Shown: positions 1-64,000 of the stretch, one piece after another
How the letters are laid out: each line of letters opens with the position of its first letter
Position numbering within the stretch: the stretch's first letter is position 1
Origin: Candidatus Methylomirabilota bacterium
GTDB lineage: Bacteria; Methylomirabilota; Methylomirabilia; Rokubacteriales; CSP1-6
NCBI GenBank assembly: GCA_035709005.1
Contig: DASTFB010000074.1
Coordinates: forward strand, 1-64,000
DNA length: 64,000 nucleotides
Direction: 5' to 3'
Notes under the pieces: generated by a model
What the model saw: the letters and a program-made list of their open reading frames with translations, nothing else
What the model was told of the DNA's origin: nothing
The model's database searches: none
Translations under genes and position numbers: made by a program

Positions 1-1
1 C

Positions 2-175
2 GGCTCCGGCCTCGGTCTCACCATCTCCGCCGGCATCGCCGCGGCGCATCGTGCTAAGCTGCTAGCCTCCAACCGTCCCGGGGGCGGGGCGCTCTTTACG
101 GTTGAGTTCCCGCTCGCCACCCAGGGTGGTCTGGCGAGCGAGGCTCGCGATCCGGGGATGAACGCTCGCGCATGA
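2..175 (+). CDS. Sensor histidine kinase, C-terminal end only (partial)
   Basis: Only the last 57 codons are in the window. The first residues read GSGLGLTISAGIAAAH, the G2 box of a GHKL ATPase domain, followed by a short strand region (ALFTVEFPL) that ends such domains. The stop TGA overlaps the next start as ATGA (172-175), so it is the upstream partner of the GAF/PAS gene that follows. The histidine-bearing and sensor parts lie outside the window, so its signal cannot be named. Confidence 0.8.
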   Translation, partial: GSGLGLTISAGIAAAHRAKLLASNRPGGGALFTVEFPLATQGGLASEARDPGMNARA

Positions 176-2120
176 AGACGGTCCTGATCATTACGGGTGA
201 TGCGTCGCTGCTGGGGCGTCTGCAGCGGGCATTCGGGAACTGCACGACGTTCGTAGCTCGGAGCGACGCGGAGGCACTGAAGACCCTCCGGTCGGTGGAG
301 GTCGAGGTTGTGCTCCGGGACACCCGGGGCCCGGCTAAAAACTTACCAGCCTTTGTCGCGCGAGCGAAAGAGCTCAGCCCGTCGGCACTGGTAGTGGCAG
401 TGGGCGCCGGCGAGGAGGAAGCCGAGGCGGCCGACTTCACGATTCCGGCGGCCTTCACCCAGCGCGACCTGGAGGCCGCCCTGCGCCGGCTCGGCGACAA
501 GCAACGCCTCCTGCGGGAGCTCGCCGTGCTGAAGACGCTGGCCCCGTTGGTCCCCGCCTCGCCCCAGCCACCACCGGAGGCCGCCCCCTCCACGCCCCCG
601 GCGCTCCAGCATGTCCTCAAAGAGTTCAGCCGGGTTCTAGCCGCCGGGTTCGATCTGCCCCGCGTCCTCGACATGTTCCTCGAGGCGCTCGGCGAACTGC
701 TGCGGCCGACCCGCTGCGCCGTGCTGATGCCCGACGGCGCCGAGATGTACCGGGTGCGGGCGCACCGGGGGCTGTCCCCGCAGGTTGCCGAGGCGGTGAA
801 GATGTCGGCCTCTCACGGGCTGCCCCGCTGGCTGACCGTGCAGGCCCGCCCGGCGCGCCTCCAGGAGCTCTCGGATCCTGTCCTCATCGCCGAGCTCAAG
901 CTGTTGGGTGGGGTGGTGGCGGTCCCGCTGCTAGCCCAGGGTGAGCTGGTTGCCATCCTGGTCGTGGGCCAACCGGTAGTCGGCGCCCCCTATGGTCGGC
1001 ACGAGACAGAGATCCTCTTCGACCTGGCCACCCAGCTGGCCACGGCCATTCGGGACATCGATCTTCACCACCAGCTGCGCCAGGAGAAGGATTTCAGAGA
1101 GCGGATCCTCGCCCACATGTCGAGCGGGGTCATCACCATCGGCCGGGACGAGAAGGTGGGACTCATCAACCATCGCGCCGAGGAGATTCTCGGGCTCCAG
1201 GCGGCCGAGGTCATCGACCAGGATCTGCGCGCGCTGCCTTCCCCGCTGGGGGACCTGCTCTACGAGACGCTGACCCAAGGCCGCGCCCTGCCCAAGAGCG
1301 AGATCCAGCTAGCCCTGCGTCAACTCTGGCTGGAGGTCTCGACCTATCCGATCCACGGCGACGAGCCGGCCCCCCTGGCCGCGGTGCTGGTCTTCGAGGA
1401 CCGCACCACGCAGAAGGAGCTGGCCGCCCAGAAGCGCCAGGCCGAGGAGTTCCAGCTCCTGGGCCGGACGATCGCGCGCATCGCCGACGAGATCAAGAAT
1501 CCGCTGGTCTCGATCAACACGTTCGTCGAGCTGGTGGAGGAGCGCTACGACGATCCCGACTTCCGCAAGCTCTTCTCCTCGGTGGTCCGGCGCGACGTCC
1601 GCCGGCTCGTGCAGGTTTTTGAAAAACTTGCGGGGCTGGTCAGTGAAGGTGAGTTAAACTTCACAACGGTGGACGCGAACGCCGTCGTCGACGAAGTCGT
1701 GACGGCGGTCGAGGTCGACGACGGGGTGGGCAAGCGTCTCCAGCTTGACGTCAACCGCGACCGCTCTGCCCAGCTCATCCGAGTCGACACGGTCCAGTTC
1801 CGGAAAGCCCTTTCCTACCTGGTCTGGTACCTGACCCACAGCTCGCCGGGCGAGGACGCCAAAGTCTCGATTTCGGTGGGACGCCACGGCAGCCCCCAGG
1901 GCCCCGACGAAGTGCGCATCCTCGTCGGCTCGCGCACGGCCACGGTGATGGCCGACAGGCTGGAGCGCATCTTCGATCCCGTGCACATGGTGCAGGAGAA
2001 CCTCATCGAGCTGGGGCCCGCGGTCAGCCAGCGCCTGATCGAGGCCCTCGGCGGTCGCCTCCTGGTCCGCCAGGGCCGGCACGAGCTGACCTTTCAGGTG
2101 ACGCTCCCGCCCGCAGCCTG

Positions 2121-2121
<1 letters not shown>
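172..2121 (+). CDS. GAF/PAS sensor protein with degenerate histidine-kinase core (pseudokinase)
   Basis: 649 residues. Residues 1-110 form a degenerate receiver-like domain (MKTVLIITGD start). A GAF domain spans about 160-300, a PAS domain about 305-415, and a HisKA-like helix follows. The H-box reads ARIADEIKNPLVSIN, where active kinases have a His-Glu pair; Asp439 stands where the phospho-accepting His should be. The rest has no clear N box, DxGxG or GxGLG motif, so ATP binding is doubtful. The start overlaps the upstream kinase (ATGA) and the stop overlaps the next kinase (TGATG), so the three are probably translated together. I infer a regulatory or scaffold partner of the flanking active kinases rather than an enzyme. 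Confidence 0.8.
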
Positions 2122-4430
<2,309 letters not shown>

Positions 4431-4453
4431 CCTCGGTCCGGCGCTCGTGAAGC

Positions 4454-4930
4454 TCACGCCGCCGAAACGGCGGCCGCACTGACCTCCAGCCGATCGTCCA
4501 CCCGATAGAACGACCGCCGCCGTCGTAGCTCCCGCTCGACGACGTCGATGACGGCATCGCGCTGCGCGCTGGTCGACACCGCCCCGGTAACCTCGAGAAC
4601 GACCGGCGACCCGCCGGACGTCGGCACGCGCGCCGCGAGGGTCACCGGCAGATGCCCGACGTCGCGGCGCAGGGCGCTGGAGATCACGGTCTCCAGCCGT
4701 CTCGCCTCCTCCTCGCGCCGGGGGCCGACATCGAACAGGGCGAGAGCCACGCCGACCACGAGCACGCCCATGAGCACGACCAGCCCCGCCACCAGGCCGA
4801 GCGCCACGACGCCGCCCGGCGATTGAGCGGAGGCCGCCGGGATGCCGCGGACCGCGCCCCACAGAAAGCGCGCGGCAAGCAGGACCGCGACCACGGCTGC
4901 GGCGATCCCGAACGTGCGGACCACCCTCAT
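4454..4930 (-). CDS. Small membrane protein with C-terminal BON-like segment
   Basis: 158 residues from the ATG at 4930. Two hydrophobic segments (about 5-25 and 42-67) precede a charged soluble half. The C-terminal part contains VLEVTGAVSTSAQRDAVIDV and then VDDRLEVS, the layout of a BON domain (OsmY-like, binds lipid or peptidoglycan-proximal surfaces). It is convergent with the hybrid kinase and divergent from the CsbD gene. A longer open frame exists upstream, but it runs through the AT-richer intergenic DNA. The family assignment is tentative; the membrane topology is clear. Confidence 0.6.
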   Translation of the reverse strand: MRVVRTFGIAAAVVAVLLAARFLWGAVRGIPAASAQSPGGVVALGLVAGLVVLMGVLVVGVALALFDVGPRREEEARRLETVISSALRRDVGHLPVTLAARVPTSGGSPVVLEVTGAVSTSAQRDAVIDVVERELRRRRSFYRVDDRLEVSAAAVSAA

Positions 4931-5076
4931 GCTCGGGGCAAGAGCGTGCAAGCACCATGCCTTCGACTGAGGGCCCGGATGGGCGCGATCTCTCACCGGT
5001 ATCCGCCTTGCAACAACATTTCCCGTACGAACTCCCCAGGAAACCAACGACGGGATTGTGAAAGGAGCTTCCATCA

Positions 5077-5292
5077 ATGAATCGCGACACGCTGAAGGGT
5101 CAGTGGACACAGCTCAAGGGCAAGATGCGCCAGCAGTGGGGCAAGCTGACCGACGATGAGATCGATCAGATGCAAGGCAATGCCGAAATGCTGATCGGCA
5201 AGCTCCAGGAGCGGTACGGGTACGAGCGTGAGCAGGCCGAGCAGGAAGTGGATCGCTGGCTCAGCAGCCAGGAGCAGCGCCGGGCGTCCTGA
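5077..5292 (+). CDS. CsbD family stress-response protein
   Basis: 71 residues, the usual CsbD length. The start MNRDTLKGQWTQLKGKMRQQ followed by KLTDDEIDQMQGN matches the CsbD pattern of two amphipathic helices with a central KLTDDD-like motif. It is a small acidic, helical cytoplasmic protein induced by general stress in Bacillus; its biochemical role is unknown. A strong ribosome site (AAAGGAG, about 8 nt before the ATG) fixes the start. A perfect 14-bp hairpin lies just downstream. Confidence 0.92.
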   Translation: MNRDTLKGQWTQLKGKMRQQWGKLTDDEIDQMQGNAEMLIGKLQERYGYEREQAEQEVDRWLSSQEQRRAS

Positions 5293-5303
5293 CGTCGGCA
5301 GAC

Positions 5304-5337
5304 GCCGCTGCGAGCCCCGCAACGGGCTCGCAGCGGC
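5304..5337 (+). terminator. 14-bp hairpin after the CsbD gene
   Basis: GCCGCTGCGAGCCC (5304-5317) pairs perfectly with GGGCTCGCAGCGGC (5324-5337) around a 6-nt loop. It lies between two convergent stop codons (5292 and 5341). There is no T-tract on either strand, so it may act as a weak bidirectional terminator or an mRNA 3'-end stabiliser. Confidence 0.6.
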
Positions 5338-5340
5338 ACG

Positions 5341-5805
5341 TCACGCATTCGGTCGCCGGCTCAACTCGACCGCGCCCGTGGGCCCCCAGTAGAAATCCGA
5401 CTTTCCCCGTCCGACCAGCCGGTCCGCCTCCACACGGGTCAAGTTCAGCTGTTGCAGGCCGTGGGACGTCTGGGTCTGCACGAGAAGGGTCACGGCGCTA
5501 CCGGTAGAACCGAGCCAGCCTCGGGCGCTGGTCGTAACTTGGTTGCCGCCGATGGTGGACGTCATTATCCCGACAATACCCGGGACCCGCTGATCCAGCG
5601 GGAGGGGACCGAGATACACTCCGCCGGCGGGGCCCAGTGCGGTCTGCTCGGTCACGACGAGCGTGAGCGGGGTCCCCGCCCAGGTCCCCGACCAGGTGCC
5701 CCGAAAGTCCGGCGGTGGCGGAGCCATTGCCGGCCGGGGAGCCTGCCCCAACTCACTCGCGCAGCCGGCGAGCAGCAGGGCAAGAGCGACGACGAGGTGC
5801 GTCAC
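5341..5805 (-). CDS. Lipoprotein of unknown function
   Basis: 154 residues from a GTG start. The N-terminus is a classic lipoprotein signal (hydrophobic VVALALLLAGC, lipobox Leu-Ala-Gly-Cys), so the mature protein should be anchored by a diacylglyceryl Cys. The rest is a beta-rich domain containing DFRGTWSGTWAG, a pattern seen in small lipocalin-like or META-like folds, but I do not recognise the family. The GTG is chosen because it overlaps the stop of the 27-residue gene upstream as GTGA, which suggests translational coupling. A longer frame from 5862 would bury the signal peptide behind 19 extra residues. Confidence 0.6.
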   Translation of the reverse strand: MTHLVVALALLLAGCASELGQAPRPAMAPPPPDFRGTWSGTWAGTPLTLVVTEQTALGPAGGVYLGPLPLDQRVPGIVGIMTSTIGGNQVTTSARGWLGSTGSAVTLLVQTQTSHGLQQLNLTRVEADRLVGRGKSDFYWGPTGAVELSRRPNA

Positions 5806-5885
5806 GCCCGCTTCATGGGCCGCCCGCAACAGATCTTCTGGACAGGGGCGACCTTGAAGCACTTGGGGCAGCGGAATCCGGCCAT
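5802..5885 (-). CDS. 27-residue CxxC/CC mini-protein (desulforedoxin- or zinc-ribbon-like)
   Basis: ATG at 5885 to TGA at 5802, product MAGFRCPKCFKVAPVQKICC followed by GRPMKRA. Cys6, Cys9, Cys19 and Cys20 with the ending CCGRPM resemble the metal site of desulforedoxin and the desulfoferrodoxin N-terminus (CxxC ... CCGxPM), but with a shorter middle. A ribosome site (GGAAAGGAA) sits about 8 nt before the ATG, in the 19-nt gap after the thiolase stop. Its own stop overlaps the lipoprotein GTG. Order on the minus strand is thiolase, mini-protein, lipoprotein. Translation is likely from context; function is unknown. Confidence 0.55.
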   Translation of the reverse strand: MAGFRCPKCFKVAPVQKICCGRPMKRA

Positions 5886-5904
5886 GTGCAGGTTCCTTTC
5901 CCTT

Positions 5905-7050
5905 CTACAGGCGCTCGATGATGGTGGCGATGCCCTGGCCGAAGCCGATGCACATGGTCTGCAACCCGTATCGCCCGTCCGTCCGCTCCAGCTGGTGCAG
6001 GAGCGTCGTCATCAGCTTGGCCCCCGAGCACCCCAGCGGATGGCCGAGCGCGATGGCCCCGCCGTTCATGTTCACCCGGTTCATGTCAGCGTCGAGCTCG
6101 CGCTGCCAGGCCAGGACCACCGAGGCAAACGCCTCGTTGATCTCGATCGCCGCCATGTCGTTCAGCCGGAGCCCGGCCCGAGCGAGCACGCGCCGGGTAG
6201 CCGGGATGGGCCCCGTGAGCATGAGGGTCGGATCCACACCGGCCAGGGCGGTGGCGACCACACGGGCGCGCGGCCGGATGCCCAGCGCCCTGGCTCGCTC
6301 CGTCGACATGAGCATGAGGGCGGCGGCGCCGTCGGAGATCTGGGAGGAGTTGCCGGCAGTGATCACGCCGTCTGGCTTGAACGCGGGCTGAAGCTGGGTC
6401 ATCCTCGCGCGATCCACTGGCACGCGCACGCCCTCGTCGGTGTCGAAGATGGAGCCGTCGGGCAGCGTGAGCGGCATGATCTCCCGCCGGAACCGGCCCT
6501 CGGCGATCGCCCGCCCGGCCCGCTCGTGACTCTGCGCCGAAAACTCGTCGAGCTCGCGCCGGCTGAGTCCCCATTTCTCGGCGATCAGCTCGGCCGAGAG
6601 GCCCTGCGGAATGATCTGGTAGCGCTCCTGAAGTCGCGGCGACAGCGGGCCTTCGCCCGGCCCCATGGCGTTGGCTCCCATCGGCACTCGGGTCATGTGC
6701 TCGATGCCGCCGGCGATCACGCAATCGTACTGCCCGGCCATCACGCCCATGGCGGCAAAGTTGGCGGCCTGCTGGCCGGAGCCGCACATGCGGTCGAGGG
6801 TGGTGCCGCAGACGTCGAGCGGCAGGCCGGCGATGAGCGCGGCGTTGCGGGCGATGTTCATGCCCTGCTCGCCGAGTTGGTCCACGCATCCCAGGATCAC
6901 ATCCTCGATCTCGGTCGGCTCGATCCCGACCCGCCGGACCAGCTCGCCGAGCACGAGGGCGGCGAGGTCGTCCGGTCGCACGGGCGACAGCCTGCCGTTG
7001 CGCTTGCCGACGGCGGTGCGGACGGCGCCGACGATCACTGCATCTCTCAT
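5905..7050 (-). CDS. Acetyl-CoA C-acyltransferase (thiolase)
   Basis: 381 residues. The nucleophilic Cys89 is in DRMCGSGQQA, the His is in GGAIALGHPLGCSGA, and the second Cys is in TMCIGFGQGIA, so the full catalytic triad of thiolase is present. It cleaves 3-ketoacyl-CoA to acetyl-CoA plus a shortened acyl-CoA, or condenses two acetyl-CoA. The ATG at 7050 is preferred because GGAGGAG lies just upstream; an in-frame extension to 7083 lacks such a site. It could serve the lower end of the aromatic or acyl-CoA routes elsewhere in the window, but it is not in their operons. Confidence 0.93.
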   Translation of the reverse strand: MRDAVIVGAVRTAVGKRNGRLSPVRPDDLAALVLGELVRRVGIEPTEIEDVILGCVDQLGEQGMNIARNAALIAGLPLDVCGTTLDRMCGSGQQAANFAAMGVMAGQYDCVIAGGIEHMTRVPMGANAMGPGEGPLSPRLQERYQIIPQGLSAELIAEKWGLSRRELDEFSAQSHERAGRAIAEGRFRREIMPLTLPDGSIFDTDEGVRVPVDRARMTQLQPAFKPDGVITAGNSSQISDGAAALMLMSTERARALGIRPRARVVATALAGVDPTLMLTGPIPATRRVLARAGLRLNDMAAIEINEAFASVVLAWQRELDADMNRVNMNGGAIALGHPLGCSGAKLMTTLLHQLERTDGRYGLQTMCIGFGQGIATIIERL

Positions 7051-7119
7051 GAGCTCCTCCCGCGCCACTGAACGACGATTCATCTTATCACGCAGCTCGG
7101 GGCGCCTCGGACCGTGGGC

Positions 7120-7959
7120 TCATCCCGCGCGAGCCACGACGACGATCGCCGCCAGCACGCAAACCCCGCCCAGCAGATGCGAGGCCTCGATGGGTTCGCC
7201 GAGGACCAGATAGGAGAGCGTCACCGCGCTCACCGGCAGCACGCCGGTGAACACGGCTGCGGCGCTCGCTGGTACCCGGGCCACCCCTCGGGCCCACAGG
7301 AGGAAGGCGAGCACCGTCACCACGACACCGTAGTACCCGATGGCGAGCCACTGGCCGGGCGCGAGGTCGACGAGGCTGACGTGACGCAGGTCGTAGAGGG
7401 CAAAGGGCAAGAACATCAGCAGGCCCAGGATGCTGATGCCGGCGGCCACGACCAGCGGAGGCAGCCGCTGGGACAGCACCCGGCTGCAGATGACGAAGAG
7501 CCCCTCACCGACGACGGCGCCGAAGACCAACAGGTTACCGAGGACAGGGTGGGCGCCCCGCCCCGCGGTAGACGCCGCGAGGTTGATGGTCAGCAGACCG
7601 AGCACCGCCAGCCCGATGCCCAGCGCGCGCGGCCGCGTCCACGGCTCCCGCAGCAGAGCCACCGCCAGCGCCGCCGTCACGGCCGGCGTCGTGCTGGTCA
7701 CGATGCCGCTTTCCGCGGCGCTGGTGAGGGTGAGGCCATACAGCAGCAGCGTGTTGAACAGGAAGATCCCCGTGAAGGCCTGCAACACCAGCACCTTCAC
7801 ATCGCGCTCGCCGAGTCTCGGCCAGCCCCGCTCGGTGATGAGCACCAGGGGCAGCAGGATCACCGAGGCGAGAGCGAAGCGGAGGCCGCCGATGAGGAAC
7901 ACCGGCAGCGTGGCCACCATCAGCTTGCCCACGACGACTGAGCTGCCCACGATGGCCAT
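7120..7959 (-). CDS. EamA/DMT-family transporter
   Basis: 279 residues, almost entirely hydrophobic with about nine or ten membrane segments in two EamA-like halves (first half ending near TINLAAS, second containing the PVSAVTLSYLVLGEP signature). Substrate unknown; the family exports or imports small metabolites. The start is uncertain: in frame before the ATG the reading LRPYLELTAA continues the expected first helix, but no ATG or GTG is found before the in-frame TAG that is also the stop of the upstream ttuA-like gene. The ATG at 7959 is the conservative choice, though it leaves the first helix short. Confidence 0.82.
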   Translation of the reverse strand: MAIVGSSVVVGKLMVATLPVFLIGGLRFALASVILLPLVLITERGWPRLGERDVKVLVLQAFTGIFLFNTLLLYGLTLTSAAESGIVTSTTPAVTAALAVALLREPWTRPRALGIGLAVLGLLTINLAASTAGRGAHPVLGNLLVFGAVVGEGLFVICSRVLSQRLPPLVVAAGISILGLLMFLPFALYDLRHVSLVDLAPGQWLAIGYYGVVVTVLAFLLWARGVARVPASAAAVFTGVLPVSAVTLSYLVLGEPIEASHLLGGVCVLAAIVVVARAG

Positions 7960-8016
7960 GGCGGCCGTGAGCTCGAGGTAGGGGCGCAGTGGGCGGTCCC
8001 GGGAGCGTCGCTGACG

Positions 8017-8919
8017 CTAGGTGGCGCGCTTGACCTGGTCGCTCAGCTTGCAGAACGCGCACACGGTGCCGGTGGTCACCTGCCCGCAGCGCGTGCACTC
8101 CCGCAGGTCCACCGCCTCCGCGCGTTCGAACGCGGCGCGCGCCTTGTCCAGAAAGCCGAACAGGAAATTGTGCTTGGCCCCCGGCGACGCGTCTTCCATC
8201 CGATTGAGGATGTCCTTGTGGAGGATCGAGGTGGCCCCCCTGGCGAAAGGACATTCCTCGACGATGTAGTCGATCCGCCGCAGGAAGGCGTAGGCGGCCG
8301 TCTCCCGCTCCGACAGCCTGTAGAGCGGCTTCACCCGGCGCACCAGCTTGGGGTGGGTCGAGGGCAACGCGGGCGACTGGCGGGGCAGGGCCTCCATCTG
8401 CCAGTGCAGGACCGAGCCGAGCAGCGTGGCGGCCTCGTCGTCCAGGTTGTGACCGGTGGCCACTACCGGAAAGTCGTGCTCGAGGGCCACCCGGTTCATC
8501 AGGTAGCGCTTGCTCAACCCGCAGCCCGAGCAGGGCGGCCGGCGGGTCACCTCCTGGATGGTGGGAACGGGGGCGCCGACCTCGTCGGCGACGCGGCTGA
8601 TCAGAAGCGGCACGCCACGCCCGGCGGCGAAGCGCTCGCAGCGCACGCGTGACTCCACCGAGTAGTCGAAGATGCCGAGGTCGAGATAGAGACCGCTCGC
8701 CTGATAGCCGTCCTCGAGCAGGACGTCCCAGAGCGCCAGGGAGTCCTTGCCCCCGGATACGGCCACCAGCACGCGCTCCTCGCGGGTGAACATGCGGTGG
8801 CGGCGGATGGCCTCACGGACCTGGTTGCGGAAGAACTCGAGGTAGTCGGGCGCGCAGAAGGCGGCGTTGTGCCGCCGCAGCTCCAGGACCGCAGCACCGC
8901 CGCACTTGCGACACTTCAT
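8017..8919 (-). CDS. ttuA: tRNA 2-thiolation enzyme, TtuA/Ncs6-type ATP pyrophosphatase
   Basis: 300 residues. N-terminal CxxC finger (Cys3, Cys6), PP-loop SGGKDS at 55-60, central CSGC (Cys130, Cys133) with a third Cys at about 223, and two C-terminal CxxC pairs (CTRC, CAFC). This architecture and the Cys130/Cys133/Cys22x spacing are those of TtuA, which binds a [4Fe-4S] cluster and adenylates tRNA U54 for sulfur insertion. The start codon overlaps the stop of the ThiS-like gene (ATGA, 8916-8919), pairing enzyme and sulfur carrier. The exact tRNA position modified here is inferred from the family. Confidence 0.85.
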   Translation of the reverse strand: MKCRKCGGAAVLELRRHNAAFCAPDYLEFFRNQVREAIRRHRMFTREERVLVAVSGGKDSLALWDVLLEDGYQASGLYLDLGIFDYSVESRVRCERFAAGRGVPLLISRVADEVGAPVPTIQEVTRRPPCSGCGLSKRYLMNRVALEHDFPVVATGHNLDDEAATLLGSVLHWQMEALPRQSPALPSTHPKLVRRVKPLYRLSERETAAYAFLRRIDYIVEECPFARGATSILHKDILNRMEDASPGAKHNFLFGFLDKARAAFERAEAVDLRECTRCGQVTTGTVCAFCKLSDQVKRAT

Positions 8920-9113
8920 CGTCCGCCGGACATGACGGGGCGCAGCTCGATCGTGTCGTGGTCGTCCACGACCTGGTCGTGGGTGATCAGGCTGTCGCCG
9001 CGGATCACCAGCACAGATTCCGGGATGACAGCCAGGTCCCGCAAGATGTCCTTGACGCGGCGGCCACCGGGCACCTCGACCTCGCGCCGTGGGTTCCGGA
9101 GCACGACCTTCAT
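8916..9113 (-). CDS. ttuB: ThiS/MoaD-like sulfur-carrier protein (TtuB-like)
   Basis: 65 residues of beta-grasp type (MKVVLRNPRREVEVPGGRRV, then LRDLAVIPESVLVIRGD, and HDTIELRPVMSGG). Sulfur carriers end in Gly-Gly, which is thiocarboxylated. Here the last residues are SGGR, so one Arg follows the di-glycine, which would have to be removed or tolerated. Overlap with the TtuA-like gene and no nearby thiamine or molybdopterin genes point to tRNA thiolation rather than cofactor synthesis. The ATG at 9113 gives the normal family length. Confidence 0.82.
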   Translation of the reverse strand: MKVVLRNPRREVEVPGGRRVKDILRDLAVIPESVLVIRGDSLITHDQVVDDHDTIELRPVMSGGR

Positions 9114-9161
9114 GCCCGCCCGAGTATACTCTCGACCTGTGCTAGAGTGGCGCCCCCAAAT

Positions 9162-9719
9162 ATGCCCGACGGATCGTCGCTGGCCCGCACCCCCTGGAAA
9201 ACCCTGAGCAGCCGTCGAGTCTACGAGAACCGCTGGATCGCGGTGCGCGAAGACCTGGCCCAGATGCCCGACGGCCGCACCACCCCGTACGGGGTCGTCG
9301 AATGCCGGCCTTGTGTCGGCGTGTTGCCCTTGCTGGACCGCTCGACGGTCCTGCTGGTGGGGCAGTACCGGTACGTGGCCCGCGGCTTCCTCTGGGAGAT
9401 GCCGACCGGGGCGATGCATCCGGGGGAGCTCGAGGAGGCGGCCGCCCAGCGTGAGTTGCGCGAGGAGACGGGCTACGAGGCCGCCAGTCTGGTCAAGCTC
9501 TGCCACTTCGATACATCGAAGAGCGTGGTCGACGAGACCGCACATCTCTACCTCGGCGAGGGCCTGCGCCCGGCCCTCCGCGAGCCCGACCCCACCGAGT
9601 TCATCGAGCTGGGCGTGTTCGGCTTCGATGAGGTGCTGCGGATGGTGGAGCGCAGCGAGATCCGGGACGCCATGACCGTAATCGCCGTGCTGCACGCGGC
9701 CCGGCGGCTCGGGCGCTGA
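9162..9719 (+). CDS. NUDIX hydrolase (ADP-ribose pyrophosphatase-like)
   Basis: 185 residues. A complete Nudix box is visible around residues 86-108: GAMHPGELEEAAAQ then RELREETGY, matching G-x5-E-x7-REUxEExGU. The preceding region (VLLVGQYRYVARGFLWEMPTG) is typical of ADP-ribose pyrophosphatases (NudF type), which hydrolyse ADP-ribose to AMP and ribose-5-phosphate with Mg2+. The substrate is inferred. The ATG at 9162 is chosen because sequence before it shows no family similarity. The stop lies inside a hairpin shared with the convergent DUF6335 gene. Confidence 0.9.
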   Translation: MPDGSSLARTPWKTLSSRRVYENRWIAVREDLAQMPDGRTTPYGVVECRPCVGVLPLLDRSTVLLVGQYRYVARGFLWEMPTGAMHPGELEEAAAQRELREETGYEAASLVKLCHFDTSKSVVDETAHLYLGEGLRPALREPDPTEFIELGVFGFDEVLRMVERSEIRDAMTVIAVLHAARRLGR

Positions 9720-9740
9720 CGGGCGGCGCGTCAGCGCCCG
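9710..9740 (+). terminator. Bidirectional 12-bp hairpin with both stop codons in it
   Basis: CGGGCGCTGACG (9710-9721) pairs perfectly with CGTCAGCGCCCG (9729-9740). The TGA of the NUDIX gene lies in the left arm and the TGA of the convergent DUF6335 gene in the right arm. No T-run follows, as is common in GC-rich genomes. Confidence 0.65.
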
Positions 9741-10117
9741 GGGATGTCCTCGTCGTCCCAGCGGTTGCGGTCGCGCGACTCCAGAATCTCGCCGGACGTG
9801 CGGAACTCCTCATCCGGACTGCGGCGCAGACCCAACGCCTCACCGATCTCGTCCACGCGGTCCTGATCGGGCGTCGCCACCGTGCCGCCTGCCGATTCCT
9901 CCCCGACGCTCGCCGCCCGACGCCAGTCGGCATCGACGTCGCCCGCCGTCAGCTCCGGGCTGGTCTCGGTGTAATCGGCCAGCTCTTGCGCCGCGCGCCG
10001 TTCCTCGTCGCTGCGGATCAGCATCGCCTCTCGCGGGGGCGGACCTTGGAGCGCGTCCTGGGACCTCGTCTTTCCGCTCCGCTTGCCACGCCTGACCGGT
10101 CTCTTCCTCCGGGCCAT
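9731..10117 (-). CDS. DUF6335 family protein
   Basis: 128 residues, very basic at the N-terminus (MARRKRPVRRGKRSGKTRSQ) and acidic afterwards. The core (SPELTAGDVDADWRRA, VATPDQDRVDEIGEALGL, then RTSGEILESRDRNRW) matches what I know as DUF6335, a small family of unknown function. The ATG at 10117 is preferred. The open frame continues upstream to 10417, but that part reads as an unrelated phosphotransferase fragment. Confidence 0.72.
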   Translation of the reverse strand: MARRKRPVRRGKRSGKTRSQDALQGPPPREAMLIRSDEERRAAQELADYTETSPELTAGDVDADWRRAASVGEESAGGTVATPDQDRVDEIGEALGLRRSPDEEFRTSGEILESRDRNRWDDEDIPGR

Positions 10118-10224
10118 ACGCCAGCGAGGCAAGCGAATCACGTGCCAGCGACCTCGCGCTGACGCTTGCAATCTGCTTCCGCGGTGTCCCCGCTGGTGAT
10201 CGAGATCGGCACCGCGACCGGATG

Positions 10225-10490
10225 GTCGGCGCTCGCCATGGTCCTCGAGCGTCCGGCCCGGACCGAGGTCCTCCATCACGAAGACCCGCGCGTCGGCATC
10301 GCCCCCGAGGAAGCGCGGCGCAATGGGGGGCTCGAAACTCCGCTCGGTGAGGAAGGCCAGCGCGGCCCATTCGTCGAACCCCAGCTCGGGATCGCTCTTG
10401 AACCGCTCGACGATCACGGAAGCAGGCAGGGAACCCGGACTCCGGTGGCGGCGCCCAGCACCACCTGGGCGCGCTCGATCGGCTCGGGAA
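10225..10490 (-). pseudogene. Decayed aminoglycoside-phosphotransferase-like gene (5' remnant)
   Basis: Two adjacent frames together read like the N-lobe of a small-molecule phosphotransferase. Frame one gives LPEPIERAQVVLGAATGVRV and then a stop near 10416. Frame two, starting about there, gives VIVERFKSDPELGFDEW, then RFLGGDADARVFVMEDLG and GRTLEDH. The switch needs a frameshift near 10420-10435. After about 10225 similarity ends and no catalytic loop (HGDxxxxN) or DxD follows, so roughly the C-terminal two-thirds is lost. The region directly follows the PaaK-like ligase stop. The second frame stays open into the DUF6335 gene by chance. Confidence 0.5.
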
Positions 10491-10493
10491 GGG

Positions 10494-11789
10494 TCAGGCG
10501 GAGGCCGACGGCTGCGGTTTCCTCACCAGGCGGCGGGCCTTGAGCTCGTGGCGCGGCAGCGTACGGGGCGCGACGGCGCACACGTCCAGGCGCAACCCGA
10601 TCTCGGCGCGGAACGCCTCCTGGACGGCGCGGGTCAGCGTGGCGTCCGCGGCCTCGATGACCACCCGCACCTCGTCGAGCTCGCCGGCACGGAACACCTC
10701 GATCTGGAACTCCTCCACGTCCCGGAACCGGCGCACGATGGCCTCGATGGCCGAGGGAAACACGTTCACGCCGCGGACGATCAGCATGTCGTCCAGTCGC
10801 CCCAGAATGCCGCTTTCCAGCCGGAGGAACGTGCGACCGCAGCCGCAGGAGCTCTCGGCGAGACGGACGCGATCTCCCGATCGATAACGGATCGCCGGGG
10901 AGCCGAGCCGGCCCAGATTGGTCAGGATCAGCTCGCCCTCTCGAGCCGGCCGCCCCGTCTCCGGGTCGATCACCTCGGCGATGAACTCGGTCTCGTTGAC
11001 GTGCAGGCCGGCCTGGGCGGCGCACTCGTATCCGTAGGCCCCCATCTCAGTCATCCCGGCGTGATCGAAGGCCCGGGCCCCCCAGCCTTGCTCGATCCGG
11101 ACCCGCACCGGAGGAATACTCGCGCCGGGCTCGCCGGCGTGGACGGTGGTGCGCACGGCCAGCTTGCGCGCGTCCAGGCCGCGCTCGCGCGCCACCTCGA
11201 GCAGGTGCAGCGCATAGGACGGGGTGCAGACCAGCGCGGTGACGCCGAGCCGGTCCATCGACGAGAGCCTGGCCGCCGAGTCCTGGCCACCCCCGGGGAC
11301 GGCCAGCGCGCCGATGGCGCGCGCACCCTCGAATCCGGCCCAGAAGCCGATGAACAGACCGAACGAGAAGGGGAAGAAGACCCGGTCGGTGGCCGTGAGC
11401 CCGGCGCCCCGCAGGACGAAGCCCCAGCACCGGATCCACCAGTCCCAGGACTCCTGGGTGTCGAGCCAGCGGATGGGCGAGCCGGAGGTGCCCGACGTCT
11501 GGTGGACGCGGACATAGCGCTCGGGCGGACAGGTCAGATTGGTCCCGAACGGCGGGTGCGCCGCTTGATCCTCGATCAGCTCGGCCTTGGTCGTCAGGGG
11601 CAGGCGGGCGAAGTCGTCCCACGATCGCAGGTCGTCGGCGGCGGCCAGGCCGGCATCGGCCCACTTGCGCTTGACGAACCGGTTGTCGCTCTCCGCCCCC
11701 AGCAGCGTGGCAACCATGGCGCGCAGCTTCCGCCACTGCAGCTCCCGGAGCCGGTCGCGAGCCAGCGTCTCCAGGCCGGCATCGAACAT
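10494..11789 (-). CDS. Phenylacetate-CoA ligase-like AMP-forming enzyme (PaaK family)
   Basis: 431 residues, the usual PaaK length. The adenylate-forming P-loop is VHQTSGTSGSP, the A5-like motif is in DHAGMTEMG, and the C-terminus has IVRGVNVFPSAIEAIV, typical of PaaK proteins. It activates an aryl or arylacetic acid to its CoA thioester with ATP. It starts one base after the stop of the benzoate-CoA-ligase-like gene, so the two form an operon. The substrate is unknown; candidates are a (hydroxy)benzoate or phenylacetate feeding the hcr/box genes to the right. Confidence 0.87.
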   Translation of the reverse strand: MFDAGLETLARDRLRELQWRKLRAMVATLLGAESDNRFVKRKWADAGLAAADDLRSWDDFARLPLTTKAELIEDQAAHPPFGTNLTCPPERYVRVHQTSGTSGSPIRWLDTQESWDWWIRCWGFVLRGAGLTATDRVFFPFSFGLFIGFWAGFEGARAIGALAVPGGGQDSAARLSSMDRLGVTALVCTPSYALHLLEVARERGLDARKLAVRTTVHAGEPGASIPPVRVRIEQGWGARAFDHAGMTEMGAYGYECAAQAGLHVNETEFIAEVIDPETGRPAREGELILTNLGRLGSPAIRYRSGDRVRLAESSCGCGRTFLRLESGILGRLDDMLIVRGVNVFPSAIEAIVRRFRDVEEFQIEVFRAGELDEVRVVIEAADATLTRAVQEAFRAEIGLRLDVCAVAPRTLPRHELKARRLVRKPQPSASA

Positions 11790-11790
11790 C

Positions 11791-13341
11791 TCAGCTCCGC
11801 AGCTTGAAGCGCTGGATCTTGCCCGTCGCCGTCTTGGGCAGCTCGCTCACGAACTCGATCCAGCGGGGATACTTGTAGGCCGCGATCTTGTCCTTCACGA
11901 AGGACTTGATCTCCTCGGCCAGCGCCGCCGACGCCTGGGCCGGCTCCTTGAGCACGACGAAGGCCTGGGGCTTGACGAGTCGGTCGCTGTCTTCCCTGCC
12001 GACCACGGCGGCCTCCAGGACGGCGGCGTGCTTGATGAGGGTCGCCTCGACCTCGACCGGCGAGACCCAGATGCCCCCCACTTTGAGCATGTCGTCGGCG
12101 CGCCCGGCGTACCAGAAGTAGCCGTCACGGTCCTGAGAGTATTTGTCGCCGGTCTGGATCCAGGACCCGAAGAGCGTCTCCTTGGTCTTGTCGTGCTTGT
12201 TCCAGTAGTACGCCATGGTGGAGTCGCCCTTGACCCGAAGGTTGCCGATCTCCCCCGGCGGCACCGGCCGGCTCTCGTCGTCGACGATGATGGCCTCATA
12301 GCCGGGCACCACCTGGCCCGACGAGCCCGGCCGCGCCGCGCCCGGCCGGTTCGACAGGAAGATGTGCAGGATCTCGGTGGTGCCGATCCCGTCGATGATC
12401 TCGACGCCGAACCGCTCCCGCCAGCGATGGTAGATCTCCTCGGGCAGCGCCTCACCCGCCGACACGCAGAGGCGGAGGGACGAGAGGTCGAACCGTTTGT
12501 CGGCCTCCTTGGTGGCCAGCATCGCGGCGTAGAGAGTCGGCACGCCGAAGAAGATCGTCGGACGGTGGCGAGTCAGGATGTCGAAGACGGCTTCCGGAGT
12601 CGGCCGGTGGGGAAAGAGCACGCTCTGGGCGCCGACACCCATGGGAAAGTAACCGGCGTTGCCCAGGCCGTAGGCGAAGAAGAGCTTGGCGGCCGAGAAT
12701 ACCCGGTCCGTGGGGCGGATGCCCAGGACCTGTCGGGCGTACGTGTCCAGGCAGACCCACATGTCGTGATGCAGGTGCACGGTACCCTTGGGAAACCCGG
12801 TCGACCCCGAGGAGTAGAGCCAGAACGCGCTCTCGTCGCGGGACGTCACCGCGGCGTCGAGATCGGACGCGGCCCGGGCCACCTCCTCTTCGTAACTCAG
12901 GTACGGGCCGGGAGGGCCTCCGGCGACCAGCACGTGCTTGACGTGACGGGCGCGCCCCAGCACGGGGCCGAGCTCGGCCATGAGCGGCGCCGAGACGACC
13001 ACGGCCTTGGCGCGACTATCCTCGAGGAGGTACAGGTAGTCGGGCCCCCGTAGGAGCGTGTTCACGGGGATCGGAATCGCACCGATCTTGATCGCGCCCC
13101 AGAACGCGCCGAGAAATTCCGGCGCGTCGAGGCACAGCACGAGAACCCGCTCTTCCCTCGCCACGCCCCGGGCCTTGAGGACGTTCCCGGTGCGGTTGGT
13201 CACGTCGAGGACGTCCGCGTACGTCAGCACGCGGTCCTCGCAGATGAAGGCGACCTGGCCGCCCCGTCCCTCGCTCACGTTGCGGTCTACGAAATACGTC
13301 GCGACGTTGAAGTGCTCGGGAAGCCGCTCGGATGCGTTCAT
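11791..13341 (-). CDS. bclA: Benzoate-CoA ligase family protein
   Basis: 516 residues. The ligase P-loop is LYSSGSTGFPKG, followed by DGIGTTEILHIFLSN, and the C-terminal hinge and catalytic lysine region ends ELPKTATGKIQRFKLRS. The order and wording (FNVATYFVDRN at the start, GVGAQSVLFPHRPTPEAVF in the middle) are those of benzoate- and 4-hydroxybenzoate-CoA ligases. It forms benzoyl-CoA or 4-hydroxybenzoyl-CoA, the entry step to HcrABC and BoxBC. Ribosome site AAGGAG lies just before the ATG. Whether it prefers benzoate or a hydroxylated benzoate cannot be read from sequence. Confidence 0.88.
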   Translation of the reverse strand: MNASERLPEHFNVATYFVDRNVSEGRGGQVAFICEDRVLTYADVLDVTNRTGNVLKARGVAREERVLVLCLDAPEFLGAFWGAIKIGAIPIPVNTLLRGPDYLYLLEDSRAKAVVVSAPLMAELGPVLGRARHVKHVLVAGGPPGPYLSYEEEVARAASDLDAAVTSRDESAFWLYSSGSTGFPKGTVHLHHDMWVCLDTYARQVLGIRPTDRVFSAAKLFFAYGLGNAGYFPMGVGAQSVLFPHRPTPEAVFDILTRHRPTIFFGVPTLYAAMLATKEADKRFDLSSLRLCVSAGEALPEEIYHRWRERFGVEIIDGIGTTEILHIFLSNRPGAARPGSSGQVVPGYEAIIVDDESRPVPPGEIGNLRVKGDSTMAYYWNKHDKTKETLFGSWIQTGDKYSQDRDGYFWYAGRADDMLKVGGIWVSPVEVEATLIKHAAVLEAAVVGREDSDRLVKPQAFVVLKEPAQASAALAEEIKSFVKDKIAAYKYPRWIEFVSELPKTATGKIQRFKLRS

Positions 13342-13415
13342 CCGGACTCCTTGTCAACTTTACCAGCGCTGCATGGCATCCCGGTTGCTCGACTCCTCAG
13401 GCAGGAGGAACGCGT

Positions 13416-13814
13416 ATGAAAACCCTCGTCATTTCAGCGATCTCCACGCTCCTCGGCCTGGGTCTGGTGGCCGGCGCGGAGGCGCAGGCCACAGGTCAGC
13501 CCGGCTCGGGCACGGCGCTCGAACGTCCGGCGCCCCCGCCGGGCGACCGGCCCTCGACAGCGCCAGGCGCGTCGACCGATCGGCCCGACGTCAACGTCGA
13601 TGCCAGGACGGGATCCGGGAACGGGGCCCGTTCCGAAGACGGCGGCGCCGCGCTGCCGCGGCAAACCTCGCGCGAGACGCCGGGGCTCTTCGGCCTCAGC
13701 CCCACTACGGCGGCCCTGCTGGCCGCCGCGCTGTTCATCATCGTCGTGCTGGCCGTCGTGTCCATGACCCGCGGCCGGTCCGATACGCGAGTCGACCTGG
13801 ACCGTAGACTCTAA
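13416..13814 (+). CDS. Secreted or membrane-anchored protein with C-terminal TM helix
   Basis: 132 residues. A signal peptide (MKTLVISAISTLLGLGLVAG, cleavage near AEAQA) is followed by a Pro/Gly/Ser-rich, probably disordered stretch (about 25-90). One hydrophobic helix (TTAALLAAALFIIVVLAVVS) and a short charged tail close the protein. Ribosome site GGAGGA precedes the ATG. It is a single gene between divergent bclA and convergent RidA. I recognise no family. Confidence 0.65.
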   Translation: MKTLVISAISTLLGLGLVAGAEAQATGQPGSGTALERPAPPPGDRPSTAPGASTDRPDVNVDARTGSGNGARSEDGGAALPRQTSRETPGLFGLSPTTAALLAAALFIIVVLAVVSMTRGRSDTRVDLDRRL

Positions 13815-13844
13815 CCCGGCCGAGGCGATGGCCGGCGCCCTCGC

Positions 13845-14309
13845 TCAGCGGCGAGCCCGGCGCCGTTTGGACGTGGCCTTGATTTTGCGGCCACGGGCGG
13901 CGGTCCGGGCCGGCCGCACGGCCATCGCCTCGATCTCCACCAGCAGTTCCGGACGCACCAATCGGCTGATGATCAGTAGCGTGTTGGGCGGGTACGTCTT
14001 GTCCGGGAAGTATTCCGGAAAGACCTCGGCCCGGGCCTTCATGAAATCGGCGATGTCCTCGGCGCGAGTCAGGAACGTCTGCAGGCGAACGATGTCGCGC
14101 ATCGTGGCGCCGGCCGCTTCGACCACGGCCCGGACATTCTCCAGCGCCTGCTTGGTTTGCGCGATGACATCTCCGGCCGCCGCCTGGCCGCCCGGGGGGA
14201 GGCCGACCTGACCGGCCACCAACACGAGCTCACCGGATGGCACCACCATCCCGTGGGAGTACATCCCGAGCGGCGCTCCAAGGCTCTTCGGCACGATGGG
14301 TTTGGGCAT
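13845..14309 (-). CDS. RidA/YjgF family protein with basic tail
   Basis: 154 residues. The core (YSHGMVVPSGELVLVAGQVG, then ENVRAVVEAAGATMRDIVRL, TYPPNTLLIISRLVRPELLV, EIEAMAV) is the RidA fold, a trimeric enamine/imine deaminase or related hydrolase. The last 25 residues (ARTAARGRKIKATSKRRRAR) form a lysine/arginine tail absent from standard RidA and may be a nucleic-acid-binding extension. Whether it is a true deaminase is uncertain because many Rid subfamilies lack the activity. Confidence 0.85.
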   Translation of the reverse strand: MPKPIVPKSLGAPLGMYSHGMVVPSGELVLVAGQVGLPPGGQAAAGDVIAQTKQALENVRAVVEAAGATMRDIVRLQTFLTRAEDIADFMKARAEVFPEYFPDKTYPPNTLLIISRLVRPELLVEIEAMAVRPARTAARGRKIKATSKRRRARR

Positions 14310-14338
14310 GGCTCAGTCTCCCCGCGCTCCGGGATCGA

Positions 14339-14818
14339 TCACGGCCGGCATTGTACTCTCGGCCTGCGCACGAAGGCGAAGCGGTAGTCTCGCCCCCACA
14401 CGCCATCGAACCCCTCCAGGCCCAGCTCCCGGCGGGCGGCGTTGCTCCAGAGACACAGGACGTCCCGACGGCCGAAGAACCCGAACCAGGGATCGTGGAG
14501 AAACACCACCGGGCGCCGCCGCTGCACATCGGGATGCTCGACGCCGAAGTACAGCGCGTCCTCGTACACGGGGCGCTCGAGGCCGAGCCCGCTCGCGGCC
14601 GCGATGGCGGTCTCCGAGGTCACGTCGGCCGTGAATTCCACCAGGACGATCTCGCGTCGGCCGATGTTCCCGAAATGCCGCGCGGGAAAGTTCTCGGACG
14701 TCACGCACGAGTGGGCATAGCCATAGTCGCCGGCGGCCACCAGCTCTTCGGTCGAGCGGCCGTCCCCGGTCGTGATCCAGTACGTCTCCGTGACCCGCGC
14801 TCCGCCATCGAGGTTCAG
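14339..14818 (-). CDS. Hypothetical protein downstream of boxB cluster
   Basis: About 160 residues (VTETYWITTGDGRSTEEL, DYGYAHSCVTSENFP, EHPDVQRRRPVVFLHDPWFG, FFGRRDVLCLWSNAARRELG). I do not recognise the family; no signal peptide or membrane helix. The start is unclear: no ATG, GTG or TTG is in frame near the beginning of the coherent sequence. The CTG at 14818 lies about 11 nt after AGGAGG and is my best guess; longer readings run through the neighbouring membrane gene. Composition and codon pattern look coding. It follows the small membrane gene at 14842 by about 20 nt. Confidence 0.5.
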   Translation of the reverse strand: MNLDGGARVTETYWITTGDGRSTEELVAAGDYGYAHSCVTSENFPARHFGNIGRREIVLVEFTADVTSETAIAAASGLGLERPVYEDALYFGVEHPDVQRRRPVVFLHDPWFGFFGRRDVLCLWSNAARRELGLEGFDGVWGRDYRFAFVRRPRVQCRP

Positions 14819-14841
14819 CCGGGACTCAGCCTCCTGACGCC

Positions 14842-15096
14842 TCAGCGGAGCCGCATGGGCGATGCTCCACCGGTCAGCGCGAGGATACCCCAGAACACCA
14901 GAGCCAGGCCGACGCAGAAGTAGAGCGCGAGAAAGAAACGGAAGGCCAGCGGATTGTCGTCGCGGTTCGGCCGATAGGGACGAAAGTAGGCGGTGCGCGC
15001 GGGCAGCACGCCGGAGACGCAGCCTCGTCGCGCGACGACGAGCAGGACCACGCCCGCCACCAGCAGAAAGAGCACGCTGAGTGCGCGTTCCCTCAG
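14842..15096 (-). CDS. Small two-helix membrane protein
   Basis: About 84 residues. Two hydrophobic segments (LSVLFLLVAGVVLLVVA and FFLALYFCVGLALVFWGILA) flank a polar loop PARTAYFRPYRPNRDDNP. The start is uncertain: a CTG at 15096 overlaps the upstream TGA, a GTG lies at 15075, and an ATG at 15186 would add 30 residues that look like a shadow of the upstream reading frame. No family recognised; it lies between the boxB region and the hypothetical gene at 14339. Confidence 0.5.
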   Translation of the reverse strand: MRERALSVLFLLVAGVVLLVVARRGCVSGVLPARTAYFRPYRPNRDDNPLAFRFFLALYFCVGLALVFWGILALTGGASPMRLR

Positions 15097-15360
15097 TTGC
15101 GCGCGTGCGCGAATCGCCGTGCAATTTTCAGAGCCGCCATGAAGGCCAGACTGATGGTCCCGTACATCAGCACTTCGAACGGCCACAGGTTATGCGACGT
15201 CGGGTCGTGGGCCGTCTCGACCACGATCCTCAAGGACCACGAAGCCCATCAAGGCCGCCGGGACCGCGGCCGCCATCCGCCAGCCCTGGCGCCACTTCCA
15301 CAGCGCTGCTCACGCCGGCAAGCCACGCAACGAAGAGGCGAGGACGATGCGCTTGCTCAT
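15093..15360 (-). pseudogene. Probable decayed small membrane-protein gene
   Basis: From the ATG at 15360 the frame gives MSKRIVLASSLRGLPA and then a TGA. The same frame continues with ALWKWRQGWRMAAAVPAALM and GFVVL. One base further on the reading shifts to RIVVETAHDPTSHNLWPFEV, LMYGTISLAFMAALKIARRF and AHARN before a TGA at 15093. Together these read as one roughly 85-residue protein with two membrane helices, broken by an in-frame stop and a one-base insertion in CTTGAGG. Sequencing or assembly error is a possible alternative. Confidence 0.4.
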
Positions 15361-15431
15361 ACGTGTACTCTGCTACGAGCCGCCAAGAGAAGTCCGCCGG
15401 TCGGCGGCCGCGTCCCAGGCGCGGCCGGGGC

Positions 15432-18547
<3,116 letters not shown>

Positions 18548-18553
18548 GACGTC

Positions 18554-19102
18554 CTATCCGAGGATGACCCAGAGCGCGGACGCTTTCCGGGTTCCGAGGT
18601 TCTCCCAGCCGTGCGGCAGCCCGCCGTCGAGCAGCGCGCTGTCGCCAGCGTCCAGGATGTGACGCTCGCCGTTGTAGTGCAAGGCGACCTTTCCGTCCAG
18701 GACGTAGAGCAGCTTCAGCTGGCCGGGCTTGATGACGACCTTGTCGGTGGCCACGCCGCGGGATTTCCCGGGCAGCGTGGAGATGACCCCGCGGATCTTG
18801 CCCTGGAAGAGGCCGGCGCCCAGGACCGTCCAGCGCTCGCTGGAGCCATCGAAGGAGACCACCGGGCAGTCCTTCCGGCGGGTGACCACCACGCTGCCCG
18901 GCGGCTGCCCGTCGAAGAGCGCGCCCACGGCGACGCCGAGCGCGTCGGCGAGCCGGCGCAGCGTGTTGAGCGAAGGCGTGAGACGGCCCGACTCGATCTG
19001 GGACACCATGCTGGGCGTCATCTCGGCATTCTCGGCCAGCTGGCGCTGCTGCAGCCCGCGGTCCCGGCGCAACGCTCGAACCCGCTCGCCCAGGGTGGTC
19101 AC
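18554..19102 (-). CDS. XRE-family regulator with C-terminal cupin
   Basis: 182 residues. The N-terminal helix-turn-helix (about 3-60: LGERVRALRRDRGLQQRQLA, MTPSMVSQIESGRLTPSL) is XRE type; the C-terminal half (about 105-180: VVIKPGQLKLLYVLDGKVAL, LDAGDSALLDGGLPHGWENL) is a cupin sensor domain. It overlaps hcrB by 4 nt and precedes boxC by 6 nt, so it is a candidate regulator of the hcr/box operon. It is not BoxR, the classic regulator, which carries a shikimate-kinase-like domain instead of a cupin. The repeat array upstream of hcrB is a possible binding site. Confidence 0.88.
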   Translation of the reverse strand: MTTLGERVRALRRDRGLQQRQLAENAEMTPSMVSQIESGRLTPSLNTLRRLADALGVAVGALFDGQPPGSVVVTRRKDCPVVSFDGSSERWTVLGAGLFQGKIRGVISTLPGKSRGVATDKVVIKPGQLKLLYVLDGKVALHYNGERHILDAGDSALLDGGLPHGWENLGTRKASALWVILG

Positions 19103-20115
19103 ACAACCTCCTCGTGGGCTGCGTGATCGCCGTCGAGCCCGGCCAGCCGGCAGAGAGCACGGCTCACGAACACGCGGGTCATTCTCTTGCGGTAGTAGTG
19201 CGCGTAGTCGGTATTGTCGAGCGGGCGGGCCGGTCCCGCCGCCAGATCCGCGGCGCGGGCGATGACGTCCGGCTCCAGCCGTTCACCCACCAGGGTGGCG
19301 CCGGCGGCCCCGGCTTCGCGGGGTGTCGACGCGACGGCCCCCAGCACGATGCGGGCGTCGCGCACGACGTCAGCCTCCAGGCGCAGGGCGACGGCCACGC
19401 CCAGGACGGGAAAATCGAACGAGCCGCGCCGGCGCAGCTTGAGATACACCGAGCGCCAGCCGTCGGCGGGCGGCAGGTGGATCTCCGCTAGCACTTCGTC
19501 GGGGCGTTTGGCCAGGTAATCGATGCCGTCGTCGCGGTAGAGCTCACTCATTCGGATCGTGCGCTCCCCACCGGCTCCGACCAGGCGCACCGACGCCCCC
19601 AGGCTCCAGAGGACGGGCGCCGTGTCCGAGGAGGACACGGCCCAGCACCGCGGGCTGCTCGGCGCCACCAGGCAGATATCCCCGTCCTTCTTCATGCAGA
19701 AGCCGATGGCCTTCCGCCAGGCGTGGCTCTGGTTGTAGTAATTGCAGCGCGTGTCGACGCAGACGTTGCCACCGATCGTTCCCGCGTTTCTCAGCTGGGG
19801 GGAGGAGACGAGGCCGGCCGCCGTGGCCAGCGCCGCGTAGTGGCGGGCGATCTCGGGGTGGCGTGAGACGGTGGTCAGCGTGGTGGTCGAGCCCAGGCGC
19901 AGCCCGGCCCGGGCGTTCCCCGCCACCCCCTGCAGCTCGCCGATCCCGCCGAGCGCGACCAGCACCCGCGGCTCGAACTGACGCCGCTTCATGTTGGGAT
20001 AGAGGTCGGTTCCGCCGGCGACGAGCATCGCCTGCGCCCCGTGCTCGGCCATCTGGCGGGCCGCATCCTCCACCCGGCGCGGCGCCAGGTACGTGAACGG
20101 CGGCAAGCGGATCAT
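19099..20115 (-). CDS. hcrB: 4-hydroxybenzoyl-CoA reductase, FAD and [4Fe-4S] subunit (HcrB-like)
   Basis: 338 residues. FAD-binding motifs VAGGTDLYPNMKRR (near 32) and RNAGTIGGNVCVDTRC (near 109) are those of molybdenum-hydroxylase medium subunits. It also has the extra loop that marks 4-hydroxybenzoyl-CoA reductase: Cys124, Cys140, Cys148 and Cys157, spacing 16, 8 and 9, as in the [4Fe-4S] ligands of the Thauera beta subunit. Ordinary xanthine-dehydrogenase-like proteins lack this loop. The cluster lets electrons be driven into dehydroxylation. It follows hcrA after a 142-nt gap with repeats and overlaps the regulator gene (ATGA). Confidence 0.92.
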   Translation of the reverse strand: MIRLPPFTYLAPRRVEDAARQMAEHGAQAMLVAGGTDLYPNMKRRQFEPRVLVALGGIGELQGVAGNARAGLRLGSTTTLTTVSRHPEIARHYAALATAAGLVSSPQLRNAGTIGGNVCVDTRCNYYNQSHAWRKAIGFCMKKDGDICLVAPSSPRCWAVSSSDTAPVLWSLGASVRLVGAGGERTIRMSELYRDDGIDYLAKRPDEVLAEIHLPPADGWRSVYLKLRRRGSFDFPVLGVAVALRLEADVVRDARIVLGAVASTPREAGAAGATLVGERLEPDVIARAADLAAGPARPLDNTDYAHYYRKRMTRVFVSRALCRLAGLDGDHAAHEEVV

Positions 20116-20192
20116 GGTAGCGGGGTCGGCGAGCTCGGCTCGCTCCGTGGGTGCGCTGCTCTGGGTACGATGCGGCTGCGTGTTCTTCCCCG

Positions 20193-20276
20193 ATTGAATG
20201 AGCTGGGGTCGCGATTCATTGAATGCGGGCCCAGATTCATTGAAATCGCGCGGCCGCTCATTGGTCTCGCTCGTCC
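20193..20276. repeat. 21-bp-period repeat array between hcrA and hcrB
   Basis: Units begin at 20193, 20214, 20235 and 20256, exactly 21 bp apart. The second and third start ATTCATTGAAT and ATTCATTGAAA; the first starts ATTGAATGAGC and the fourth, weaker, GCTCATTGGTC. ATTCA and TGAAT are mutual reverse complements with one base between, so each full unit is a small inverted repeat. A 21-bp period equals two helical turns and puts all units on one DNA face. The array is AT-richer than its surroundings, overlaps the last codons of hcrA and lies upstream of hcrB on the minus strand. Confidence 0.55.
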
Positions 20277-22855
20277 GCGAAGGGTCTCTGGGCGATGGCG
20301 TCGGCTGGTTGACCGAAGGCGGATTCCACGACGATCGGCTCCTTGAAGGTGAAGCGCGGGAGGCGTTCCGGCCCGATCCGGGGCGTCCGCCCCTTCCGCT
20401 TGAGCTCGAGACCCTTGAGGATTTTCTCGGGGTCGATGGGGATCTCGTCGACCCGAATCCCGATCGCGTCGTACACGGCGTTGGCGATGGCGGGAATCAC
20501 GGGGAGCAGCGGGCCCTGCCCGGCCTCCTTGGCCCCGAACGGGCCTTCCGGATCGTCGGTCTCCACCAGGAGGGTGTGGATCTCAGGCGTCTCCCGTGTG
20601 GTCGGGCTCTTGTACTCCAGCATCGAGGGCTGCTTGTGCAGGCCCTTGCGAAAGACCTGGGCCTCCATGAGCGCCTCGCCGATACCCATGTACACCGAGC
20701 CTTCCACCTGCCCTTCCACCAGCAGCGGGTTGATGGCGCGCCCGACGTCATGGGCGATCCACACGTCGTGCAGGTCGATCTCGCCGGTCTCCTCGTCCAC
20801 CGTGAGCTCGACCACGCACGCCGAGTACGAGTAACAGGGCGACGGGCCGACCCCGCCCCCTTTGTACTTGCCGGCGCGCCGGGGCGGCGCATAGGAGCCG
20901 GGAAAGGCCAGCACCCCGTGCACCGCCTCCGCGAGCTCGACGGCCCTGGCGAAGGGCATCGCCTTGTCCCAGTCGTCGGGCACACCGACCTTCCGTTCGC
21001 GGAAAGCCAGGGTGTCTGCGGTGACCCCGAGCTTCGTGGCCACCGCGTCGGCCATGACCCGCTTCAGTCGCTCAGCGGCCTGGATCGCCGCCATGCCGCA
21101 CATCAGGGTCACCCGCGAGGAGTAGGAGCCGAGGTCGACGGGCGTCAGCGCGGTGTCGGCCGGGTGGACGTGAACGTCTTTCGGCTCCAGACCGAGGATC
21201 TCGGCCGGCAGGTAGGCCAGGATCGAGTCCGAGCCCTGGCCGATGTCGGTGGCCCCGCACAGGATGGCGACGGCGCCGCTCCGGTCGGCCCGGAGGACGA
21301 CGCCCGAGTGGGGCATGCTGTTCCAGTAGATCGCCGTCCCGGCCCCCGTCATGTACGCCGAGCACGCGATGCCGATGCCGCGTCTTCGAGCGCCGGCAGT
21401 GCCGATGCTGGACTTATTGTTGGAGGGGGCAAGCGCGGCCCCCTTCAAACCTCCCCGCTCGCGTGAGGTGCCACCACCCTTCCAGCCGCGCGATTCCGGA
21501 TTGGAGGGGGCAAGCGCGGCCCCCTCCAAACCTCCCCGCTCGCGCGAGGTGCCACCATCCTTCCAGCCGCGCCACTTGCTACTCCAGGCCGAGGCGTCGG
21601 TGACTTTGTCGATGCACTCTCTGAGGCCGATGGTGGTGATCGTCAGGTGGTTGGCGGTCTTGGTGAAGGGATCGGCGACGATGCGGCGGCGCATGTCGGC
21701 CGGGTCGAGCCCGAGCTGCTCGGCGGCCTTGTCGAGCTGGCATTCCAGCGCGAAGCGCGGCTGCGGGGTGCCGTGCCCACGCTTGGGACCGCAGGGGGGC
21801 TTGTTGGTGAAGATCCGCGCCCCCTCGAACTTGTAGACGGGGATCTTGTAGCTCACGGGGTTGACGACGCCCGTGTAGAAGATCGAGGCCACGCCGTAGG
21901 ACCCGTACGCCCCCCCGTCCAGCCAGGTCTTGAGGTGGCAGCCCGTGATGTCGCCGGCCCTCGTGAACCCGGTCTTCATCCACATGAGCACCGGATGCCG
22001 GCCGCGATGGACGTAGAAGACTTCCTCACGGGTCAGCGTGATCTTCACGGGGCGGCCGGTGAGCTGGGCCAGCTTGCAGGCGGCGATCTCGTGGGCGAAG
22101 GGATCGAGCTTACCGCCGAAGCCGCCGCCCACGGGCGTGGCGATCACCCGGATGTGCGCGGCCGGGACGTCCAGGATCGTGGCCAGCAGCCGGTGCACGT
22201 AGTGCGGCGTCTGGGTCGACGACCACAGCGTGAGCTTGCCGTCGGCGCCCCATTGCGCCACCGCCGCGTGCTGCTCCATCGGCAGGTGGGTGTTTCCCTC
22301 GTAGAAGAAGACGTCCTCGCGGACCAGATCGGCTCGGGCCAGCGCCGCGTCCACGTCGCCGAACTGCAGGGCCACCACCTTGTGGACGTTGGGTCCGTCG
22401 CCGTACTCGTGAATGCGCACCTCGGGGCGGGCCAGGGAGTCCTCGATCGACATCAGGGCGGGCAGCGGGTCGTAGTCCACCTCGATGAGCTCACAGGCGC
22501 GCTCGGCAGCCTCCTCGTCGACGGCGGCCACGGCGGCCACCGCGTCGCCCACCATGCGAACCTTGTCGCGGCAGAGCGCCTCCTCGTCCTGGGACACGGG
22601 CAGGATCCCGAACTTCACCGGGGGCAGATCCTGCCCGGTGATCACCGCGTAGACACCGGGGGCGGCCCGCGCCCGCGCCGTGTCGATGCGCCGGATGCGG
22701 GCATGGGGGTGGGGGCTACGCAGCAGCTTGGCGTACGCCATCCGGGGCAAGCTCAGGTCGTCCGCGTACCTGGTGTCGCCGGTGACCTTGGCCCAGGCGT
22801 CGACCTTGGGAAGCGGCCGGCCGATCACGCTGAAGTCGTGCTTGGCCTCGCTCAC
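20258..22855 (-). CDS. hcrA: 4-hydroxybenzoyl-CoA reductase, molybdopterin subunit (HcrA-like), with in-frame repeat insertion
   Basis: 865 residues from a GTG that overlaps the hcrC stop (GTGA). Molybdenum-hydroxylase landmarks: ATPVGGGFGGKLDPFAHEIA, GTPQPRFALECQLD, ATDIGQGSDSILAYLPAEIL and, near the C-terminus, PFGAKEAGQGPL with the catalytic Glu. With HcrB and HcrC it should remove the 4-hydroxyl of 4-hydroxybenzoyl-CoA, giving benzoyl-CoA. It is about 90 residues longer than known HcrA. Much of this is a 27-residue tandem duplication near residues 428-480 (GWKDGGTSRERGGLEGAALA, GWKGGGTSRERGGLKGAALA) encoded by two palindromic repeats. The insertion precedes ARRRGIGIACSAYMTGAG and probably forms a surface loop. 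Confidence 0.9.
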   Translation of the reverse strand: MSEAKHDFSVIGRPLPKVDAWAKVTGDTRYADDLSLPRMAYAKLLRSPHPHARIRRIDTARARAAPGVYAVITGQDLPPVKFGILPVSQDEEALCRDKVRMVGDAVAAVAAVDEEAAERACELIEVDYDPLPALMSIEDSLARPEVRIHEYGDGPNVHKVVALQFGDVDAALARADLVREDVFFYEGNTHLPMEQHAAVAQWGADGKLTLWSSTQTPHYVHRLLATILDVPAAHIRVIATPVGGGFGGKLDPFAHEIAACKLAQLTGRPVKITLTREEVFYVHRGRHPVLMWMKTGFTRAGDITGCHLKTWLDGGAYGSYGVASIFYTGVVNPVSYKIPVYKFEGARIFTNKPPCGPKRGHGTPQPRFALECQLDKAAEQLGLDPADMRRRIVADPFTKTANHLTITTIGLRECIDKVTDASAWSSKWRGWKDGGTSRERGGLEGAALAPSNPESRGWKGGGTSRERGGLKGAALAPSNNKSSIGTAGARRRGIGIACSAYMTGAGTAIYWNSMPHSGVVLRADRSGAVAILCGATDIGQGSDSILAYLPAEILGLEPKDVHVHPADTALTPVDLGSYSSRVTLMCGMAAIQAAERLKRVMADAVATKLGVTADTLAFRERKVGVPDDWDKAMPFARAVELAEAVHGVLAFPGSYAPPRRAGKYKGGGVGPSPCYSYSACVVELTVDEETGEIDLHDVWIAHDVGRAINPLLVEGQVEGSVYMGIGEALMEAQVFRKGLHKQPSMLEYKSPTTRETPEIHTLLVETDDPEGPFGAKEAGQGPLLPVIPAIANAVYDAIGIRVDEIPIDPEKILKGLELKRKGRTPRIGPERLPRFTFKEPIVVESAFGQPADAIAQRPFADERDQ
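21420..21571. repeat. Two tandem copies of a 71-bp palindromic element inside hcrA
   Basis: Copies at 21420-21490 and 21501-21571 are 71 bp each, 10 bp apart, and differ at only three positions. Copy two begins with a perfect hairpin: TTGGAGGGGGC, loop AAGCGCG, then GCCCCCTCCAA; copy one has one mismatch in the stem. Then follow CCTCCCCG and CGCGCGAGGTGCCACCA. The 81-bp period is 27 codons, so hcrA stays in frame. A diverged copy with the same block order occurs at the end of ruvC (59681-59741). Confidence 0.75.
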
Positions 22856-23367
22856 CGTCGCGCCTCGGTGCGAAGAGCGGCCAGCTCCACGGCCTCGAGG
22901 ATCTTGGTGTAGCCGGTGCACCGGCAGAGGTTGCCGGCCAGCGCCTCCTTGATCTGCTGGCGCGTGGGGGTGGGCACCTCCGCGAGTAGCGCCTGCGCGG
23001 TGAGCAGGATGCCCGGCGTACAGTAGCCGCACTGGGCCGCCCCCAGCTCCGCGAAGGCCTCCTGCAGGGGATGGAGCACGCCGCCGCGAGCCATTCCCTC
23101 CACCGTGGTGATGGCTCGACCCTCCAGCTCCACCGGCAAGGCCAGGCACGACAGCACCGGCACTCCGTCGACGAGCACCGTGCAGGTGCCGCACTCGCCC
23201 AGCTCGCAGCCGTGCTTGGTGCCCGTCAGCCCCACGTCTTCGCGGAGCACCTCGAGGAGAGTCTTGTGGACGGGCACCAGGACTTCGCGCGTTTCGCCAT
23301 TGACGGTGAGCTCCAGACGGCTCTTGGGGAGGCGCGGGGCCGAGTCTGATTCACTTCGGCTTAACAC
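22852..23367 (-). CDS. hcrC: 4-hydroxybenzoyl-CoA reductase, [2Fe-2S] subunit (HcrC-like)
   Basis: 171 residues from the GTG at 23367. The plant-type ferredoxin domain has GTKHGCELGECGTCTVLVDG with a further Cys in VLSC; the four-helix domain has AQCGYCTPGILL and GNLCRCTGYTKI. These bind the two [2Fe-2S] clusters of molybdenum hydroxylases and pass electrons between the molybdenum and flavin subunits. The stop overlaps the hcrA GTG. Upstream alternatives are a GTG at 23391 or a TTG at 23403, but a good promoter overlaps those positions, so they would not be in the mRNA. Confidence 0.88.
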   Translation of the reverse strand: MLSRSESDSAPRLPKSRLELTVNGETREVLVPVHKTLLEVLREDVGLTGTKHGCELGECGTCTVLVDGVPVLSCLALPVELEGRAITTVEGMARGGVLHPLQEAFAELGAAQCGYCTPGILLTAQALLAEVPTPTRQQIKEALAGNLCRCTGYTKILEAVELAALRTEARR

Positions 23368-23374
23368 GACTTCA

Positions 23375-23403
23375 AAAATACTGAACTGCACGGTCCCCGT
23401 CAA
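23375..23403 (-). promoter_or_regulatory. Sigma-70-like promoter of hcrC
   Basis: On the minus strand TTGACG (23403-23398) and TATTTT (23380-23375) are 17 bp apart. Transcription should start about 7 nt after the -10 box, at or next to the GTG at 23367, which implies a leaderless hcrC mRNA. It sits in the AT-rich patch just after the adenosyltransferase stop and would drive hcrC-hcrA-hcrB-regulator-boxC-boxB. Confidence 0.55.
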
Positions 23404-23418
23404 GGGGCCCCCGGCGGC

Positions 23419-24030
23419 TCACATCCGCGGGCGCGTGTGGCTCTGGAGTCCCCGCTCCCAGAGGTACTCGTGCTCGCCCATCCGTCGGGCCGCCCACCGG
23501 CCGAGGACGAAGAACGTGTCGCTGAGACGGTTGACGTAGGTGAGGACCCACTGATTGACGGGCTCTCGCCGGGAGAGCGCGAGAATCTGACGCTCGGCCC
23601 GGCGGCAGACGACCCGCGCCTGGTGCAGGAACGCGTTGACGCGGCCGCCACCGGGCAGGATGAACGAGCGCAGCGGCTCCAGCTCCTGCTGGCAACGGTC
23701 CATCAGCTGCTCGAGCGCCGTCACCTGCTCGGGCCCGGCCCGAACCATCCCCTCGTACTCCGCCTCGGGAGGCGTGGCCAGCTCGCTGCCCAGGTCGAAC
23801 AGCTCGTTCTGGATCTTCCGCAGCACCTCGTCGAGCCAGCGGTGATGCTCACCCTCGGCCAGGCGCTCGGCGTTGAACGTGCGCGCGAGGCCCACGGCGG
23901 CGTTCAGCTCGTCGACGGTCCCATAGGCGGCGATCCGGGGCGAGTCCTTGGGTACCCGCTTGCCCCCGACCAGGGCCGTGTCGCCCTTGTCTCCGGTCCG
24001 CGTATAGACGCGAGTGATGCTGATGGGCAT
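23419..24030 (-). CDS. pduO: Cob(I)alamin adenosyltransferase, PduO type
   Basis: 203 residues. The N-terminal ITRVYTRTGDKGDTALVGG, the middle YGTVDELNAAVGLA and the C-terminal ARVVCRRAERQI and VLTYVNRLSDTFFVLGRWAA are the ATP- and corrinoid-binding signatures of PduO-type adenosyltransferases. It makes adenosylcobalamin from ATP and cob(I)alamin. No B12-dependent mutase is adjacent. It is divergent from the MFS gene and upstream of hcrC, with the hcr promoter between. Confidence 0.95.
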   Translation of the reverse strand: MPISITRVYTRTGDKGDTALVGGKRVPKDSPRIAAYGTVDELNAAVGLARTFNAERLAEGEHHRWLDEVLRKIQNELFDLGSELATPPEAEYEGMVRAGPEQVTALEQLMDRCQQELEPLRSFILPGGGRVNAFLHQARVVCRRAERQILALSRREPVNQWVLTYVNRLSDTFFVLGRWAARRMGEHEYLWERGLQSHTRPRM

Positions 24031-24083
24031 GGCGCCCCCCCTCTGAACAGGTATTCTACTTGAACGGCTCGGGCGCCTCGGGG

Positions 24084-25277
24084 ATGATCGACGCTGTGAC
24101 TTCCCGTGCGCGAGCGGTGCTGGCCCTGGCGTGCAGCATGCACCTCTTGCACGACGGCTTCTCGGACATCGTCTACGTGTTCCTACCTCTCTGGGCCACC
24201 GAGTTCGGCCTGAGCTTCGCCCAGGTCGGCGTGATCCGGACCGTCTACACCGGTGGCATGGCGGCCTTCCAGGTCCCCGCCGGGTTCCTGGCCGAGCGCT
24301 GGGGCGAGCGCCGACTGCTGGCTGCCGGCACGGCGCTGACGGCAGTGGGGTTCGTGGCGGCCGGCTGGGCCGGCGGCTTCGGCGCCCTGCTGCTGGTCCT
24401 GTTAATGGCCGGGCTCGGCTCCAGCGTGCAGCATCCGCTGGCTTCCTCCCTCATCTCCAAGGTCTATGAGGGCCGCGGACAGCGCGCGGCCCTGGGCACC
24501 TACAACTTTTCCGGGGACGTGGGCAAGGCCGGCGCCGCGGCGGTGATCGCGCTGGTGGCGGCCGCGGCGGGTTGGCGTACGGCCGGCGCGGCCTACGGCG
24601 CCCTGGGGCTCGTCGCCGCAGTCACGGTGTGGTTGGTCCTCAGCCGGCTGCGCGCCGGCGATGCCAGCCCGCCCACCGATGGCGACGGCGCACCGGTCCG
24701 CGGTTGGGGTATCCGCGACCCCCGGGGGTTCAGCGCCCTGTCCGGTATCGGCATGATCGACAACGCCACCCGCACCGGGTTCATCACCTTTCTGCCCTTC
24801 GTCCTGATGGCCAAGGGCTCCACGGTCGCGGGCGTAGGCACCGCGCTGGCGCTCCTGTTCGTCGGCGGCGCCGCCGGCAAGTTCCTCTGCGGGCTGGTGG
24901 CGGAGCGGGTGGGCGTGATTCGCACCGTAATCCTCACCGAGGCCGCGACGGCGGCCGGGATCGCGACGATCATCGTGGCGCCGCTCCCCCTGGCCCTCGT
25001 CACCCTGGTGCCGCTCGGCGTCGCCTTGAACGGCACCTCCTCGGTCCTGTACGGCACTGTGGCCGACCTCGTGATGGCCGAGCGGCGTTCCCGCGCGTAC
25101 GGCCTCTACTACACCGTCACCGTCGGCTGCTCCGCCCTGGCGCCGACCCTCTACGGCCTGGTCGGCGACGCGGTCGGCGTCGGGCCTACGCTGGCGATCA
25201 TCGCCTCGATCGTGCTGGCGACCTTGCCACTGTGCCTCGTCCTTCGTCCCGCCGTCGCGGCTCCGGCCAGCGCCTGA
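24084..25277 (+). CDS. MFS transporter, fosmidomycin-resistance-like
   Basis: 397 residues, 12 predicted membrane helices in two halves with a polar central loop (about 190-215, DASPPTDGDGAPVRGWGIRD). The loop between helices 2 and 3 has FLAERWGERRLLAAG, an MFS motif A. The start HLLHDGFSDIVYVFLPLW resembles Fsr-type exporters. Substrate unknown. The ATG at 24084 is preferred over a TTG eight codons upstream. It is convergent with the LapA gene. Confidence 0.85.
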   Translation: MIDAVTSRARAVLALACSMHLLHDGFSDIVYVFLPLWATEFGLSFAQVGVIRTVYTGGMAAFQVPAGFLAERWGERRLLAAGTALTAVGFVAAGWAGGFGALLLVLLMAGLGSSVQHPLASSLISKVYEGRGQRAALGTYNFSGDVGKAGAAAVIALVAAAAGWRTAGAAYGALGLVAAVTVWLVLSRLRAGDASPPTDGDGAPVRGWGIRDPRGFSALSGIGMIDNATRTGFITFLPFVLMAKGSTVAGVGTALALLFVGGAAGKFLCGLVAERVGVIRTVILTEAATAAGIATIIVAPLPLALVTLVPLGVALNGTSSVLYGTVADLVMAERRSRAYGLYYTVTVGCSALAPTLYGLVGDAVGVGPTLAIIASIVLATLPLCLVLRPAVAAPASA

Positions 25278-25300
25278 CGGCACCGCGGCGGAGCAGCCGC

Positions 25301-25591
25301 TCAGGTCCTCACGGAAGGCGGCGGCGAACCGGGCGGCGGAGGCGGTGAGGGCTCGGCCGGAAGGGCGGTCTGCTGCTGGGCTCGGACCAGCCGTCGCCGG
25401 AGGCGCCAGACCTTGAACCAGGCGGGGATGCCCGCGGCCAGGACGCCGAAGCCGAACGAGGCCAGCACCACGGCGGCCACCGGAACGTCGGCGATCTGCC
25501 AGACCAGGAAGTTCACCGCGACGTGCTCGGTGTTCTGCATCGCGAACACGGCGACCGCGACGGCCACCACCGCCGTGACCAGGTAGCCCAC
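25301..25591 (-). CDS. LapA/DUF1049 domain membrane protein
   Basis: 96 residues. Two hydrophobic helices (YLVTAVVAVAVAVFAMQNTE and ADVPVAAVVLASFGFGVLAA) with the QN and WQ residues between them are typical of LapA_dom proteins. A proline-rich cytoplasmic tail ends it. Members are linked to lipopolysaccharide assembly in enterobacteria; no role can be claimed here. It follows the UbiD gene by 3 nt. Confidence 0.85.
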   Translation of the reverse strand: MGYLVTAVVAVAVAVFAMQNTEHVAVNFLVWQIADVPVAAVVLASFGFGVLAAGIPAWFKVWRLRRRLVRAQQQTALPAEPSPPPPPGSPPPSVRT

Positions 25592-25594
25592 CGC

Positions 25595-27085
25595 TCAGAG
25601 ATCTCCCAGGCCGTACTCGGCCCAGCGCTCCCGCACCCGCGCCTCATCCTCGGGGGCCGGCCGCACGGTGGGCGGAAAGCGCTCATTGTCCCATTCCGGC
25701 CGGCGGGCGAACTTCCAGTTGCGGGTGGCGTCGATGAGCACGCGGTTCCAGAGGCCGCTGCCCAGCTGGGCCACGTCGCGGTCCTCCAGCGGGGTGCTGG
25801 GATCGATGGGCGAGCCGAAGCTGCCGGGGAAAACCACGATGCCCCCTTCCCCGGCGTTCACCCGGTGGGCGATGGCCCAGTCGACGTGCTCGTAGGACGA
25901 CGGGTCGATGTCTTCCTCGACCACGATCACGTGCTTGTACCGGAACTGCGCGGCGCTCGCCCCCCACAGCGCGGCGGCGATCTGCTTGGGCTGCCCCTGG
26001 TAGTGTTTGGTGATCTGCACGTGGATGTTTACCCCGTTGGTGATGGGGGGCACGTACACGTCCCGGATGCCGGGGATGCCGGCGCCGGTGAGAATGGTCC
26101 AGGCGATGCCGGCCCGCTGGACCGACGACATCACGCTGTTCTCGCTGTAAGAGCCGGGCAGCGTGCCTTCCAGGCAGCCTCGGAAGATGGGGTCACGCCG
26201 GTGGCTGATGCAGGTGACCCGCATGGTCGGCCGCGGGGTGGGAAGGTCGGAGACGTAGCCGGTGAACTCTCCGAACGGTCCCTCCAGCTCCCACGTGGCC
26301 GGGTCGTCGCTGATGAAGCCCTCGATGACGATCTCCGCGGTGGCCGGAACCTCCAGGTCGACCGTCTCGCAGCGCACGAGCTGAGCGGGCTCGCCCCGAT
26401 AGGCGCCCATCACGTCCCACTCGCAGACGCCCGCCGGGACCGGCGAGCCGGCCAGGAAAGGCATGATGGGGTCCCAGCCGATGACGCAGGCCACCGGCAT
26501 CGGCTCCCCCCGGGCCGCGTACTTCACGAAGTGCTGGCCCCAGTGCTGGCCGCCCTTGATGAGGAGCATGGGCGCCGTGTGCTTCTGGCCGATCATGCCC
26601 CGGTAGATCCCGACGTTCATGACCCTGGTCTCGGGATCGCGGGTGACGATGCCGGAGAAGGTGTGGATGTAGCGGCCGCCTTCGCGGAAATGCCAGCGGG
26701 GGACGGGAAAGTCCGTCTGGTCCACGGCATCGCCGCGAACGACCACCTCCTTGACCGGCCCCGTGGGCACGGTCACTGGCGGGATCGTTTCCCGGTTCTT
26801 GTGCATCACGTACTGGACCAGCTCACGATTCGGGACGTCTTTGCCGAAGCCGAGCGCGAGGGCCAGTCGGCGACGGTCCCCGAGCCCACCCGTGAAGAGC
26901 TTGGTGCAGCGTCCGGTCTGGTACCCCCGGATGGCCTCGAACAGGAGCGCGGGGCCCTTCTTCTCCAGCACGCGCCGCGCGATGGCGCCGATCTCGCGGT
27001 CCCAGTCCACCTCGGCCTTGACCCGTCGCAGCTCCCCCTCCCGCTCGAGGAGCGCGATCCACTGCCGCAGATCCATGAACGCCAT
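25595..27085 (-). CDS. UbiD family (prenylated-FMN) decarboxylase
   Basis: 496 residues, normal UbiD length. The catalytic Glu-Arg-Glu set is visible as RVMNVGIYRG (Arg near 173) and WELEGPFGEFTG (Glu near 277 and 282); the metal and prFMN region is around MIGQKHTAPMLLI. UbiD enzymes reversibly decarboxylate aromatic or alpha,beta-unsaturated acids. No UbiX flavin prenyltransferase is in the window. It lies between the hcr/box block and the TRAP operon, so a role in aromatic-acid metabolism (for example hydroxybenzoate/phenol) is plausible but unproven. Confidence 0.9.
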   Translation of the reverse strand: MAFMDLRQWIALLEREGELRRVKAEVDWDREIGAIARRVLEKKGPALLFEAIRGYQTGRCTKLFTGGLGDRRRLALALGFGKDVPNRELVQYVMHKNRETIPPVTVPTGPVKEVVVRGDAVDQTDFPVPRWHFREGGRYIHTFSGIVTRDPETRVMNVGIYRGMIGQKHTAPMLLIKGGQHWGQHFVKYAARGEPMPVACVIGWDPIMPFLAGSPVPAGVCEWDVMGAYRGEPAQLVRCETVDLEVPATAEIVIEGFISDDPATWELEGPFGEFTGYVSDLPTPRPTMRVTCISHRRDPIFRGCLEGTLPGSYSENSVMSSVQRAGIAWTILTGAGIPGIRDVYVPPITNGVNIHVQITKHYQGQPKQIAAALWGASAAQFRYKHVIVVEEDIDPSSYEHVDWAIAHRVNAGEGGIVVFPGSFGSPIDPSTPLEDRDVAQLGSGLWNRVLIDATRNWKFARRPEWDNERFPPTVRPAPEDEARVRERWAEYGLGDL

Positions 27086-27193
27086 GCCTTCACCTCACCC
27101 CCGTCGCCGGTCCGGGAGAGCGACCGGCCGACAGGCGAACTATAACGGCAGCGCCCGGCTTTTTCACGGTCGGGCCGCCATCCCGCCGCCGGC

Positions 27194-29050
27194 TCAGCGA
27201 AGGGCCGGTGCGGCGGCCTGACGGCGCGCCAGCCGCTGGCTGAACAGCACGGCCAAGAGGCAGCCAGCCCCCACGAGGTCGCCGACCAGCCCCGGGAAGA
27301 TCAGGAGCACGGCGCCCCCGAGCAGCGCCGCGCGCTCCCAGGGCCGGGTGGGCGCCCGCAGGTAGCCGATGACCCCCGCGCCCAGCATGAGGATGCCCAG
27401 CGTCGCGGCCACCGTCCGCAACGCGATCCCGACGGGTCCGGCGCCGATCAGCAGGAGGGCCGGGTCGTACGCGAACGAGAACGGGATGATGAAGCCCGAC
27501 AGCGCGAGCGTCATCGCCTTCCACTGCGTTTCCCAGACGCTGGCCCGGGCGATGGCGGACGTCGCGTAGGCGGAGATGGCGGTCGGCGGCGTCAGGTCGG
27601 CCAGGATGCCGAAGTAGAAGACGAACATGTGCGCGACGAGCGTGGGGACGCCCAGCTGGACCAGGGCGGGGGCGGCCATGATGGACGTGATGATGTAGGT
27701 GGCCGAGGTGGGCAGGCCGGTGCCCAGCACGAGGGCCGCGATCATGGTCAACACCAGCGTGGCGAAGAGGCTGCCCTGCGCGATGCCCACGATCCCGGTG
27801 GCCAGCTTGAGTCCCAGCCCGGTGAGCGACACCACGCCGACCACGATCCCGACGGTGGCGCAGGCCAGCGCCACCGGCATCGCGTTCCGGGCGCTATCCC
27901 GGAGGACGGCCAGGGCGCCGGCAGGGCCGATGCGGGTCTCGCGCCGTATCCAGCTCATCATCACGGCGACCACCAGCGCCCAGAAGCCGGCAAACAGCGG
28001 GGAGCGGCCTTCCACCAGGAACCACAGCAGCACTGCCGGCCCGGCCAGCAGGTGCAGGTCTCGTCGAAGCACCGGGGCCAGGCGGGGCAGCTCGGAGCGC
28101 GGCAGGGTCGGCAGAGCCGTTCGCGCCGCCTCGAGGTGGACCATCATGCCGACCGCGATGAAATACAGCACGCCGGGGATCGCCGCCGACAGCGCGATGG
28201 TCGCGTACGGGACCCCAAGTGTCTCGGCCATGATGAAGGCCGCCGCGCCCATTACCGGCGGGATGAGCTGGCCGCCCATCGAGGACGTCGCCTCGACCCC
28301 GGCGGCGAACGCCGGCCGGTAGCCGGAACGGACCATCAGGGGGATGGTGAAGCTGCCCGTCGTCACCGCGTTGGCGATGGCGCTGCCATTCACCGTGCCA
28401 AAGAGCCCGCTGGAGATGACGGCAACCTTCGCCGCCCCGCCCTTGGTCCATCCGGCCACGGCCAGAGCCAGGTCGGTGAAGAAACGCAGCAGGCCCCCCT
28501 GTTGCATCACCGCGCCGAAGACCACGAACAGATAGATGAACGTCGCCGACACCAGGGCGGGGATCCCGAAGATGCCCTGCGTCGTCAGCATCTGCAGGTC
28601 GATCAGCTTGAGGGCGCTCACGCCGCCGTGAGAGAGGAAGCCGGGTAGCCAGGGTCCGAGGAACGCGTAGACGACGAAGACCAGCGCCAGGATCACCAGG
28701 GCGCTGCCGATGTGACGTCGCGAGGCTTCCAGCAAGAGCGCCACGAAGACCAGGCTGACGACCACGTCGATTCGCCAGGGGTCGTCCACCATCGCCATGC
28801 GGCTGGCCAGTCGCTCGTTGTGGACGACGAAGTGGGCCGCGCAGGCGAGCGCCAGCATGGCGGCCGCGCCATCCAGCCACCGCCGCCAGAGTCCCGGGGG
28901 GGCCTCCCCGGACGGCGTGAGGAATCCCACAGCGACGGCGAAGGCGACATGGACGGGGAGCTGGACGAGGAGGTCGAACATCCCGGCGTATGCCGTGTAG
29001 AGCTGGAACAGCGACCAGGCGACGGCCAGCCAGACCTGTGGGCTAAGCAT
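27194..29050 (-). CDS. TRAP transporter permease, fused 4TM/12TM (TAXI type)
   Basis: 618 residues and very hydrophobic. The N-terminal third is the small (DctQ-like) unit and the remainder the large (DctM-like) unit with IFGIPALVSATFIYLFVVFG, AVISSGLFGTVNGSAIANAV and LGTGLPTSATYIITSIMAAP, the signatures of TRAP 4TM/12TM fusions. It imports a carboxylate using a sodium or proton gradient with the TAXI receptor at 30704. Its start overlaps the amidohydrolase stop by 8 nt. Confidence 0.93.
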   Translation of the reverse strand: MLSPQVWLAVAWSLFQLYTAYAGMFDLLVQLPVHVAFAVAVGFLTPSGEAPPGLWRRWLDGAAAMLALACAAHFVVHNERLASRMAMVDDPWRIDVVVSLVFVALLLEASRRHIGSALVILALVFVVYAFLGPWLPGFLSHGGVSALKLIDLQMLTTQGIFGIPALVSATFIYLFVVFGAVMQQGGLLRFFTDLALAVAGWTKGGAAKVAVISSGLFGTVNGSAIANAVTTGSFTIPLMVRSGYRPAFAAGVEATSSMGGQLIPPVMGAAAFIMAETLGVPYATIALSAAIPGVLYFIAVGMMVHLEAARTALPTLPRSELPRLAPVLRRDLHLLAGPAVLLWFLVEGRSPLFAGFWALVVAVMMSWIRRETRIGPAGALAVLRDSARNAMPVALACATVGIVVGVVSLTGLGLKLATGIVGIAQGSLFATLVLTMIAALVLGTGLPTSATYIITSIMAAPALVQLGVPTLVAHMFVFYFGILADLTPPTAISAYATSAIARASVWETQWKAMTLALSGFIIPFSFAYDPALLLIGAGPVGIALRTVAATLGILMLGAGVIGYLRAPTRPWERAALLGGAVLLIFPGLVGDLVGAGCLLAVLFSQRLARRQAAAPALR

Positions 29051-30716
29051 CGCCGTGGACGATACGCCCGCCGACCATGGTGAGCCGGCAGGCGAGCGAG
29101 GCCATCTCTTCCAGCGGATGGGTGAGTGGATCCTGCTCCAGCACGGCCAGGTCGGCGCTGAAGCCCGGCGCGAGCACGCCGCGCTCGCGCTCGGCGAAGG
29201 TCACGCATGCGCCGCCCACGGTGAGGGCCCGGAGCGCCTCCAGCCGCGTCAGCCGCTCGCCGGGGCCCAGCACCTCGCCGGTCGTCATGTCGCGGCGGGC
29301 GACCGCGGCGGCGAAGGCCAGCCACGGGTCGGCCGGCTTGTTGTCGGTGGCCAGGCCGAAGGGGATGCGACGGCGAACGAGGCTCTTGTGCGGGATCAGG
29401 GTGTGGGCGGCGCCCCCGACCTTGCCCACCTCCTCGGCGGCCGAGCGCCACAGGTACGAGATGGGGTTGGTGGTGACCACGGCGCCCAGGCGCTCGAGGC
29501 GCGCCAGCTCGTCGGCGGTGCCCACGTTGAGGTGAACGGCCACCCACCGCAGATGCCGGATCGGCGTCTCCGCCGCGATCGCCTCCCAGGCGTCCAGCAC
29601 GGCCGGCAGGCTCCGCGTGACCAGCGTGCTGACCCGCAGTCCGCGCCGCGCGGCCAGCCGCGCCTGCTCGCGGTACTCGGCGGGCGAGTTGGCGCTCTCC
29701 ACGAAGCCCGCCCAGCCGGTGTACGGCTGGGCGGCATGCAGGATGCGCGCGACTTCGGGATCGCCGCCATAGTGCAGGCAGACCCCGCAGAGCCGCAGGC
29801 GGTCGTCGCCCACGCCGCGGCCCCCGGCCCAGGCCGCCCACTGCGGGATGACCCGGGCCGCCTCGTCGAGGTCATCCCAGGTGGGGCTCAGCGCCAGCGT
29901 GGCGCGCAGGACCAGCCGCCCGCGCTCGTGCGTCTCGCGGTAGACCGCGAGCACCTCCGGGGCGACGCCGTGCCCCTCGTATACCGCGGTGACGCCCCGC
30001 GCGGCGTAGCGACGCTGAGACTCCACCAGCGCCCGCAGGCGGTCGGCGTGGGTGAAGCGCGGCGCCTGTTTCATCAGCGTGAACTCGATCACCTGGATGA
30101 GGTTGTGCTCGACGAAGACCCCGGTGGGCTCGCCGGCCGCGTCTCTCAGGATGTCGATCGCCTTGGGCGCCACGGTGTCGCGGGTGATGCCGGCCCGCGC
30201 GAGCGCGGCGCTGTTGGCGACGGAATACACGGGCGGCTTGTTCCAGTAGCCCCAGATGCCCCGGATGTAGACGGGATGGTCCGGGGCGGCCCGATCCAGG
30301 TCGGCCCGCGTGGGCCAGCGCTTGTCCGCCAGTCCCCCGGCCTGGTTTAGGTAGAAAGGCGCGCGGCCTACCGGCATCGTGACGATCCACTCGCCCCGCG
30401 GCCTGCGCTTGGCACAACCGGCGATGACCCGCTGGATGTCCGCGATGGAGCGACACCGGGCGAGGCTCGGGCCGAGGCCCTTGAGACCCTCGCGATCGAG
30501 GTGGGCGTGGGCGTCGACGAGTCCCGGCATCACCGTGGCGCCCTTCAGATCGATCACGCGGGTGTGGCGACCGCGCCAGGGCCGGACGTCGGCCCCCGTC
30601 CCGACGGCGGCGATCCGGCCCCCGGCGACCGCCAGCGCCGCGGCCCGTGGGCGCCGGGGATCGAGCGTGAGAACGTGGCCGCTCTGGAGGATCCAGTCGG
30701 CCGCTATTTCATCCAT
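29043..30716 (-). CDS. Amidohydrolase family protein (YtcJ-like, amidohydrolase 3)
   Basis: 557 residues. The N-terminal beta domain (ILQSGHVLTLDPRRPRAAAL) is followed by PGLVDAHAHLDREG, the HxH metal motif of the amidohydrolase superfamily, and a distal GLATDNKPADPW carrying the conserved Asp. YtcJ-like enzymes hydrolyse amide or related bonds of largely unknown substrates. The ATG at 30716 overlaps the TAXI receptor's end by 13 nt. Sitting between receptor and permease genes, it probably acts on the imported compound. Confidence 0.88.
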   Translation of the reverse strand: MDEIAADWILQSGHVLTLDPRRPRAAALAVAGGRIAAVGTGADVRPWRGRHTRVIDLKGATVMPGLVDAHAHLDREGLKGLGPSLARCRSIADIQRVIAGCAKRRPRGEWIVTMPVGRAPFYLNQAGGLADKRWPTRADLDRAAPDHPVYIRGIWGYWNKPPVYSVANSAALARAGITRDTVAPKAIDILRDAAGEPTGVFVEHNLIQVIEFTLMKQAPRFTHADRLRALVESQRRYAARGVTAVYEGHGVAPEVLAVYRETHERGRLVLRATLALSPTWDDLDEAARVIPQWAAWAGGRGVGDDRLRLCGVCLHYGGDPEVARILHAAQPYTGWAGFVESANSPAEYREQARLAARRGLRVSTLVTRSLPAVLDAWEAIAAETPIRHLRWVAVHLNVGTADELARLERLGAVVTTNPISYLWRSAAEEVGKVGGAAHTLIPHKSLVRRRIPFGLATDNKPADPWLAFAAAVARRDMTTGEVLGPGERLTRLEALRALTVGGACVTFAERERGVLAPGFSADLAVLEQDPLTHPLEEMASLACRLTMVGGRIVHGDA

Positions 30717-31681
30717 CCTTTCTCGCGGTACGCCCGCGCGGCTCCCGGGTGCAGCGGGATGCCGACTTTCTCGGGCCGCCACGCGGTCTGGGGGTCGAAG
30801 GCGCTGAGGCCGGCGTGGCCGCGCACGAGGGCGTCCTTGCTCTCGATGAGGGTCTTGGTCACGGTGTAGGCCACCGGCTCCGGCAGGTCCTTGTTGGTGA
30901 TCAGCACCGTGGGAAAGCCGACCGTGCGCACAGGCTCGCCCTGTTTCTTGAACGTGTCCGCCGGCATGGTGGACGGCGTGTAGCCCAGCGGGGCGAGCCG
31001 CTCGACGATCTCGGGCTCCAGGCCCAGGAACATCACGTCGGTGAAGCTGGCGATCTCCGACACGGACGGGTGCTTGGGCGTCACCACGGCCAGCAAGACG
31101 TCGGCGCGCCCGTCCTTGAACGCGTCGACGATGACGTTGTAGCCGACGTGGGTCGTCGAGCCGCCGGCCGCCTTGATGTCGGCGTACGAGAGCCCGTAGG
31201 CGTGCAGCAGTTGCCGGCCGCCGAACTCGCCCAGGGAGCCGACCGGCAGGGTGTAGATCTTGACGGGACGCTTCTTGTCCTTGATGTCGCGCAGCGACCG
31301 GATGTCGAGCTTCTTCTGGGCGACAGCCAGCAGATAGTAGGTGTCGAGGCCGCCGACCAGCCCCCGCAAGTTGTCGAGCTTGGTGTCGTAGGCCTCCGTG
31401 CCCTCGAAGGCCCAGCGGTTCGTCACCGTGAAGGACAGCCCCAGCGGCGTCTCGTTCCGGGCCACGAGCTTGGCGTTACCGACGCCGCCGGCGAACGGCT
31501 TGACGTCCACGTTGGAGCCGGGCGGCAGCGCCTTGCGGAGCAGGTCGGCCATAGTGGCCCCGTAGACGTACCAGGCGGTCCCGGCGTTGAGGCTGGCGAA
31601 CGCGAGGGTCACGGGCTGCTGGGCCCCGACGGCCGTCACGCCCGCCGCCAGCGCCAGGATCAATGCGAGTATCGTCTTCAT
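30704..31681 (-). CDS. TRAP transporter solute-binding protein, TAXI family
   Basis: 325 residues. Signal peptide MKTILALILALAAGVTAVGA; mature start VTLAFASLNAGTAWYVYGAT. The body (ETPLGLSFTVTNRWAFEG, ADVLLAVVTPKHPSVSEIAS, the last segment ALVRGHAGLSAFDPQTA) fits TAXI receptors. It is periplasmic and captures the ligand for the permease at 27194. Ribosome site GAGGAGGG precedes the ATG. Ligand unknown. Confidence 0.9.
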   Translation of the reverse strand: MKTILALILALAAGVTAVGAQQPVTLAFASLNAGTAWYVYGATMADLLRKALPPGSNVDVKPFAGGVGNAKLVARNETPLGLSFTVTNRWAFEGTEAYDTKLDNLRGLVGGLDTYYLLAVAQKKLDIRSLRDIKDKKRPVKIYTLPVGSLGEFGGRQLLHAYGLSYADIKAAGGSTTHVGYNVIVDAFKDGRADVLLAVVTPKHPSVSEIASFTDVMFLGLEPEIVERLAPLGYTPSTMPADTFKKQGEPVRTVGFPTVLITNKDLPEPVAYTVTKTLIESKDALVRGHAGLSAFDPQTAWRPEKVGIPLHPGAARAYREKGWMK

Positions 31682-32463
31682 CGTGTCCCCTCCTCTGCAA
31701 CGAGTGCGAGCCGGGCGCCCAGCGTCCGGCTCGGATCGAGTGGGCCCCGTTCGGCCGCCGTGGTCGTCAGCGTGGCCGCGAACGGGGAAGGACCGCGATC
31801 GGCCAGCCACCGGGTGAGCGGGCTGCCCGTCTCGCGGGGCGCCAGCACCTCCAGCGCGTGCGGGCCGATGGTGAACCGAACGCCGCCGGCGGCCAGGTCG
31901 GTCCGGAGGACGGGCTGGCCGGGGCGGCCCAGGGCCTCTTCGTACCATCGGCGCACAGCGGCGACGTCCTCGACGGCGATGGTCAGAACATCGATCCCCA
32001 CGACCCCGTTGGCATGCCGGTGCTGCCCGGGCACGCGCTCCTCGCGCGGCGTCTCGTCCTGGATGAGGAACGGCACCACGCCCTTGGCATCGCGGGGAAT
32101 GGAGAGCACCCATTGGAGCTGGTAGCCGTCGGGGCGAACCCGCGACAGCGGTGACGGGTCATCGATGGCGACACCGGCGCGCCGCCAGGCCGCGGTGTCG
32201 CCGAGCAGGTCGTCGGTCTGCATGCAGAAGTCCACGAGCCCGCCCCCCTTCTGGAGCGGCTGCCACCACTTGTGCCGGGGGCTTGGCTCGTAGAAGGAGA
32301 TCAGCTCGAGGTAGGCGCCGTCCGCCAGCCCGATCAGAGCATTGTGGCTGCCCACCGGGTGTCGGCCGCCCGGCACGACGGTGAAGCCAAGCGCGCCGTA
32401 GTTTTTCTGGGCCAGATCCAGGTCGGGAACGGCGATGACGAGATGGTCGATCCCCCGCAGCAT
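31678..32463 (-). CDS. VOC/glyoxalase-like protein, two-domain
   Basis: 261 residues. It starts MLRGIDHLVIAVPDLDLAQK, the hallmark of a vicinal-oxygen-chelate fold, and has a second domain beginning near GIDVLTIAVEDVAAVRRWYE. It resembles glyoxalase-like domain 3 proteins. These bind a metal and act as dioxygenases, isomerases or lyases; the metal ligands cannot be assigned with confidence. Its stop overlaps the TAXI start (ATGA) and it follows the LLM gene by 2 nt. Confidence 0.8.
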   Translation of the reverse strand: MLRGIDHLVIAVPDLDLAQKNYGALGFTVVPGGRHPVGSHNALIGLADGAYLELISFYEPSPRHKWWQPLQKGGGLVDFCMQTDDLLGDTAAWRRAGVAIDDPSPLSRVRPDGYQLQWVLSIPRDAKGVVPFLIQDETPREERVPGQHRHANGVVGIDVLTIAVEDVAAVRRWYEEALGRPGQPVLRTDLAAGGVRFTIGPHALEVLAPRETGSPLTRWLADRGPSPFAATLTTTAAERGPLDPSRTLGARLALVAEEGTR

Positions 32464-32465
32464 GG

Positions 32466-33488
32466 CTAGGCGCCTGGCCGCGGGGCATTGAAGGCCGGGG
32501 CCACCTCGCCCAGAAACCGCTTGAGCTGCCCGTTCTGGTCCCACGAGGTCAGCCGCAGGGCGACGTGGCCGAGGCCGGCATCCAGGTAGGCCCGGAGCTG
32601 CTCGATGCACTGCTGCGGTCCACCGGCCACCGTCCACCCTTCGACGAAGGCCGGGCTGAAGTTCGACGTGTAGTAGGTGTCGAGGAACCGCTTCGACTCC
32701 TCGAGCGCCGCCTGGCGGTCCTCGTTGATGTTGATGTTGTGATAGAGGGCACTGCCCAGCCGGGCGGGATCGCGGCCCTCCTCGCGGGCCATCCGGCAGA
32801 TCTCCGCCCACTGCCGCCGGAACTCGTCCGGCGACACCTTGTTCGTCATCCAGCCGTCGGCGTACCGGGCGACCCGGCGGAAGCCGCGCTCCACCGCGGC
32901 CGCCGAGGCGCTGGCGCCGCCCTTCCAGGTGAGCCCGGTGGGGTTCGAGGCGATCCAGATGGGGCATGGCTGCTGGACGGGCCGCGGCTCCAGGGGGACG
33001 CCTTCGAAGCGGTAGAAGCGCCCGGCATGCGAGGCCGAGCGCCCATGGAACAGGGCGCGCAGAATCGTGATGCCCTCCTCGAGCCGGGCCACCCGCTCGC
33101 TCGACTGCACGCCCATCACCGCGTGCTCGAGGGCCTGGGCCCGGGATTGCTCATCGGGGCCCCCGAGGCAGACGGCCAGCCAGGTGCGGCCGCCGGAGAG
33201 CACATCGAGGCTGGCCCACTGCTGGGCGAAGAGCACGGGGTGGCGGTGCACGAAGGTCGCCAGGCAGCCGACCCCGAGCCGCACCCGCGACGTCGCCGCC
33301 GCCAGCGCCGAGAGCAGCGTCACCGACTCCAGCCGGGGCTTGGCCAGCAGGCTGTCACCGACCCACACGGCGTCGAAGGCGCCGGAGGCCTCGGCAGTTA
33401 CGGTGAGATCGATCAGATCGCGGGCCTTGATCACGCCGAGCACGACGGCGCGGTTGGTCAGCGTGAGCCCGAACGGTGAACGCGCCAT
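32466..33488 (-). CDS. LLM-class flavin-dependent oxidoreductase (F420-type)
   Basis: 340 residues. The luciferase-like barrel is recognisable by AFDAVWVGDSLLAKPRLESV, ATSRVRLGVGCLATFVHRHP and FAQQWASLDVLSGGRTWLAV. These features are common to F420-dependent LLM enzymes such as methylene-H4MPT reductase-like and monooxygenase-like proteins. Reaction and substrate are unknown; as part of the TRAP operon it likely oxidises or reduces the imported acid or its CoA ester. Confidence 0.88.
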   Translation of the reverse strand: MARSPFGLTLTNRAVVLGVIKARDLIDLTVTAEASGAFDAVWVGDSLLAKPRLESVTLLSALAAATSRVRLGVGCLATFVHRHPVLFAQQWASLDVLSGGRTWLAVCLGGPDEQSRAQALEHAVMGVQSSERVARLEEGITILRALFHGRSASHAGRFYRFEGVPLEPRPVQQPCPIWIASNPTGLTWKGGASASAAAVERGFRRVARYADGWMTNKVSPDEFRRQWAEICRMAREEGRDPARLGSALYHNININEDRQAALEESKRFLDTYYTSNFSPAFVEGWTVAGGPQQCIEQLRAYLDAGLGHVALRLTSWDQNGQLKRFLGEVAPAFNAPRPGA

Positions 33489-33493
33489 GGTCC

Positions 33494-34261
33494 TCACCTC
33501 CCCGTGAACTTGGGCGGTCGCTTCTCGAGAAAGGCCCGGATACCTTCCTCGTAATCGCCGGTCGAGCGCAGCCAGGCGTAGGCCTTGCGCTCCAGCTCCA
33601 GCGCCGTCTCCAGCGGGGCATCCGCGCCCCGATTGAGGACGGTCTTGAGGGTCCTGAGCGCCAGGGGGGCCCGCTCGGCCAGCTCGCGAGCGAGCCTCAG
33701 GACCGCCTCGTCGAGCTTGTCGTCGGCGACGGCCTCGGTGATGAGGCCCCAGGCCTCGGCCTGCCGGGCGGGAATGCGCTGGCCCGTCATCATGAAGAGC
33801 TTCGCCCGCGTCATGCCGATGAGGCGCAGGGCGCGCTGGGTGCCGCCGCTGCCCGGGATCATGCCCAGCCTGATCTCCGGGAAGGCGAACTCCGACCGCT
33901 GCGTGGCCACGCGGAAGTCGCAGGCCAGGGCCAGCTCCAGCCCCGCGCCCATCGTGAAGCCGTCGATGGCCGCGATCACCGGCTTGCGACAGCGTTCGGC
34001 CCAGGACAGCGTGTCGCCCCACTCCTCGAGAGCGGCCGGCGCCAGGGTCAAGAACTCGGCGACGTCGCCGCCGGCGCTGAAGGCCCGGCCGCCGGCGCCG
34101 CGCACCACCACCACGCGCACGGTGTCGTCGCGGTCGAGATCCCGGAACAACGCCGGGAACTCCTCGCGCATGGCCACCGTCATGGTGTTCATCTTGGGCT
34201 GGCGATCGATCCAGATGGTCGCGATGGGCGGCGTCTGCTCCACCTTGAGGAAGTCACTCAT
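33494..34261 (-). CDS. Enoyl-CoA hydratase/isomerase
   Basis: 255 residues, normal crotonase length. Oxyanion-hole motifs are RAFSAGGDVAEF and DGFTMGAGLELALACD; the second catalytic region is EIRLGMIPGSGGTQRALRLI with Glu/Gly in the usual places. It hydrates a 2-enoyl-CoA. The start overlaps the acyl-CoA synthetase stop (ATGA), suggesting the synthetase makes the thioester used here. Confidence 0.93.
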   Translation of the reverse strand: MSDFLKVEQTPPIATIWIDRQPKMNTMTVAMREEFPALFRDLDRDDTVRVVVVRGAGGRAFSAGGDVAEFLTLAPAALEEWGDTLSWAERCRKPVIAAIDGFTMGAGLELALACDFRVATQRSEFAFPEIRLGMIPGSGGTQRALRLIGMTRAKLFMMTGQRIPARQAEAWGLITEAVADDKLDEAVLRLARELAERAPLALRTLKTVLNRGADAPLETALELERKAYAWLRSTGDYEEGIRAFLEKRPPKFTGR

Positions 34262-35799
34262 CGGGAGGGCTCCGTGTACCGGCCCTCGCGCAGCAGCCGG
34301 CGCAGGATCTTGCCCGAGGCCGTCTTGGGGATGTCGGTCACGAGCACGATCCGCCGGGGGCGCTTGAACCGGGCCAGCCCGGCGCCCTCCCGGCAATACT
34401 CGTCCAGCGCCGCCGGCGTCAGATCGGGCGCGGCCGGGACGACGAAGGCCACGACGCGCTCGCCCCACCGCTCGTCGGGCTCGCCCACCACCGCCACGTC
34501 GCGGACGCCAGGGTGCCGGGCCAGGGCTTCCTCCACCTCGACGGGATGGATGTTCTCCCCGCCGCTGATGATCATGTCGTCCACCCGCCCGGCGACGTAG
34601 AGCTCGCCCTCGGCATCCACGTATCCCATGTCGCCCGTGAAGTACCAGCCGCGGCGCAGCGCTCGGGCGTCGGCGTCGGGACGGTTCCAGTACCCGGCGA
34701 AGGCCTCCGGAGAATCGAGGCGGGCGATGATCTCACCCTTCTCGCCGGCCGGCACCACCTCGTCGGGCTCCACGCGGCGCTCCGTGCTGGCGCGGACCAC
34801 CCGCAGAGCGGAGTGCAGACCCGGGCGCCCCGCGCAGCCCGGCTTGAGGTGCACGTCGGGCCGGACGGAGAACGTGTAGATCTCCGTGGAGCCGTAGTGG
34901 TTGACGAACACACGGGGCCGGAACGCCTTCAGGCACGCCTCCGTCAGCGGCGCCAGCATCGGCGCGCCCGCATAGGCCAGCTTGCGCACCGAGGCCACGT
35001 CGGTCCGGGCCAGCTCCGGCGCGTGCACGAGATCGTAGAACAGCGTGGGAATCAGATAGAGGGCGCTCAGCCGCTCGTGCTCGATCAGCCGTAACGCGTG
35101 AGCCGCGGCCCAGTCCGCCTGACAGACGAAGCAGCCGTTGACGGCGACCATGCTGGTGAGCGCGTGAATGCCCATCGTGTGATAGAGCGGCATCACGCCC
35201 AGGGTGCGTTCCCCCCACTCGTAACCGCACTGGACCACGTGGGCCAGCGTCCCCGCGTAGTGATTGCGGTGGGTACGCGGCACGCCCTTGGGGCGACCGG
35301 TGGTGCCGGACGTATAGAGGATCAGCGAGAGGTCGGCGTCCATGGGCGCCGGGGGCCGCGCCGCCGCCGTCTCGTCCGAGAGCTGGGCAAAGGTGAGCTC
35401 GCCGGCCGCGGCCTGGGAATCCACGGCGATCAGGCGGACGTCGAGGCCCCGGGCCGCCTCGCGCACGCTCGGGGCCGTGGCGGCCTCGAACAGCGCCACC
35501 CGGGCCTGCGAGTCGTCGAGCAGGTAGGCGAGGTCCCCCGGCGTCGACCGGAAGTTGACGGGGACCGGCACACCCCCCAGGCGCTGCAAGGCCCAGTACG
35601 CGAGCACATGCTCCAGGCGGTTCTTGAGCACGAGCAGCACACGGTCGCCGCGGCCAAGGCCCAGCCGGCTCAGGCCTCGCGCCAGGGCAGCGGTCCCGTC
35701 GCCCAGCTCGGCGTAACTCAGCCGTGTGTCCCCGTCGACGACCGCGTCAGCGCCCGGATGTCGCAGCACCGCGCGCTCGAGCAGGCTGGCCAGGGTCAC
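34258..35799 (-). CDS. Acyl-CoA synthetase (AMP-forming)
   Basis: 513 residues from a GTG that overlaps the upstream stop (GTGA). Motifs: SLILYTSGTTGRPKGVPRTH (P-loop), NHYGSTEIYTF (A5), YFTGDMGYVDAEGELYVAGR (A7), ISGGENIHPVEVEE (A8) and ETDIPKTASGKI-like KTASGKILRR (catalytic Lys). It activates a carboxylic acid with ATP and CoA. The chain type is not evident; the operon suggests the TRAP-imported acid. Confidence 0.92.
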   Translation of the reverse strand: MTLASLLERAVLRHPGADAVVDGDTRLSYAELGDGTAALARGLSRLGLGRGDRVLLVLKNRLEHVLAYWALQRLGGVPVPVNFRSTPGDLAYLLDDSQARVALFEAATAPSVREAARGLDVRLIAVDSQAAAGELTFAQLSDETAAARPPAPMDADLSLILYTSGTTGRPKGVPRTHRNHYAGTLAHVVQCGYEWGERTLGVMPLYHTMGIHALTSMVAVNGCFVCQADWAAAHALRLIEHERLSALYLIPTLFYDLVHAPELARTDVASVRKLAYAGAPMLAPLTEACLKAFRPRVFVNHYGSTEIYTFSVRPDVHLKPGCAGRPGLHSALRVVRASTERRVEPDEVVPAGEKGEIIARLDSPEAFAGYWNRPDADARALRRGWYFTGDMGYVDAEGELYVAGRVDDMIISGGENIHPVEVEEALARHPGVRDVAVVGEPDERWGERVVAFVVPAAPDLTPAALDEYCREGAGLARFKRPRRIVLVTDIPKTASGKILRRLLREGRYTEPSR

Positions 35800-36815
35800 G
35801 GGACGAGGATGACCTTGCCCTTGTTCTTGCGGTCCAGCACGTACTGCACCGCGGCCGGGGCGTCGGCGAGCGGGAAAGTACGGTCGATCACCGGCCGGAG
35901 CCGCCCGGCCACGACGTGATCCAGGATCGTGCGCAGCTCGAGGATGGTGCCCAGGTTCGTCCCCACGATCGTGAGGTTCTTGGAGTAGACGTGGCGCAGG
36001 TCGAGCCGACCCCAGTGCGTGTCGTGAGAGCCGATGGAGACCAGCGTGCCGAGCCGGGTGAGGGCGTACGTGGATCGCTCGAAGGTCTCGCCGCCGATGT
36101 GCTCCACGACCACGTCCACGCCCCGCTTGGCCGTCCAGCGCCGAACCTCCTCGACGAAGTCCTGCCGCCGGTAGTTCACCACGTGCTCGGCGCCCAGCCC
36201 GCGGGCGAACTCGATCTTGTCGTCGCTGCCCACCGTGGTGATCACACGGGCCCCGGCCAGACGGGCGATCTGGATGGCCGCGCTGCCGACTCCGCTGCCG
36301 GCGGCCTGGACCAGCACGGTCTGTCCGGGCCGGAGGGCCGCCTTCACCACCAGCGCATGCCACGCGGTGAGCATGGCCAGCGGCAATGCAGCGCCGGCTT
36401 CGAAGGAGAGCCCGTCGGGCAGCGGCAGGACGTTGGCCGTCGGCACTTTCACCAGTTCGGCGTAGCCGCCGTCCTTGTGGGCGCCGAGATAGCCGTAGCG
36501 CAGGCACACCGTTCGTTCCCCGCGCAGACAGAACTCGCACTGGCCGCAGGACAAGCCGGGGAAGACGACGACCCGCTGGCCCCGAGGATGCCCCCCGGCC
36601 GCGGCCTCCAGCGTACCGGCGACCTCGCAGCCGTTGATGTGCGGCAGGCCCTCGGGCGGCGGGAAACGGCCGTCGAGCAGCAGCATGTCGACCTGGTTCA
36701 GCGCGCAGGCCCGGACCCGCACGAGCGTCTCGCTGGGGCCGGGGACGGGATCGCGATGGTCGTCGTAGATGATCTTGTCGGCGCCGCCGTGCTCCTTGAA
36801 GAAGGCCGCTTTCAT
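35796..36815 (-). CDS. Zinc-type alcohol dehydrogenase / quinone oxidoreductase family
   Basis: 339 residues. The GroES-like N-terminal domain has NGCEVAGTLEAA and the structural-zinc loop CGQCEFC ... C (near 94-105). The Rossmann domain shows VLVQAAGSGVGSAAIQIARL, the NAD(P)-binding glycine motif. It is an MDR-superfamily reductase. Its start overlaps the CoxG-like gene's stop and its stop overlaps the synthetase GTG, so it is tightly coupled in the operon. Substrate unknown. Confidence 0.9.
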   Translation of the reverse strand: MKAAFFKEHGGADKIIYDDHRDPVPGPSETLVRVRACALNQVDMLLLDGRFPPPEGLPHINGCEVAGTLEAAAGGHPRGQRVVVFPGLSCGQCEFCLRGERTVCLRYGYLGAHKDGGYAELVKVPTANVLPLPDGLSFEAGAALPLAMLTAWHALVVKAALRPGQTVLVQAAGSGVGSAAIQIARLAGARVITTVGSDDKIEFARGLGAEHVVNYRRQDFVEEVRRWTAKRGVDVVVEHIGGETFERSTYALTRLGTLVSIGSHDTHWGRLDLRHVYSKNLTIVGTNLGTILELRTILDHVVAGRLRPVIDRTFPLADAPAAVQYVLDRKNKGKVILVP

Positions 36816-37255
36816 GAACCGGCCTGGAGGAGTTGGCTCATACGACTGAAAAACTGGTCGGCCAGCATCTTGGACACGCCGCCCAGCATCCGCTGGCCGA
36901 CGCCGGCGATGAGGCCCCCCACCTGGACGTCGGCGTTGTAGCTGACGCGCGTGCCGTTCTCGATGTCGCTGAGGGAGATCAGCGTCTCGCCGCGCACGAA
37001 CCCGGGACCGCCGCTGCCCTCGACCATCATCCGGTACGAGTTGGGCGGCGCTTTGTCGGTGATCTTCACCTTGCCTTCGAAGGTGCCCTTCACCGCAGCG
37101 ACGCCGATCTTCATGGTCGCCTTGAACTCGTCGTTGCCGATCGCCTCGAGCTTCTCGCACCCCGGGATCGCCTGGCGCAGCTGCTCGGGATCCAAGAACG
37201 CATCCCACACCTTCGCGCGCGGCGCAGGCACGTCGTGTGCACCTTCGATCTTCAT
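36812..37255 (-). CDS. CoxG/SRPBCC family protein
   Basis: 147 residues. MKIEGAHDVPAPRAKVWDAF, LRQAIPGCEKLEAIGNDEFK and TFEGKVKITDKAPPNSYRM are the CoxG signature of carbon monoxide dehydrogenase subunit G-like proteins (helix-grip fold). In CO dehydrogenase CoxG helps membrane attachment, but many members occur without cox genes, as here. The C-terminal helix region (GLIAGVGQRMLGGVSKMLAD) is conserved. It is the first gene of the nine-gene operon running to 27194. Confidence 0.88.
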   Translation of the reverse strand: MKIEGAHDVPAPRAKVWDAFLDPEQLRQAIPGCEKLEAIGNDEFKATMKIGVAAVKGTFEGKVKITDKAPPNSYRMMVEGSGGPGFVRGETLISLSDIENGTRVSYNADVQVGGLIAGVGQRMLGGVSKMLADQFFSRMSQLLQAGS

Positions 37256-37376
37256 CCGACTCTCCTTGTCGGAACGGGCGTTCCGGAACGCTTAGTGTAT
37301 CAAGATGAGCGCTGCGTGGCACTGGCCTTGCAGCGTGGTGAGGCCGGGCCTCAGGCAGGCCCAGGAGGGCAATCTG

Positions 37377-37625
37377 ATGAAAAGATTTCTCATCGGCATA
37401 GTCGCGCTCTTCGCAGGCGCGAGCCTCGTGGCTGGTTGTTCCGAGTCGCCGAACGACCGCATGGGCGGAGAGCGAAGCGATCGTCCACCGGCGGCATCGC
37501 CGCCGACGACGACGTCGCCGCCTACGATGACATCACCGCCGTCCACCACGACTCCATCGACCGGTTCGCCGTCGACCTCGCCATCGGGTTCTCCGCCGAG
37601 CCCGTCGGGCGGAACCACCAAATAG
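37377..37625 (+). CDS. Small lipoprotein with Thr/Ser/Pro-rich tail
   Basis: 82 residues. The signal MKRFLIGIVALFAGASLVAG ends in lipobox Val-Ala-Gly-Cys. After about 15 polar residues the rest is a Ser-Pro-Thr linker (SPPTTTSPPTMTSPPSTTTP). Ribosome site AGGAGGG precedes the ATG. It probably acts as a flexible envelope anchor; no domain is seen. It is convergent with the Clp1-like gene, 4 nt apart. Confidence 0.7.
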   Translation: MKRFLIGIVALFAGASLVAGCSESPNDRMGGERSDRPPAASPPTTTSPPTMTSPPSTTTPSTGSPSTSPSGSPPSPSGGTTK

Positions 37626-37629
37626 CCGC

Positions 37630-38493
37630 TCAGGCGGGGTAGGACTCCCTGCCGATCACTACCGCGGCGACCCTGGCCTCGGAGATCGGCGTGTCGACGT
37701 GCAGCGCCCCGGCGTCGATTCCGCGCACGATCCCGAGGCCGAGGGTCGCCCGCGTCGTATCGAGCAACCCGATCAGCGTCCCCTCCGCCAGCGAAGTGTT
37801 GGGGCCCGGCACCACCACCGCGCCACCCGAGTCCGTCACGCACACGCGGGTCAACGACAGCGTGATCCGGCGCGCCGGGGCGAAGTAGTCGTCGAGCCGC
37901 CGTTTCCGGTGGCGACGGCGGTCCTCCTGGCTGCGGGGGCGCGCGGCCGACCCCGCCGGCACACGCATCACGACCGGCCGCGTCGCGCCCGCGTAGGCGG
38001 CGACGATGTGGCCACACTCCCCGGCGCGCTCCAGGCAGATGACGAGGTCGGGGTCGGTCACTTCGATCTTGGCCTGCTTGAGCGCGCGCCCGAGCGGACC
38101 GCTGATCAGCCCACTGGTGTCGATGACGATGCGCCTGAACTGTCCGCGTCGCGCGCGGTCGAGCATGCGCCGCGTGCCGACGATCACGCGCAGCAGATGA
38201 CGGGCCGGCGAGGTCACGCCGACGAAGTACAGGGCCACGACGTCGGCGTCGGCCAGGCGGCCGAGCCGGCGACGGACGCGACCCAGACCGATCGTCGTCG
38301 GCGGTCCGATCTCCGACTGGCCGAGGTCGGCATCGATGACGGCAACGCCCAGGCGGCGGGCGCGAAGGCTGTTGGCGATCGTGGTGACGAGCGTCGTCTT
38401 GCCGGTGTCGCTCTCGCCGACGACCATCGTCACCCCGGCCCTGGCCGCGCGCCGGACGGCCTCGCGCCATTCGGCAGGGACGACGACGACCAA
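37630..38493 (-). CDS. Clp1/Grc3-like P-loop protein (putative polynucleotide 5'-kinase)
   Basis: 287 residues from a TTG that directly follows the aminotransferase TAG. Walker A is VVGESDTGKTT (about 25-34) and the next motif VIDADLGQSEIGPPTTIGLG matches the DxDxGQ ... GPPTT block of Clp1, Grc3/Nol9 and archaeal polynucleotide kinases. The second half is a beta-rich C-terminal domain. The family phosphorylates 5'-OH ends of RNA or DNA; in bacteria its role is poorly known. Position after coaD and aspC offers no functional clue. Confidence 0.72.
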   Translation of the reverse strand: MVVVVPAEWREAVRRAARAGVTMVVGESDTGKTTLVTTIANSLRARRLGVAVIDADLGQSEIGPPTTIGLGRVRRRLGRLADADVVALYFVGVTSPARHLLRVIVGTRRMLDRARRGQFRRIVIDTSGLISGPLGRALKQAKIEVTDPDLVICLERAGECGHIVAAYAGATRPVVMRVPAGSAARPRSQEDRRRHRKRRLDDYFAPARRITLSLTRVCVTDSGGAVVVPGPNTSLAEGTLIGLLDTTRATLGLGIVRGIDAGALHVDTPISEARVAAVVIGRESYPA

Positions 38494-39684
<1,191 letters not shown>

Positions 39685-39686
39685 GG

Positions 39687-40184
39687 TCAGGCGGAGGCCT
39701 TGGGCGGGAACTTCTCGGCCAGCCGCTTCTCGACGACCGGCGGAACCAGCCCGGCCACCGCGGCGCCGTAGCTGGCCACTTCCTTGATCAACCGCGAGGA
39801 AATATAGGTATACCGCTCGTGGGGCATCAGGAACACCGTCTCCACGGTGCTGGACAGCTTGCGGTTCATCAGGGCCATCTGGAACTCGTACTCGAAGTCA
39901 GAGACGGCGCGAATGCCCCGGACGATGCAGTCGGCCCGCTCGCGCGCCACGAGGTCGATGAGCAGCCCGTCGAAGGCCACGATCCGAAAGTTGTTCTTCA
40001 GCTCGGCGGTGGCCTCGTCGATCATCTCCATCCGTTCCTGCCCGGAGAAGAGCGGCTGCTTGGCGGGATTGGCGACCACGGCGACGATGAGCTCGTCGAA
40101 AATGCGAAGGCTCCGCTGGATGACATCGATGTGGCCGTTGTGGATCGGATCGAACATCCCCGGATACACGGCGCGCTTGGCCAC
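39687..40184 (-). CDS. coaD: Phosphopantetheine adenylyltransferase
   Basis: 165 residues. The nucleotidyltransferase motif YPGMFDPIHNGHIDVIQ (HxGH), GIRAVSDFEYEFQMALMNRK and YTYISSRLIKEVASYGA identify CoaD, the fourth enzyme of coenzyme A synthesis. The start overlaps the rsmD stop by one base (TAATG type), a common rsmD-coaD pairing. Confidence 0.97.
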   Translation of the reverse strand: MAKRAVYPGMFDPIHNGHIDVIQRSLRIFDELIVAVVANPAKQPLFSGQERMEMIDEATAELKNNFRIVAFDGLLIDLVARERADCIVRGIRAVSDFEYEFQMALMNRKLSSTVETVFLMPHERYTYISSRLIKEVASYGAAVAGLVPPVVEKRLAEKFPPKASA

Positions 40185-40777
40185 TAAAGATCTCCCGGCG
40201 GCGGCGGTTCGGACGGGGCATCGTAGGCTGGCCCCCGAAAGAAAGTCAAGGTTGTCTCCCCGAATCGCCGCGCCCGCAGGACGCGCAGCACGCCGACCTC
40301 GGCGCTCGGCGGCCGCTTGGTGAGGTGCTGGACGATCACGAACGCCGGCGGCGACAGGAGCCGGCCCGCCCCCAGCGTCTTCAGGACCGCCGAAGCCAGC
40401 TCCGACTCGTAGGGAGGATCCAGGAACACCACACCGAAGCGCTCCTGCTGGCGCTCCAGCCGGCTCAGCGCCCGACGCACGTCGATAGGCAGGATCCGGG
40501 TCGCCGAGGCCAGTCCCAGGGTGGCGACGTTCCGGCGGAGCGCGTCCACGGCCCTGGCGTCGTGCTCCACGAGCGTGGCCTGAGCGGCGCCGCGCGACAC
40601 GGCCTCCAGCCCGACCGCGCCGGCGCCGGCGAACAGATCCAGGAACCGGACACCGGCGAGCCAGGGCGTCAAGGTGTCCATGAGCGCGATGCGCACCTGA
40701 TCGGCCGTCGGGCGCGTGGTGGACCCGCGCGGCGTGACCAGACGGCGTCCCTTGAACGCGCCGGCGACGATTTTCAT
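40184..40777 (-). CDS. rsmD: 16S rRNA (guanine(966)-N2)-methyltransferase
   Basis: 197 residues. MKIVAGAFKGRRLVTPRG and RPTADQVRIALMDTL start the family pattern; SAM-binding FLDLFAGAGAVGLEAVSRGA and the catalytic VVFLDPPYES follow. It methylates G966 in the small subunit. It precedes coaD, as in many bacteria. Confidence 0.95.
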   Translation of the reverse strand: MKIVAGAFKGRRLVTPRGSTTRPTADQVRIALMDTLTPWLAGVRFLDLFAGAGAVGLEAVSRGAAQATLVEHDARAVDALRRNVATLGLASATRILPIDVRRALSRLERQQERFGVVFLDPPYESELASAVLKTLGAGRLLSPPAFVIVQHLTKRPPSAEVGVLRVLRARRFGETTLTFFRGPAYDAPSEPPPPGDL

Positions 40778-40877
40778 TGAACAGGGTGCGGGCACCCGGG
40801 CTTCGCCACGCCCGTGCCCCGCCGCAATCGCCCGCGAGGTTGTTCCGTTACTCGGCCCGAGTCGCGATCATCCACGG

Positions 40878-42980
40878 TCAGCCGACCGAGGCCAGGGCGA
40901 GCTTGCCGCGCCAGCGGGCGAGCAAGCCTTCGCGCAGGGCGCGGTGCTCCGGGTTCCGCAAATCGGGGTCGACGGCCACCAGAGCCTGGGCCTCGCGTCG
41001 CGCCTCCTCGAGCAGCGGCGCGTCCCGCAGCAGGTCGGCGACGCGGAACTGGGGCAAGCCCGACTGGCGGGTGCCGAAGAACTCGCCGGGCCCGCGAAGC
41101 TGCAGATCGACTTCGGCGATACGGAAGCCGTCCTGGGTGGCCACCATGGCCTCGATCCGGCGGCCAGCGTCGTCGGTAAGGTGGCCGGCGTGGAGCAGGA
41201 TGCAGTAGGACTTCCAGGGCCCGCGCCCCACGCGCCCGCGTAGCTGATGGAGCTGGGACAGCCCGAAGCGCTCGGCGTGCTCCACCAGCATGACGGACGC
41301 GTTGGGCACGTCGATGCCCACCTCGATGACGGTGGTGGAGACGAGCACGTGGATCTCGCCGGCCTTGAACCGGCGCATGATCCCCTCTTTCTCCTCGAAG
41401 CCCAGGCGCCCGTGCAGGAGGCCGACGCTGAGATCGGGAAAGACCTCGCGGGCCAGACGGCGGGCCATGTCCGTGGCTGCCTTGAGGTCGACCGCCTCCG
41501 ACTCCTCGACCAGGGGATAGACGACGTACACCTGCCGTCCCCCCTTCACCTGCTCGCGCAGAAACCGGTAGATCTCGCTGCGCTTGGTCTCCGTCCGCGC
41601 GACGGTCTTCACCGGCCGGCGACCCGGGGGCAGCTCGTCCAGCACGCTCACGTCGAGGTCCCCGTACAGGGTCAGGGCCAGCGTCCGCGGGATGGGGGTC
41701 GCCGTCATGACCAGGAGGTCCGGCTGCTCGCCCTTGGCCTTGAGCCGCGCGCGCTGGGCCACCCCGAAGCGATGCTGCTCGTCCACCACGGCCAGCCCCA
41801 GCCGGCGGAACTCCACGGCCTCCTGCACGAGCGCGTGAGTGCCGATGACGCAGGCGATGCGACCGGCGGCCACCTCGGCGCCGCGATCGGCGCGCTCACG
41901 CGCCTTCACCGATGCCGTCAACAAGGTAGTGGGAATGCCGAGGGGCTCGAGCAGTCGCCGGAACGTCAGGAAGTGCTGCTCGGCCAGGATCTCGGTCGGG
42001 GCCATGACGGCCGCCTGATGTCCAGCCTCCACGGCGGTGAGCACGCCGAGCGCGGCCACGACCGTCTTGCCCGACCCCACATCGCCCTGCAGCAGTCGGT
42101 GCATGGGTGCCGCCGCCGCCATGTCGCGGCGGATCTCCTCCCAGACGCGCTCCTGCGCGCCCGTGAGCGGCCACGGCAAGGCCGCCCGCAGCCGGGCCAC
42201 CAGGGTTCCTGGCGGGTCCATGACGATGCCGCGCGCGCGCGCCGCACGGGACTTGAGAATGGCCAGCCCCAGCTGAAGAAACAGGAAATCGTCGAAGGCG
42301 AGGCGCCGCCGGGCCGCCGCCTGCGCCTCTTCGGTCTCCGGGAAGTGCCCATCGCGGATAGCGACCGGCAACGACACCAGCCGTCGCCGCCGGCGCACGG
42401 GCTCGGGAAGGATTTCCGGGACGTCCCCGACGAACCGCTCCACCAGGCTGCTCATGAGCCGGCGCAGCGGGCGCTGGGTGAGCCCCTCGGTCGTCGAGTA
42501 CACGGGAACCAGGCGGCCCGTGTGCAGCCGGTCCTCGTCGTCGTTGTCGACGATCTCGAAGTCGGGATGCTGGAGCGTGATGACGCCGCGGAACCGGCCC
42601 ACGCGGCCGTGCAGGACCAGGCGCTGGCCGCGCTTGAGGACCCGCCCCAGATACGCCGCCCGGAACCAGCTCGCCGTGACGAAGCCGCTGTCATCACGCA
42701 GGACGGCTCGGAAGGGCACCCCCGGGCGCCCGGGTGGCGGGGGGCTCAGTCCGACGATCACGCCGGAACAGGTCTGGGCCTGTCCGGGCTGGAGCTTCTG
42801 GAACAGGGTGAGCCGCGTGCGATCCTCGTGGCGCAGGGGCACGAAGAACAGGGCGTCTTCCACGGTGTGGAGCCCTTTTCTGGCCAACAGCGCTGCCCGA
42901 TGCGGCCCTACGCCTTTGAGATACTGCAGCGGCGTGGCGATAGCCGCCGCGGGCGATGTTTGCGTCATCCCGTGGGCCAT
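40878..42980 (-). CDS. recG: ATP-dependent DNA helicase RecG
   Basis: 700 residues. The N-terminal wedge/OB region begins TPLQYLKGVGPHRAALLARK. Helicase motifs: LLQGDVGSGKTVVAALGVLT (I), MAPTEILAEQH (Ia), VVDEQHRFGVAQR (II, DEQH), VMTATPIPRTLAL (III) and LRGRVGRG (VI). RecG reverses stalled forks and branch-migrates junctions. It is divergent from rpmB; the rpmB promoter overlaps its start. Confidence 0.97.
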   Translation of the reverse strand: MAHGMTQTSPAAAIATPLQYLKGVGPHRAALLARKGLHTVEDALFFVPLRHEDRTRLTLFQKLQPGQAQTCSGVIVGLSPPPPGRPGVPFRAVLRDDSGFVTASWFRAAYLGRVLKRGQRLVLHGRVGRFRGVITLQHPDFEIVDNDDEDRLHTGRLVPVYSTTEGLTQRPLRRLMSSLVERFVGDVPEILPEPVRRRRRLVSLPVAIRDGHFPETEEAQAAARRRLAFDDFLFLQLGLAILKSRAARARGIVMDPPGTLVARLRAALPWPLTGAQERVWEEIRRDMAAAAPMHRLLQGDVGSGKTVVAALGVLTAVEAGHQAAVMAPTEILAEQHFLTFRRLLEPLGIPTTLLTASVKARERADRGAEVAAGRIACVIGTHALVQEAVEFRRLGLAVVDEQHRFGVAQRARLKAKGEQPDLLVMTATPIPRTLALTLYGDLDVSVLDELPPGRRPVKTVARTETKRSEIYRFLREQVKGGRQVYVVYPLVEESEAVDLKAATDMARRLAREVFPDLSVGLLHGRLGFEEKEGIMRRFKAGEIHVLVSTTVIEVGIDVPNASVMLVEHAERFGLSQLHQLRGRVGRGPWKSYCILLHAGHLTDDAGRRIEAMVATQDGFRIAEVDLQLRGPGEFFGTRQSGLPQFRVADLLRDAPLLEEARREAQALVAVDPDLRNPEHRALREGLLARWRGKLALASVG

Positions 42981-42988
42981 GCTATAAG
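42960..42988 (+). promoter_or_regulatory. Sigma-70-like promoter of rpmB
   Basis: TTGCGT (42960-42965) and TATAAG (42983-42988) are 17 bp apart, about 45 nt before the rpmB ATG, which has GAGGGG as ribosome site. The -35 box overlaps the first codons of divergent recG. Confidence 0.55.
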
Positions 42989-43032
42989 CAGGGGCTGCCG
43001 TACGGCGACCGATTCATACCCGAGGGGTAACC

Positions 43033-43224
43033 ATGGCTCAGCGGTGCGACGTCTGCGGGAAAGGGCCCGCGGTCGGCAATAGCGTCAGCCACGCGCACAA
43101 GCTCACGCGGAGGCGCTGGCTGCCCAACCTTATTTCGATGCGGGCCATGGTCGCCGGCAAACCGCAGCGCGTTCGCGTGTGCACTCGCTGTCTCAAGGCG
43201 GGCAAGGTCACCAAAGCTATTTAA
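43033..43224 (+). CDS. rpmB: 50S ribosomal protein L28
   Basis: 63 residues. [20 protein letters not shown], then TRRRWLPNL and [14 protein letters not shown]. The two CxxC pairs show the zinc-binding (C+) form. A monocistronic gene with its own promoter and a hairpin downstream. Confidence 0.97.
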
Positions 43225-43241
43225 AGCACCAGGGGCACAAA

Positions 43242-43267
43242 CGGGAGGGGGCTTTCGCCCCCTCCCG
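43242..43267 (+). terminator. Bidirectional 11-bp hairpin after rpmB
   Basis: CGGGAGGGGGC (43242-43252) pairs with GCCCCCTCCCG (43257-43267) around TTTC. It lies between rpmB and the convergent micro-ORF/AbiEi operon. It is flanked by 14-bp direct repeats CACCAGGGGCACAA at 43227-43240 and 43300-43313. Confidence 0.6.
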
Positions 43268-43315
43268 GTCCAGTTGCAAGGTGGGAGGCCGCCACCCCCC
43301 ACCAGGGGCACAACC

Positions 43316-43354
43316 CTACTTCTTCTTTTTGCCGGCCTTTTTCTTCTTGGCCAT
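43316..43354 (-). CDS. Lysine-rich micro-ORF 2 (12 residues)
   Basis: ATG at 43354 to TAG at 43316 encodes MAKKKKAGKKKK. An almost ideal ribosome site, AGGAGGTGA, lies 7 nt before the ATG, better than most genes in the window. It is a near copy of micro-ORF 1, about 55 nt upstream, which supports selection for the peptide or its translation. The region of about 160 bases between micro-ORF 1 and the rpmB hairpin holds nothing else. Function unknown; a basic nucleic-acid-binding or ribosome-pausing peptide is conceivable. Confidence 0.4.
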   Translation of the reverse strand: MAKKKKAGKKKK

Positions 43355-43408
43355 GTGCGCTCTCACCTCCTCTCGCCGTGGAGTGCTCGTCGGCTCTTGT
43401 TGTCGGCC

Positions 43409-43447
43409 TTACTTCTTCTTCTTCTTGGCCGCCTTCTTCTTGGCCAT
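43409..43447 (-). CDS. Lysine-rich micro-ORF 1 (12 residues)
   Basis: ATG at 43447 to TAA at 43409 encodes MAKKKAAKKKKK. A purine-rich site (AGGGGGGTGA) precedes the ATG by about 9 nt. It begins 29 nt after the AbiEi-like stop, so it is probably on the same mRNA. Micro-ORF 2 repeats the same peptide pattern. Alternatives are a decayed histone-H1-like tail or a low-complexity coincidence, but two copies each with start, stop and ribosome site argue for function. Confidence 0.4.
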   Translation of the reverse strand: MAKKKAAKKKKK

Positions 43448-43476
43448 GGACGGGTTCACCCCCCTTCCTCTCACCC

Positions 43477-44526
43477 TCAGTAGCCCATCGCTTCGCGGCG
43501 CAGATGCTCGGCCTGCTCCGCCCCCCTGCGCTCGTAATGCAGGAGGTCGACGTAGAGCTGGGGCAGGCACACGACCTTGAGGCCGGCCTTCTCCAGCGCT
43601 CCGTGGAAGACGCCAGGATCGTAGGGGGTGAGCAGGTACAGCCCTCCCTCCCCCTCCGTAGTCGGCCGCAGTCCCAGGGCCGCGGCCACCGGGGCCGGAT
43701 CACCTTCCAGGTAGCAATGCACAGCCGGGATCCGGATGTGCGGCGCCACCAGGGAGAGCCCGGCATTGAGCGAAAAGGCGTAGCGCTGGCCCGCCGCCGT
43801 GGCGGCTCGGGCCACCTCGCCCATGAACGTGCGGGTGACGCGCGCGGGCACGAAGTAGGACGAGAGCTCGTTCTCCCGATAGGTGTAGGACTCGCCCCAG
43901 TTCTCCAGCAGGTCGGCGGGCTTGGCGAGCCGGATCCGCTGCCGATCGTCGTGCTCGACCCAGGCCAGCTCCTCGAGGCGCTTGATGACGTTGTGCGAGT
44001 GGCCCAGGCTGACCCCGGCGGCCCGGGCCAGCTCCTCCAGCTTCCAGGCGCGCCCGGGCTCGGCGAGAAGAACACGGACCACGCGGGTCGCCCGCGGCGC
44101 GAACAGCGACCGGAGGGGGCGGGTCGACGGCCGGATGTTCCGCTTGCCCTCCTTCTCGATATGGACGTTCTCCAGGGCGAGGTAGCAGTTGCCGGACAGA
44201 TCGATGTAGCCGAGGTTGTTCGACTTGAGGATGCGAGCGCTCTGCGGGCCGATGTACACGGCGGTAGCCATCGGATAGGCCGAGGGCAACTCCCTGCGGA
44301 GCTCGCTCAGCCGCGTGACGGCAGCCCGGATCTGCCGGGGCTGCCCCAGGGAGCAGACCTCAAGCACCAGGCGGTGCTCCTGCTCGCCGAGCCGGAACGT
44401 GACCTGCAAGTCCGCGGTCTGGTTGCCCACCTGTACATCGGTTGCTTCCGACCAATCCTTTGCTCTCGGGAAGATTTCCCGCAGCCGTTGAGCCGCCTGC
44501 CGCCGAATCTCCCCGGATTTCAGCAT
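43477..44526 (-). CDS. AbiEi-like (type IV antitoxin family) winged-helix protein, orphan
   Basis: 349 residues. The N-terminal half (about 1-130) has a nuclease-like layout (VTFRLGEQEHRLVLEVCSLG, then GQPRQIRAAVTRL, VYIGPQSARILKSNNLGYID, LSGNCYLAL), with Cys where restriction-like folds usually have the catalytic Lys (ExK). A winged helix follows (about 145-200: RVVRVLLAEPGRAWKLEELA, AGVSLGHSHNVIKRLEELAW) and a C-terminal AbiEi-type domain. No AbiEii nucleotidyltransferase toxin is nearby. A palindrome between promoter and start suggests autoregulation. Two lysine-rich micro-ORFs follow. Confidence 0.7.
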   Translation of the reverse strand: MLKSGEIRRQAAQRLREIFPRAKDWSEATDVQVGNQTADLQVTFRLGEQEHRLVLEVCSLGQPRQIRAAVTRLSELRRELPSAYPMATAVYIGPQSARILKSNNLGYIDLSGNCYLALENVHIEKEGKRNIRPSTRPLRSLFAPRATRVVRVLLAEPGRAWKLEELARAAGVSLGHSHNVIKRLEELAWVEHDDRQRIRLAKPADLLENWGESYTYRENELSSYFVPARVTRTFMGEVARAATAAGQRYAFSLNAGLSLVAPHIRIPAVHCYLEGDPAPVAAALGLRPTTEGEGGLYLLTPYDPGVFHGALEKAGLKVVCLPQLYVDLLHYERRGAEQAEHLRREAMGY

Positions 44527-44545
44527 GTTTCGCTTGCCCCATCCC

Positions 44546-44592
44546 TTTCAGCATCTGCTGAAACCATAAGGAATGTTGAAAGTGGCTGTCAA
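44546..44592 (-). promoter_or_regulatory. Promoter and palindromic operator of the AbiEi-like gene
   Basis: On the minus strand TTGACA (44592-44587) and TTATGG (44569-44564) are 17 bp apart. Directly after the -10 box is a perfect inverted repeat TTTCAGCA-GA-TGCTGAAA (44546-44563), and a half-site TGCTGAAA recurs at the start codon. A repressor bound there would block initiation, as known for AbiEi autoregulation. The rest of the 188-nt gap up to 44714 shows nothing further. Confidence 0.6.
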
Positions 44593-44714
44593 GAGGAAAG
44601 TTTTCGGCGTGGCCTAGAACACTCCGGGAGTTGGACCTGACACCCGACGCGGCAGTGGCGAAATCCGAGGGCATCCAGAGTTGTTAAAACGAATCATGTG
44701 GTAGCTTTTAAGAA

Positions 44715-45386
44715 GTGCTGCTACTCTCGGACGCATTGGCCCACTTCCGCTATCCGCAATTCTGCGCCCTGGCCCGGGCGGCCGAGGTCGTGGGCGAGCG
44801 CTGGACGATGCTCGTCGTCCGCGAGCTGCTGCTGGGGCCGCGGCGGTTCAGCGACCTGCGTGAGCGGCTGGACGGCATCAGCGCGAGCGTCCTGACCGAG
44901 CGCCTCGCCCGCCTGGAGTCCGGGGGCCTCGTTGTCCGGCGCGCCCTGGAGCGCCCGGCCCCGGCGGTCGTCTACGAGCTGTCCGAGACGGGACGCGGCC
45001 TGCAGCCCGCCGTGTCCGCGCTGCTGCGGTGGGGAGCGCGGTTCCTGCTGCCGGCTCGTCCCCGGGAGCGGGTGGAAGCCGACTGGCTGCGGCTGGCCTT
45101 GAGCGCGTGTGCGCGGCGGGAGCCGACCCTGGAGCGCGCATTTGTCCTGCGCATCCGGGACCGGCGCGTCGAGGTGCTCCTGAGCGTGGTCGGTGGGCCG
45201 GGCGGCACCCGCGTGAGCGACCAGATCGAACCGTCCGGCGTCACGGTCGTCGCCGACCCGGCGACGTTGTGGGCCCTGATCAGCGGGACCTTGAGCGCCC
45301 GGGTGGCCCAACGCGAGCGGCGGGTCGAGCTGACCGGCGACGCGCAGGCCCTGGAGGCGTTGCCCGCCCTGTTCGAGGTCGGCTAG
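44715..45386 (+). CDS. HxlR-family transcriptional regulator with C-terminal SCP2-like domain
   Basis: 223 residues from a GTG. The winged helix (about 10-105: QFCALARAAEVVGERWTMLV, VRELLLGPRRFSDLRERLDG, SASVLTERLARLESGGLV) is HxlR. The C-terminal half (from about 125) ends in TLWALISGTLSARVAQRERR, like sterol-carrier domains often joined to HxlR. Its stop TAG lies inside a 19-bp repeat that recurs at 48583. It is upstream of the second TAXI/TRAP pair on the same strand and may control it. Confidence 0.85.
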   Translation: MLLLSDALAHFRYPQFCALARAAEVVGERWTMLVVRELLLGPRRFSDLRERLDGISASVLTERLARLESGGLVVRRALERPAPAVVYELSETGRGLQPAVSALLRWGARFLLPARPRERVEADWLRLALSACARREPTLERAFVLRIRDRRVEVLLSVVGGPGGTRVSDQIEPSGVTVVADPATLWALISGTLSARVAQRERRVELTGDAQALEALPALFEVG

Positions 45387-45401
45387 TCGCCCTGCCCTTC
45401 C
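45383..45401. repeat. 19-bp direct repeat, left copy, flanking the TRAP module
   Basis: CTAGTCGCCCTGCCCTTCC is identical to 48583-48601. Here it holds the stop of the HxlR gene; the right copy is the 3' end of the zincin gene. GATCT follows both copies after 0 or 2 bases. The 185-nt gap after it up to 45571 contains TATATT at about 45452-45457 as a possible -10 box but no gene. Confidence 0.5.
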
Positions 45402-45571
45402 GATCTCCCGTGCGCCGCGCGCCAGGCCGCTCAGCGCCGGCAGGAGTCGGTGATATATTCCCCCAGTCCGCGAAGGGGCAGGGCCCGCCCCGGAGAACGT
45501 CCGTCGCTCGATCTGGCGCGCGCACTGGGCCCGGGACGTCCCCGGGCCGGTGACGAGAGAGGGGGACATTC

Positions 45572-46582
45572 ATGAGCATCACCCGCAGGCACTTCCTCAG
45601 GACGACGGGCGCGGTCGGCGGCGCCCTGCTTGCGCCGCGGCTGTTGACGGCGGCGCGCACCGAGGCGGCGATCTCGGCCACGCTCCGAGCCGGCGGCGGC
45701 ACGGTGGGCGGCATCGGCTACGTCGAGATGACCGGCTTCGCGAAGACCGTCGGCGACGTCTACCCCGGCATCAAGATCAGCGTCGTGCCGGGCGGCTGGA
45801 TCGGCAACATCCCCCGGACGAACAAGGGAGAGCTGGATCTCGCCTCCACGACCCGGATCATGACCAAGCTGGCCGTCCAGAAACAGGGCGCCTTCAAGCA
45901 GGACTACCCCAACGTCCGGGCCATCATGAACGTGCAGGACGAGTACCAGTTCATCGCCGTCGTCCGCAAGGACATCCCGGCCAAGACCGTGGCCGACATC
46001 GTGAAGCAGAAGATGCCGCTCAAGCTGACGACGCTGGCCAGGGGCAACGCCACCGAGTGGATCTGGCGAACCGCCTTCGAGGAGATGGGCGGAAGCTGGG
46101 ACAAGCTGGGCGACTGGGGCGGCAAGATGAGCCACGTGGCCTGGGCCGACGGCGTCAACCTGATCAAGGACGGCCACGCCGACGGCATCCTGGCCGTGGT
46201 CACCGGCAAGATCGGCTGGCTGGTCGAGCTGACGACCGTGCGCGAGATGAAGTTCCTTCCCTGGGATCAGGACCTGCTCGATCACCTCACGAAGAAGTAC
46301 GGCTTCGTGCAGGCCACGCTGCCGGCCGGGGAGTTCCGCGGGCAGAGCGAGCCGGTGAAGGCCCCCAGCGACGGCGGCGTCTTCGTGGCCCGGGCCGGCC
46401 TCGCGAAGGAGGTCGTTCACGCGTGCCTCAAGGCCGTCGCCGAGAACAGCGCCAAGTTCAAGACCTTCCACGCGGCGCTGACGCCCTTCAAGCCCGAGGC
46501 CATGGCCGAGCACCTGGGTGGCTTCCCCCTCCACGACGGCGCCCGGATGTTCTACCAGGAGAAGGGCCGGCTGAAGTCCTGA
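45572..46582 (+). CDS. TRAP transporter solute-binding protein, TAXI family, Tat signal
   Basis: 336 residues. The N-terminus SITRRHFLRTTGAVGGALLA is a twin-arginine signal (RRHFLR), so the folded protein is exported by Tat, unlike the Sec-type receptor at 30704. The body (GGTVGGIGYVEMTGFAKTVG, GELDLASTTRIMTKLAVQK, HAALTPFKPEAMAEHLGGFP) fits TAXI receptors. It is 10 nt upstream of its permease. Confidence 0.88.
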   Translation: MSITRRHFLRTTGAVGGALLAPRLLTAARTEAAISATLRAGGGTVGGIGYVEMTGFAKTVGDVYPGIKISVVPGGWIGNIPRTNKGELDLASTTRIMTKLAVQKQGAFKQDYPNVRAIMNVQDEYQFIAVVRKDIPAKTVADIVKQKMPLKLTTLARGNATEWIWRTAFEEMGGSWDKLGDWGGKMSHVAWADGVNLIKDGHADGILAVVTGKIGWLVELTTVREMKFLPWDQDLLDHLTKKYGFVQATLPAGEFRGQSEPVKAPSDGGVFVARAGLAKEVVHACLKAVAENSAKFKTFHAALTPFKPEAMAEHLGGFPLHDGARMFYQEKGRLKS

Positions 46583-46592
46583 CCTCGCGCTC

Positions 46593-48476
46593 ATGATGCT
46601 CGACGCGCGGGCGGCGCGGTGGATGATCGGCGCGCTGGCGGTGGCGCTGTCGATCTTCCACCTGTGGGCCGGAGCGTTCGGAGCGTTCGAGTCGATGCTC
46701 CAGCGCACGGTCCACCTCATGACGCTGCTCGCGCTCTGCTTCCTCACCGTTCCCTGCTCTCCGCGCCTACCCGCGCGCGTCGCCGAGCGGATCGACCTCC
46801 CCCTGGGCCTGCTGGCGTTGGCCATCGACGCCTACCTCATCGTCGAGCACGACCGCATCGTGCGCCGCGAGTGGTACTACGGGCCGATGACGACGCTGGA
46901 CGTCCTCTTCGGCGCGCTCACCATCGTCCTGGTCCTGGAGGCCGCCCGCCGGACCACGGGCTGGCCGCTGCCCACGATCGCCGGCGCCTTCGTCCTCTAC
47001 GCCCTCCTCGGCAACCACTTCCCATCGCCGCTGACGATCCGCGCCACGGACCCCCTGACCCTGATCGACCACATGTTCCTGACCCCCCAGGCGATCTTCG
47101 GGACGCCGACCGGCGCGTCGGCGACGTTCGTGTACCTGTTCATCGTGTTCGGCGCCTTCCTGCAGGTCACCGGCGGCGGACGATTCTTCATCGACGTGGC
47201 CATGGCGATGGTCGGTCGCTTCACCGGAGGCGCGGCCAAGGTGGCGGTCATCTCCAGCTCGCTGTTCGGGACGATCTCCGGGCACTCCGTGGCCAACGTC
47301 TACGGCACAGGCACCTTCACGATCCCGCTCATGAAGCGCTTCGGGTACGGCGCCAACTTCGCGGGAGCGGTGGAGGCGGCGGCCTCCACCGGCGGGCAGA
47401 TCATGCCGCCCGTCATGGGGGCGGCGGCCTTCATCATGGCCGAGTTCCTCGGTGTGGCCTATCTCAGCGTGATGGTGGCCGCCATCCTGCCCGCCTGCCT
47501 CTTCTATCTCTCCGTCTACCTCGGCGTGCACAACGAAGCGGTCAAGAGGGGGCTCCGGGGAGTGCCGGCCGAGGAGATCGACCCGCTGGCCGCGGTGCTC
47601 CGGCGCGGCGCCCACTTCGCCGTGCCCCTGCTCGTCATGCTCGTCCTGCTCTTTCGCGGGTACACGCCGTTCCGGGCCGCGTTCGCCGCCATCGTCACGC
47701 TGGTCGCGGTGGCGCTGCTGCGGCGGGCCACGCGGATCGGCCCCCGCCAGGCCTGGGAGGCGCTGGAGGCCGGCGCCCGGGGCTCCATCATGATCGCCAC
47801 CACCGTGGGGTGCGCCGGGCTCATCGTCGGCGTCCTCGACCTCACCGGGCTCGGCATCAACTTCATCAGCGCCATCCTCGGGCTGTCCGGCGGCCTCTAC
47901 CTGCCGACGCTCGTGCTCATCCTGCTGGCCTGCTTCGTGCTGGGGATGGGAATGCCGACGGCGCCCGCCTACATCATCGCGGCCCTGATCGGCGCGCCCA
48001 CGCTGATCCAGATGGGCACGATCCCCATGGCCGCCCACATGTTCGTGTTCTACGGCGCCTTGCTGTCTTCCATCACGCCCCCCGTCGCCCTGGCCGCCTA
48101 CGCGGGCGCGGCCATCGCCGGAGGCGATCCGTTCCGCACCGGACTCATCGCGGTGCGCCTCGGCTTCGTGAAGCTCCTGGTGCCCTTCCTCTTCGTCTAC
48201 AATCCCGTGCTGCTCTGGATCGGCGGCTGGCACGAGATCGTCCAGGCCACGGTCACCGCAACGGTCGGGGTGTTCGCGCTGTCCTACGGGTTCGACGGCT
48301 GGCTGTGGGGCCCGGTGGGCCCGCTGCTGCGGGCGGCGTTCCTGGTGGCCGGCCTGGCGCTCATGGTTCCCGAGCTTTACACCGACCTGGCCGGAGCGGC
48401 GCTGTTCGTCGCGATCTTCGCCCTCCGGCTCCGGCACAGGCGGCCCCTGGCCGCGGCGCCGGTGCCGGCGGAGTAA
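46593..48476 (+). CDS. TRAP transporter permease, fused 4TM/12TM (second copy)
   Basis: 627 residues, same architecture as the permease at 27194: small unit first, then IFGTPTGASATFVYLFIVFG, AVISSSLFGTISGHSVANVY, GGQIMPPVMGAAAFIMAEFL and GMGMPTAPAYIIAALIGAP. About 18 membrane helices. With the Tat-exported receptor it forms a complete TAXI-TRAP importer for an unknown carboxylate. Confidence 0.93.
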   Translation: MMLDARAARWMIGALAVALSIFHLWAGAFGAFESMLQRTVHLMTLLALCFLTVPCSPRLPARVAERIDLPLGLLALAIDAYLIVEHDRIVRREWYYGPMTTLDVLFGALTIVLVLEAARRTTGWPLPTIAGAFVLYALLGNHFPSPLTIRATDPLTLIDHMFLTPQAIFGTPTGASATFVYLFIVFGAFLQVTGGGRFFIDVAMAMVGRFTGGAAKVAVISSSLFGTISGHSVANVYGTGTFTIPLMKRFGYGANFAGAVEAAASTGGQIMPPVMGAAAFIMAEFLGVAYLSVMVAAILPACLFYLSVYLGVHNEAVKRGLRGVPAEEIDPLAAVLRRGAHFAVPLLVMLVLLFRGYTPFRAAFAAIVTLVAVALLRRATRIGPRQAWEALEAGARGSIMIATTVGCAGLIVGVLDLTGLGINFISAILGLSGGLYLPTLVLILLACFVLGMGMPTAPAYIIAALIGAPTLIQMGTIPMAAHMFVFYGALLSSITPPVALAAYAGAAIAGGDPFRTGLIAVRLGFVKLLVPFLFVYNPVLLWIGGWHEIVQATVTATVGVFALSYGFDGWLWGPVGPLLRAAFLVAGLALMVPELYTDLAGAALFVAIFALRLRHRRPLAAAPVPAE

Positions 48477-48582
48477 GGAAGGCTGCGGGTCCTCGCAGCG
48501 CGGTTGGGCGGTCGCCGGCTCCCAGTCGGTCCTGCTGCGAGCGGATCAGGTCATCCAGTAAGCCGGCGCGCCGGATGGCGCA

Positions 48583-48601
48583 CTAGTCGCCCTGCCCTTC
48601 C
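48583..48601. repeat. 19-bp direct repeat, right copy
   Basis: Identical to 45383-45401. Here it encodes the last five residues and stop of the zincin. The two copies bracket 3.2 kb holding exactly the TAXI receptor and permease. Confidence 0.5.
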
Positions 48602-48960
48602 TCGATCTGGTGCATGGTCTCGTCGTCGAGCCCGAAGTAGTGGCCGATCTCGTGAACGACCGTCTCCCGCACCAGGTCCGTCATCTCCTCGCGATTGCGG
48701 CAGTCCTCCTCGATCGGTCCCTGGTAGATGGTGATGGTATCCGGCAGCACGTTGCCGTACGACGAGTCCCGTCGGGGCAAATCGACCCCGCGGTAGAGCC
48801 CGTACAGCGTGTCGGGCGGCTCGATGCCCATGTCGGCCAGCGTGTCGTCGTCGGGCCAGTCCTCGATCACGATCACGATGTTCGCCAGCCGTTCGCGGAA
48901 GGGGCGAGGCAACCGCCGAAGCGCCTTCTCGACCAGGGCTTCGAACTGCTGGCGGGTCAT
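48583..48960 (-). CDS. Zincin-type metallopeptidase family protein
   Basis: 125 residues. The zinc motif VVHEIGHYFGLDDETM (about 101-116) has HExxHxxGxxD and marks the short acidobacterial/actinobacterial zincin family (PF06262-type). EDWPDDDTLADMGIEPPDTLYGLYRG is typical of the family. No signal peptide, so it is cytoplasmic. Substrate unknown. Its last codons (EEGQGD stop) form the right copy of the 19-bp repeat. It follows rel by 19 nt. Confidence 0.88.
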   Translation of the reverse strand: MTRQQFEALVEKALRRLPRPFRERLANIVIVIEDWPDDDTLADMGIEPPDTLYGLYRGVDLPRRDSSYGNVLPDTITIYQGPIEEDCRNREEMTDLVRETVVHEIGHYFGLDDETMHQIEEGQGD

Positions 48961-48979
48961 CGCGACGAGGAGGCGCGGC

Positions 48980-51127
48980 TCAGAGGCCGCGGACGCGCTC
49001 GACGTTGATCACGTCCGGGACGTCCCGGATGGCGGTCATGATGCCCTGGAGCTGCTCCAGGTCGGCGACCTCGACCACGAAGTGGTTCGTGCCCCGGCGG
49101 TCGTCGGTGACCGTGACCTCGGCCTTCGTGATGTTGCCGTTTTTCGAGGAGATGGCGCCGGTGATCTCGGACAGCAGACCGGGGCGGTCGCGGCCGATAT
49201 AGACGGCGATGCGGACCGGCCGCGTCGCCGGCGCCTCCACGTCCCATTCCACGTTCACCAGGCGCTCGCGGTCCAGCACGCTTTTGGCCACGGTGAGGCA
49301 CTCACGGGCGTGGATGGTGAGGCCGCGGCCCCGGGTGATGAAGCCGACGATGGCGTCACCGGGCAGCGGGTTGCAGCACCGGGCGAAGCGGACCAGGAGA
49401 TCGTCCACGCCCCGGATCCGCACCCCCTGTTCGGCCTTGGGCCGGGTGGCGCTGGCCGCCTTGGGCTTCTCCGGCGGCTCCAGCATCGCCGCCGGCGGCG
49501 CCAGGCGGTGCAGGAGTTGGGAGACGGAGCTCTTGCCGTACCCCAGGGCCGCCAGCATATCGTCGACGCTGGGGTGGCCCAGGTCGGCGGCCACCTTCCG
49601 GGTCTCGTCCCCGCTCAGCAGGGCCGCCCCGTTCAAACGGTACTTCTTGGCCTCGCGCTCGAGGAGCTCGCGCCCGAGGGCGATGGACCGCGCGCGCTCC
49701 TCGATCTTGAGCCACTGGTTGATCTTCGAGCGGGCCCGGGACGACTTGACGATCTGCAGCCAGTCCCGGCTGGGGTGCTGGTTGGGCGACGTGACGATCT
49801 CCACGATGTCGCCCTGCTGGAGCGTGGTGCGTAGGGGCACCAGCTTGCCGTTGACCTTGGCGCCCACGCAGTGCTCGCCGACCTTGGTGTGCACGGCGTA
49901 CGCGAAGTCGATGGGGGTGGACCCCTCGGGCAGGGACTTGACGTCCCCCTTGGGGGTGAACACGTACACCTCGTCGGGAAACAGGTCGACGCGAACGGTG
50001 TCGAGGAACTCCTGGGGATCTTTCAGCTCCTGCTGGGTCTCCAGGAGCTGGCGTAGCCAGAGGAGCGAGTCGTCGAGCTTGTCCTTCCCGGTCTTTCGTT
50101 CCTTGTACAGCCAGTGGGCGGCGATCCCCTCCTCGGCGATCCGGTGCATCTCGGTGGTGCGGATCTGGATTTCCACCGGATCGCCCTTGGGGCCGATGAC
50201 CGTCGTGTGCAGCGACTGGTACATGTTGACCTTGGGCATCGCGATGAAGTCCTTGAAGCGGCCGGGCACCGGCTTCCACAAGGAGTGAATGACGCCGAGG
50301 GCGCCATAGCAGTCCCGCACGGAATTGGTGATCACCCGCACGGCGGTGAGATCGTAGATCTCGTCGAACTCGCGGCCCTGATCGTGCATCTTCTTCCAGA
50401 TCGAGTAGAAGTGCTTGGGCCGCCCGCGGATCTGGGCCTCGATGCCGACCTCCGAGAGCTTGCGCTCGATGATCGCGATGGCCTGCCCGATCTCGGCCTC
50501 CCGCTCCAGCCGTCGCTTGGCCACCCTGCGCTGCAGGTCCACGTAGGCCTCGGGATGCAGGGCGCGCAGGGCCAGGTCCTCCAGCTCGGCCTTGACCCGG
50601 GCCATGCCCAGGCGGTGGGCCAGCGGGGCGTAGATGTCCAGCGTCTCCTGGGCGATCTTCCGGGCCTTGTCGGCGGTGAGGTATTGCAGGGTCCGCATGT
50701 TGTGCAGCCGGTCGGCGAGCTTGATCATCAGGACCCGCAGATCCCGCGCCATCGCCACCAGCATCTTGCGGAAATTCTCGGCCTGGCGCTCCTCCCGGGA
50801 CGAGAACGCGAGCTTGCTCAGCTTGGTCACGCCGTCCACCAGGTCGGCGATCTCCCGCCCGAACTCCCGCTCCAGGTCGGCCTTGGTGGCCTTGGTATCC
50901 TCGATGACGTCGTGCAGGAGGCCGGCGGTGACCGTGACGACGTCCATCTTGAAGTCGACCAGGAGCCGGGCGACCTCCAGCGGGTGCGAGACGTAGGGCT
51001 CACCGGATGCTCGCTGCTGGCCACGGTGAGACTGCTCGGAGAAGCGGTAGGCGCGATGCAGCAACTCCAGGTCGGCGCCTGGCTGGTACTTCGGAACCTC
51101 CTCCAGCAGCGTCTCGAGTCGCGTCAC
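48980..51127 (-). CDS. rel: Bifunctional (p)ppGpp synthetase/hydrolase, RelA/SpoT family
   Basis: 715 residues from a GTG. Domains in order: HD hydrolase (YVSHPLEVARLLVDFKMDVV, TAGLLHDVIEDTKATKADLE, LADRLHNMRTL), synthetase (FDEIYDLTAVRVITNSVRDC, GRFKDFIAMPKVNMYQSLHT), TGS (VDLFPDEVYVFTPKGDVKSL), and C-terminal ACT (PVRIAVYIGRDRPGLLSEIT). Both active sites look intact, so it makes and breaks (p)ppGpp. It follows secF; a short palindrome lies in the 42-nt gap. Confidence 0.96.
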   Translation of the reverse strand: MTRLETLLEEVPKYQPGADLELLHRAYRFSEQSHRGQQRASGEPYVSHPLEVARLLVDFKMDVVTVTAGLLHDVIEDTKATKADLEREFGREIADLVDGVTKLSKLAFSSREERQAENFRKMLVAMARDLRVLMIKLADRLHNMRTLQYLTADKARKIAQETLDIYAPLAHRLGMARVKAELEDLALRALHPEAYVDLQRRVAKRRLEREAEIGQAIAIIERKLSEVGIEAQIRGRPKHFYSIWKKMHDQGREFDEIYDLTAVRVITNSVRDCYGALGVIHSLWKPVPGRFKDFIAMPKVNMYQSLHTTVIGPKGDPVEIQIRTTEMHRIAEEGIAAHWLYKERKTGKDKLDDSLLWLRQLLETQQELKDPQEFLDTVRVDLFPDEVYVFTPKGDVKSLPEGSTPIDFAYAVHTKVGEHCVGAKVNGKLVPLRTTLQQGDIVEIVTSPNQHPSRDWLQIVKSSRARSKINQWLKIEERARSIALGRELLEREAKKYRLNGAALLSGDETRKVAADLGHPSVDDMLAALGYGKSSVSQLLHRLAPPAAMLEPPEKPKAASATRPKAEQGVRIRGVDDLLVRFARCCNPLPGDAIVGFITRGRGLTIHARECLTVAKSVLDRERLVNVEWDVEAPATRPVRIAVYIGRDRPGLLSEITGAISSKNGNITKAEVTVTDDRRGTNHFVVEVADLEQLQGIMTAIRDVPDVINVERVRGL

Positions 51128-51149
51128 GGCGCGTTAACCTCTGATTAAA

Positions 51150-51165
51150 CATGTAATTTTACATG
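51150..51165. promoter_or_regulatory. Palindrome upstream of rel
   Basis: CATGTAATTTTACATG is a 7-bp inverted repeat around TT in the only AT-rich stretch of the secF-rel gap, 23 nt before the rel GTG. It could be an operator for rel, or a weak hairpin. GTTAAC and a TTAAT-rich run lie beside it, but no convincing -35/-10 pair. Confidence 0.35.
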
Positions 51166-51169
51166 CTCG

Positions 51170-52111
51170 TCAGGCCTTGGCCACCGCTTTTTTCGGGCGC
51201 CGAACCCTGCCCTCCACGTAGCTGGTCCACTCCACGATGAGGGCGCCCGCGATGTAGATCGTCGAGTACGTGCCCGTGATCACGCCGACGAAGAGCGCGA
51301 AGGCGAAGTCCTCGAGCACCTTGCCGCCGAAGAACAGCAGGATACCGGTGGCGAAGAACGTGGTGAGCGCCGTGAGCACCGTCCGCGACAACGTCTGGTT
51401 GATGGCGACGTTGATCTGCTGGGCGAACGTGCTGCCCTTCAGCTGGCCGTGCCGGCTACGGTTCTCGCGCAGCCGGTCGTAGGCCACGATGGTGTCGTTC
51501 ACCGAATAGCCGATGATGGTGAGGATGGCGGCCAGCACCGGCAGCGAAAACTCGCGATCGGTCAGGCTGAGCGCGCCCAGCGACACCAGGACGTCGTGAA
51601 AGACCGCGACGATGGCGGCCACGCCGCCCTTGAGGTCGAAGCGGATCGCGACGTAGATGAGAATGCCGATCAGCCCGGCGATGACGGCGTAGACGGCCTG
51701 CAGCTGCAGGTCGCGTCCGACCTGGGGACCTACGAACTCGATGCGACGGATCTCCATCTGGCCGAGCGTGGGATCGGCGGCTACCGCCTCCTGGACCCGG
51801 CGGCCGATCGCCTCGCTGCTGGTCCCGGCCAGGGGCAAGCGGATGACGAACTCGCGCGCGTCGCCGAACTCCTGGATCACGCTGTCCCCGAGCTCGATGC
51901 GGGCCAGGGCGGCCCGGATCCGTTCGACCGAGGGGGGCTCGGAGAAGCGCACCTGGAGCAGGGTGCCTCCCGCGAAGTCGATGTCGTACCGCAGCCCGCC
52001 CTTGGCGATCATCGAGGCCAGCCCGATGGCGATGAAGACCACCGAGATCAGGTACGCCCAGCGCCGCTTGCCGATGAAGTCGTAGCTCGGATTGGGAAAA
52101 AGCTGGATCAT
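51170..52111 (-). CDS. secF: Protein-export membrane protein SecF
   Basis: 313 residues. First helix RRWAYLISVVFIAIGLASMI, then the periplasmic region with DIDFAGGTLLQVRFSEP, and the core TIIGYSVNDTIVAYDRLREN and LSRTVLTALTTFFATGILLF with the D/N pair for proton flow. Six membrane helices. The start overlaps the secD stop (ATGA). Confidence 0.96.
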   Translation of the reverse strand: MIQLFPNPSYDFIGKRRWAYLISVVFIAIGLASMIAKGGLRYDIDFAGGTLLQVRFSEPPSVERIRAALARIELGDSVIQEFGDAREFVIRLPLAGTSSEAIGRRVQEAVAADPTLGQMEIRRIEFVGPQVGRDLQLQAVYAVIAGLIGILIYVAIRFDLKGGVAAIVAVFHDVLVSLGALSLTDREFSLPVLAAILTIIGYSVNDTIVAYDRLRENRSRHGQLKGSTFAQQINVAINQTLSRTVLTALTTFFATGILLFFGGKVLEDFAFALFVGVITGTYSTIYIAGALIVEWTSYVEGRVRRPKKAVAKA

Positions 52112-53664
52112 ATGGAGATTCGTTCCAGCTTGCGGCGGCGCATGTAGAGGATGTCGAAGATGAGGCGGGTGAAGAACACGGCCGTGAACAGGCTAGCCGT
52201 CAGCCCGGTGAAGAGGGTCACGGCGAACCCCCGCACGGGGCCCGTACCGAAGTTGTAGAGGATCAGGGCCGTCACCAGCACCGTCACGTGGGTGTCTATG
52301 ATGACCCGGAAGGCCCGCGTGAAACCGGCGTCGATGGCGGCCCGGGGGGTCTTGCCCACCCGCATCTCCTCGCGGATCCGCTCGAAGATGAGGACGTTGG
52401 TGTCGACCGCCATGCCGATGGTCAGCGCGATGCCGGCCAGCCCGGGCAGGGTCAGCGTCCCGCCGAAGGCGGCGAGGGCCGCCAACAGGAGCAGGAGATT
52501 CAGGCCCAGGGCCAGGTCGGCGATGAGGCCGGCCAGCTGGTAGTACACCAGCATGAAGGCGAACACCGCCATGCCCGAGGCGCTGATGGCGATCAGCCCC
52601 TGCCGGATGGAGTCCCGTCCCAGCGACGGCCCCACCGTGCGCTCCTCCAGCATCGTGACCGAGGCGGGCAGCGCGCCCTCCCGCAGCACGATGGCGAGAT
52701 CGCGGGCCTCCTCGATGGTGAACTGCCCGGTGATGACGGCGCGGCCGCCGGGGATGCGCTCGTTGATGCGGGGGGCCGAGTACACGCTGCCGTCGAGGAT
52801 GATGGCCAGATGGCGGCCCACATTCTGCTCGGTGATCTCGGCGAACCGCTGGCCCCCGGCCGCGCTGAACGTGATGGAGACCTGCCAGTTGCCCGGAGAG
52901 TTCGGGTCGGCCTGCACGCTGGCGTCGGTCAGCTCGGCGCCGGTGAGGAGCGTCCGCTTCTGGACCACGTAGGGGACCTTGCGCTCGGTCTCGCTCTCCC
53001 GGTCCCGCCGCCGCTGGTAGAGGATTTCGGAGGTCTCGGGCAGACGCCCGGCCAGGGCGTCCTCGACCGAGGTCTGCTCGTCGAGCAGCCTGAATTCCAG
53101 CAGGCCGGTCTGACCGATGAGGGCCTTGGCCCGCTCGGGATCCTGCACCCCGGGAAGCTGGATCAGGATCCGATCGCTCCCCTGCCGGGTGATGGTGGGC
53201 TCGGACACGCCAAACTTGTCGACCCGGTTGCGGATCTTCTCCAGCGCACCCCGGACGGCGAGGTCGCGCTGCTGCTGCTGTTCTCGCTCCTGCATCACCA
53301 GCGTGAAGCGGGCGGCCGCCTGGTCTTCGTCGCGCCGATCGAACGTGGAGAACTCGTTCACGACGGTGAGCGCGTCGTTCCAGTTCTGAGCGCTGGCGAG
53401 CTGCACGGCGATGGCCGCGTTGCCCTCGCGGGCCACCCGGCGGACCGCGATGCCCCGCCGCTCCAGCGCGGCCTTCAGGTCTTCGGCCACCCGTTCGGTC
53501 TGGGCGGCGATCGCCTTGTCCGCCTCCACGCCCAGCACCAGGTGGATGCCGCCCTGGAGGTCGAGGCCCAGGTTGATGCTGGAGCGCAGCGGGTACAGGT
53601 ACCACAGGGAGCCCAGGATGACGGCGAGGACCAGACCGCTACGCCACCAGAGGTGTTTAGGCAT
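52108..53664 (-). CDS. secD: Protein-export membrane protein SecD
   Basis: 518 residues. NLGLDLQGGIHLVLGVE near the N-terminus, the large P1 periplasmic region, and GALPASVTMLEERTVGPSLG, TLPGLAGIALTIGMAVDTNV and LIFERIREEMR in the membrane core. Works with SecF and YajC in Sec export. Overlaps yajC by 8 nt. Confidence 0.96.
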   Translation of the reverse strand: MPKHLWWRSGLVLAVILGSLWYLYPLRSSINLGLDLQGGIHLVLGVEADKAIAAQTERVAEDLKAALERRGIAVRRVAREGNAAIAVQLASAQNWNDALTVVNEFSTFDRRDEDQAAARFTLVMQEREQQQQRDLAVRGALEKIRNRVDKFGVSEPTITRQGSDRILIQLPGVQDPERAKALIGQTGLLEFRLLDEQTSVEDALAGRLPETSEILYQRRRDRESETERKVPYVVQKRTLLTGAELTDASVQADPNSPGNWQVSITFSAAGGQRFAEITEQNVGRHLAIILDGSVYSAPRINERIPGGRAVITGQFTIEEARDLAIVLREGALPASVTMLEERTVGPSLGRDSIRQGLIAISASGMAVFAFMLVYYQLAGLIADLALGLNLLLLLAALAAFGGTLTLPGLAGIALTIGMAVDTNVLIFERIREEMRVGKTPRAAIDAGFTRAFRVIIDTHVTVLVTALILYNFGTGPVRGFAVTLFTGLTASLFTAVFFTRLIFDILYMRRRKLERISI

Positions 53665-54004
53665 CTTTCTCCGACGCGCCCGCCGTCACGATGCGACCTA
53701 CGGAGGCGCGGTCGAACTCCAGCTTGACCTGATCGGCCACGCGCAGGGTGACGGTGTGCTCGGTGAGGCCGGTCACCGTGCCATGCAACCCGCTCGTCGT
53801 CACGACCCGGTCACCCCGCTTGATGGCGCTCAGCATCTGCTCCCGCTCTCGCTTCTGCTTCTGCTGCGGGCGGATGAGGAGGAAGTAGAAGACGGCGAAG
53901 ATCGCGGCGAAGAAGAGCAGCTGCATGGCGATCGCCCCGCTCCCCGCGCCCCCCGGCGGCGCCGACGAGGCCAGAGCGATGTCCGCGGCATGAACCACAT
54001 CCAT
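53657..54004 (-). CDS. yajC: Preprotein translocase subunit YajC
   Basis: 115 residues. One membrane helix (MQLLFFAAIFAVFYFLLIRP), QQKQKREREQM, then LKRGDRV-like SAIKRGDRVVTTSGLHGTVT. Located just before secD as in many bacteria. An N-terminal extension of 26 residues precedes the helix; the Met at residue 27 is an alternative start. Confidence 0.93.
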   Translation of the reverse strand: MDVVHAADIALASSAPPGGAGSGAIAMQLLFFAAIFAVFYFLLIRPQQKQKREREQMLSAIKRGDRVVTTSGLHGTVTGLTEHTVTLRVADQVKLEFDRASVGRIVTAGASEKDA

Positions 54005-54010
54005 GGAAGG

Positions 54011-56202
<2,192 letters not shown>

Positions 56203-56245
56203 AACCGCCTCAGTCTACATGCCCCCGGCCGGGATGCCGATCCGG

Positions 56246-56572
56246 TCAGCCGATCCGCGAGCCCGGGGCCACGGGCCGTTCCGGCTCCAGCAGCACGACT
56301 CCGCCCTCGCCGTCGTAGGCCCCCAGCACCAGGACCTCGGACAGGAACGGGCCCACCTGCTTGGGCGGGAAATTGACGACGGCGACGACGTGGCGGCCGA
56401 TCAGCTGGTCGAGCCGGTAATGCCGGGTGATCTGGGCGCTCGAGCGCTTGACGCCGAGCGGGCCGAAGTCGATCCACAACCGATAGGCCGGCCGGCGGAC
56501 TTCGGGAAACTCACGAGCGTCGGTGACGACGCCGACGCGGATGTCGACGGCGTCGAAGTCGGACGGGGCGAT
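56246..56572 (-). CDS. csaA: CsaA-like tRNA-binding-domain protein, no standard start codon
   Basis: About 108 residues. DFDAVDIRVGVVTDAREFPE, RLWIDFGPLGVKRSSAQITR and VVAVVNFPPKQVGPFLSEVL match CsaA, a small OB-fold dimer that binds tRNA and acts as an export-related chaperone in Bacillus. No ATG, GTG, TTG or CTG lies in frame near the expected N-terminus. ATC at 56572 is in the right place, about 13 nt after GGAG, and gives family length. The upstream neighbour is the SpoIID-like gene, ending 20 nt before. Confidence 0.78.
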   Translation of the reverse strand: MAPSDFDAVDIRVGVVTDAREFPEVRRPAYRLWIDFGPLGVKRSSAQITRHYRLDQLIGRHVVAVVNFPPKQVGPFLSEVLVLGAYDGEGGVVLLEPERPVAPGSRIG

Positions 56573-56592
56573 GGGCGGGCGTGGCTCCGTGG

Positions 56593-57732
56593 CTAGCGCT
56601 CGTCGAGCAGGCCCACCGTGGCGCCCGGATAGTAGAAGCTGAGGATTTGGCGGGCGGAGTACCCTTGCTCCCCCATCGCCCGGGCGCCCCACTGACACAA
56701 TCCCACGCCGTGCCCGTAACCACGGCCGGAGAAACGGGCGGTCGGGCCATCGATCACCACCGTGAACAGCGTGCTGCGCAGGGTGTCGTAGCCGATCATG
56801 CGGCGGAAGTCGTGGCCGCGCACCCGTACGGCGCCGCGCGTCCCCCGCAACGTGACGGCGGCCGCGCGCCGCGAGGACGTGCGCTCGCTGACCCCGATCG
56901 TGGTGAGCCGTCCGACGTCGATGCCCTGGCGTCGCAGCAGCTCGTCGAGCTCCCGCAGAGGCAGCTCCAGCTGCCAGGAGAAGTGTGGCGACGCCCCGGA
57001 GAAGGGGCACACCACCGGCTGCAGGGCGGGCATGTTCCGGGCGGCAAAGACCAGTCGAGGGTCCTCGGTGTGCCCCCCACACTCCGTGTGATAGAAGGCC
57101 GGGAACAGTGCGCCATGCTGACGCAGCACCTGTCCGGCCGTCTCCTGAACCGCCGCCCACAGCGGCGAGCCCGTCGGCACGCGGCCGGCGAAGAGCTGGT
57201 TGGCGGTGGAGGCCACGATGTGAAAGGCTCGGCCGGGGCCCAGGTTCCGATGGTGAGCGGCGTAGGTGCGGGCCACGATGGCTTGCGCGCGCAGGGCCTC
57301 GGCCGGCCAGCCCTCGCCGGCCTCGCCGCGCAGCACGCCGACCAGGTATTCCTCCAGGGGCAGCTCGTTGACCACGGCGATACCGGCGCCGTGTCGCACC
57401 AGCTCGATGGTTCCGCCGTACTCGCGGCCGTTCAGGCGGATGGGACGGCCGCTGCGGAGGTGAAACCCCCGCGCCGCCCGCCGGCCGATGGCGATGGCGG
57501 AATCGGTCGATGTGGCCCGCACGAGCCCCGTCCGCCAGCCGCTGCGGAGGGTCCCGGCCAGCGGCCGCACCTCGATGTCAGTCCCCTGAAGCTCCACCGT
57601 CTGCGCTGACTCCACCAGCGCGACCCGGATCGTGCCGGAGGCGTCGGCTCCGGTGGCCCACCCGGCCAGGACGGCGAGGACGGCGAGGGCCAGCCGGGCC
57701 GCGATACGTCGCGGGAAACGGGCGGGGGTCAC
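56593..57732 (-). CDS. SpoIID/LytB domain protein
   Basis: 379 residues from a GTG overlapping the DUF2905 stop (GTGA). N-terminal signal (RIAARLALAVLAVLAGWATG). Domain landmarks: NELPLEEYLVGVLRGEAGEG, ALRAQAIVARTYAAHH, FYHTECGGHTEDPRLV and FSGRGYGHGVGLCQWGARAM. SpoIID cleaves denuded peptidoglycan glycan strands; outside spore formers such proteins act in wall remodelling. A Gram-positive type sporulation role is not implied. Confidence 0.92.
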   Translation of the reverse strand: MTPARFPRRIAARLALAVLAVLAGWATGADASGTIRVALVESAQTVELQGTDIEVRPLAGTLRSGWRTGLVRATSTDSAIAIGRRAARGFHLRSGRPIRLNGREYGGTIELVRHGAGIAVVNELPLEEYLVGVLRGEAGEGWPAEALRAQAIVARTYAAHHRNLGPGRAFHIVASTANQLFAGRVPTGSPLWAAVQETAGQVLRQHGALFPAFYHTECGGHTEDPRLVFAARNMPALQPVVCPFSGASPHFSWQLELPLRELDELLRRQGIDVGRLTTIGVSERTSSRRAAAVTLRGTRGAVRVRGHDFRRMIGYDTLRSTLFTVVIDGPTARFSGRGYGHGVGLCQWGARAMGEQGYSARQILSFYYPGATVGLLDER

Positions 57733-57947
57733 TGCCGCCGGCCGAGCCACCAGAGGATCAGCGTGAGGATCATGCTGATGATCAGCGAGGTCGCCAGGGG
57801 AAAATAGAACGTCCAGTTGCCGCGCCGGATATAGATGTCCCCCGGCAGTCGCCCGATCCAGGGCACCCGACCGGCCAGGAGCAGGATCAGGCCCAGGCCG
57901 ACGATCAGCACCCCGACGACGATGAGCAGCTTGCCGATGCCGGTCAT
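57729..57947 (-). CDS. DUF2905 family membrane protein
   Basis: 72 residues. GKLLIVVGVLIVGLGLILLL, then GRVPWIGRLPGDIYIRRGNW, then a second helix with TSLIISMILTLILWWL. Matches the small two-helix DUF2905 family; function unknown. It lies 14 nt after ruvB and overlaps the SpoIID-like gene. Confidence 0.92.
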   Translation of the reverse strand: MTGIGKLLIVVGVLIVGLGLILLLAGRVPWIGRLPGDIYIRRGNWTFYFPLATSLIISMILTLILWWLGRRQ

Positions 57948-57961
57948 GGGCCCGGCTCATC

Positions 57962-59008
57962 TCATTCGAACAGGGTCGCCTGCCCGCCGGCGGCCGCGGG
58001 CGGCTGTTTGCCGAGGTGCAGATAGGCCTCCCGGGTCGCCCGACGGCCGGTCGGCGTGCGCACCACGAATGCGATCTTCAGCAAGTAGGGCTCCACCAGC
58101 TCGGTGAGGGACTCGGCCTCGTCGTTGATGGTCGCGGCCACCGCCTCGATACCCACCGGCCCGCCCCCGTAATGGTCGATGATCGCGCTCAGGAAGCGGC
58201 GATCGAGCCGGTCGAGGCCCCGGCCGTCGACGCCCTCCCTGTCCAGGGCGTCCCGGGCCAGGCCGAGCGTGATGACGCCGTCGCCTGCGACCTGAGCGTA
58301 GTCGCGCACCCGCCGCAGGAGTCGGTTGACGATGCGCGGGGTGCCGCGGGAGCGACGGGCGATCTCGGCCGCGCCGTCGGGCTCCACCCGGGCGCCCAGG
58401 ATGGCGGCCGAGCGGCTGACGATGCGGGTCAGCTCGACCTCGGAATAGAAGTCCAGGTGGTGCAGGATGCCGAAGCGCTCGCGCAGCGGCGCCGAGAGCA
58501 TTCCCGGTCGGGTGGTGGCGGCCACCAGCGTGAAGGGCCGGAGCGAGTATTTGAGGGTGCGGGCGTGCAGGCCACGGTCGATCACGAAGTTGACCGCGAA
58601 GTCCTCCATCGCCGGGTAGAGCAACTCCTCGACGGCCCGCGGCAGCCGGTGGATCTCGTCGATGAAGAAGACGTCGTGCTCGGCCAGGTTGGTGAGGATC
58701 CCCATCAGGTCGGCGCCCCGCTCGACGGCAGGCCCCGAGGTGGTGATGAGGTTCGTGCCCATCTCGTTGGCGATTACGCCGGCCAGGGTGGTCTTGCCCA
58801 GACCGGGTGGACCGTAGAGGAGAACGTGATCGACGCACTCACTGCGCTGCCGAGCCGCCTCCACCGATACCCGCAGGCTGGCCACCGCCTGCTCCTGTCC
58901 CACGTACTCCTCGAACGACTGGGGCCGCAACTGCCGCTCGAGCTGGGCCTCCTCGGGCGCGGCCAGCCTGCTCAGCACGCGGGCGTCTTCCGGGGGCGCC
59001 GGGCTCAC
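57962..59008 (-). CDS. ruvB: Holliday junction branch migration helicase RuvB
   Basis: 348 residues. LLYGPPGLGKTTLAGVIANE (Walker A), DVFFIDEIHRLPRAVEELLY (Walker B), LVAATTRPGMLSAPLRERFG (sensor 1), RGTPRIVNRLLRRVRDYA (sensor 2) and a C-terminal winged helix. Overlaps ruvA (GTGA or ATGA type). Confidence 0.97.
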   Translation of the reverse strand: MSPAPPEDARVLSRLAAPEEAQLERQLRPQSFEEYVGQEQAVASLRVSVEAARQRSECVDHVLLYGPPGLGKTTLAGVIANEMGTNLITTSGPAVERGADLMGILTNLAEHDVFFIDEIHRLPRAVEELLYPAMEDFAVNFVIDRGLHARTLKYSLRPFTLVAATTRPGMLSAPLRERFGILHHLDFYSEVELTRIVSRSAAILGARVEPDGAAEIARRSRGTPRIVNRLLRRVRDYAQVAGDGVITLGLARDALDREGVDGRGLDRLDRRFLSAIIDHYGGGPVGIEAVAATINDEAESLTELVEPYLLKIAFVVRTPTGRRATREAYLHLGKQPPAAAGGQATLFE

Positions 59009-59652
59009 GGGCCTTTCACCCCCCGGTAGATCTCGTCGAAGAGTTCCTCGGCCGAGGCGATGCCGGGCCGCCGTGTGAAGGCCTCGGTGATGAGCTGGGA
59101 GGCCTCGCCGGGCCGGTGTCCCAGCTGCTTGACCAGCACTTCCCAGACCAGCTCGCGCAAGGCATCGCCCGAGGCGGCGGACGGCGTCGGCGTCGGCTCG
59201 CTCACCGCCTCGTGGACCAGGGCGAACTTCGCGACTTTCCCGTGCAGCTGGGCCACGATGTTCTTGGCCTTCTGGGGACCGATCCCGGGCAGCGAGCGCA
59301 GGTACTTCTCGTCCTGGCGGGCGATGGCCGAGGCGATCTCACCGACCGGCGCGGCCAGCGCCCGCGCGGCCACCATCGGGCCCATGTCCTTCACGGTGAT
59401 CAGTTTCTCGAAGAACTCCCGGTCCAGCTCGGACGTGAAGCCGATCAGGACGGGCCGGGGCTGATCCCGGGTCGCGTGGTAGTACGTCACCAGCGCGACC
59501 TCGCTCCCCTTGTCGCCGTCCTCGGCGGCGAGGTGCTGCAGCTCGCCGAGCACGATGGGCGGCAACAGGACTTCGTAGCCGATGCCGCCCGTCTCCAGCA
59601 CGATGCGATCCTCCAGCCGGCGCCGCAGGCGCCCACGCAGCGACGCGATCAT
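59005..59652 (-). CDS. ruvA: Holliday junction DNA-binding protein RuvA
   Basis: 215 residues. MIASLRGRLRRRLEDRIVLE, GGIGYEVLLP, the helix-hairpin-helix ITVKDMGPMVAARALA and LRSLPGIGPQKAKNIVAQL, and a C-terminal RuvB-binding domain. Its start overlaps the ruvC stop (ATGA), so ruvC-ruvA-ruvB form one operon. Confidence 0.97.
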   Translation of the reverse strand: MIASLRGRLRRRLEDRIVLETGGIGYEVLLPPIVLGELQHLAAEDGDKGSEVALVTYYHATRDQPRPVLIGFTSELDREFFEKLITVKDMGPMVAARALAAPVGEIASAIARQDEKYLRSLPGIGPQKAKNIVAQLHGKVAKFALVHEAVSEPTPTPSAASGDALRELVWEVLVKQLGHRPGEASQLITEAFTRRPGIASAEELFDEIYRGVKGP

Positions 59653-60230
59653 CGACCGGTACTCTGCGGGGTGACTACGACCTTGGTTGCGCCTCGCGTG
59701 AATCGGGGAGGAATCGGAGGGGGCGTCTCGACCCCTCCGATGCGGAGTCGGTGTATCCCGGTGAAGGCCAGGGCCAGAGCGTCGGCCACATGAGAGGGGC
59801 GAGGGGGCTCCCCCAGGCCGAGGAGCCGCTGAACGCTCCGCCCGACCTGTTCTTTGCCGGCCGCGCCGTTGCCGGTGACGGCGCGCTTGACCTCGGCCGG
59901 CGCCAGGGCCAGCACGTTCACCGCGCGCTGCTGAGCCGCCAGGCACGCCACCCCGCGTGCATGGGCCATGAGCAGGGCGGTGCGGGGAAAGCGGTACTCC
60001 GCGTAGAGATCCTCGAGGGCCACGGCCGCGGGGGCATGCCGGTCGAGAAGGGCCGCCACCCCGTCGTAGATCTGTTGAACCCGTTCCTCCAGCGAGAGGC
60101 GCGCGCTCGTCTCGATCACGCCCGCGCCCAGCACGGTCGTCCCGGCCGGCGTCGACTCCAGCACGCCGTAGCCGAAGGCGACCAGACCGGGATCCAGCCC
60201 CAACACCCGCGCGCCCGGCGCGACCGCCAT
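59649..60230 (-). CDS. ruvC: Holliday junction resolvase RuvC with repeat-derived C-terminus
   Basis: 193 residues. Catalytic acidic residues: Asp13 (RVLGLDPGLVAFGYG), Glu in AAVALEDLYAEYRFPRTA, and Asp in HVADALALAFTG. The usual protein ends soon after ADALALA plus a short helix. Here about 30 extra residues follow (RIGGVETPPPIPPRFTRGAT, then KVVVTPQSTGR), encoded by a palindromic element related to the repeats in hcrA. The resolvase core is intact, so activity is expected. Confidence 0.95.
   Translation of the reverse strand: MAVAPGARVLGLDPGLVAFGYGVLESTPAGTTVLGAGVIETSARLSLEERVQQIYDGVAALLDRHAPAAVALEDLYAEYRFPRTALLMAHARGVACLAAQQRAVNVLALAPAEVKRAVTGNGAAGKEQVGRSVQRLLGLGEPPRPSHVADALALAFTGIHRLRIGGVETPPPIPPRFTRGATKVVVTPQSTGR
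59681..59741. repeat. Diverged copy of the palindromic element at the end of ruvC
   Basis: A 10-bp stem ATCGGAGGGG (59713-59722) with CCCCTCCGAT (59732-59741), followed on the minus strand by CCTCCCCG and CACGCGAGGCGCAACCA. Block order and spacing match the hcrA copies within one or two bases. Here the element is read in the opposite orientation relative to the gene, giving Pro-rich GGVETPPPIPPRFTRG. Confidence 0.6.
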
Positions 60231-60231
60231 C

Positions 60232-60984
60232 TCAGGCAGCCGAGATCGCCTCGAGGACCTCGTCGGGAATATCGTAGTTCGAGTACACCGCCTGGACGTC
60301 GTCCAGCTCCTCGAGCGCTTCGATGAGCCGCAGGACCGCGGGCGCGTCCTTGCCCTCCACGCGCACGGTCGACTGGGGCAGGAACGTCACCTCGGCCCGC
60401 AGCACCGGCACGCGATGCTGCTCCAGCGCCGCCCGGACGGCGTCCATTTCACCAGGGACGGTCACGATCTCGAAAACTTTTTCAACGCGTTTCATGTCGG
60501 TGGCGCCGGCCTCCAGCGCCTGCGCCAGGAGCTCGTCTTCCCCGATCCGCTCGGCGTCCACCTGGATGATCCCCTTGCGCTCGAAGATCCAGGCCACCGT
60601 GCCGGCCGAGCCCATGTTGCCTCCATGCTTCTCGAAGGTGTGCCGGATCTCGGGCGCCGTGCGGTTGCGGTTGTCGGTCAGCACGCGCACCAGGGCGGCC
60701 ACGCCTCCGGGGGCGTATCCCTCGTAGGTGATCTCTTCGTAGGACTCGCCCGGCAGCTCGCCCGTCCCCTTCTGCACGGCACGCCGGACATTGTCCTGCG
60801 GCATGTTCGCCTCTTTGGCGGCTTCCATGGCCGCCTTGAGCCGCATGTTGACCTTGGGGTCACCGCCGCCGTTGCGGGCGGCGACCGTGATTTCCCGCAG
60901 GATCTTCGAGAAGAGCTTGCCGCGCTGGACGTCCGTCTTGCCCTTCTTGCGCTTGATCTGCGACCACCGTGAATGCCCTGACAT
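60232..60984 (-). CDS. yebC: YebC/PmpR family protein
   Basis: 250 residues, standard length. MSGHSRWSQIKRKKGKTDVQ, NMRLKAAMEAAKEANMPQDN and NRNRTAPEIRHTFEKHGGNM are YebC signatures. Described as a transcriptional regulator and, more recently, as a translation factor for proline-rich stretches. It lies 1 nt upstream of ruvC, a common arrangement. Confidence 0.96.
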   Translation of the reverse strand: MSGHSRWSQIKRKKGKTDVQRGKLFSKILREITVAARNGGGDPKVNMRLKAAMEAAKEANMPQDNVRRAVQKGTGELPGESYEEITYEGYAPGGVAALVRVLTDNRNRTAPEIRHTFEKHGGNMGSAGTVAWIFERKGIIQVDAERIGEDELLAQALEAGATDMKRVEKVFEIVTVPGEMDAVRAALEQHRVPVLRAEVTFLPQSTVRVEGKDAPAVLRLIEALEELDDVQAVYSNYDIPDEVLEAISAA

Positions 60985-60989
60985 GGTCC

Positions 60990-62072
60990 CTACCTTCTTT
61001 CCCCTGAGCTGTCGTTGAGGATGGCCGCCTTCAGGCGCTTGACCCGCTGCAACCGCTGCTCGCGCCGGACCAGTGCGGCGTCCCAGCGCCGCTGCTCGGC
61101 CGGCGTCCGGGGCGTGAAGGGCGGGCAGGGGCGCGGCCGGAGGTCGGGCCCGAGATGCACGAACGTCAAGAAGGCCGTGCAGGCTTCGCGGGCCTCGCCG
61201 GTCCAGGCTTTTTCGGCCAGCACCGTGACGCCGATCTCCAGCGACGACGTGCCGACGTGGTTGAGGCCAGCCTTGAAGATGACGACCTCGTGGGTGTGGA
61301 TCGGCGAGTAGAAATCCATCGCGTCCACGCAGGCGGTCATGACCAGACCGCGGCAATAACGCATGGACAGGATGCCTCCGGCCTCGTCGAGCTGCCGCAG
61401 GAGCTTGCCGGCCGACATCATGGAGCCGAACAGCACGTCCTCGGGCAGCACCGGCCGCACCGACTCGAAGTGGAAGGTCGACGCGACGGCCGGGATTGTT
61501 GTAGCGGGTGCCGCTTGCTCGGATAGCTCCGAGGGTGGCCTGTTCCCGGTACGGCGTGGCTGCGTCTCGCGCGATCGCTCGCCCTGGGTCCGTTCCCGGT
61601 GCTGGGCGAAGCGGGCCAGACGTACCTCACGGCGCTGCCGGGCCTCCTCGACCAGTCTGGCCTCGGCGGTATCGGCCGGCACGATGCGGTCTCGGACGGG
61701 GCGCGGGCGCTCGTCTTCACCCACGCTGACGAAGACCAGATGCGAGTTGAGCGTGACGCTGCGCTGGCCGGTGACGACGTTCTCGGCCCAGACCCGCACT
61801 CCGACCTCGAGCGAGCTACGGCCGACGTACTCGACTTGAGCCCGGAGGATGGCGATCTCGCCGACCCGCACCGGGTGCAGGAAGTCGATGTCGTCCATGG
61901 CGCCCAGCGCCACCATGCCCCTGGCCAGCCGGGCCGCCGCGAGGGTCCCGGCCTCCACGATCCATTCCATCATGCGGCCGCCGTGGATCAACCCCGGGGC
62001 GCCGGCGTGCTCGGGGAACACCCATTGGATCTTCTCGACGGTGGTCTGGGCGATCGTCGGCATCGTCGACAC
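60990..62072 (-). CDS. Acyl-CoA thioesterase, tandem hotdog domains
   Basis: 360 residues. Two hotdog units: residues about 8-130 (EHAGAPGLIHGGRMMEWIVE, GAMDDIDFLHPVRVGEIAIL) and about 200-325 (VLFGSMMSAGKLLRQLDEAG, ACVDAMDFYSPIHTHEVVIF). A 60-residue charged linker (TQGERSRETQPRRTGNRPPS) joins them. It resembles cytosolic acyl-CoA hydrolases (YciA/BFIT class), which release free acid from acyl-CoA. The HGG motif occurs in the first unit only. The start may be GTG at 62072 or ATG at 62063. Confidence 0.88.
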   Translation of the reverse strand: MSTMPTIAQTTVEKIQWVFPEHAGAPGLIHGGRMMEWIVEAGTLAAARLARGMVALGAMDDIDFLHPVRVGEIAILRAQVEYVGRSSLEVGVRVWAENVVTGQRSVTLNSHLVFVSVGEDERPRPVRDRIVPADTAEARLVEEARQRREVRLARFAQHRERTQGERSRETQPRRTGNRPPSELSEQAAPATTIPAVASTFHFESVRPVLPEDVLFGSMMSAGKLLRQLDEAGGILSMRYCRGLVMTACVDAMDFYSPIHTHEVVIFKAGLNHVGTSSLEIGVTVLAEKAWTGEAREACTAFLTFVHLGPDLRPRPCPPFTPRTPAEQRRWDAALVRREQRLQRVKRLKAAILNDSSGERR

Positions 62073-62160
62073 ACACGCCCCCGACCGGGGATACGGAGGC
62101 TCGCTTGTTGTAACACGGCCGCGTGCGAGCGTGCAATTACGGGCGCGGCCCGGACAGCGC

Positions 62161-63747
62161 TTACGGGCTGTCCAGGGGCGCGGAATCGACGGGCTCCGCG
62201 GGCGGGAGGCCCTCCAGGGCGACAGTGGAAAGACGGGGGAACCCGGTCGGGTGCAGACGCAATCCCCGCAGCTCGGGCCGCGCCACGGCCCACAGCAGCT
62301 TCACGTACAGGGGCAGCCAGGGCGTCTCCTCCGCCAGCACGGTCTGAGCCCGCTGATAGAGACGCTGGCGCTCGGGACGGAAGCCTAGCTGGCTGGCGCG
62401 GATGAGCACGTCGTCCAGCTGGGGATTCCGATAGAACGACACGTTGAAGGTCGGCCGGTCCTTCACGATTTCTTCGCTGGTGGACAGGGGGAACAGGAAC
62501 AGGTGCGGGTCACCGGCACTCACGGTCGCCTCGGCCAGAGTCATGTCGTGATCGCCCGCCGCGCGCGCGGCCGCCGCCACCTCGGACGGCTCGATCCGGA
62601 GCTTCACGTCGATGCCAGCGGCCTCCAGGCTCAGGCGCAAGGCTTCCGCGACGGCCTTGGTATCGATGCTTCCCGCGTCGTCGGGGGCGAGCAGGGTCAC
62701 GCTGGACCCCGCCGCCCACCCGCCCTCCGTCAGGGGCGACGCCCCCGCCCGCCGGCTGCCCCCCAGAACGGGAAACCCCTCCCGTCGTGTCCACACGCCG
62801 GGCGGAAGGTACGACTGGAGCGGCACCGCGGCGGGACCGAGGGCGGCGCCGATCACCGCCGGGTCGATGGCGCCGGCGATCGCCTGCCGGAGCTTCTTGC
62901 GCGAGAAGGGCTCCCGTTCTGTCTGAAACGCCAGGTAGCCCACCTGCGGGCCCGGGATCGAGAGCGCTCCCTGCGCGCGGCGCGGTGGGCCGACCGGAAA
63001 CCAGATATCCAGCGCCTGGGCGTCGAATTCGGCCTCGGCGCGGTCATCGTCCGCAACGTGGAGGAAGACCAGCCGCTCCGAGCGTGGGGGGCCCGCCCAA
63101 TGATCCGGGAAGGCCTCCAGCACGATGCGGCCGCCCGAGATCTCGGCCAAACGATAGGGTCCGGTTCCGACCAGCCGGGGACGACCGCCGGCGGACGCGG
63201 CCACTTCCCGCGTCACACCGAATCCCGGATGCGCCAGCACCGTCAAAAGAGGTGCGTAGGGTTGGCTGAGCGTGATCTGGACGGTCCGGGCGTCGGCGGC
63301 GCGAATCTCTTTCACAACGCCTGGCGCGCCGCGCAGGAGGGCGGACCAGACGGCGGCAGCCGGCCGTGTGCCGATCTTCAACGGACGCTCGAGGCTGGCG
63401 ACGACGTCAGCCGCGGTCAGTGCCTTTCCGTCATGAAAGCGCACGTTGTCACGCAGGATGAAGCGCCACACCAATCCCTCGCGGGACACCGTCCACCGGG
63501 TGGCGAGGGCTGGCTCGACATCGGTGGAGGCCGGGCGGTGGGCGACGAGCGTGTCGAAGATCTGGCGCTCGATCAGCGGGCCGGCGCCCTCAAGCGCGGT
63601 ACCGGGCTCGATCTCGGCAGGAAGCTCCGAGATTCCGATTCGAATTCCCGGCGGCTCCGCCGCGAACTGGGCCGATGTCGGCGCGCCGGACGCCAACACG
63701 AATGCGAGCGTGGCGACGAGCGCCCCGAACGCAAGGCGGTTGGGCAT
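62161..63747 (-). CDS. ABC transporter substrate-binding protein, family 5 (peptide/nickel type)
   Basis: 528 residues. Signal peptide (RLAFGALVATLAFVLASGAP, cleavage near TSAQFA). Family 5 landmarks: LIERQIFDTLVAHRPAST, LATRWTVSREGLVWRFILRD, NVRFHDGKALTAADVVASLE and PRLVGTGPYRLAEISGG. Binds a peptide or similar ligand in the periplasm. No permease or ATPase genes follow in the window, so it may be an orphan receptor. A putative -10 TATAAG lies only 6 nt before the ATG. Confidence 0.88.
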   Translation of the reverse strand: MPNRLAFGALVATLAFVLASGAPTSAQFAAEPPGIRIGISELPAEIEPGTALEGAGPLIERQIFDTLVAHRPASTDVEPALATRWTVSREGLVWRFILRDNVRFHDGKALTAADVVASLERPLKIGTRPAAAVWSALLRGAPGVVKEIRAADARTVQITLSQPYAPLLTVLAHPGFGVTREVAASAGGRPRLVGTGPYRLAEISGGRIVLEAFPDHWAGPPRSERLVFLHVADDDRAEAEFDAQALDIWFPVGPPRRAQGALSIPGPQVGYLAFQTEREPFSRKKLRQAIAGAIDPAVIGAALGPAAVPLQSYLPPGVWTRREGFPVLGGSRRAGASPLTEGGWAAGSSVTLLAPDDAGSIDTKAVAEALRLSLEAAGIDVKLRIEPSEVAAAARAAGDHDMTLAEATVSAGDPHLFLFPLSTSEEIVKDRPTFNVSFYRNPQLDDVLIRASQLGFRPERQRLYQRAQTVLAEETPWLPLYVKLLWAVARPELRGLRLHPTGFPRLSTVALEGLPPAEPVDSAPLDSP

Positions 63748-63891
63748 ATGCCCCTTATACGTGGAACCCTCGCCGTGCGCCAACGGTTTGACGAAAAGAC
63801 GGTGGAGCGTCGATCCGGTATGGAATTTGCTGGATCAGGACGTGACGCCCGCGGCGAAACGGCAAAGTCGCGCCGTAAACGCCGCTGAACC

Positions 63892-63920
63892 TTGACTTTC
63901 CTACGGGCAGTGGCCATACT
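63892..63920 (+). promoter_or_regulatory. Sigma-70-like promoter of the right-edge gene
   Basis: TTGACT (63892-63897) and CATACT (63915-63920) are 17 bp apart. The rest of the 236-nt gap before the ATG at 63984 shows no gene. AGAGGGATGG before that ATG can serve as ribosome site. Confidence 0.5.
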
Positions 63921-63983
63921 CCATCACGAGTTGGATGACCGTGTGATGCGGCTCACCAGCGCTCGGCACAAGAGGGATGGGCA

Positions 63984-64000
63984 ATGAAGGAGTTCGACAA
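63984..64000 (+). CDS. Start of a plus-strand gene, cut by window end
   Basis: ATG at 63984 reads Met-Lys-Glu-Phe-Asp and then leaves the window. The promoter at 63892 and an AGAGGGA ribosome site support a real start. The product cannot be identified from five residues. Confidence 0.5.

Follow-up and report, generated by a model that had tools for sequence, protein, structure and literature searches.

Conserved lysine-rich micro-ORFs behind an AbiEi-like gene in Rokubacteria: candidate genes for polycationic microproteins

Within the window that we analysed (the whole stretch of DNA under study, 64,000 nucleotides), two very short open reading frames, ORF1 and ORF2, lie behind an AbiEi-like gene. 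Read along the minus strand, the order of elements is promoter, palindrome, AbiEi-like gene, Shine-Dalgarno (SD) sequence, ORF1, a second SD sequence, ORF2, two hairpins and finally the convergent rpmB gene (Table 1). ORF1 begins 29 nt after the end of the AbiEi-like gene, and the two ORFs, which are in different reading frames, encode 12 residues each, eight of them lysines. The SD sequence of ORF2 matches the complement of the usual 16S 3′ tail over nine bases, as compared to 0-6 bases in the nine larger genes of the window that were checked. Apart from the micro-ORFs, the interval between the AbiEi-like gene and rpmB contains no same-strand gene and no AbiEii gene, and Rfam returned no match up to E=1 for positions 42900 to 44800. 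A first-pass annotation of this DNA had described two tandem 12-residue lysine-rich ORFs with start, stop and ribosome site, and they are present as described, on the minus strand. It had also placed them ahead of a hairpin, which indeed lies 3′ of ORF2, though there are two hairpins at this position rather than one.

Table 1. Features of the micro-ORF locus, with positions in the window
Feature	Position	Strand	Remarks
rpmB (ribosomal protein L28), convergent, outside the operon	43033..43224	+	Pfam Ribosomal_L28, 2.3e-22
Terminator-like hairpin common to the operon and convergent rpmB	43242..43267	.	from folding
Conserved RNA hairpin GGTGGGGGGTGGCGGCCTCCCACC, 24 nt, 10 bp	43280..43303	-	3′ of ORF2
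Micro-ORF2 MAKKKKAGKKKK	43316..43354	-	ATG 43354, TAG 43316
ORF2 Shine-Dalgarno sequence AGGAGGTGA	43363..43371	-	8 nt 5′ of ATG
Micro-ORF1 MAKKKAAKKKKK	43409..43447	-	ATG 43447, TAA 43409
ORF1 Shine-Dalgarno sequence AGGAAGGGGGGTGA	43456..43469	-	8 nt 5′ of ATG
AbiEi-like regulator gene, 349 aa	43477..44526	-	Pfam AbiEi_2, 26.4 bits (cut-off 21)
Palindrome TTTCAGCAGATGCTGAAA, putative AbiEi-like operator adjoining the -10 box	44546..44563	.	exact in 19/30 loci
-10 box TTATGG (predicted promoter)	44564..44569	-	17 nt past the -35 box; conserved spacing
-35 box TTGACA	44587..44592	-	same place in 28/29 loci with upstream DNA; exception L021, TTGACG

The AbiEi-like gene is itself a conserved part of this arrangement; it was matched in 34 of 35 sampled relatives from the family. 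A structural model of its product (pLDDT 88, pTM 0.61), which gave matches to NucS/EndoMS and to IclR/MarR-like proteins, combines an N-terminal domain of nuclease-like fold, for which NucS/EndoMS is the best match, with a winged helix and an AbiEi_2 region at the C-terminus; the NucS/EndoMS-like fold covers residues 1-125. The palindrome in front of the gene is near-identical in nearly all of those of the 30 loci that lack an exact copy, and it abuts the -10 box in relatives too. In the 4.6 Mb genome it occurs once, even when one mismatch is allowed. AbiEi has been reported to bind inverted repeats at its promoter and to repress its own expression (PMC3985639), and a single-copy palindrome abutting the -10 box is the layout expected for autorepression of this type. 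Judging from this layout, the AbiEi-like protein probably represses its own promoter via the palindrome.

What sets this locus apart from the AbiE type IV toxin-antitoxin systems is the second gene. The upstream gene has the AbiEi_2 domain and the winged helix of the antitoxin, as well as a promoter inverted repeat, but no AbiEii nucleotidyltransferase follows; the next cistrons are the lysine micro-ORFs. Furthermore, the locus is single-copy and vertically conserved beside rpmB. AbiEi paralogues in the class (33-38% identity) have behind them a nucleotidyltransferase gene whose similarity to AbiEii/NTP_transf_8 is weak and sub-threshold, and these paralogues lack a lysine micro-ORF. Hence, the conserved gene is toxin-less by comparison, with the micro-ORFs in the place of the toxin. 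Several Methylomirabilota (L204-L211) carry complete AbiEi-AbiEii-like pairs besides the toxin-less core gene. One could thus imagine that the lysine peptides took over from the AbiEii toxin the role of partner or effector to the AbiEi-like protein, in a toxin-antitoxin-like or stress module. The near-universal linkage of the two in Rokubacteriales is in line with this, as are the toxin-bearing paralogues without micro-ORFs and the resemblance of the promoter palindrome to the inverted repeats bound by AbiEi. However, lysine micro-ORFs occur alone or by unrelated neighbours elsewhere, Rokubacteria included, and the chromosomal, single-copy and vertically inherited locus is unlike mobile toxin-antitoxin modules, such that we regard an AbiE-derived module as rather improbable. 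The first-pass suggestion of a partnership with the toxin-less AbiEi-like gene therefore holds for the linkage within the order and for the position of the micro-ORFs, which is that of AbiEii, whereas a dedicated AbiEi partner as a general rule is ruled out by lysine micro-ORFs that lack any AbiEi-like neighbour.

For the micro-ORFs themselves, conservation was assessed in 95 genomes with the pattern GGTGA-N4-18-KKKAxKKK-stop, i.e., an SD sequence followed by the lysine-rich peptide and a stop codon, and with the same pattern reversed as a control. The pattern matched in 55 of 57 genomes of the window's Rokubacteria family, in all three genomes from other families of the order and in three more of the class; the reversed control matched in 0 of 95. 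In the 4.6 Mb genome of the window there are two matches (reversed control, 0), and both lie at the ORF1/ORF2 locus. The two misses in the family likely have ordinary causes, a differing arrangement and an incomplete genome: G022 has lysine ORFs in another arrangement, and G034 is 64% complete and has no AbiEi match. In relatives, the AbiEi-like gene is followed by one or two such ORFs, lysine-rich and 10-14 codons long, which adjoin rpmB and have GGNGGTGA ribosome sites; GGNGGTGA is kept at the SD position of ORF1, and the distance from GGTGA to the start codon of ORF2 is 7-9 nt in all 46 variants. Peptides and ribosome sites, on the conservation of which the first-pass annotation had let its proposal depend, are thus both kept across relatives, and this supports its view of the ORFs as encoding basic effector peptides.

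Selection acts on the residues. Counted along minimum spanning trees, single-base codon changes were synonymous in 93 of 106 cases pooled over all variants, where about 25% would be expected (p = 5e-42, which is nominal because of the tree-based counting). The excess was seen in ORF2 (32/40 changes, 46 variants), in ORF1 (35/41, 30 variants) and at a second locus described below (21/22, 21 variants). The spanning-tree counts were preferred over raw all-pairs counts, in which shifts in the position of alanine inflate the non-synonymous changes. Replacements were mostly A/K, K/R and A/T, and nearly all residues past the start codon are K, A, T, R, G or S. The length varies between 10 and 14 residues and the Ala/Thr position drifts between variants, as for a peptide that would be selected for its charge and not for a fold. 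Furthermore, the AAG fraction of the lysine codons is 0.90 in the genes of the window, 0.88 in high-GC micro-ORFs and 0.46 in low-GC micro-ORFs. The choice of lysine codon tracks the GC content of the genome, and it is therefore the residue that is conserved and selected, not a run of codons.

The synonymous excess expected of a protein-coding microgene is present, and these comparative data show that ORF1 and ORF2 are genuine conserved coding genes under selection at the amino-acid level. Together with the conserved peptides and SD sites, this argues for the real translation that the first-pass annotation had proposed. We give hardly any credence to low-complexity chance ORFs or a decayed remnant of a longer lysine-rich protein, even though slippage can yield purine-rich AAG runs and ORF1 and ORF2 differ in frame, as the pieces of a broken gene would. 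Each copy has its own SD sequence, start and stop family-wide, in addition to the synonymous excess and the clean controls, and the reversed control pattern together with the codon test rules out chance or slippage ORFs.

Of the hairpin GGTGGGGGGTGGCGGCCTCCCACC downstream of the micro-ORFs, a search of 60 genomes found a single copy in each of 33, all of which belong to the window's family. Across its 12 variants 99% of cells pair, and two pairs show double changes; the support from covariation is moderate, with few variants and 12-19 of 500 shuffles scoring as high. The usual G.U pair of this hairpin would be a C.A mismatch on the opposite strand. Since the G.U pairing exists on the minus strand only, the pattern of pairing suggests that the hairpin most likely acts at the RNA level, within the micro-ORF transcript, where it could protect the 3′ end, terminate transcription or bind the peptide. 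In other families of the order this position is taken by different hairpins. The terminator-like hairpin next to it is kept in close relatives and replaced by other hairpins in distant ones. An anti-terminator pairing of the 3′ arm of the conserved hairpin with the 5′ arm of the terminator (CCUCCC:GGGAGG) was considered as well; it is possible in close relatives but is unconserved in distant ones, where the terminators differ. The 5′ arm of the conserved hairpin (GGTGGGGGGTGGCGG) could form a two-layer G-quadruplex, a possible target of a lysine-rich peptide.

Many Rokubacteria carry a second, unlinked lysine micro-ORF locus, which is a unit of its own. It consists of a conserved TTGACA-N17-TAGCAT promoter, a leader, the SD sequence GGAGGTGA exactly 4 nt 5′ of a GTG or ATG, a lysine ORF, and a terminator-like hairpin of the form CGGCCCTGTCG...CGGCAGGGCCG, and upstream of it lies a conserved CCCC-A-TAT-TTGGA-TTTT stretch. 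At the second loci L033-L061 and L080-L184, an element of the CCCC-A-TAT-TTGG type, sometimes present twice, is found 5′ of the TTGACA like a regulator site. As read from translations, the neighbours are radical-SAM or NrdR-like genes in most cases and a pyrE-like gene in one genus, and no same-strand gene at this locus is obviously co-transcribed. A pattern search detected no stand-alone second copy in the genome of the window. A stand-alone unit without a co-transcribed gene is the strongest anatomical argument for a peptide that acts in trans.

The hairpins and the second locus bear on the main rival explanation, a cis element. According to this, translation of the lysine run behind a strong SD sequence would slow or park ribosomes in the 3′ part of the abiEi-like mRNA and, together with the hairpin, set mRNA stability or termination, while the peptide would be irrelevant. 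The strong anti-SD matches would suit such a role, as would a hairpin that is conserved above any linker and paired on the minus strand, and two studies are reported to have found that cationic and iterated-lysine stretches are translated slowly (PMC4363877, PMC9207662). However, there is no downstream same-strand gene in the operon to regulate, the stand-alone locus has another hairpin and no co-transcribed gene, the codons follow genome composition rather than forming AAA runs, and K to R changes are tolerated. Furthermore, ordinary U-tract terminators lie 3′ of several micro-ORFs outside Rokubacteria, e.g., L119, L173 and L176. We thus consider ribosome pausing in cis to be unlikely, and less likely than a polycation acting in trans. 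Amino-acid attenuator leaders resemble the micro-ORFs in having a very short ORF, a strong SD sequence, a run of a single residue and downstream hairpins. They differ in that a same-strand structural gene stands behind their terminator/antiterminator, whereas here only convergent rpmB follows; in addition, the micro-ORFs have stand-alone copies, and selection acts on the residue and not on a regulated cistron. The leader-like role that had been offered as an alternative at first pass is accordingly weakened, given also a second locus that runs from promoter to hairpin only and lysine codons that track composition.

The distribution of lysine micro-ORFs extends beyond Rokubacteria. A scan of GTDB genomes gave at least 117 matching stretches; among the matches listed, at least 69 carry a micro-ORF of up to 16 residues, at least 40 of these in Rokubacteria and close relatives and at least 29 elsewhere. 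The other lineages among the matches listed include Nitrospirae, Chloroflexi, Verrucomicrobia, Levybacteria, FCPU426, Eremiobacterota, Eisenbacteria, Brocadiales, Woesearchaeota and Aenigmatarchaeota. In Nitrospirota, Chloroflexota, Verrucomicrobiota, Patescibacteria and Woesearchaeota, among others, lysine micro-ORFs of 10-16 codons sit at positions specific to the lineage, and in several lineages the neighbour recurs: lpxC in Nitrospirae, mutS in Verrucomicrobia, UDG in Chloroflexi, secA in Levybacteria, ftsK in FCPU426 and tatD in Woesearchaeota (the assignments of LpxC, UDG, SecA and TatD were checked with Pfam, those of MutS and FtsK come from reading the sequence). The strict pattern matched in 2 of 198 genomes in the phylum of L119, with one match of the reversed control, such that phylum-wide conservation by this pattern is unsupported. 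Beside lpxC in this phylum, a loose scan found lysine ORFs of 13-20 residues with an SD sequence at 9 of the 30 loci, including that of the starting genome, and no lysine ORFs once the same 98 kb had been put through a mononucleotide shuffle. A phage origin was considered and set aside, with only 8 of 2.9 million contigs matching the pattern. Homology between phyla is unprovable for sequence of such low complexity, and a convergent origin is possible.

The composition of the peptides is reminiscent of the tails of ribosomal proteins. Together with the adjoining rpmB in Rokubacteria and the conservation in nearly all genomes of the family, this invites the idea of a tiny ribosome-associated peptide or ribosomal protein, in which a lysine-rich extension that binds rRNA has become a separate gene. 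Very small basic ribosomal proteins exist in bTHX and eL41, which are likewise tiny and strongly basic, but these have about 25 residues and a fixed sequence, and the micro-ORFs show no sequence likeness to them past charge. The neighbours in other lineages listed above are non-ribosomal, the occurrence is patchy outside Rokubacteriales, and a defined rRNA site would call for a tighter length and sequence; in view of this, a ribosomal role seems quite improbable.

Our preferred reading, which we hold to be modestly probable, is that ORF1 and ORF2 encode polycationic microproteins, the last cistrons of an AbiEi-controlled operon, that act in trans on a polyanion. The expression level, the release of the peptide, its polyanion target and AbiEi autorepression are what we infer for this operon. 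The AbiEi-like protein would control the promoter, the strong ribosome sites would provide for efficient translation of the terminal micro-ORFs, and the stable hairpin would protect or end the mRNA. Because 12 residues are shorter than the ribosome exit tunnel, the peptide would be released whole and could then act in trans, as a disordered polycation with nucleic acid (nucleoid DNA or structured RNA) or a different polyanion, e.g., polyphosphate, as its binding partner. It would be the functional equivalent of a minimal histone-H1-like tail or of a genetically encoded polyamine. The near-invariant hairpin and the very strong SD sequences could point to an additional role of the RNA or of translation as such.

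The closest parallels in composition are histone H1-like proteins (Chlamydia Hc2/HC2, the C-terminal KPAA tails of Pseudomonas AlgP and PhaF), which are likewise Lys/Ala-rich, disordered and polycationic, with repeats of variable length. For AlgP, tail peptides bind DNA and the protein localises to polyphosphate granules (PMC9239181; PMC2848022). Unlike the micro-ORFs, which are complete products of 10-16 residues with their own ribosome sites and often in tandem, these are proteins or domains of 165-350 residues with long repeats. Longer forms of the lysine-rich genes, with KKKAA-type repeats of 19-100 residues, occur in Patescibacteria, Planctomycetota and other lineages. The 12-mers are too short for a profile scan; a 93-residue KKKAA-type protein scored E=0.033 against Pfam HC2 (histone H1-like nucleoprotein), which stays below the cut-off for a match, and four longer forms had no match in NCBIfam.

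We put forward, as a suggestion that falls somewhat short of probable, that these genes belong to an overlooked class in Bacteria and DPANN archaea, namely stand-alone, near-pure polylysine micro-genes of 10-16 codons that would be a counterpart of polyamines. The class would be near-universal in Rokubacteria, with one copy in an AbiEi-type autoregulated operon where it replaces the toxin, and its longest forms would grade into histone-H1-like repeat proteins. Our literature search found no description of the peptide strings or of lysine-rich bacterial micro-ORFs, and no family model was found. Such genes would rank with the smallest independent, conserved protein genes on record; they fall below the common length cut-offs of gene callers and so are probably absent from annotation. 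Their order-wide conservation, with own promoters and terminator-like hairpins, makes it a testable question whether short encoded polycations manage nucleic acid or other polyanions. The locus also presents a case of an AbiEi-type antitoxin gene that persists vertically while its toxin is missing and a new companion stands beside it.

Two further observations concern loci in Nitrospirae and in another Methylomirabilota family. At L119, L127, L191, L101 and L183, the genes directly 5′ of the micro-ORFs encode DNA-binding proteins, with matches to an ArsR-like winged helix (weak) and to HARE-HTH (3.8e-10), which echo the winged helix of the AbiEi-like protein. Furthermore, two soil Nitrospirae (L101 and L183) have in common a CCCCTCTAGCATCGCGTG-TGGGGGC-AGGCC hairpin 3′ of the micro-ORFs, a conserved element distinct from the hairpin of Rokubacteria but in the same position.
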